A program made the translations under genes and the position numbers. The notes beneath the pieces were generated by a model. It was not told where the DNA came from and ran no database searches. It worked only from the letters and a program-made list of their open reading frames with translations. DNA of 27,059 bases, from positions 1 through 27,059 of the IMG/VR virus record IMGVR_UViG_3300047645_000003, one strand, 5' to 3'. This document shows, piece by piece, positions 1 through 27,059 of the stretch. The DNA is from a virus. Each line of letters begins with the position of its first letter. Position 1 is the stretch's first letter.

Positions 1-208
1 CTTGGAGGGTCCCTGAAGGGTGAGTCGGGTTAGAAGAGTGTTTTCCTGGACTAGGTGTAACGGGGTGGCTAACGGGCAAAGCCCGTCAGCGGCCAAGTTG
101 TGAACGGCCCAGGGCCGTCTAAAGAATAAGTCCCGAAGGGCGACCATCCGCTTGCGCACTTGGAGGGTCCCTGAAGGGTGAGTCGGGTTAGAAGGGTGGT
201 TTCCTGGA

Positions 209-209
<1 letters not shown>
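1..209 (+). repeat. Duplicated tRNA leader, two copies (1-51 and 159-209)
   Basis: The 51 bases at 1-51 recur at 159-209 with two differences (positions 37 and 41 of the unit). The second copy leads straight into tRNA-Pro(CGG); the first leads into a decayed tRNA-like stretch. Between them lie short GC-rich inverted repeats (ACGGGC/GCCCGT at 72-86 and ACGGCCC/GGGCCGT at 104-118). This is host-side sequence next to the prophage, most simply a tandem duplication of the tRNA locus. Confidence 0.85.
52..90 (+). pseudogene. Remnant of a tRNA-Pro 5' half
   Basis: Directly after the first leader copy, the stretch beginning GGTGTAACGGGGTGGCTAAC matches the 5' half of the intact tRNA-Pro(CGG) (GGTGTAGCGCAGTGGCTAGC) at about 18 of 22 positions. 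It then diverges and has no anticodon arm or 3' acceptor strand. It reads as the dead copy of a duplicated tRNA gene. The leader homology running into it makes chance unlikely. Confidence 0.6.
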
Positions 210-284
<75 letters not shown>

Positions 285-289
285 AGAAA

Positions 290-1756
290 TCATCCTATAT
301 AATCTTGGCTTCTGGTCGGATGTTGTTGTTTCGTTGTAAAATGGTCGGAAATGTCGGGGCGTAGCGCAGCTGGTAGCGCACTTGCATGGGGTGCAAGGGG
401 TCGCAGGTTCAAATCCTGTCGCCCCGACCATTTATTTTCATTAGCCTGTAATGATTTTAAAGTGGTCGGTTTAGCAAAAGTGTAGCTTTCGTGTAGCTTC
501 TCAACAGTGCTTTCAATTATTCCCGGTTTTGTCTCTGACGTTAAATCACCCAACTTCTTTGCTAGCTTGTTCGATGCCTCTACGTCGCCATCCGTCACGA
601 TTCCGACATAATACTTTCGGGTTGTCTCTGGGCTAGTGTGTCCCATGACACGCGCCAAGTCCCATTCACCCATGACCTTAGCCCCATGCGTTGCAAACGT
701 CCTACGCAGTATTTGCATGGTGACGTGTTTATTTATTTTTGCTGCTTTGACCATCCGAGGAAGGAACCCGCCAAGCTTGGTTAGTTTTTCCCCTTGGGGC
801 GTTGAAAAGACATATTTACCAACGGGCTCAAGCCGATCCACCCAACCAAATCTAGTCGGGCGGTAGAAATGCATTTGGTGAAGAAGTGTTAACAGTGGGT
901 CCGATATGGGAACCGTGCGCCTTGTATCTGTTTTCTCAGCCCATAGATGTATCGCCCTATTATCGAAATCAACGTTTTTCCATTCCAAGTCAAGATGCTC
1001 TCGCAGTCTGAGGCCTGTTAATAGGGTGAAAATAATAACGGACTGTGCCCATGCATTAGGTTTGACCGTGACTTTACCAGTTGTTCCGCAAACGTGCTTT
1101 GATACCGTAGCAGCCAATAAGGCCTTTATTTCTTCAGGGGTTAAATAAACGGTTTCTCCCTTCTGGCATTTGAATAGATAACTTCCAAGCTGTCTGTTTT
1201 GAGTCTTAAAGGGATGGGTAATAATCTTTTCAGATCGCAAAGCCCATTCCAGGGCCGCAGAGCAAAAAGTGACCTCGTTATTAAGAGTCTTAGGGGCAGG
1301 GAATTTAGGCTTTTTTGAATTTGTGGGGTAATAGGGCTCTGTCTGTCGGATGCGTAAATATTCGTCTATCTTGGCAGGGGTTAACTCCATTAAGCGCAGC
1401 TTGCCTAAATGCTCTGTAAGGTGGGCGATAAGACCCAGGTAAGGCGTCATTCCTCGGTAACTGTTTAGGCCGCCCTCTTTACCTTGTGAGTCCTTCAAAT
1501 AGAAGGGAAGCCAATCACCAAGTAAGGGACTATTCTTAGCGGCCTGAGCTTCTACGCCGAAAATAGCCTTCGAGATATGCGCCTCTCCCTTTTCCCGTTC
1601 AAAGCGCTCAAACTCTCTTTTGGCCTCTCTCTTGTCAATAACGTCTTTCCATTCCTCACGCTTTACCGTCTTCTTTCCGTTAAGCACTTGAACGCTACAG
1701 ATATAGGCACGGTATCCGGTCTTATTCTTCCTAGCGCGGAATTCGAGGTAGGCCAT
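290..1756 (-). CDS. int: Phage tyrosine integrase
   Basis: A site-specific recombinase that inserts and excises the prophage at the adjacent proline tRNA. The 488-residue frame has an N-terminal arm-binding-type region (about 1-75), a SAM-like core-binding domain (about 80-190) and a C-terminal catalytic domain (about 200-390). Catalytic positions visible are R250 in TGLRLRE, K275, R351 in ILRRTF, H373 in VMGHTS and the nucleophile Y382 in TTRKYY. The usual HxxR motif reads QILR, so glutamine (348) replaces the first histidine. The start is supported by AAAGGA before the ATG. Residues ~443-468 are antisense to tRNA-Pro(GGG), and the final ~40 residues are probably read-through of the attachment region rather than conserved protein. 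It is last in a leftward group of small genes. Confidence 0.93.
   Translation of the reverse strand: MAYLEFRARKNKTGYRAYICSVQVLNGKKTVKREEWKDVIDKREAKREFERFEREKGEAHISKAIFGVEAQAAKNSPLLGDWLPFYLKDSQGKEGGLNSYRGMTPYLGLIAHLTEHLGKLRLMELTPAKIDEYLRIRQTEPYYPTNSKKPKFPAPKTLNNEVTFCSAALEWALRSEKIITHPFKTQNRQLGSYLFKCQKGETVYLTPEEIKALLAATVSKHVCGTTGKVTVKPNAWAQSVIIFTLLTGLRLREHLDLEWKNVDFDNRAIHLWAEKTDTRRTVPISDPLLTLLHQMHFYRPTRFGWVDRLEPVGKYVFSTPQGEKLTKLGGFLPRMVKAAKINKHVTMQILRRTFATHGAKVMGEWDLARVMGHTSPETTRKYYVGIVTDGDVEASNKLAKKLGDLTSETKPGIIESTVEKLHESYTFAKPTTLKSLQANENKWSGRQDLNLRPLAPHASALPAALRPDISDHFTTKQQHPTRSQDYIG
339..469. repeat. TGGTCGG / CCGACCA repeats around the attachment site
   Basis: TGGTCGG occurs in the same orientation at about 313-319, 342-348 and 463-469. 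Its reverse complement CCGACCA forms the 3' ends of both tRNAs. The 10-base AAATGGTCGG at 339-348 and its perfect complement CCGACCATTT at 424-433 bracket the tRNA-Pro(GGG). Such short inverted copies next to an integrase gene could be core- or arm-type integrase sites, but this is inference from position and symmetry alone. Confidence 0.35.
355..430 (+). tRNA. tRNA-Pro(GGG), likely attachment site
   Basis: Cloverleaf of 76 bases with encoded CCA. The acceptor stem CGGGGCG (355-361) pairs with CGCCCCG (420-426). The anticodon stem CTTGC/GCAAG holds the loop ATGGGGT, anticodon GGG (proline). The whole tRNA is antisense to the last part of the integrase reading frame (about residues 443-468), so the integrase gene abuts or crosses the attachment site. 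tRNA 3' halves are common targets of phage tyrosine integrases, so attL is probably in this 3' half. No second copy of the 3' half is present in the window, so attR lies beyond it. Confidence 0.95.
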
Positions 1757-1776
1757 TGGGATATTCCTTTAAGTGT

Positions 1777-1794
1777 CTATATCTAATGATATAG
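1777..1794. promoter_or_regulatory. Small palindrome between excisionase-like gene and integrase
   Basis: CTATATC, a 4-base spacer and GATATAG form a perfect 7-bp inverted repeat in the 43-base gap between the integrase start and the stop of the upstream HTH gene. It could bind the neighbouring HTH protein or fold as an RNA hairpin that sets integrase levels. The position is the only functional hint. Confidence 0.35.
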
Positions 1795-1799
1795 CTATG

Positions 1800-2081
1800 C
1801 TAACTCGCAAGCTTGCCGCCTTCAAGAGTAGCGTTTCCCTGTTGGAATAGAAGGACTTTAAAAAGGGCGCGGGAGATAAGATAGACGCGACCACGTTTGA
1901 TAAAGGGAACCTTTGGGGAACCCTTCCACAGCCAATCCCTCAGGGTTTTAACAGGTATTCCAAACTCTCTGGAGGCTTGAATAACCGTTAAAGCACCCTC
2001 AGAAAAGAAACGGGTTATTGTGGTCCGGGTTCCACACGGCAAAATATACGGTGGGTCCTCTGGTTCTTTTAAAACATGCAT
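1800..2081 (-). CDS. Excisionase-like HTH DNA-binding protein
   Basis: A 93-residue protein with a MerR/excisionase-style helix-turn-helix near residues 33-55 (LTVIQASREFGIPVKTLRDW) followed by a strand-turn pattern ending KRGRVYLISRALFK, typical of small winged-helix Xis/AlpA-like factors. It lies directly upstream of the integrase gene in the same direction, the usual place for a recombination directionality factor. It starts with ATG after AGCAGGG, which is part of a perfect 21-bp repeat also found before the gene starting at 2656. Excisionase is the best guess; a transcription regulator is equally possible from sequence alone. Confidence 0.65.
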   Translation of the reverse strand: MHVLKEPEDPPYILPCGTRTTITRFFSEGALTVIQASREFGIPVKTLRDWLWKGSPKVPFIKRGRVYLISRALFKVLLFQQGNATLEGGKLAS

Positions 2082-2083
2082 AA

Positions 2084-2104
2084 AAACCCTGCTTTCTGCC
2101 CCCT
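2084..2104 (-). repeat. 21-bp leader repeat, copy 1
   Basis: The 21 bases at 2084-2104 are identical to 2658-2678. Read on the minus strand, each copy runs from GGGGGCAG to AGCAGGGTTT and stops a few bases before the ATG of an HTH gene, so it contains the ribosome-binding site. It may be a shared operator or translational control site. Confidence 0.75.
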
Positions 2105-2123
2105 ATTTGCCTTTACAGAATGA

Positions 2124-2435
2124 TTAGTCTTGGCAGGCTTCAATTAACCGAAGCCTAATATTTGCATACTTTGCCTTGCGATTTTCCCGATAATTCCATT
2201 GATGCTGTTTTCTCCTTTCGGGGTTCGCTTTATTCCAGGCAACTTTACGGGCGTTTTCGCATTCAGGGCAACGCCTTGTAACGAGAGAATATGGCTTAGG
2301 ATTAGCGGCCTTTGAATCACGCTTAGAATAAAAACGATAATGGCAATGGTGTTTAGGACAAGTCTTGCTACTCCAATTTTCAATATATGTGTCCGTTACT
2401 AAAGCCCATTCACTTTTCTTTTTCTGCTTTTTCAT
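2124..2435 (-). CDS. Small zinc-finger-like protein
   Basis: A 103-residue, strongly basic protein starting MKKQKKKSEW. It shows CPKHHCHYRF (about 25-34) and CPECENARK (about 59-67), a C/H-rich pair that would form one zinc site. A lysine/arginine-rich tail (NPERRKQHQWNYRENRKAKY) follows. This resembles the N-terminal zinc-ribbon and linker of phage HNH endonucleases, but no H-N-H catalytic segment is present. The ATG at 2435 lies two bases after the stop of the upstream HTH gene with AAGGGAT before it, so it is preferred over an in-frame ATG at 2468. Function is unknown; nucleic-acid binding is likely. Confidence 0.6.
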   Translation of the reverse strand: MKKQKKKSEWALVTDTYIENWSSKTCPKHHCHYRFYSKRDSKAANPKPYSLVTRRCPECENARKVAWNKANPERRKQHQWNYRENRKAKYANIRLRLIEACQD

Positions 2436-2437
2436 GG

Positions 2438-2656
2438 CTATCCCTTGATACCGCGACGGTCTACCCATTCCCTTAATTTAACGGGGTCAAACCTTACGGC
2501 CCTGCTGCTCAAAGAGATAAACGGGATAGGGTCCGCAGTAGGGAAGGCGCGTTCTTGCTCAATAATCCGGTATAAACTTCCGGGATGATATCCCAGAAAT
2601 GCCGCAGCCTGCTTAACAGTCCAAAGGCTATCCGCAACTTCTTTTAAAGTACCCAT
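2438..2656 (-). CDS. Small HTH_17/AlpA-like DNA-binding protein
   Basis: A 72-residue protein beginning MGTLKEVADS. It contains the excisionase/HTH_17 pattern WTVKQAAAFLGYHPGSLYRI (about 10-30), then a short wing and RAVRFDPVKLREWVDRR at the C-terminus, the classic ending of MerR-like phage Xis/Cox proteins. The start at 2656 is chosen over an ATG at 2698 because the 21-bp repeat with AGCAGGG sits just before it, as in the sister gene. It is coupled to the following zinc-finger gene by a two-base gap. It could be the true excisionase or a regulator of the operon. Confidence 0.7.
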   Translation of the reverse strand: MGTLKEVADSLWTVKQAAAFLGYHPGSLYRIIEQERAFPTADPIPFISLSSRAVRFDPVKLREWVDRRGIKG

Positions 2657-2657
2657 G

Positions 2658-2678
2658 AAACCCTGCTTTCTGCCCCCT
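2658..2678 (-). repeat. 21-bp leader repeat, copy 2
   Basis: Identical to 2084-2104. It precedes the ATG at 2656 and provides its ribosome-binding site. Confidence 0.75.
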
Positions 2679-2680
2679 GG

Positions 2681-2715
2681 AATGGCCTTTCTTTGCACAG
2701 AAAAGCCATTTTTTT
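2681..2715 (+). terminator. Possible intrinsic terminator for rightward RNA
   Basis: AATGGC-C-TTTC (2681-2691) pairs with GAAA-A-GCCATT (2700-2710) around an 8-base loop, followed by a T run to 2715. This is terminator geometry on the plus strand, opposite to the local genes. It could stop antisense transcription from the host side. Confidence 0.4.
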
Positions 2716-2770
2716 AAGAGATTTTGTTTAAAACTGCCTTCCGGGTAGATCTTCAAGAACAAATGGACGT

Positions 2771-3001
2771 TTAACTTTTTGCTTCTGGTGAGGACTTAAC
2801 AACTTCGAGGGTAGCTTTCAAAATAGCTATTAATTCTTTCTTTGAGACAGCTTTATTATGAAAGGTGTATGAACCCTCATTTTTAATCACAAGGGTGAGC
2901 GCTGGAAAAAAGTGCCCCTTAGAAGTTTTAAAGGAACCGCCATAAGGCTTTAGCAACTGCAATAAATTGAATAAAGCTTCTCCGTGGTTAGTGCTTTTCA
3001 T
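2771..3001 (-). CDS. Hypothetical small protein
   Basis: A 76-residue protein of unknown function. It begins MKSTNHGEALFNLLQLLKPY, has a glycine/phenylalanine-rich middle and ends in an amphipathic helix (ELIAILKATLEVVKSS). No cysteine pairs, membrane segment or recognised motif is visible. The ATG is preceded by AAAGGAC at good spacing. It is the first gene behind the promoter at 3152-3180 and heads the leftward small-gene operon, a position often held by early phage regulators; that is inference only. Confidence 0.6.
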   Translation of the reverse strand: MKSTNHGEALFNLLQLLKPYGGSFKTSKGHFFPALTLVIKNEGSYTFHNKAVSKKELIAILKATLEVVKSSPEAKS

Positions 3002-3151
3002 AAAAATGTGTCCTTTCAGGGCAAAACATTAGCCTCCGCAAAAGGCGGTAAGGTTTTTTGGGTTTAGATGAGGGTGGAACCTTGGGCCGATGCTCAAGGC
3101 TAAAACAAAGCAAAAACAATGCTTGACAGAATGACTTTATCAACTCCCTAC

Positions 3152-3180
3152 AGTATACACCATTTTTTATGCATTTACAA
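3152..3180 (-). promoter_or_regulatory. Sigma70-type promoter, leftward
   Basis: On the minus strand TTGTAA (3180-3175), a 17-base spacer and TATACT (3157-3152) match the -35/-10 consensus closely. It faces the small genes at 3001-1800 and the integrase, and sits just after the end of the replication gene, so it probably drives the integration/excision operon. The ~145-base leader before the ATG at 3001 contains a short CCGC/GCGG hairpin near 3035-3050. Confidence 0.65.
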
Positions 3181-3208
3181 CCTAAATCTGGTTGCCTTAC
3201 AAAAAGTT

Positions 3209-4423
3209 TCAAGGTGTGGCACCTGTGACGCGCAACCCCGAACCCACTGCCTCCGCTGACACCCCGAAAACCATTTCATCTATCGTCATCGGGGTTTTTC
3301 CTGGCTTCTCCGCCTTGGTAGCAGATCCGTCTTTAGTGGCGTGCGCGCCTTGGCTTCCGGCGCATGGGGCCGACGGAACAGCGGAACGCTTCAGGCGGGG
3401 CTTATACTCGCCTCGGATGGCTTGCAACGCCCAAGCAAACGGTTTTTGGATGCTTTTCTTTTGCTCGGTTGCGCTTGCCAGAACGCCCTCAACGACCTTC
3501 AAGGCCTCTCGGGGGTTGTCGTCCTTTTGTTTCAGCGCAGCGCAGCGAAGGCGGTAAACGTCGGCGGTGGACAGTCCGGGGAGCACGTCACCCAGCTTGT
3601 CCAGGCAAGCCGCAAGACCCTCCTCCTCGCCGTCAAGGGGCGCACCAGCGGCGGCGGAATCCGGGGTTTTTTCCGCCGGTAGCCTTTGCTCGGCAGGGCT
3701 GGCACCGGCTTTGCCGTCAAGGGCGTCCGCTGCCGGGTTTTTTTTCGCCTCGAAGTCCTTGCCGGGCAGGGCTGGAGAACGGCCCCCTATCAGGGGGGAA
3801 ACAACAACTTCCGGGCTGTTGTTGTTTCGTATTTTTACTTCGTTTTGTTGTTTCGTCTTGTTAGTGTCCGCGTGGCGAACATCTCTTGCCGCCACGCGAA
3901 CACGATCTGCCGTGTGGCGAACATCTTCTGTCGCCACGCGGACATCTTCGGTGTGTACATCTTGTGTACACACTGTATCCACACTATGTACATTTTGTGT
4001 ACCTTTTGTGTACACACTGTGCGCGTCTTCGCTGTGCGCGGCGTCTTCTTGGCACATATTCTCGATGTACGCGCATTGCGCCTCCGCTGGGAAATGCTCG
4101 AAGATACGCGCGGGTATGGGAACTTGCGGTTCCAGAAGCGTGTAGCCGTTATGTGGGTGATAACCGGCAGCCGATTTTATTTTGGATACCCGCACAAGTT
4201 CGAATTCTTTCAACAATTTGATGGTTTCGATGACTTTGGACCGGCCTATCCCGGCAAGACGCTGAATCATTTCTTCGGACGGGCAGCATAGACCCGTTTT
4301 TTTGTTTCGACATCTGAGCAATACGGCCAGAACCGCGATTCCATAGGGCCCTAAAGCCCCGCCGTAATGATCGAGGTAGTCGTTTTTAGTTTGAAAAAAA
4401 CCTGCCTTTTTGTTTGAGCTCAC
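3209..4423 (-). CDS. Replication-initiator-like protein with N-terminal HTH
   Basis: A protein of about 404 residues. The N-terminal ~95 residues have the phage replication-protein pattern (YGGALGPYGIAVLAVLLRC, then PSEEMIQRLAGIGRSKVIET, then FELVRV), a winged helix-turn-helix as in lambda-O-like initiators and HTH_36 proteins. The middle (~125-185) is repetitive (TEDVRHTADRVRVAARDVRH) and low in structure. The C-terminal half includes LRCAALKQKDDNPREALKVV and KPFAWALQAIRGEYKP, a helical pattern common in these initiators. GTG at 4423 is preferred because GGAGG lies 7 bases upstream; a TTG one codon earlier is possible. The middle of the gene carries the origin-like array at 3798-4020. It lies immediately downstream of the zinc-ribbon gene. 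Confidence 0.7.
   Translation of the reverse strand: MSSNKKAGFFQTKNDYLDHYGGALGPYGIAVLAVLLRCRNKKTGLCCPSEEMIQRLAGIGRSKVIETIKLLKEFELVRVSKIKSAAGYHPHNGYTLLEPQVPIPARIFEHFPAEAQCAYIENMCQEDAAHSEDAHSVYTKGTQNVHSVDTVCTQDVHTEDVRVATEDVRHTADRVRVAARDVRHADTNKTKQQNEVKIRNNNSPEVVVSPLIGGRSPALPGKDFEAKKNPAADALDGKAGASPAEQRLPAEKTPDSAAAGAPLDGEEEGLAACLDKLGDVLPGLSTADVYRLRCAALKQKDDNPREALKVVEGVLASATEQKKSIQKPFAWALQAIRGEYKPRLKRSAVPSAPCAGSQGAHATKDGSATKAEKPGKTPMTIDEMVFGVSAEAVGSGLRVTGATP
3798..4020. other. Candidate intragenic replication origin
   Basis: Inside the initiator-like gene, in order: an 11-bp perfect inverted repeat (3798-3808/3818-3828); an AT-rich stretch with TTGTTGTTTCGT repeated at 3819-3830 and 3845-3856; two inverted repeats built on CGTGGCG/CGCCACG (9 bp at 3869-3898; 10 bp with one mismatch at 3911-3940); then TGTAC at 3954, 3965, 3987, 3998 and 4009. 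A 15-base direct repeat TTGTGTACACACTGT occurs at 3962-3976 and 4006-4020. The layout parallels the lambda origin inside gene O (iterons plus AT-rich segment). Function is inferred. Confidence 0.5.
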
Positions 4424-4455
4424 CAATCCGCCTCCGCAATTTTCTTACAACCAAG

Positions 4456-4765
4456 CTATACCGCACGCCGGGGCCATCCGCTGGGCTTTTCTTCGATTTC
4501 AGAGGCCCCGCCGACCCGCCCCGGCACTTGCCCCAGCCCGATAAAATCGAGGCCGTAACGCGCTGCAATTCGAAGCGACCTCTCAGATTCCTTTGTTTTT
4601 GGGGGTGTTTTTTTTGCCTGTTTTGGGCTGCCAAAGCCCGGCCACCTCCAAGGCGCCCAGCCGCAAGATTTCGTACATGCCGAACTCACGATGTCCACGG
4701 GAGCAGCGGGGCCAGGTGCTGGTTTCCACACGATGTCCGCAGAGGCCGCATTCAAAGAGCGTCAT
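4456..4765 (-). CDS. Zinc-ribbon small protein, probably frameshifted at an A8 run
   Basis: The frame from ATG 4765 (AAGAGG upstream) encodes a zinc ribbon, CGLCGHRV...CSRGHREFG, within its first ~30 residues, and stops at 4583 as a 60-residue protein. Eight consecutive A's (minus strand, 4615-4608) lie just before that stop. A +1 or -2 shift there joins a second open frame with plausible protein sequence (SERSLRIAARYGLDFIGLGQ) to 4456, about 30 bases before the initiator start. The combined product would be about 103 residues. Either programmed slippage, a real mutation or a homopolymer sequencing error would explain this; the 60-residue short form is the conservative reading. Function is unknown. 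Confidence 0.5.
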
Positions 4766-4830
4766 ATTTTTTTTCCTCTTTTCCAGGGATAGGCCGACCG
4801 GTTTAGCCGGGCAGGCCGCTTATACCCCAG

Positions 4831-4904
4831 CCTAAAATTTAAGGTTTTTATCGCGGTGGCCCGCAAGGCTCTAGGCGTTTGGGGAAAAATATCTAAATTT
4901 TAGG
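4831..4904. promoter_or_regulatory. Divergent control region with 11-bp inverted repeat
   Basis: CCTAAAATTTA (4831-4841) and TAAATTTTAGG (4894-4904) are perfect inverted copies 52 bases apart, in the only gap between the leftward replication genes and the rightward sigma-factor gene. Each arm is also nearly self-complementary. A paired operator for a repressor, or a site for the phage sigma factor, fits. Leftward, TATAAG at 4820-4815 lies beside one arm, but no good -35 is seen. Confidence 0.45.
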
Positions 4905-4949
4905 GATGGTGTAGCCGCTGTAGGCAACGCGGCACAGAAGGCGGACCCC

Positions 4950-5285
4950 ATGCCGAAAATTTCAGACGAAGAATTTTTGCTTTTAAACTACGAAAAATTG
5001 ATTTCAAGTTTTGCCAAAAAATATGGAAGGCCTGGCGTTCCTTGTTGCGAGGCCGAGGACATCGCACAAACGGCAGCAATCGCCTTACTTGAAGCCCACC
5101 GCCGTTATAAACCCGTCGCGGGTGCAAAGTTTGGAACTTACGCCTTCGGCTGCATGCGCGGCGCCATCCTCCGTTATTTGAAGAAAAACTCTTTCGGCGT
5201 CAAAATTTCGGAGCGCGCTTGGCGCGAAAAAAAGGTAGGCGAAATTTCTTTTTGTGCGCTGGAAGACGCCGGATTGTTGTCTTAA
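4950..5285 (+). CDS. Minimal sigma-70-like factor (region 2 only)
   Basis: A 111-residue protein with the sigma-70 region 2 pattern: LISSFAKKYGRPG, AEDIAQTAAIALLEAHRRY and GAKFGTYAFGCMRGAILRYLKK (the F-TYA-xx-xxRGAI-R-LK core, about 58-80). A short stretch like the start of region 3 (VKISERAWREKKVGE) follows and the protein ends; no region 4 helix-turn-helix is present. It would recruit core RNA polymerase and melt -10 DNA without -35 recognition. It is the first rightward gene after the divergent control region, so it is well placed to switch on later genes. AAGGCGGA before the ATG supports the start. A degraded sigma fragment is the alternative. Confidence 0.7.
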   Translation: MPKISDEEFLLLNYEKLISSFAKKYGRPGVPCCEAEDIAQTAAIALLEAHRRYKPVAGAKFGTYAFGCMRGAILRYLKKNSFGVKISERAWREKKVGEISFCALEDAGLLS

Positions 5286-5303
5286 CCCATTATGAGAGAA
5301 CGC

Positions 5304-5376
5304 GAACCCAGAAACCTCCCTGGGTTCCAAGCGGCCACCCCAAGGCTGTGATTTACGCCTTGGGGACCGGCCTTTT
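5304..5376 (+). ncRNA. Structured leader or terminator between sigma gene and next ORF
   Basis: Two hairpins follow the sigma-factor stop. GAACCCAG/CTGGGTTC (5304-5311/5320-5327) is an 8-bp stem. CCCCAAGGC/GCCTTGGGG (5338-5346/5357-5365) is a perfect 9-bp stem that extends through a small internal loop by GGCC/GGCC (5333-5336/5369-5372) and ends in TTTT (5373-5376). The second could be an intrinsic terminator or attenuator. It does not match a riboswitch class I recognise. Confidence 0.45.
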
Positions 5377-5431
5377 CGGAGGGCAAAACATTTCTAACAA
5401 GGATAGCCGCGAGGGCTACACGCCAAGCAAT

Positions 5432-5563
5432 ATGGAAATTGTCACTTTAGGCAAAAACGCCACTCTTGCCAGCAAAGAACGCAAGCGCAGGGAAGAAACA
5501 GATCGGGCCTTTGAGCAACTTTTGCAAATCATTGGCGGCGAAACTGAAAAGGAAGCGGCTTAA
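5432..5563 (+). CDS. Small hypothetical protein
   Basis: A 43-residue protein (MEIVTLGKNATLASKERKRR...) with a basic/acidic helical middle (ERKRREETDRAFEQLLQII) and no known motif. The frame is open upstream, so a GTG at 5348 would give a longer product, but that region is a strong RNA hairpin. The ribosome site is poor for the ATG (GAGGG lies ~17 bases away). It ends 5 bases before the next gene. Real but of unknown role; the start is uncertain. Confidence 0.4.
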   Translation: MEIVTLGKNATLASKERKRREETDRAFEQLLQIIGGETEKEAA

Positions 5564-5568
5564 CATAA

Positions 5569-6180
5569 ATGGAAATCACGGTAGGCGGCGCGGATTCTCT
5601 TAACTCCCTGGCGTCACAGATAGCTCAATTCAAGAATCAAACAGATTTCGCCACAAGCTGCGGGCTTAACCTCATTGCCGGAAGTGTCCAAGCCTCAGAA
5701 ACCCAAGAGGCGCAGCGTGCCTTTGTTACACGTCCTAACGGTTGGTTTAGTCCGGGCAGACCTACGGGATTAAATCGGACATTTTCAAATAAGACAAATC
5801 TTGAAGCTTCAGTATATTCAACATTTCACGCTATCCCACTTCAAGAGCAGGGCGGAACCCGTACGCCAAGCGGCAAAACTCTTGCCATTCCAGATAAAAG
5901 CGGTCTTGGCGTCGCGGAAAATGCAGACATCCCAAAGAATGAACGGCCTAGAGCTATCAGAAATGATTCAACAGTGTTTAGTGGAACCATTCACGGCATA
6001 GCGGGAATATGGCAGAGGGTTGGAAAGAACAGCGTTATGCTTTTATACAAATATGAGAAATCAGCATCTATCAAGCAAAGGTATAATTTCCTACCTGTAG
6101 CAGAAACAACCATTAACGACACATGGACAAAAAGCATGGAAACGGCGATAGATAAAAGTTTAGAAACCTGTTTCAAGTAA
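5569..6180 (+). CDS. Minor tail/tail-completion-like protein (tentative)
   Basis: A 203-residue protein. The order of features resembles minor tail protein Z-like or tail-completion proteins of siphoviruses as I recall the family: an N-terminal SLASQIAQFKNQTDFATSCGLNL helix, a central R-rich loop with FVTRPNGWF, and a C-terminal IHGIAGIWQRVGKN, then YNFLPVAETTIND. The call rests on this pattern and is not secure. It lies among early genes, far from the main tail cluster. ATG follows a purine-rich stretch without a strong ribosome site; the gene starts 5 bases after the previous stop. Confidence 0.4.
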   Translation: MEITVGGADSLNSLASQIAQFKNQTDFATSCGLNLIAGSVQASETQEAQRAFVTRPNGWFSPGRPTGLNRTFSNKTNLEASVYSTFHAIPLQEQGGTRTPSGKTLAIPDKSGLGVAENADIPKNERPRAIRNDSTVFSGTIHGIAGIWQRVGKNSVMLLYKYEKSASIKQRYNFLPVAETTINDTWTKSMETAIDKSLETCFK

Positions 6181-6192
6181 AGGCGGCGGAAA

Positions 6193-6333
6193 ATGATTAA
6201 CCCAAGACTTTATACAATACTTGAAACCTTAGAGCCTCCAAAGCTATCAATACAAGAAACACAGGAAATAACAGACTTGATAAGTGACTATAAAAGGCGT
6301 AATGTCCTCCCCTCAAAGGGGGATATGAAATGA
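6193..6333 (+). CDS. Small hypothetical protein (46 aa)
   Basis: A 46-residue protein beginning MINPRLYTIL and ending LPSKGDMK, with a helical middle (QETQEITDLISDYKRR). AAAGGCGG precedes the ATG at good spacing. The stop codon overlaps the ATG of the 20-residue membrane ORF (ATGA), which indicates translational coupling. Function unknown. Confidence 0.5.
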   Translation: MINPRLYTILETLEPPKLSIQETQEITDLISDYKRRNVLPSKGDMK

Positions 6334-6392
6334 AAGAAAAGCTTTTTATTGTGTCTATCCTGGTAGTAGTCTTCATATACGCGGTTCTTTAA
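6330..6392 (+). CDS. 20-residue single-span membrane micro-protein
   Basis: A 20-codon ORF: four polar residues (MKEK) then an unbroken hydrophobic stretch (LFIVSILVVVFIYAVL). AAAGGGGG stands 7 bases before the ATG, the best ribosome site in this block. It overlaps the gene before it (ATGA) and the gene after it (TAATG). A holin-like or membrane-signalling peptide is possible. The strong ribosome site and double overlap favour a real gene. Confidence 0.5.
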   Translation: MKEKLFIVSILVVVFIYAVL

Positions 6393-6598
6393 TGTTTAGA
6401 TTCAACAACACAGGACTAGCGGCCAAACTTGAAGACCTCTTTAAGCAAGAAGGATTTATAGCATCCGGCCCATATATTCCCGATACTTGCAGGGATTGTA
6501 GAACTGCATACCGGCTTACAGATGAGGGGAGGCAACACAAAGAGAAAATCCGCCCATTTATTGAACCTAAAGACCTAGAGTTATTTGACAGAATTTAA
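6392..6598 (+). CDS. Small protein with winged-helix-like end
   Basis: A 68-residue protein. The N-terminal half contains LAAKLEDLFKQEGF and a CRDC pair (positions 33-36). The second half, AYRLTDEGRQHKEKIRPFIE, resembles the last helix and wing of small winged-helix regulators. The start overlaps the stop of the micro-protein (TAATG). A DNA-binding role is a guess. Confidence 0.5.
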   Translation: MFRFNNTGLAAKLEDLFKQEGFIASGPYIPDTCRDCRTAYRLTDEGRQHKEKIRPFIEPKDLELFDRI

Positions 6599-6647
6599 AA
6601 ACAAAGCATAATGTGATTGCATTTAAATAAGCAACAAGGAGTGACCA

Positions 6648-6920
6648 TTGATCGACCCAAACAAATATTACATGTGTACAGACCCCGGTTGTGGTTATGT
6701 AATGCAAGGTTCACAAGTAAGGATATTTACGAAAGAGATTCGCACTCTAGGAAGCAGTGCTCCAATAAGCGAAGCTAAAAGCCCGGAGTGCCCAAGACAT
6801 CGACCTAGGGTTCTTGGTGCTGCAGTTGTCGAAATATCTAATAGTGAATACGAAGCAAGCCCCAATAAGGTGCAGGGAGAGGGTGCAGATATTCATTTAG
6901 TTATGCCCGACAACTATTGA
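6648..6920 (+). CDS. Small putative zinc-ribbon protein
   Basis: A 90-residue protein starting at TTG 6648, seven bases after AAGGAG. It carries CTDPGCGYVM (about 10-19) and CPRHRP (about 48-53), four ligands suitable for one zinc ion, and a beta-rich middle. Its stop TGA overlaps an ATG (TGATG at 6918-6922) of an 8-codon ORF that leads on to the next genes. Function unknown. Confidence 0.5.
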   Translation: MIDPNKYYMCTDPGCGYVMQGSQVRIFTKEIRTLGSSAPISEAKSPECPRHRPRVLGAAVVEISNSEYEASPNKVQGEGADIHLVMPDNY

Positions 6921-6942
6921 TGACATTTAACGGGGAATGTAA

Positions 6943-7002
6943 ATGACCCCTACACCCATAACCCAAACCGTTACAGTAATACAGCAAGAGGGAAATAAAT
7001 GA
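6943..7002 (+). CDS. 19-residue micro-ORF coupled to next gene
   Basis: A 19-codon ORF (MTPTPITQTVTVIQQEGNK) with GGGGAA a few bases before its ATG. Its stop overlaps the ATG at 6999 (ATGA). Upstream, an 8-codon ORF (6920-6946) overlaps its start in the same way, so translation could pass from the gene ending at 6920 to the one starting at 6999 without a gap. It may matter as a translation relay rather than as a peptide. Confidence 0.35.
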   Translation: MTPTPITQTVTVIQQEGNK

Positions 7003-7607
7003 ATGATAGAGAAATGAGTGTTGATAGATCAAAACAAACAAGTATTGACGCAGGGAAAATGGCTTTGAGGACTGTTGCCACGCTCGCTTTAGGTTCAATT
7101 GGGGCGGGAGTATTAGAACTTGGCGCTAAACATTTGCTAAAGTACAGAGACGACCGAAATGCACTAAGGTTTGAAATGTTTCGGAAATATCTGAGCTATG
7201 GTCTTGATAACGAAGAATTAGAAAAAGTCTATCAGATGGAGTTAGATATTGCTGATGTATATAATATCTTGGATAATATGATTCATGATGAAGAAGATGA
7301 AAAGGCGAAGTATTATGCAAAGCTTGTGCAATATTTTGCGCGTAACCCAGGAACGATTACCAAATCAAAGCAAGTGGTTTTAACCAAACAATTTCGAAGT
7401 TTAAATGTGTTTGATATGCATGTTCTGGAAAGTATTTGTAATGGAGGTTATGCGGTTTGGAATACTCCCGACAAAGAAGTACGCCAAAGCTATCAACGCT
7501 TAGTCAGCGCCGGGATAATTGCGCCGGGTGAAAGTGGAATAACTTCACTAGATAATCCATATATTGATTCAACTGATATTGAAACATATAAAGAAATCCT
7601 CCGTTAA
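6999..7607 (+). CDS. Membrane-anchored protein of unknown function (accessory gene)
   Basis: A 202-residue protein with one probable membrane segment (about 22-42, LRTVATLALGSIGAGVLELG) followed by a long helical cytoplasmic domain rich in acidic and tyrosine residues (EDEKAKYYAKLVQYFARNP). An apparent C-terminal winged-helix-like region follows (MHVLESICNGGYAVW ... YQRLVSAGIIAP). AT-rich base use differs from the replication genes nearby. The helical-then-LxxLDxxIL pattern loosely recalls Abi-alpha (DUF4393) proteins, which suggests but does not show a phage-exclusion role. GAGGGAAATAA precedes the ATG. Confidence 0.6.
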   Translation: MNDREMSVDRSKQTSIDAGKMALRTVATLALGSIGAGVLELGAKHLLKYRDDRNALRFEMFRKYLSYGLDNEELEKVYQMELDIADVYNILDNMIHDEEDEKAKYYAKLVQYFARNPGTITKSKQVVLTKQFRSLNVFDMHVLESICNGGYAVWNTPDKEVRQSYQRLVSAGIIAPGESGITSLDNPYIDSTDIETYKEILR

Positions 7608-7633
7608 TAGAAAAGCGGATAGGTGCAGGCAAT

Positions 7634-7807
7634 CTAATTACTCTTCAACAGATAAGCAACCAACAGACCAACAGCAGTAGACTTATCAACTGCATACAGG
7701 ATTAAAATAATACGGAGTGTTTTATAAGTGTCTGTATAGAAACACAGTTTAAAATCCTGGCTGTGTTGTTTATCAAGGCCAAAGGTTTTAATTAATTTAT
7801 TCTTCAT
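7634..7807 (-). CDS. Possible 57-residue membrane protein on the opposite strand
   Basis: An open frame on the minus strand of otherwise rightward DNA, starting MKNKLIKTFGLDKQ and ending with a hydrophobic segment (RIILILYAVDKSTAVGLLVAY). Composition is protein-like, but the ribosome site is weak and a frame of this length is possible by chance in AT-rich DNA. Confidence 0.3.
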   Translation of the reverse strand: MKNKLIKTFGLDKQHSQDFKLCFYTDTYKTLRIILILYAVDKSTAVGLLVAYLLKSN

Positions 7808-7910
7808 GTTCTATTAACTACACTTTTACAAATTTGCAAGTCAAGCCGTAGGCAAGCAATCCCCCTCTATAGCGGCTTGGGTCCTTCCCATATCTGTCTA
7901 CCGGGGGTAA

Positions 7911-7934
7911 CTCGCGACGGGCGGCAGTCGTCTA
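7911..7934. other. Candidate cos/packaging site
   Basis: CGAC-GGGCGGCA-GTCG (7915-7930) is an interrupted palindrome whose centre begins GGGCGGC, the first seven bases of the lambda cohesive end. It lies about 280 bases before a Nu1-like small terminase gene, the position of cos in lambda. The match is short. Confidence 0.3.
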
Positions 7935-8035
7935 GATATCGTTGAAAATACAGGGTTTCTAGTAGGCAGCCCTGAAATTGGCCTTAAATATGGACTTTTA
8001 TTAGCAAATATATGAAAGAAATATGAGGTTTTTAT

Positions 8036-8218
8036 ATGCCGAAACGTACAAATAGGGGTCTTTGCAGTCAATTTGAACTCTGGGACTTTCTCGACATCCT
8101 CGAAAAAGGGGCTTCCCTCACTATCCAAGACCAACGGCGCTTAGTCCTAACGTCTCTTGACGCCGTGGGCGAAGGTGAAACCGGGGAAGAGTTGGGCGAC
8201 TATGACGACGCCCAATAA
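8036..8218 (+). CDS. Small hypothetical protein upstream of terminase
   Basis: A 60-residue acidic protein (MPKRTNRGLCSQFELWDFLD...) ending GEELGDYDDAQ. TGAGG precedes the ATG at good spacing. The last 17 bases overlap the start of the small terminase gene, so it belongs to the packaging operon. No motif is recognised. Confidence 0.55.
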   Translation: MPKRTNRGLCSQFELWDFLDILEKGASLTIQDQRRLVLTSLDAVGEGETGEELGDYDDAQ

Positions 8219-8825
8219 TGACGACTACGCAAACGTTACCCAGCTTGGGGAGCGCTTTGGCCTATCACTGCCAACCATCCGAAAGCTTGTTTCGGGGTTG
8301 GAGCCAATTATTCAGGGTACGCAAAAGCTTTACCCAGTGAAGGCCGTTACAGATCGAATCAACCACAAAGACACGACCCCACCAAGTCATACATTGGCCA
8401 AGGCGCGTCTTACTACTGCCCAGGCCGAACGCGCAGAGTTAAAGCTAGGTCTTGAACGTGGCGAACTTGTCCGGGTTGCAGACGTTACCACCGTTATGTC
8501 AAACGCCTTTATCACTCTCAGAACTCAATTATTAAGCACACCCAATAAATTAGCGGCCCGACTTGAGAACGTCACCAAAGAGCAAGCGGCCAAACTATTA
8601 ACCGTTGAAATCGAAAGACTTTTATATGACCTCGCAAACAATACAGACTCCCTTTATCCAGAAAATCAGGGAAGTGACCAAGAAGAGCCTGCAACCGCCC
8701 CCGCGCCAGACAGTCTCGGAATGGGCAGACAAGTACAGGAAGCTACCACGGGCGACCTCAGCGGAACCGGGACAGTGGCAGACCTCACGGACTCCTTACC
8801 TTCAGGATATCCAGAACAGCCTTAA
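8202..8825 (+). CDS. Terminase small subunit, Nu1/DUF1441-like
   Basis: DNA-recognition subunit of the packaging motor. From ATG 8202 it is 207 residues. It opens with a winged helix-turn-helix (NVTQLGERFGLSLPTIRKLV, about 10-30; then YPVKAVTDRI), a coiled-coil helix (LAKARLTTAQAERAELKLGLERGELV) and a further helical part (VMSNAFITLRTQLLSTPNKL), the Nu1/DUF1441 plan. An in-frame ATG at 8157 is less likely. The last ~66 residues (serine, threonine, proline and glycine rich) overlap the large subunit gene in another frame and are probably not conserved. Confidence 0.8.
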   Translation: MTTPNNDDYANVTQLGERFGLSLPTIRKLVSGLEPIIQGTQKLYPVKAVTDRINHKDTTPPSHTLAKARLTTAQAERAELKLGLERGELVRVADVTTVMSNAFITLRTQLLSTPNKLAARLENVTKEQAAKLLTVEIERLLYDLANNTDSLYPENQGSDQEEPATAPAPDSLGMGRQVQEATTGDLSGTGTVADLTDSLPSGYPEQP

Positions 8826-10539
8826 TGACGTAGACGTTAAAAATATTGTTGTGATGGCTTCGGCGCAGGTCGGGAAAACGGAAGCAGAGTTAAATCTAGT
8901 CGGTTATCTGATCCATCTCGACCCTTGCCCTATTCTTTGCGTACTCCCAACCGTTGACCTTGCCCAGTCTTGGAGCCGTGAACGTTTAACCGGGATGATA
9001 CGGGAGACGGAACCGCTACGGGGTTTAGTAGCTGAGGCGAAAGAGAAGAGCGGGGAAAATACCCTTCTTTCTAAAACCTTCCCAGGCGGAAGCATCGCCC
9101 TTGTCGGTTCAAACAGCCCAGCAGGTCTAGCAAGTCGGCCTATTCGTGTCGTGATATTTGATGAGGTTGACCGCTTTGAGACGAACCCAGGCAATGAAGG
9201 CGACGTAATTGAGCTTGCTACCAAAAGAACCCAAACCTTTTGGAACAGTAAAATTATTATGGTCAGCACGCCCACAATTACGGGCGCTTCCATTATTGAA
9301 GATAGGTTTCTGCAATCCGACCAACGTTATTATCAAGTTCCTTGCTTGGAATGTGGGGCGTTTTCCAAGTTAACCTTTGGCGGCTTGAAGTTTGAACGCG
9401 ATGAAAATAAAAACCTTATTCCTTCTTCGGTTGGTTGGTTTTGCCCACACTGCAACCACAAGCACACCGAAAAAGATAAAACGGCCCTTATCTCAGCGGG
9501 GCAATGGGTAGCAGAGAAGCCTTTCAATGGAACGGCGGGATTCTTTATCAATGAACTCTATAGCCCTTTCTCTACTTGGGAGAAGGTTATTAAAGCCTTC
9601 TTGGCTGCCAAACATTCCCGCTCTAAGGAACGAATGCAGGCCTTCACCAACCTTGTTCTAGGCGAGACTTTCGCAGAACGCGGCGAAGGCGTAGACCATA
9701 CCGGCCTTATCAACCGTATTGAGAAGTACCCCGCCGAAGTACCCGCAGGGGCTTTATATCTAACCGCTTCCGTAGACGTACAGCACGACCGTTTAGAATA
9801 CTTTGTTTTGGGACACGGGAAGAACTCCGAACAATGGGCCATAGCCTACGACTTTATACTAGGCGACCCTGCAAGCCTTGATACCTGGACGGCCTTAGAC
9901 AAAAAGCTTCAACAGCCCTATAAACATGAAAGCGGCCTAAGGCTTTATATCCGTCGCGTATTCGTTGACTCCGGTTATCTCGCTGAAACGGTTTACAGGT
10001 TTGTTAAACCCAGACAGGCAAGAGGAATATTTGCATCGAAGGGGCAGCCGGGAAATAAACCTTTTGTTTCCAGACCGTCATTAAGTAACTCTGCATATGT
10101 AAACCTCTTTCATCTAGGCGTTGACGACGCCAAAAGCGACCTTTATAGCCGTTTAACCCTTACGGAACCAGGGCCGCGATATATCCACTATCCAAATAAC
10201 CCACCTCATGGCTTGTTCTTTGATGATAGATACTTCAGGGGCCTTACTGCTGAAGAAAGGATACAAAGAAAATCAAAGGGTATAGCATCTTATTACTGGA
10301 AAAAGAAATATGAGCGCAATGAACCTTTAGACCTTTACGTTTACGCAAGGGCAGCATTTGAAACGGTCCAGGTAGACCTTATACGCCTTGAAGCCGATCT
10401 AAAGAGGGAAGCCGAAGCCTTGAAACCCCAACCCGTTACACCCACAGCAACACAGCCGCAGAATATTAGGCCTTCTCATGCCGCAAGACCTTCTAGCAAT
10501 TGGGTTATGGGCAATGATGCCGGGAAACCTTGGATTTAA
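8626..10539 (+). CDS. Terminase large subunit, GpA family
   Basis: ATPase and endonuclease that packages the genome into the prohead. From ATG 8626 it is 637 residues. The start motif PPPRQTVSEWADKYRKLP with PGQW...PYLQDI is diagnostic of GpA (lambda gpA-type) terminases. Walker A is ASAQVGKTE, Walker B VVIFDEVDRF. A cysteine cluster (CLECGAF ... CPHCNHKH) gives a zinc site. The C-terminal nuclease begins SVDVQHDRLEYFVLG. TTG 8605 and GTG 8674 are alternative starts. It shares about 200 bases with the small subunit gene in a different frame. The C-terminus ends GKPWI. Confidence 0.95.
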   Translation: MTSQTIQTPFIQKIREVTKKSLQPPPRQTVSEWADKYRKLPRATSAEPGQWQTSRTPYLQDIQNSLNDVDVKNIVVMASAQVGKTEAELNLVGYLIHLDPCPILCVLPTVDLAQSWSRERLTGMIRETEPLRGLVAEAKEKSGENTLLSKTFPGGSIALVGSNSPAGLASRPIRVVIFDEVDRFETNPGNEGDVIELATKRTQTFWNSKIIMVSTPTITGASIIEDRFLQSDQRYYQVPCLECGAFSKLTFGGLKFERDENKNLIPSSVGWFCPHCNHKHTEKDKTALISAGQWVAEKPFNGTAGFFINELYSPFSTWEKVIKAFLAAKHSRSKERMQAFTNLVLGETFAERGEGVDHTGLINRIEKYPAEVPAGALYLTASVDVQHDRLEYFVLGHGKNSEQWAIAYDFILGDPASLDTWTALDKKLQQPYKHESGLRLYIRRVFVDSGYLAETVYRFVKPRQARGIFASKGQPGNKPFVSRPSLSNSAYVNLFHLGVDDAKSDLYSRLTLTEPGPRYIHYPNNPPHGLFFDDRYFRGLTAEERIQRKSKGIASYYWKKKYERNEPLDLYVYARAAFETVQVDLIRLEADLKREAEALKPQPVTPTATQPQNIRPSHAARPSSNWVMGNDAGKPWI

Positions 10540-10617
10540 ATATTTTGGCTAAAGTTTCTCTAAATGGTGTCTTAACTATATATAGAGCAGGGAAACTTAT
10601 ATGGGACTGGTAAGACA

Positions 10618-10758
10618 ATGATTTATTTATGGGTTGCGTCCGTAGTGGTTGCCTTCGTCGCTGGCGCTTTGGTATTCCGCAACAATGCAAAGAATGCTAA
10701 TGCTGCTATTGCGAAAGTCGAAACCGTAGCCAAAACGGTAAAAGACGCCACTAAGTAA
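10618..10758 (+). CDS. 46-residue membrane protein
   Basis: A single N-terminal membrane span (MIYLWVASVVVAFVAGALVF) followed by an alanine/lysine-rich amphipathic helix (NNAKNANAAIAKVETVAKTV). Its ATG overlaps the stop of a 6-codon ORF (MGLVRQ, 10601-10621) that has GGGAA upstream, so it may be translated by coupling. It lies between terminase and head-completion genes; its function is not known, possibly holin- or spanin-related. Confidence 0.55.
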   Translation: MIYLWVASVVVAFVAGALVFRNNAKNANAAIAKVETVAKTVKDATK

Positions 10759-10789
10759 CTGAAAGCTATGTTGTCTTTTGTATGAAGCG

Positions 10790-10818
10790 CCTGCCCTGGG
10801 TTATGTGCCTGGGGCAGG
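10790..10818 (+). terminator. Strong hairpin before head-completion gene
   Basis: CCTGCCCTGGG (10790-10800) and CCTGGGGCAGG (10808-10818) form an 11-bp stem with two G-U pairs around a 7-base loop. No T run follows, so it is a poor intrinsic terminator. RNA processing or messenger protection is as likely. Confidence 0.35.
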
Positions 10819-10837
10819 CTTATGTTTAAGGGGCCCA

Positions 10838-11377
10838 ATGCTTCCAACCTCTTTTTATTCCGGGGATTCTTTGAAGTGGGATGCTTCTTTTCCAGATTAT
10901 CCCGCGCCAACTTGGGCCCTTACCTATACCCTTAACCTGCAAATTACCCCGACGACTATTTACACTGTCACAGCAACGGCCAACGGCACGGGCTTTAGCG
11001 TAAGTGTTTCCCCAGCCGTTAGCGCAACTTGGACGGCGGGAACCTATTCATACGTTGCCCGTGTTTCTAATGGCACTAATGTTTTTACCGTTGATACCGG
11101 AATTATAAAAGTCCTTCCAAACCCAGCAACGGCCACCACGGATTTAAGAAGTCATGCAAGGCGGACGCTTGCAGCCATTGAAGCGACAATAGAGGGCCGC
11201 GCCTCGCACGCGGAATTAGAATTTAGCGCCTTTGGTCGAACCCTAAAATATTGCACTCTTGCAGAACTCATTACCGCACGAAATAAATATAAGACTTTAG
11301 TGGCCTCTGAAGATGCGGCCCTAGCCGTCTCTAACGGACTTTCCGACCCCAATAATTGTTATGTGCGTTTCATATAA
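10838..11377 (+). CDS. Head-completion protein, gpW-like C-terminus with Ig-like N-terminus
   Basis: A 179-residue protein. The first ~95 residues are threonine/serine-rich beta strands, Ig-like in style (TYTLNLQITPTTIYTVTATA...TYSYVARV). The C-terminal ~75 residues (RRTLAAIEATIEGRASHAEL, then FGRTLKYCTLAELITARNKY) resemble lambda gpW, which seals the portal before tail attachment. Start 10838 follows AAGGGG and is preferred over an ATG at 10778 that would cross the hairpin. Position between terminase and portal equals W in lambda. The beta domain fused in front is unusual and may be surface-exposed. Confidence 0.65.
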   Translation: MLPTSFYSGDSLKWDASFPDYPAPTWALTYTLNLQITPTTIYTVTATANGTGFSVSVSPAVSATWTAGTYSYVARVSNGTNVFTVDTGIIKVLPNPATATTDLRSHARRTLAAIEATIEGRASHAELEFSAFGRTLKYCTLAELITARNKYKTLVASEDAALAVSNGLSDPNNCYVRFI

Positions 11378-11402
11378 CCGCAGATTTATTTAAAGGCGCT
11401 CA

Positions 11403-12878
11403 ATGTTTGAATCCTTTTTAAACCGTTTCAGGTCTGTGACGTATGTTAAACGTTATTTTGAAGTGGCGGGAACACAAAACCGCCTCGTAACGGACTGGCT
11501 AAACGGTAACAAAGCCATTGATGCCGCTATCAGGCAAAAGGGACGGGTTCTAAGAGAACGGGCCAGGAATCTTGTAACCGATAACGCCCTAGCTGCTCGC
11601 TACATTCAACTTTTGCGGCAGAACGTTATTGGGGTTGAAGGGTTTACTTTTTCAAATCATGCAACAGACCCAAGCGGCAAGGCCGACGTTTTTGCAAATA
11701 CTGCTATTCAAACCGCATGGATAGTATTTGGTAAGGCTTTTAATTTCTCAGTTTCCGAAGATATAGCCCTTAAAGACATCCTTGATATCGTTCTTTCTGG
11801 ACTTGTAACAGACGGTGAGGCCTTTATACGGCTGGTTAGGGGTAGGGGAAAATTCGGGTTTCAGATCCAATTAATTGACCCCATGTTGCTTGATGAAACC
11901 CTTAACCGTGCCGCAGGTGATGGGGGTAATGAAATCCGTCTAGGCGTAGAGGTTGACCAATGGGGCAAGGCGGTTGCCTACCATTTCCGCAAGCCTTCAA
12001 ATGCAAGCCGCGTTTATGACTTTATCCCTAGCGGTGAGTGGCAGGTTATCCCGGCTTCTGAAATTATTCATGTTTACGACTGGCAGTTTTTAGATCAAAC
12101 CCGTGGTTATACGATGTTGGCCCCTGTAATGGCTGACCTCTGGCAATTACAGAAGTATGAAGAAAGTGAAATTGTAGCCGCTAGGGTTGCCTCTTGTATG
12201 GGCGGCTTTTTCACACAGCCCACAGATGAAAGCCCGACAGGACAGAAAGACCCAGAAACCGGAACCGTTAACCTCGACATGGGGCCGGGGATGTTTCGGA
12301 TGCTGCCAGGGGGGACAAGTTTCACTGCGTTTGAGCCCAAGCACCCAACAAACGCTTATGAAAGTTTTGTTAGTACGGTTAAGCATCGTATCGCTTCCGG
12401 TTTGGGTGTTTCGTACATGAGCCTTACCGGCGACGTTGCAAGCGCCAACTATTCAAGCGCAAGGGTTGGACTTTTAGAGGAACGCGCCTTTTATAAAGAC
12501 CTTCAGCGGCAACTTATTGAGCAGGTCTTAGAGCCCATATTTTCACAATGGCTAATGAGCGCTTTAACCCTTGGCGTTATCAATTTACCTCTTGGGAAAT
12601 TTGACAAGTTTTGCGCCCCGCATTTTGAACCACGTGCATTCCCTTGGGTAGACCCCGTTAAAGATGGGCAAGCCTCTTTACTCATGGTTCAAAACGGCTT
12701 AACCACCTGGCAACAGTATTACGCAGAGCGTGGCCTTGATTTTGACGAAGTAATGAAAAGACGTAAATACGAAAAAGACTATATGACGACTCTTGGACTA
12801 ATAGAAACGGCCCCTATCAATAAGGCTCAGGTATCGACAGATGGAAGCAAAACCTCTGACAAACCCGCAGAAGAATAA
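11403..12878 (+). CDS. Portal protein, lambda family
   Basis: A 491-residue dodecamer-forming portal through which DNA enters and leaves the head. The typical opening is NKAIDAAIRQKGRVLRERAR with NALAARYIQLLRQNVIG. Central signatures are FIRLVRGRGKFGFQIQLIDP and RGYTMLAPVMADL, and the wing/crown motif GVSYMSLTGDVASANYSSAR is diagnostic of the lambda-type family. AAAGGCG precedes the ATG. The last 50 conserved residues (12651-12800) have a diverged second copy at 13376-13525, after the inserted HNH gene, whose start overlaps the portal end by 38 bases. Confidence 0.95.
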   Translation: MFESFLNRFRSVTYVKRYFEVAGTQNRLVTDWLNGNKAIDAAIRQKGRVLRERARNLVTDNALAARYIQLLRQNVIGVEGFTFSNHATDPSGKADVFANTAIQTAWIVFGKAFNFSVSEDIALKDILDIVLSGLVTDGEAFIRLVRGRGKFGFQIQLIDPMLLDETLNRAAGDGGNEIRLGVEVDQWGKAVAYHFRKPSNASRVYDFIPSGEWQVIPASEIIHVYDWQFLDQTRGYTMLAPVMADLWQLQKYEESEIVAARVASCMGGFFTQPTDESPTGQKDPETGTVNLDMGPGMFRMLPGGTSFTAFEPKHPTNAYESFVSTVKHRIASGLGVSYMSLTGDVASANYSSARVGLLEERAFYKDLQRQLIEQVLEPIFSQWLMSALTLGVINLPLGKFDKFCAPHFEPRAFPWVDPVKDGQASLLMVQNGLTTWQQYYAERGLDFDEVMKRRKYEKDYMTTLGLIETAPINKAQVSTDGSKTSDKPAEE

Positions 12879-13470
12879 AGTTTGTAAGCAATGCGGAAAA
12901 TCTAAACCCTTAACACTCTTTCGGCGTCATTCCATAATGAAAGACGGTTTTAGTAATAAGTGCAAGGAATGTACAGGGAAGCGGGATAAGTTATATGAGG
13001 CGACGCACAAAGAACAAATTAAAGAATCTTACGTCAAATATGACGCTTCCCACAGGCTACAGCGGAGACACTTTCAGAATCAGTATTACGCAGCACATAA
13101 AGAACAAAAACGGAACAGCAGATTAAAACAGCGTTTCGGAATTGATGCAGAAGAGTATCAGCGCCTTCTAACTAAGCAGATGGACGGATGCGCTATATGT
13201 GGAACGACCATTCCAGGCGGGCCGGGGAAAAGGAATCCACTTGGTTTTGCAGTAGACCACGACCACAAGACGGGTAAGGTACGGGGGTTATTGTGCAGAA
13301 ACTGTAATACGGGAATAGGTCTATTAAAAGACAAAGTAAGCGTTATTAGAAATGCCGTTGATTATGTGGAACGTTATGCCAATGAAGGACGCCCAAGCCA
13401 ATTTGCTAATGGTTCAAAACGGATTGAAGACTTGGACCCAATATTATGCAGAAATCGGGCAGGACTTTGA
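12841..13470 (+). CDS. HNH endonuclease (endonuclease VII-like), probable homing gene
   Basis: A 209-residue protein: N-terminal zinc ribbon (CKQCGKSKPLTLFRRHS...CKECTGKRDK, about 15-50), a basic helical linker, then a recombination endonuclease VII-type domain with CAICG, FAVDHDHKTGKVRGLL and CRNCNTGIG (about 118-160) supplying zinc ligands and the HNH catalytic histidines. Such genes nick or cut DNA and spread by homing. It begins inside the portal 3' end and breaks the head operon. The last ~31 residues are a shifted-frame reading of the second portal tail, so the original gene probably ended near 13376. Confidence 0.85.
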   Translation: MEAKPLTNPQKNKVCKQCGKSKPLTLFRRHSIMKDGFSNKCKECTGKRDKLYEATHKEQIKESYVKYDASHRLQRRHFQNQYYAAHKEQKRNSRLKQRFGIDAEEYQRLLTKQMDGCAICGTTIPGGPGKRNPLGFAVDHDHKTGKVRGLLCRNCNTGIGLLKDKVSVIRNAVDYVERYANEGRPSQFANGSKRIEDLDPILCRNRAGL

Positions 13471-13624
13471 AGCCGTTGTAAAGCAGCGTAAATATGAGCA
13501 TGACGCCTTGAATAGCTTGGGTCTTTTGCCAGTATCCCCTATTAGCGCAGTCGCACCCAATGACGAAGAAACCATATCAGAAGAGAAAACCAATGAGTCA
13601 AAAGACACAAACAAGGCAAGTTAA
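13376..13624 (+). pseudogene. Second copy of the portal C-terminal tail
   Basis: This frame encodes a portal tail without the body. Over 50 residues, 33 are identical to the end of the intact portal (shared LLMVQNGL, QYYAE, RKYE). It then runs into a different acidic tail (PNDEETISEEKTNESKDTNK) and overlaps the protease start. It has no plausible start of its own and probably came in with the HNH gene from a related phage. Confidence 0.8.
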
Positions 13625-15488
13625 GACCGGGAATTTATACAGGTCGGCCACATTCGATAAATCAGCCATTGACCTAGAAGCCCGTACAGTTGCCTTAACT
13701 TTCAGCTCAGAAACGCAAGAGGTAGAAAGAAGCTTTGGCGTTGAAGTTCTTTCACATGATGCAGGCGCGGTAGACCTATCTCGTTTACAAAATGGGGCTC
13801 CTTCTCTTTTTAACCATAACCCCGATGCTCATATCGGGACCATTGAAGCCGCTTCTATTGACGTAGCAAACAAAGTAGGACGCGCAACCGTTCGCTTTGG
13901 AACCTCTCAATTAGCAGAGGAAAAGTTTAAAGACGTTCAAGACGGAATCCTAACGAAGGTAAGTGTCGGATATCGGACTAACGAAGCCATTGATTCGGGT
14001 ATCCAAAATGAAAACGGCCTTCCCGTTATCCGTATTACCAAATGGATGCCTTTTGAAATCTCCCTTGTGACCATTCCCGCCGATGACTCGGTAGGCGTGG
14101 GCAGAAGTATTGAAGAAGAAACGAATTTATCAATTCGCTCAGAGGGTGGAACCAAAGAGCGACAGGCGCAACCGGAAGCCCTGGCAGGCAACTCAAGCGC
14201 GATTAACCGCAGCACCAATAACGACAAAAATATCGAGGTAGTAAAAATGGAAAACGTCGAATCTATTAAGCCCGGTGAAGAGCGCAAGCGCGTTACGGAA
14301 ATTATGGAACGTGCGAAGCGTTACGCGGCCCAAGTCCCTGAAGCCTACGAATTGGCGCAAAAGGCCGTCGGTGATGGTACCGACTACAGAAGCTTTGGCG
14401 ATGATCTTTTGTCAAAGATTCAAAGCCAGCCCATTCAGGCAAAAGATAGCCTGGGGATGAGCAAGAAAGAAGCCCGTTCTTATAACTTGATGAACGTGGT
14501 TAACGCTCTTTCTGAAGGCCGTCCTTTGGATGGCGTGGAACGAGAAGCCCATGATGAGCTTGTGAAGCGTGGTTTGGGCAAGCGTAACGGCGCCTATTGC
14601 GTGCCTTGCGACGCTTTGAACCTCCGCGCTAGCAACATTACTAAGGCCAGCGGTGGCGCTGCTTTGGTTGGTACGGAACACAGGCCCCAAGACTTCGTAG
14701 ACTTGCTTTACGCACAGTCTGCCCTCGGCGCTTTGAACGTGCCTTTTATTCGTGGTTTGTCTGGGGATATTGATATTCCTAAACTGACTACCGGCACTAC
14801 GGGCTATTGGGTTGCTGAAGACGCTTCTCCTACGGCCTCCGTCCCTGTTACGGGCTCTTTGAACCTCTCGCCTGCAACGGTTGCGGCTTCCGTCACCATG
14901 TCGCGTAAATTGATGAAGCAGTCTAGCCCTTACGTCCAAGATATTCTTATGAATGATGTCTTGCGCGCAATCGCTGACCAAGTGGACAAGAAATTCTTTG
15001 CGGGTACCGGCGCAAGCGGTATGCCCAAGGGTATTGACCAAGCGATTACAGACGCTTCTACGGCGGCTGTTTCTTCGGCCACTACTATTACTTGGCCTCT
15101 TGTGCAGCAATTCATTACTACTTTGCAAACGTTGAACGTATACGGTGGCGACCTGTCTAACATTAAGTGGGTCTTGCCTCCGGCTATGGCGGCTATTGTG
15201 AAGGGTAAGACCCGTGATGCTGGTTCAGGATTCTATTTCATGGACCAAGGCGGAACTATGGCGGGGCATGACTCCTTTATTTCGCCCAATGCCACTACGG
15301 GCCGCATCTATTTGGCTAACTGGACGGATGTAATGCTTGCCGGTGAATGGGGAAACCTTGAAATCGGTATTACAGACGACCCAGCTAACTTCAATAGCGG
15401 GGCTAAGATTATCCGTTGCTTCTATGACGTGAACTTTGGCGCTCGTAGACCTTCGGCTATTGCTTACGCTTCTACTTTTACTGCCTAG
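13593..15488 (+). CDS. Prohead protease-major capsid protein fusion
   Basis: One frame of 631 residues from ATG 13593 (an ATG at 13560 is also in frame). The first ~175 residues are an HK97-type (U35) prohead protease: VALTFSSETQEVERSFG, PSLFNHNPDAHIG with the catalytic-type histidine, DGILTKVSVGYR, and PFEISLVTIPADDSVGVG with the nucleophile-type serine. The rest is an HK97-fold capsid: a helical delta region (EERKRVTEIMERAKRYAAQV), GAYCVPCD, IPKLTTGTTGYWVAEDA, and GASGMPKGID. Capsid could also be made alone from ATG 14247 behind GAGGT (413 residues). The capsid part uses more uniform codons, as in highly expressed genes. Terminator follows. Confidence 0.93.
   Translation: MSQKTQTRQVKTGNLYRSATFDKSAIDLEARTVALTFSSETQEVERSFGVEVLSHDAGAVDLSRLQNGAPSLFNHNPDAHIGTIEAASIDVANKVGRATVRFGTSQLAEEKFKDVQDGILTKVSVGYRTNEAIDSGIQNENGLPVIRITKWMPFEISLVTIPADDSVGVGRSIEEETNLSIRSEGGTKERQAQPEALAGNSSAINRSTNNDKNIEVVKMENVESIKPGEERKRVTEIMERAKRYAAQVPEAYELAQKAVGDGTDYRSFGDDLLSKIQSQPIQAKDSLGMSKKEARSYNLMNVVNALSEGRPLDGVEREAHDELVKRGLGKRNGAYCVPCDALNLRASNITKASGGAALVGTEHRPQDFVDLLYAQSALGALNVPFIRGLSGDIDIPKLTTGTTGYWVAEDASPTASVPVTGSLNLSPATVAASVTMSRKLMKQSSPYVQDILMNDVLRAIADQVDKKFFAGTGASGMPKGIDQAITDASTAAVSSATTITWPLVQQFITTLQTLNVYGGDLSNIKWVLPPAMAAIVKGKTRDAGSGFYFMDQGGTMAGHDSFISPNATTGRIYLANWTDVMLAGEWGNLEIGITDDPANFNSGAKIIRCFYDVNFGARRPSAIAYASTFTA
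14247..15488 (+). CDS. Internal start: major capsid protein alone
   Basis: In-frame ATG at 14247 preceded by GAGGT seven bases upstream, one of the best ribosome sites in the head operon. It would give a 413-residue capsid precursor starting MENVESIKPGEERKRV, at the junction between protease and delta domain. This matches the need for far more capsid than protease. Alternatively the fusion is cleaved after assembly. Confidence 0.5.
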   Translation: MENVESIKPGEERKRVTEIMERAKRYAAQVPEAYELAQKAVGDGTDYRSFGDDLLSKIQSQPIQAKDSLGMSKKEARSYNLMNVVNALSEGRPLDGVEREAHDELVKRGLGKRNGAYCVPCDALNLRASNITKASGGAALVGTEHRPQDFVDLLYAQSALGALNVPFIRGLSGDIDIPKLTTGTTGYWVAEDASPTASVPVTGSLNLSPATVAASVTMSRKLMKQSSPYVQDILMNDVLRAIADQVDKKFFAGTGASGMPKGIDQAITDASTAAVSSATTITWPLVQQFITTLQTLNVYGGDLSNIKWVLPPAMAAIVKGKTRDAGSGFYFMDQGGTMAGHDSFISPNATTGRIYLANWTDVMLAGEWGNLEIGITDDPANFNSGAKIIRCFYDVNFGARRPSAIAYASTFTA

Positions 15489-15502
15489 CAGTAATTGAAC
15501 AG

Positions 15503-15539
15503 CCTGGGGAAGCCTAAAAACTTCCCCAGGTCAATTTTT
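15503..15539 (+). terminator. Intrinsic terminator after capsid gene
   Basis: CCTGGGGAAG (15503-15512) and CTTCCCCAGG (15521-15530) form a perfect 10-bp stem with an 8-base loop, then TCAATTTTT. It closes the packaging/head operon, probably leaving partial read-through to the connector and tail genes. Confidence 0.85.
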
Positions 15540-15567
15540 GAGAATCATATAAGCAGAGGTCCAAACG

Positions 15568-15921
15568 ATGGCAAACCAAGATATTTTTAACGGCGTTGGA
15601 ACACTAACCCTGATTCCAAACGCAAACTATTCAACGGGAACAACCACGGGTAGCGCGGTTTCTATCTCCCCATATAGCGGCCAGGGTCTTTTAATCCTGA
15701 ATGCTGTCAATGGCGCAACGGGAACGCTTACAGTCACGGTTACTTCAAACGCTGTCACAGTGGCGACCTTTACAACTATTGCGGCTGCTGGCTATTCAAC
15801 ACAGGTCCAGGGTTTAAATATTGATTCTTGCGGTTCTACCCTTACGGCCACGGCCACTAATTCAAGCTCTACGGCTTTTTCATGTTCCTTGATTTTTATT
15901 GCTGAGAAAGACAGTTATTAA
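15568..15921 (+). CDS. Probable head decoration or structural protein
   Basis: A 117-residue beta-rich protein, very high in threonine, serine and alanine (GTLTLIPNANYS, GTLTVTVTSNAVTVATFTTI), with no charged core. It lies directly after capsid and terminator, the usual position of a head decoration or fibre-like capsid protein. AGAGGT precedes the ATG. No family is recognised. Confidence 0.5.
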   Translation: MANQDIFNGVGTLTLIPNANYSTGTTTGSAVSISPYSGQGLLILNAVNGATGTLTVTVTSNAVTVATFTTIAAAGYSTQVQGLNIDSCGSTLTATATNSSSTAFSCSLIFIAEKDSY

Positions 15922-15922
15922 T

Positions 15923-16237
15923 ATGGCTATTAAGTCGGACGTATCAGCCTTCTTCGATTATGAAGCCTTTGCGGTACAGGGTTTTTATCAGAGTGCGACC
16001 GCAAGCGGGGTAGTACCCGTCATATTCGATAACGCGGGAAAGTTTATTGATGAGAACGGTATTCAGTTTGAAACCACTGACCCGACCGCGTATGTGCAGG
16101 CTACAGATGTACCGGCCCCAAGCAATACCGATACTTTGATTATTCCATATCCTGGCGGCGTTACCTACCACGTTACGAAGGCAGACCCTTCAGCAGATAA
16201 CGCAATATTTACGCTGTCCCTTACTAAGGTTTCCTAA
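15923..16237 (+). CDS. Head-tail connector, gpFII-like
   Basis: A 104-residue protein with the gpFII-type plan: an N-terminal helix (DVSAFFDYEAF), VVPVIFDNAGKF, then TAYVQATDVPAPSNTDTLII with PGGVTYHVTKADPSADN (lambda gpFII-type strands, compare its LFVRTDEVRQLRRGDTLTI). It joins the filled head to the tail. ATG 15923 is preferred over an in-frame 15899 start that overlaps the preceding gene. Its stop overlaps the next start (TAATG). Confidence 0.7.
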   Translation: MAIKSDVSAFFDYEAFAVQGFYQSATASGVVPVIFDNAGKFIDENGIQFETTDPTAYVQATDVPAPSNTDTLIIPYPGGVTYHVTKADPSADNAIFTLSLTKVS

Positions 16238-16701
16238 TGTCCAGTCTTCGCCAACAAATTGTAGACGCTATTAAGGCGCGGCTTGTGGGTATTGACACAG
16301 GTTTTGGTTACAACACCAATGCGGGGCTACATATCAGCACTTGGCGAAATAAGCCTTTTGAACTTAAAGAAATGCCAGGGATTAACCTTTCTGATACCAA
16401 AGAAACGCAAGAAGCTTGGAACCTCGCACCAAACGGCGGCACTTGGCGCAGAACGTTAACAATAGAAATAGGTTTTGCTGCTGGTTCTGCTTCTAGCGCA
16501 GGTGTTGACGTACTCGGTAGGCAAGTAGAAGCCGACATTGAAGCCGCTATAAAATTAGATCCGACTTGGGGCGGTTTAGCGGAATGGTCAACCCCGGTTT
16601 CTAGTGAACTGGGAGTAGACCAGGGAGCCGACGCGGTTTGTGCGGGAAAACTAACCTTTAACGTTATCTATCGTACTGATGCCTGGAATTCTAACGCTTA
16701 A
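16237..16701 (+). CDS. Tail terminator/minor tail protein, gpU-like
   Basis: A 154-residue protein starting MSSLRQQIVDAIKARLVGID, with RTLTIEIGFAAG and VLGRQVEADIEAAI then FNVIYRTDAW. This strand-helix-strand arrangement is typical of gpU-type tail terminators, which stop tail-tube growth and receive the head. The start overlaps the connector stop. The family assignment rests on pattern and on position just before the tube gene. Confidence 0.65.
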   Translation: MSSLRQQIVDAIKARLVGIDTGFGYNTNAGLHISTWRNKPFELKEMPGINLSDTKETQEAWNLAPNGGTWRRTLTIEIGFAAGSASSAGVDVLGRQVEADIEAAIKLDPTWGGLAEWSTPVSSELGVDQGADAVCAGKLTFNVIYRTDAWNSNA

Positions 16702-16718
16702 TTATTAAGAGGTAAATC

Positions 16719-17690
16719 ATGTCTCAATCGTATGGTTACAATTTTAGTTTAGGTGTCGGCGTAGAAACGACTTACGGCACAGCAGTTGCGCCAACTTCTT
16801 TTATGGAAGTTACAGAGGAAAGTTTAAACTATAAAAACGGGGTTAAGGCCCGCACGGTGTTAGGCAAGTCCTACAGTGACGCCTATGTGGGCGAAAAGCA
16901 GAGCGTTGACGGCTCTATTTCTTGGCCTGCAACGTATCAGAACGCGGCAGAGGAAACCCTTTTAAAGTCTGCCTTTGGTGCATGTTCTTCGGCTATTTCT
17001 ACGGGCGTAGTCTATGACCATACGTTTACCTTATCGGATGCCCTCACAGAGCGCGGCCTTTCTGTCTATGTTGACACAGACTCAACCCACCTTGGCGGAA
17101 CTACGGCCCAACAGTTTGTAGGGTGCGGGGTTTCGTCTCTCAAAATCAGTCAATCCGTAGAAGGTTATTTGTCTCTGTCTGCTGATATCGTAGGCAAGGG
17201 CCATAATTTAATTGCCCGTGTTACTCCATCCATTCCAAGCTTTAAAGGTGTGACCTGGGACCAAGTATCAAGCCTTACTATTGGCGGCACTGCTTATAAC
17301 GCAAGGGTTACAGAGTTTCAGATTGATAACTCTCTTGCCTCGGATCGCTTCAACCTGGGAAGCCGTCAACGTGTCGGACTTGGGCGCGGTGGTGTTCGTA
17401 AGGTATCGGGGAAGGTGTCTATCGAACTTGCCGACACAGCCCTTTTAACTGCCTTCAAGGCCGGTACAGAGGTTGCAATCTCTTGCGTTTGGACTGGGGC
17501 ACTTGCGGGAAGCAGCCTTAACTACTCTAAGACTTTGACCCTTCCGCGCTGCATTCTCACGGCTGACGTGCCAAGCGTTAAGGATGTTGGCCCAATCGTT
17601 ATTGATTATCCGTTTACGGCCTTTGCCGTTGAAGGCCAAGGAAATGAAATTCAATTGGTTTGCCGCAACTTATCTACAGCCGTAGCTTAA
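16719..17690 (+). CDS. Major tail tube protein
   Basis: A 323-residue protein beginning SLGVGVETTYGTAVAPTSFM, the signature opening of the phage tail tube family (Phage_tube_2). Alternating beta strands follow (YVGEKQSVDGSISWPATYQN; SSLKISQSVEGYLSLSADI; VSGKVSIELADTALLTAF). It polymerises into the hollow siphovirus tail. AGAGGT precedes the ATG; the tail chaperone gene follows. Confidence 0.85.
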   Translation: MSQSYGYNFSLGVGVETTYGTAVAPTSFMEVTEESLNYKNGVKARTVLGKSYSDAYVGEKQSVDGSISWPATYQNAAEETLLKSAFGACSSAISTGVVYDHTFTLSDALTERGLSVYVDTDSTHLGGTTAQQFVGCGVSSLKISQSVEGYLSLSADIVGKGHNLIARVTPSIPSFKGVTWDQVSSLTIGGTAYNARVTEFQIDNSLASDRFNLGSRQRVGLGRGGVRKVSGKVSIELADTALLTAFKAGTEVAISCVWTGALAGSSLNYSKTLTLPRCILTADVPSVKDVGPIVIDYPFTAFAVEGQGNEIQLVCRNLSTAVA

Positions 17691-17716
17691 CCACAGTCCC
17701 TATATGAGGTGCCTTT

Positions 17717-18067
17717 ATGAGTCTCAAAGATATTAAAAGCAGAAGCCGCAAGACGAAAGAAATCACTCTGCCGGTATGCGGTCTAGTTGTAAATCTAAAA
17801 GAACCCACAGTAGGCGAAAAGTTGCCCCTTGTGAGTAACAAGGCCGTTACTTCTGAAGAGCAGGCCCAACTAACCGCCGACCTTATCGCCCTTTGTTTTG
17901 GTTCATGGAATGAAGAAGGGGCGCTAGTTTCCAAGCCTTCCAAGGATTGCACAGAACTAGAGTTATCAGTTTATGACCTGGGACAGGACGACTTTACAGC
18001 CCTGGCAGAGGCCGTTACCTCTCTTTTAGGGGTGCAGGCTGACGCCGAAACTAAAAGCGCTGCATAG
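17717..18067 (+). CDS. Tail assembly chaperone, upstream frame (G-like)
   Basis: A 116-residue protein (MSLKDIKSRSRKTKEITLPV...) with ITLPVCGLVVNLKEPTVGEK and LTADLIALCFGSWNEEGAL, as in gpG-type chaperones that coat the tape measure. GAGGTGCC lies before the ATG. It is between tube and tape-measure genes, the conserved site. Its 3' end overlaps a second frame that continues to 18257. Confidence 0.75.
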   Translation: MSLKDIKSRSRKTKEITLPVCGLVVNLKEPTVGEKLPLVSNKAVTSEEQAQLTADLIALCFGSWNEEGALVSKPSKDCTELELSVYDLGQDDFTALAEAVTSLLGVQADAETKSAA

Positions 18068-18257
18068 GAATGAAACAACTGTAGTAAATATTCATATGCT
18101 TGCCCGTGAATATGGAGTCCTGCCCACAGAGATAATGGATATGCCGGAAAGTGTATTTATGGAAAACCTGGCTATATACAACATAGGGCAACGGTATTTA
18201 AACAAGCAGGCCCGACGCTCAAGCAATGAAGTAGAGGTAAGACCTGGCAGGCTCTAG
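18030..18257 (+). CDS. Tail assembly chaperone, downstream frame (T-like), by frameshift
   Basis: A 75-codon open frame, offset by +1 (equivalent to -2) from the G-like gene, that opens at 18030 exactly at a GGGG and continues past the G stop. The distal part (IHMLAREYGVLPTEIMDMPE, then AIYNIGQRYLN) has the style of GT-type second chaperones. It has no ribosome site of its own; ATG 18096 would give 53 residues. Candidate slip sites are GGGG at 18029-18032 and AAAA at 18053-18056. Confidence 0.65.
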   Translation, partial: GCRLTPKLKALHRNETTVVNIHMLAREYGVLPTEIMDMPESVFMENLAIYNIGQRYLNKQARRSSNEVEVRPGRL

Positions 18258-18311
18258 GGCTGGAAATATCCGGCCCTTATTTTTAAGACGAACTATTAGA
18301 AGGCTGCCCAT

Positions 18312-19976
18312 ATGGCTTCCGAATTAACCAAGGTACTTAACATAGTTGTAAAGGCCACGAACCAAAGCAAAGCGGCTTTGACTGAGCCCTTTAAGTCCCT
18401 TTCTGACCTTGGCTCGAAAATGGGTACGCTTGCCATCCCAGCAGCGGCAGCGGCTACCGCCGTAGCTACCGCCTTTGCAGCAATGGAATTAAAGTTTGCT
18501 GAAACTGCTGACCAAATGGGGAAGGCTGCACAGAAGGCAGGGACAACAACCGAAACCTTTTCAAGTTTGGCCTATGCCGCTAGTCAATCCGATGTATCAA
18601 CAGAACAGTTAAGCGGTGGACTTGCCAAGTTATCTAAAACAGCTTATGCGGCGGCTTCTGGTAATGCTGAAGCACAGGCGGCATTTAAAACCCTTGGTGT
18701 CACGGTTACAGATACTAACGGCAAGCTTTTACCTACTGAAACCATTCTTAAAAAAGTATCGGAAGCCTTTGCCACTCATGCAGATGGAGCCGCTAAAGCC
18801 GCTTTAGCCCAAGCCGTGTTTGGAAAGTCTGGGGCTGACCTTATCCCCATGCTGAATGAAGGGGCAGCGGGCCTTACTGAGATGCAGGCAAGAGCGCAAG
18901 AACTCGGTCTAGTCATATCCGATCAAACCGCCAAGAGCGCTGAGAAATTAAACGACAACCTTGATAACCTCAAGCAAGTGGGTTTCACGGGTGTTTTTAA
19001 TTCGATCAATAAAGATTTAATGCCTGCCCTTGGGAATCTTTCCTCTACATGGGTTGATATTGCCAAAGACCTTTTGCAGACCTTCGGCCCTGCTCTTGAA
19101 TGGGTAGGGGGTAAAATAGCTACTGTAGCTAAAAAGATAACAAGTATGGCTGCTGGCGCTATTGATGCCTTCAAGCTTGTTGGGGATGCTATCGGTGTGG
19201 TGCTGGCTACAGGTGTAGACGCTTGGGAAAACGGAATAGGAAGCGCAAAGAAAACCTTTTCTAGTGGCGTTGATGGCATTTTAAATGACGTAACTAAAAT
19301 GGGTTCTCAGATTGACAAGGTTTGGGAGACGAACGCCGACACGCTAGAAAAGTCTGCAAACAAACAAAAAGCAAGTTTCGCAAACCTTCAAACCGCAGAG
19401 AAGACAACTTATACCCGTAGCAATGACCTCTTACTTAAAAACATTATCGCTTATCAGAAGGCGGCAAAGGATAAAGAGAAGGCCGACAAGGAAGAAGCCG
19501 CAGCATATAAGAAGGCTCAAGAGGAAAAAGCAAAGTGTCTAAGTGATTCTCTTGATTACATTGGTACGTTGTCAACGGCCAAGAATAAGGAATTGGCCGC
19601 AATCGGTAAGGCCGCAAATATTGCACAGGCTACGCGCTCTACCTATGTAGCCGCAAACGAGGCTTTGGCCTCAGCCCCACCACCTGTTAGCTATGTTTTG
19701 ATGGCCGCTGTTATAGCTGCTGGTTTGGTTAACGTTGCCAGTATCGCAGGCGTTCAATTAGCAGAGGGTGGCGTTGTTCAACCCCAGGCGGGCGGCGTCC
19801 ATGCGCTCATTGCTGAAGCCGGACAAGCTGAAGCGGTTATTCCTCTTGACCGTGCTGGAATCCTTGGAGGCCCAACAAGCGTTAACGTTTATCTTGATGG
19901 TAAATCAATCCTCAAATATGTGGGCGACTCTATTAAGAGCAATCGGTTAAATGTTTATTCTGGGGCGGTGGTTTAA
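18312..19976 (+). CDS. Tape measure protein
   Basis: A 554-residue protein that sets tail length and helps eject DNA. It starts with VLNIVVKATNQSKAALTEPF and contains the family region QAVFGKSGADLIPMLNEG. Long alanine/lysine-rich helices follow (KAAKDKEKADKEEAAAYKKA), with hydrophobic stretches near 33-58 and near 465-485 (SYVLMAAVIAAGLVNVASIA). It ends AEGGVVQPQAGGVHALIAEA and AEAVIPLDRAG, the standard C-terminus of tape measures. The length suits a short to medium siphovirus tail. The stop overlaps the next ATG. Confidence 0.93.
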   Translation: MASELTKVLNIVVKATNQSKAALTEPFKSLSDLGSKMGTLAIPAAAAATAVATAFAAMELKFAETADQMGKAAQKAGTTTETFSSLAYAASQSDVSTEQLSGGLAKLSKTAYAAASGNAEAQAAFKTLGVTVTDTNGKLLPTETILKKVSEAFATHADGAAKAALAQAVFGKSGADLIPMLNEGAAGLTEMQARAQELGLVISDQTAKSAEKLNDNLDNLKQVGFTGVFNSINKDLMPALGNLSSTWVDIAKDLLQTFGPALEWVGGKIATVAKKITSMAAGAIDAFKLVGDAIGVVLATGVDAWENGIGSAKKTFSSGVDGILNDVTKMGSQIDKVWETNADTLEKSANKQKASFANLQTAEKTTYTRSNDLLLKNIIAYQKAAKDKEKADKEEAAAYKKAQEEKAKCLSDSLDYIGTLSTAKNKELAAIGKAANIAQATRSTYVAANEALASAPPPVSYVLMAAVIAAGLVNVASIAGVQLAEGGVVQPQAGGVHALIAEAGQAEAVIPLDRAGILGGPTSVNVYLDGKSILKYVGDSIKSNRLNVYSGAVV

Positions 19977-20722
19977 TGCGCCTTTATTATCAAAATCTTG
20001 TATCAATCGCAACTATCACGGCTTCAACGGCTAACGCCGAATATCCCGCCTCGAACGTCGTGCATATACACCCCTCGAAGGTATGGAAGACAACCGGAAC
20101 ACAGGCGACCGAAACCTTAACCTTTGACCTTGGAACAGCTCAAAACATTACGGCCTTTATAGCTTACGGCACGAACTTTGATGGCACAGAAACCGGGATT
20201 GCTCTTTCAGGTTCTTCAAGTAACTCATTTCTGACTTCGACAAGCTACGGTCTTACGTTAAGCGGTACTACGTTAAGCGCAACCCTTACGGCTTCATATC
20301 GTTATTGGCGCTTAACCTTTACAAAGGCAAATGCAACGGATATACGGAGCATAGGAAATATTTATCTAGGCACCTACGTTGACGCCACAGACCCCAGTTA
20401 CAGCAATACGAAGATAACCGCTAATAAACGCTCGGTTTCCGGCAGGTCCATAGGCGGGCAGTATTACGGAACTTACCGCAAGCCATACAAGACTTGGGCT
20501 ATTCCATTTGATTCAATTATCGAAACCGATGCGGCCAAGTATAGAGCCCTTAGTGATACGGTTGCCGACTGCTACCCCTTCTACTTTCAACTATCTCCAA
20601 CGGTTACAGGCTTTACGAATATTTGTTATGGCGTCCTAACAGGCGCCTACACGGAGACTAACAAAGGTTTTGATGGCCGTATTCTTTGGGACGTAGACCT
20701 TAAAATTGATGAGCTGGTATAA
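19976..20722 (+). CDS. Distal tail protein with discoidin-like N-terminus
   Basis: A 248-residue protein. Residues ~15-135 show a beta-sandwich, discoidin (F5/8 type C)-like pattern: YPASNVVHIHPSKVWKT, ETLTFDLGTAQNITAFIAYG and YRYWRLTFTKANAT. The C-terminal half (RSVSGRSIGGQYYGTYRKPY, YPFYFQLSPTVTG) probably contacts the tail tip. The start overlaps the tape-measure stop and the hub gene follows 3 bases later, so it is a minor or distal tail component, perhaps sugar-binding. Confidence 0.65.
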   Translation: MRLYYQNLVSIATITASTANAEYPASNVVHIHPSKVWKTTGTQATETLTFDLGTAQNITAFIAYGTNFDGTETGIALSGSSSNSFLTSTSYGLTLSGTTLSATLTASYRYWRLTFTKANATDIRSIGNIYLGTYVDATDPSYSNTKITANKRSVSGRSIGGQYYGTYRKPYKTWAIPFDSIIETDAAKYRALSDTVADCYPFYFQLSPTVTGFTNICYGVLTGAYTETNKGFDGRILWDVDLKIDELV

Positions 20723-20724
20723 AA

Positions 20725-23325
20725 ATGACTTTATCAACGGTACTGAAACAAAATCCAAGCGTTAGCGCGGTATTCCTCGCCAAGGTTACGGCGGGGAAGG
20801 TTGCGCCTTTTTGGGCGGCGTCTTCTGTAAGCTTTGACCCGTCAACTATCTCAGGTCTTACCTTTGATTTAAACGCTTCGACTCTTTCGCTTTCCGATGG
20901 TGCCCCAGTTTCGGTATGGCGTGAAAGTGTCCAGGGCTTTACCTTATCGCAGGGAAGCACAGACAAACAGCCAACCTTTAAAACTTCGGCTATTAACAGT
21001 AGGCCCGCCGTCCATTTCTTTGGAGGTGATAGCGGCACTACGCTTGTAGGAGATGTAAACCCCGCAGGAATCTTGTCGCCAAGTGCCGTCACTGTCTTTG
21101 TAGTCTATGAAAGAGACAACGTAACCCAAAACGCTTCCGTCTTTGGAAGTCAAAACCCCGATGATAATAACCGTTGGACTTTCCACGCTCCGTTTAGTGA
21201 TGGTTATTGGAAGTGGGATTATGGGGATGCTTATTATGGTACGGGAAGACTAGAAAAACTTGCCACAGGTTTTACCTCTGGGCAATTTAATATCGTTCGC
21301 CTTTCCAAGACTGGGACCGGAACAAATCAAACCGCCATTTATGTAAATGGGGCCTTATCCGCACAGGGAACAACTCCCGGTAGTTTTAACATGGTTACTA
21401 AGGGTACTTGGTATATCGGCAGCAACATAGGAGGGGCAGCCCTTCAAGGTGATATTTCACGCATCCTTATATTCAATCGGGCCTTAACGACCGCAGAAAT
21501 TACTTATATTGAGAATGGCCTTTCTGGTTTCTTTCAACTGCCTATAAATGGAACCATAAGCCCAGTTGTTACCGGCAATTGGGCAACACCTGAAAAGGAA
21601 AGGGTTACAGGTATCTATCTTGATGGCGTAGCGCTTCCAAGCAGTCAATGGACTTGGGATGGCACAAACGTTGCTCTTAATCTCAATGACGCAATCAATC
21701 CTAATGCCCATTTTGTAGAGAAGGAATTGACCTATTATTTCTCTTCTGACCCAAAGAACCTTGACGGCCACTATTGGGAGCCTCGTTTAACAGACATACC
21801 TAAGCTTTCCTTGCGTGTTGAAAAGGACTTTGGACAGGTTGCACAGATAGGAAGCGGTACCCTTTCCCTTTCCAATGCAGACGGTTTCTTTAACACCCTT
21901 CGGGCAAATGAATGGAACTTTGGGCGCGTGTATCTTTCAATGGGCGCAGACACACCGACCGCAATAATGCCCTACTCGGATTATCAGCCTATTGGATGTT
22001 GGGTTATTGATAGCTTCAACCTGGCTATGGATAAATTTGAACTCGCCCTAGTTGAAGTGAAGAGTCGGACACAAAAGAAAATCCCCTTCATTACTTTTGA
22101 TAAGGTGGCTTACCCACGTTTAGCCGATGGTGAAGAAGGGAACCCAATCCCAATTATTTACGGGACTAACTACGGGGTTAGAGCAATCCCAATTGATATT
22201 GACGCTTTTCGTTTTAAACTTTGCGGCCACAGTATCAGGGCTATTCTTGATGTTCGCATGTCCACAGATAGCGGATGGCAGAGCGTCACGGTTACGGACA
22301 TTGATAAGACAACCTCTGAATTTACGGTAGAGGGTTGGGACGGGTCTAGTAGTATCACGGTTGATATGGAAGGGAAGACGGATTCAAACGGTTATCTAAT
22401 TTCCAATCCCGCCGACATCATCCAAGACCTGCTTTCCTATATTGGAGAAACCGACCTTGACGCCGTTTCATTTGCAGATGCTAGGGCCTACTGGGATATC
22501 GGGTATATCCGGCCTGACACATTAAACAGAGTGGCTTCTATCAATCCTTCTATATATATAGGAGACTTGAAAGACTGTTTTGACGTATTGGGCAATATTT
22601 GCGGCCTTTCTGGGGCTTATCTCTATTCGGATGCCCTTGGACGTTTCAAATTAGTAGCTTTCAGGCCCAAACCTGGGGAATCCTTACCACGTTTAACAGA
22701 TGCCGACCTTTTAGAATGGAAGGAAAGCAACGAAGGGGAAACACCCTCTAAGTATGTTTTGGGTTATGCCTCTCGACTTAACGAAGATTGGAAACAATCA
22801 GTCACCGTAGAAAAGACCTCTAACCAATACCGCGACTCTCAGCCCGTGCCGGTACTCGAAGAAAAAGACGTAGACCTTGCCCTTACGGATGAGGTCACAG
22901 CCTGGGCAAATGAGCGCCTTTATTACAACCGCAGACCTACAAAGTCGGTTACTGCTACGGTTTCAAATATCGGGTTAACGTATGCCCCAGGCGATCAATT
23001 GCTTATTCAATCAGATGCCTTTAACGTAAATGATGTTTTTGAGGTTATAGCCTGGGAACCTCAGCCGGATAAAGGGACCGTCTCCTTATCCCTTGGCGAC
23101 CTTCACGGCGTTGGTGATACAGCGGCCTTCTATGTTGCCTCTTCGGGTTGTGTATTTCCTACCCGTTTAGGTGGGGCGTCGTGTTCAACGTGGGCGACCG
23201 CATGGACGAATACCCAAAAGACTTGGGCCCGTCAAAATGTCGGCTTCTATTCAGATGACAAGGGCTTTGCTACAACAAGCCCAACTAGCATATTGGACAA
23301 ATCAACAAGCGTTTATATGCGGTAA
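20725..23325 (+). CDS. Tail hub/tip protein with lectin-like insertion
   Basis: An 866-residue baseplate or tip protein. After a short N-terminus (~1-30), residues ~35-270 form a concanavalin A/LamG-like lectin domain (ISGLTFDLNASTLSLSDG ... NTAIYVNGALS-type strands ... DISRILIFNRALTTAEITYI). From ~275 the hub core follows: SLSNADGFFNTLRANEWNFG, NPIPIIYGTNYGVRAIPID, NICGLSGAYLYSDALGRFKL and YYNRRPTKSVTATVSNIGL with PGDQLLIQSD. The lectin probably contributes to host-surface binding. Confidence 0.75.
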   Translation: MTLSTVLKQNPSVSAVFLAKVTAGKVAPFWAASSVSFDPSTISGLTFDLNASTLSLSDGAPVSVWRESVQGFTLSQGSTDKQPTFKTSAINSRPAVHFFGGDSGTTLVGDVNPAGILSPSAVTVFVVYERDNVTQNASVFGSQNPDDNNRWTFHAPFSDGYWKWDYGDAYYGTGRLEKLATGFTSGQFNIVRLSKTGTGTNQTAIYVNGALSAQGTTPGSFNMVTKGTWYIGSNIGGAALQGDISRILIFNRALTTAEITYIENGLSGFFQLPINGTISPVVTGNWATPEKERVTGIYLDGVALPSSQWTWDGTNVALNLNDAINPNAHFVEKELTYYFSSDPKNLDGHYWEPRLTDIPKLSLRVEKDFGQVAQIGSGTLSLSNADGFFNTLRANEWNFGRVYLSMGADTPTAIMPYSDYQPIGCWVIDSFNLAMDKFELALVEVKSRTQKKIPFITFDKVAYPRLADGEEGNPIPIIYGTNYGVRAIPIDIDAFRFKLCGHSIRAILDVRMSTDSGWQSVTVTDIDKTTSEFTVEGWDGSSSITVDMEGKTDSNGYLISNPADIIQDLLSYIGETDLDAVSFADARAYWDIGYIRPDTLNRVASINPSIYIGDLKDCFDVLGNICGLSGAYLYSDALGRFKLVAFRPKPGESLPRLTDADLLEWKESNEGETPSKYVLGYASRLNEDWKQSVTVEKTSNQYRDSQPVPVLEEKDVDLALTDEVTAWANERLYYNRRPTKSVTATVSNIGLTYAPGDQLLIQSDAFNVNDVFEVIAWEPQPDKGTVSLSLGDLHGVGDTAAFYVASSGCVFPTRLGGASCSTWATAWTNTQKTWARQNVGFYSDDKGFATTSPTSILDKSTSVYMR

Positions 23326-23348
23326 AGATTTTATTAGAGGTAAAAATT

Positions 23349-24419
23349 ATGTCTGTTTCAATCACAAAGCCCCAAGTCGGTGAAGACCTTAAAGCCGCGA
23401 CCATTGGAGCGATTATTGACGAACTGGGAAGCATCGAAAGTGCAACCTCTACCGTAACGAATGGCGGTATCTCAAACGGAAGTTTTGAAACCGATTCAGA
23501 TGCAGACGGAACCCCAGACGGTTGGACCCTGGCCCTTTTAAACGGTGGCTCAGCCGGTCTAACAAGTACGGCGGCTAACGTTGCTAAAGGCGTTTCGGCT
23601 TGGTGGGCAACTACCCCAGGCGGAACAGGTAACGGTGGCGCAACCCTAACAAGCGCCTTGATACCTGTAAGCCCTGGCACCGTAAATTATTTAAAGTGGT
23701 TTGTTCGTTGTACTTCGGCAACTATGACCAATCAAGCCGAAGTCCTTTTCTACTCAGACCCTTCAACGTACATGAGCGCAACGACTATATGGACGGATGC
23801 GGCCACCAACCCAACAACCTGGACGGCCAAGAGTGGCGGCTTTGCAGTTATCACGGGTGCCAAGTATATAAAGATACGTTTAACGGGCGGCGTTATTGCG
23901 GGCGGTGCTGGTACTGCCTACTTTGATGACGTTCGATTCATTGAGCCACAAGATGACATCGTAGAAGTTATACGCTCTGCCTCTTCGGGCGGCGATGCTG
24001 GGCAAACACTTACGGCGGCAACTTGGAACACAAGAGCCCTTACAACTATTTCAGTAGCCAATAAATATGGCACCTTTACCCCTGCTACAGATACGAACCG
24101 CCTAACAATCAACTACCCTGGGCGTTACGAAATCAAAGCCTTTGCAAGCGCTTATAACTCTTCTGGTAGTGGGTCCATCTTTCAGAAAATCAGGGTTAGA
24201 AATATTACGGATTCAACAACCGCAATCTCTGGCTTTAATATTCTTGTTCCTAACACTAGCGAGATGACCGCGCACTGTTACGGGACAATCACTATCACGG
24301 CACCCAAAACGTTTGAACTACAACACTACTCTACGGTTGCTGTTATTGCGGGAATGACACTTTCTACCGGGGAAACCGAAGTATATGCAGGCTTATTCGT
24401 GAAACGTATAGGCGACTAA
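23349..24419 (+). CDS. Tail-associated protein with CBM-like and C1q-like domains
   Basis: A 356-residue protein. Residues ~38-200 resemble a carbohydrate-binding beta sandwich (ISNGSFETDSDADGTPDGWT, ending GTAYFDDVRFIEP). Residues ~215-356 have a C1q/TNF-like jelly-roll pattern (TWNTRALTTISVANKYGTF, INYPGRYEIKAFASAY, FELQHYSTV). Such proteins decorate phage tails and bind cell-surface sugars. AGAGGT precedes the ATG. It lies between hub and tail fibre. Confidence 0.65.
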   Translation: MSVSITKPQVGEDLKAATIGAIIDELGSIESATSTVTNGGISNGSFETDSDADGTPDGWTLALLNGGSAGLTSTAANVAKGVSAWWATTPGGTGNGGATLTSALIPVSPGTVNYLKWFVRCTSATMTNQAEVLFYSDPSTYMSATTIWTDAATNPTTWTAKSGGFAVITGAKYIKIRLTGGVIAGGAGTAYFDDVRFIEPQDDIVEVIRSASSGGDAGQTLTAATWNTRALTTISVANKYGTFTPATDTNRLTINYPGRYEIKAFASAYNSSGSGSIFQKIRVRNITDSTTAISGFNILVPNTSEMTAHCYGTITITAPKTFELQHYSTVAVIAGMTLSTGETEVYAGLFVKRIGD

Positions 24420-24433
24420 AAGAGGCGTTCAAT

Positions 24434-26458
24434 ATGTCTAATAAATATTATCAGGGTTCATTAAGGCCCGCGTCGAATAAAAGGAAATTGGGAACCGTTA
24501 CCGCTTCCGATATTACCCCTAGCGGTTTGCCGGTTGCCTCGTTATCAGAAGACGCACAAAACCGTATTCCTACCCAAGACGAAACAGACGCGCTTATCGG
24601 TTCTTCGGGAATCCCTGCAAGTGGAAACCCTTTTGTTACTTCTGAGGGGCTTGATGGGGCTCTTGCAGTTAAAACTACTGGCCCTGATTCCTCGACGGCC
24701 AACAATATAGCCACCTTTGCAGACACTACCGGAAAGCTCTTGAAGGATGGAACACAAGCAAACTGCCAAAACATTTCGGCTACTTCTCTCACCGCTTGGA
24801 AAGATGATACGGCGGGCTATCCCACAGACCCATTTACTAATTGCCTCGTTGACTTCCACTGGAACAGAGACGGCGGTTGGATATGGGGCTTAAATGGAGC
24901 GGAAGAGACGGGGAACAAAGGGACAAATATATATTATCCCAATCTAGCGGCAGTTATTCACGGCACAATGCTAATGCGCGGCCACCATATCTATGAACTG
25001 CCTTCAACAATTTCAGATAATAACGGGGCTGCTCTTTCCGTGGGTGCGGCTTCTAGTTCCTTCTTCCCGTTAAACATTGTAAAAGTGCTTTCCATAACAC
25101 TTGAAACCCCGCCATCTTCTCCCTCGGTTGGAGATGCTTATATTCCTCCCGTTGATGGAACCGCTACAGACGACTGGGAAAACAAAGAGGGTTATCTCTG
25201 TACCTGGAATGGGACGGTGTGGGTGTTCACTTGGCCTAATGTTCCTCCTGCAATGCTTCTTTATAACGGAAATCTTTATAGGTTTGGGATTGGGACTGGC
25301 GGCGCTCCGCTTTTAGTCGGGCCTAATGTTCTTGGCTCAAGTATTTCCGCAATAACAGAGTCCCAGGTGACAAACCTTGTTTCAGACTTGGCAGCTAAGG
25401 CCCTAGCTACTGACCTTACTACAGAGGCCTCAACACGTTCCACGGCAGATACGACTTTAACCACGTCGCTTAATTCACATACTTCCAACACCTCAAACCC
25501 ACACAGCACAACGGCTACACAGGTAGGACTAGGAAATTGCAATAACACCTCAGATGCTAATAAACCTGTTTCAACGGCCACGGCTACAGCTCTTGCATTA
25601 AAAGCACCTTTGGCGAGTCCAACATTTACCGGAACAGTAACAGCCCCAACCTTTAGCGGGGCTTTAAGTGGTAATGCTTCGACTGCTACCAAACTTGCTA
25701 CGGCTAGGACTCTTTCCCTTACAAGTGACGTAACGGGTAGCGCTTCTTTTGATGGTTCCGCAGATGCCGCAATCTCGGCCACGTTATCAACAACGGGCGT
25801 AACGGCTGGGACTTATCCAAAGGTTACAGTTGATGCAAAGGGAAGAGTAACAGGCGGAACTACTTTAAGCGCTTCTGATATTCCAGCAATAACAGCCTCG
25901 AAGGTAAGCGACTTTTCAAGTTCTGCAATATCGGCAACCTCTGGAACTTACGCACCTGTAGCCAATGGCGTAATTACAGGGGAAATCAAGATGTGGCCTA
26001 CCACTACTGCTCCTTCTGGGTATGGTCTTTGCGATGGAGGCACAGACAGCAGAACAGGGCAGGCGGCTTTGTTTGCCATTATTGGGACAACCTTTGGAGC
26101 AGGTGACGGCTCGACCACGTTTAACCGTCCAAACTTTAAGGGCAAAAATCCGATGGGCTATGACTCTACCCAAACGGAATTTAATGCACTTGGAAAGACG
26201 GGCGGGGAAAAGACCCACGTTCTTCTAACAACGGAAATGCCTAGTCACACGCACGGCATAACCGACCCCGGACATAAGCACACAGTAAATGCGGGTGCCA
26301 CTGTTTCAAATGGACTTGTTAACTCAGGAACGGTTAACCTCGGCGCGACCAATACCGGAACCGCTACTACTGGCATTACCATTAACTCAGCAGGTGGAGA
26401 CGTGGCGCACAATAACCTTTCTCCATATATGGCAATCAATTTTATTATCAAATATTAA
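24434..26458 (+). CDS. Tail fibre with phage collar domain
   Basis: A 674-residue receptor-binding fibre. The middle is made of fibre repeats (APLASPTFTGTVTAPTFSGA, TAGTYPKVTVDAKGRVTGGT), a hallmark of lambda-like side tail fibres. The C-terminus is a tail collar domain (GEIKMWPTTTAPSGYGLCDG...FNRPNFKGK) with the metal-binding HxH motif SHTHGITDPGHKHTV and ends YMAINFIIKY. AGAGGCG precedes the ATG. No separate fibre chaperone gene is seen. Confidence 0.9.
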   Translation: MSNKYYQGSLRPASNKRKLGTVTASDITPSGLPVASLSEDAQNRIPTQDETDALIGSSGIPASGNPFVTSEGLDGALAVKTTGPDSSTANNIATFADTTGKLLKDGTQANCQNISATSLTAWKDDTAGYPTDPFTNCLVDFHWNRDGGWIWGLNGAEETGNKGTNIYYPNLAAVIHGTMLMRGHHIYELPSTISDNNGAALSVGAASSSFFPLNIVKVLSITLETPPSSPSVGDAYIPPVDGTATDDWENKEGYLCTWNGTVWVFTWPNVPPAMLLYNGNLYRFGIGTGGAPLLVGPNVLGSSISAITESQVTNLVSDLAAKALATDLTTEASTRSTADTTLTTSLNSHTSNTSNPHSTTATQVGLGNCNNTSDANKPVSTATATALALKAPLASPTFTGTVTAPTFSGALSGNASTATKLATARTLSLTSDVTGSASFDGSADAAISATLSTTGVTAGTYPKVTVDAKGRVTGGTTLSASDIPAITASKVSDFSSSAISATSGTYAPVANGVITGEIKMWPTTTAPSGYGLCDGGTDSRTGQAALFAIIGTTFGAGDGSTTFNRPNFKGKNPMGYDSTQTEFNALGKTGGEKTHVLLTTEMPSHTHGITDPGHKHTVNAGATVSNGLVNSGTVNLGATNTGTATTGITINSAGGDVAHNNLSPYMAINFIIKY

Positions 26459-26472
26459 AGAGGGCTTTACCT

Positions 26473-26724
26473 ATGACAACAGAACAAAAGAACTTTATGG
26501 AGCGCAACGCAGGAATAACCGGGGCCGTCGGCGTTATCTTAATCATTGGCGCAATGGCGGGACTTTTTATCTTTCGCGGGGAAGCGTCGGCACAATTTGA
26601 GCGGATTGACTCGGTTAATACTACCCAGAGCCAGGAACTAGAAAAACAAAGCCAACGAATCGAACGGCTCGAAGCAATGAATAATAAGCTAGATCGAATC
26701 CTTCACGCAGTAGAGAAGAAATAA
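26473..26724 (+). CDS. Holin-like or XhlA-like membrane protein
   Basis: An 83-residue protein with one membrane span (about 15-35, GITGAVGVILIIGAMAGLFIF) and a C-terminal coiled coil (about 45-83, LEKQSQRIERLEAMNNKLDR). This plan matches hemolysin XhlA-like and holin-accessory proteins. It lies just before the endolysin in a lysis position. AGAGGG precedes the ATG. Confidence 0.65.
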   Translation: MTTEQKNFMERNAGITGAVGVILIIGAMAGLFIFRGEASAQFERIDSVNTTQSQELEKQSQRIERLEAMNNKLDRILHAVEKK

Positions 26725-26740
26725 TATTAGGCGGTGCTAT

Positions 26741-26974
26741 ATGGCAACGTTTGGGAATGTATCAAAAGAACGGCTTGCAGGTTGTGACTCTCGACTTGTT
26801 GAACTCATGGAAGAGGTCGTAAAGGGGATGGATATAACTATCCTTTGCGGCCAACGTGGGGAAGCCGAACAAAATGCAGCCTTTGCCGCTGGTAACTCAA
26901 AGCTTAAATATCCACAGAGCAAACACAATACGAACCGGAAATTTTCAAGCCCAATGAGACAGTCACCCATGTGA
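26741..26974 (+). pseudogene. Endolysin (L-Ala-D-Glu peptidase, M15/VanY type), truncated
   Basis: The gene starts well: AGGCGGT before ATG, then FGNVSKERLAGCDSRLVELM and MDITILCGQRGEAEQNAAFA, and the zinc-site start KYPQSKHN (S-x-H). The family then needs PSRAVDV-type catalytic sequence and a second metal histidine, but from about 26935 the frame reads NRKFSSPMRQSPM and stops. Only the first half of the domain (about 63 residues) is present, so this copy should be inactive. Unrelated DNA replaces the rest. Confidence 0.7.
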
Positions 26975-27038
26975 ATTTAGTATAACCTTTCCCGTCGGAC
27001 TGATTAGAAGCTCCTGTCCGGTTGGTTTGTTGATCCAT
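26904..27038 (-). CDS. Unclear ORF crossing the break
   Basis: On the minus strand an ATG at 27038, immediately after AAAGGAGGT (spacing too short to be ideal), opens a 44-codon frame (MDQQTNRTGASNQSDGKGYT, then KFTWVTVSLGLKIS). Polar N-terminus then hydrophobic residues look like the start of a small membrane protein. The last part crosses into the endolysin antisense, so the intact gene, if real, was cut at the same junction. It continues open to the window end. Confidence 0.25.
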   Translation of the reverse strand: MDQQTNRTGASNQSDGKGYTKFTWVTVSLGLKISGSYCVCSVDI

Positions 27039-27059
27039 ACCTCCTTTGGTAGGCAGAAC

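Follow-up and report, generated by a model that had tools for sequence, protein, structure and literature searches.

The closest known case to the locus described here is provided by mobile open reading frames (mORFs) of fungal mitochondria that carry a foreign C-terminus; the parts of the published account used here cover atp6 of Allomyces macrogynus and atp6, atp9, cox2 and nad3 of a Glomus sp. (PMC3630166). In that account, a nuclease gene of the LAGLIDADG or GIY-YIG family has a diverged, in-frame gene end on one side and the displaced native end on the other, the hybrid gene is still functional, and the ends described are 3' ends only. In phages, the described outcomes of homing are co-conversion, split genes (PMC2988022) and collaborative homing (PMC6083498). 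The seg and mob endonucleases of T4, which are of the GIY-YIG or other HNH families, home without an intron, often start within the upstream gene and carry flanking target sequence along, the outcome being co-conversion of the flanks with no displaced copy (PMC2988022). In Aeh1 nrdA/mobE, T4 gene 60/mobA and phage 25 gene 43, the nuclease gene lies within an essential phage gene that is split into two reassembling parts (PMC2988022). F-CphI of cyanophage S-PM2 is encoded by a free-standing gene just after its target, psbA, which it targets at the intron site; the enzyme has the EndoVII catalytic motif in a C-terminal position, and psbA is protected by the intron (collaborative homing; PMC6083498). 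No displaced psbA end was detected in S-PM2, and a search of the open-access literature for phage homing endonucleases accompanied by a displaced gene end found none, with most subscription papers outside its scope.

The phage locus analyzed here resembles the fungal mORFs in that the nuclease gene has a diverged copy of the gene end on either side, the first of them continuing the frame of the portal gene body, and the displaced copy is proposed to be the native one. It differs in the nuclease, an EndoVII-type HNH protein, and in residing in a phage genome, so that it appears to work like the mORFs without being a member of that group; furthermore, the phage cases include mirror images in which 5' ends are involved. 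Like F-CphI, the nuclease is free-standing and follows its putative target, but the portal gene has no intron; like the seg and mob genes, it overlaps the upstream gene at its start, but a displaced copy is present. Unlike the split phage genes, the portal gene stays whole, and the displaced end (hereafter, the stub) duplicates its 3' part.

An endonuclease gene between two portal ends

The window, that is, the whole stretch of DNA analyzed (27,059 nucleotides of IMG/VR record IMGVR_UViG_3300047645_000003), contains a lambda-type head module with the following features:

8605-10539: large terminase
11403..12653, plus strand: body of the lambda-type portal gene, read as resident (Pfam Phage_portal_2, E 5e-86; phrog_21)
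12654..12878, plus strand: tail 1, the in-frame portal end, evident directly from the sequence and read as imported with the HNH gene
12841..13470, plus strand: Endonuclease VII-type HNH gene (PF02945, Recombination endonuclease VII, E 3e-22)
13376..13385, plus strand: junction of the HNH gene and the displaced portal end, where HNH homologues stop and portal homology starts; predicted edge of the cleavage site
13379..13624, plus strand: tail 2, a second portal end that has no portal body attached to it (phrog_537 match), read as the displaced native end
13593..15488, plus strand: protease-capsid fusion gene (Peptidase_S78 and Phage_capsid)

Elsewhere in the window, two tRNA-Pro genes (209-284 and 355-430, anticodons cgg and ggg) lie at its start, and an integrase ORF (290-1756, minus strand) runs antisense across the second of these, which suggests the tRNA attachment site of a prophage. 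On visual inspection, the Cys-rich ORF at 2124-2468 (minus strand) is similar to the N-terminal region of EndoVII-type HNH proteins; it has no family match and is possibly a broken nuclease. The ORF at 3209-4426 (minus strand) contains short VHTEDVR-like repeats and has a GC content of 0.558, above that of the rest of the window.

The initial annotation described an intact portal gene, an HNH gene starting within its last codons and a second portal tail right behind, and this anatomy holds. The portal ORF (11403-12878) is complete, both by direct sequence and by the Phage_portal_2 match, and the HNH ORF that begins at 12841 overlaps its last 38 nt. Portal homology reappears directly 3' of the HNH gene, within an ORF that spans 13352-13624: it starts at the Pro/Met codons at 13379-13384 and extends to 13624, matching profile positions 154-231 of the portal family phrog_537 (E 6e-11). 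The tails are identical at 32 of the 47 codons compared (32/50 in another comparison), so the 33 of 50 residues given originally was essentially right; their similarity (E 4e-23 in a local search) is far beyond chance, and the period of 725 nt is borne out by the Lys codons at 12660 in tail 1 and 13385 in tail 2. The duplicated part begins at the conserved portal motif W-V-D-P, which places the junction at about 13376-13385. The part of the HNH frame that is its own ends at about 13380-13381 with ...DYVERYA, near the point where its homologues stop (...SKYA or ...LQKHK followed by the stop codon); 29 unrelated codons then run to 13470, out of frame with tail 2, as had been noted.

The HNH gene and tail 2 are joined with almost no homology and at no repeat, and the longest run of identical bases between the tails is 14. 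For an IMG/VR record that is possibly incomplete, a chimera assembled from two co-occurring phage strains in the metagenome comes to mind, but these short identities and the repeat-free join leave it a negligible probability; moreover, the same architecture exists in the cultured phage Lbo-JY46 (see below), which argues against an assembly artefact.

The HNH protein retains the catalytic motif CxxC...DHDHKTGKVRGLLCRNC intact and conforms to the EndoVII pattern CX2-4C ... DHDH ... R ... CX2C (CAIC...VDHDHKTGKVRGLLCRNC in the window protein, P0001). It is 36% identical to F-CphI over 130 aa (E 1e-22), and its neighbours among solved structures are Hpy99I and T4 endonuclease VII. The motif is C-terminal (residues 104-178, aligned to residues 10-87 of T4 endonuclease VII), as it is in F-CphI (PMC6083498). 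A resolvase of the T4 endonuclease VII type, in which the motif is N-terminal, was rejected on this ground. By motif and similarity, that is, as far as sequence comparison goes, the protein belongs to the F-CphI/EndoVII family. No HNH gene follows the portal gene in any of 80 portal relatives (0/80), and the HNH gene is thus an optional part of the module, free-standing and adjoining its putative target.

Neither a group I intron nor any other RNA family was detected in 12550-13650 at the gathering or at a relaxed threshold, in a search that finds three introns in a cyanophage psbA contig (L055, below), and this speaks against a group I intron with a homing endonuclease. The same result bears on the idea that both ends are used, as alternative portal C-termini produced by splicing or frameshifting or with tail 2 expressed separately. 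In favour of this idea, the reading frame of tail 2 stays open for 80 codons and has an ATG in frame right at the beginning (13382), and each tail has the look of a sequence under selection; however, not only an intron but also a convincing ribosome site before 13382 is missing, recent arrival accounts equally well for the intact frame, and the stubs in other cases (14-34 codons) could give no plausible product, which makes dual use highly improbable.

The probable resident end and the divergence of the tails

In lambda-type relatives, the portal end typically overlaps the next gene: among the 77 portal relatives with a visible neighbour gene, the first start of that gene precedes the portal stop in 72, as is also seen in annotated phages of Roseobacter and Ruegeria. 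Within the window, only tail 2 overlaps the next gene, with the protease-capsid start at 13593 and the tail 2 stop at 13624; the ATG at 13593 is preceded by a purine-rich sequence, and an alternative start is found at 13560. Because only tail 2 keeps the overlap typical of the family, it is most likely the resident's own end, with tail 1 and the HNH gene forming the insert. The GC content at third codon positions agrees with tail 2 being native, with weak separation (0.405 for tail 1 and 0.417 for the HNH gene vs 0.469 for tail 2 and 0.488 for the capsid gene).

The differences between the tails are distributed as 9/11/32 over the three codon positions, with synonymous sites saturated. Scored against a family profile built from the tails of 70 relatives, tail 1 obtains 57.3 and tail 2 50.7, compared with a median of 9.1 and a maximum of 27.5 for 200 simulated copies of tail 1 drifting to the same divergence; stops are present in 177 of these 200 copies, and tail 2 has none. 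The third-position bias and the profile scores indicate that the tails diverged in working genes rather than by drift after duplication, most simply each in a different phage.

This pattern is the main obstacle to a simple tandem duplication of the portal end within this genome, followed by insertion of the HNH gene between the copies and divergence. Each tail is the nearest relative of the other in all data searched, closer than any sampled portal, in a clade that is hardly sampled; the initial annotation had named such closeness, understood as simple tandem duplication, as a finding against homing. The closeness is literally there, but the duplication does not follow from it, because a free copy would drift, whereas the differences are concentrated at third positions and tail 2 fits the profile better than any of the 200 simulations and is free of stops. 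Tandem duplication is accordingly considered very unlikely.

Portal relatives were reached only by alignment search, with a best portal identity of 36-39% in the searched collections; single-protein searches with the portal and with tail 2 in viral and genome contigs gave no match. The initial annotation had proposed to look for phages with an intact portal that terminates in the tail 2 sequence; none emerged from these collections, which hold no close relative, and neither did a phage with an empty site or one with tail 1 and the HNH gene without tail 2.

Similar arrangements at other phage genes

A screen of ~160 EndoVII-HNH loci for a fragment of one neighbour gene lying across the HNH gene from that neighbour yielded four further cases, all with the same nuclease family, at psbA, a glycosyltransferase-like gene, a small RusA-like gene and NAMPT; three of the four are mirror images, in which the 5' end is replaced:

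L055, cyanophage psbA: complete psbA tail at about 2391-2463, HNH gene at 2550-3071, second psbA tail from about 3080
L143, mirror image: displaced head of 34 residues, HNH gene, intact gene with its own head
L342, mirror image: displaced head of 14 residues, then the HNH gene, then an intact small gene
L359, Leptolyngbya phage Lbo-JY46 (PP438436.1), mirror image: NAMPT head at about 15977-16021, EndoVII gene at 16079-16558, intact NAMPT gene from 16548

In L055, homology of the second tail to phage psbA genes starts 8 nt after the HNH stop, and the two tails differ by 5/4/17 over the codon positions. The edge of the stub is at most a few bases away from the intron sites of psbA; the 3' exon there starts with CACAAC in L055 and apparently with AATGCACACAAC in S-PM2. 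The heads in L143 are 91% identical and differ by 2/4/26; the glycosyltransferase-like nature of the target is guessed from its sequence. In L342, the HNH frame passes through the displaced head out of frame, and the intact small gene is one that we take to be RusA-like. Lbo-JY46 is a cultured isolate deposited as a complete genome, with a displaced NAMPT head of 15 residues and the whole arrangement contained within 15977-18182 of the record.

Among about 30 cyanophage psbA loci with HNH genes 82-94% identical (L094-L128), no second psbA tail was found; there, the HNH stop is directly followed by many different sequences, and psbA introns are present in several contigs. Locus L033 has a diverged, apparently non-coding repeat of ~190 nt on both sides of the HNH gene (about 3747-3936 and 4548-4741), without a match to any Rfam family; it possibly reflects the same process at a non-coding target and is not counted as a case. 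Several candidates were rejected: in S-SRP01, the best phage match of the HNH protein, the apparent second nrdB tail proved to be a small ORF after the HNH gene that is unrelated, and the flanking matches in L073, L021, L118, L336 and L068 appear to be HTH repeats, nucleases encoded nearby or short matches due to chance.

Flanking repeats of any kind are not enriched at HNH loci (10/148 vs 7/105 control ORFs). When the geometry is restricted, the enrichment is mild (4/150 HNH loci vs 3/642 controls, p 0.03, or 0.08 without the window); L055, which the geometry filter missed because its last psbA exon is short, brings this to 5/150 (p 0.008) when added by hand. The matches among the controls appear to have other causes, namely psbA intron repeats and paralogues. 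The strength of the case is the detailed anatomy rather than the count.

Recurrence also bears on module shuffling, in which illegitimate recombination between related phages would by chance have fused the resident portal to a block that ends with tail 1 and the HNH gene, with the nuclease as a passenger. The mosaic nature of phage genomes makes such events familiar, and the nearly homology-free join of the HNH gene to tail 2, at a gene edge, resembles viable chance joins. Against this, the arrangement recurs at five genes unrelated to each other, always with a nuclease of this one family and with the stub adjoining the nuclease gene, and the edge of the psbA stub coincides with a region that the family is known to target (PMC6083498); we regard chance joining as unlikely.

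Probable intronless homing and its implications

The initial annotation explained the locus by homing that carried the portal end of a donor phage along. This is the best-supported reading, helped by the four parallels, and its polarity can now be specified, tail 1 being the imported end and tail 2 the resident one. Judging from the sequence evidence, the locus probably originated by intronless homing of a free-standing, F-CphI-like endonuclease of the EndoVII type, the mobile unit consisting of a gene end (tail 1) and the HNH gene. The endonuclease would cut the resident portal gene at the conserved site W-V-D-P|M-K-D-A, with the cut predicted at 13376-13385, a position homologous to about 12651-12660. 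Repair from a related donor phage would then attach tail 1, together with the HNH gene, to the portal body of the resident: one broken end may invade the body of the donor gene and copy the donor gene end along with the HNH gene, and the other may be attached immediately after the HNH gene or, in the case of a donor that had a stub beforehand, pair with that stub as a homology arm. The portal protein would be kept whole, with a foreign C-terminus, and tail 2, severed at the cleavage site, would remain just downstream as a stub, its edge marking the cut, abutting the HNH gene so tightly that the stop codon of the latter was lost. The divergence of tail 1 would shield the new hybrid gene from cutting. 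Ordinary break repair does not account for a join that lies exactly at the boundary of the nuclease gene.

We put forward tentatively, as a possible generalization, that EndoVII-type homing genes of phages are self-capping units, each made up of the nuclease and a diverged copy of the gene end (3' or 5') that separates the cut from the nuclease gene. Such a cap would stand in for the intron, provide resistance to cutting and leave a stub that marks the cleavage site; most stubs would later be lost, a few per cent of the loci retaining one.

If the homing explanation is right, displaced stubs would make it possible to read from sequence alone where uncharacterised homing endonucleases of phages cleave, and the target predicted for each such enzyme would be directly testable, with Lbo-JY46 as a case open to laboratory tests. 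The foreign C-terminus mechanism of mitochondria would also apply in phages, with a different nuclease family and to gene ends on the 5' side, and selfish nucleases would have a route for exchanging the ends of essential genes between phage lineages.
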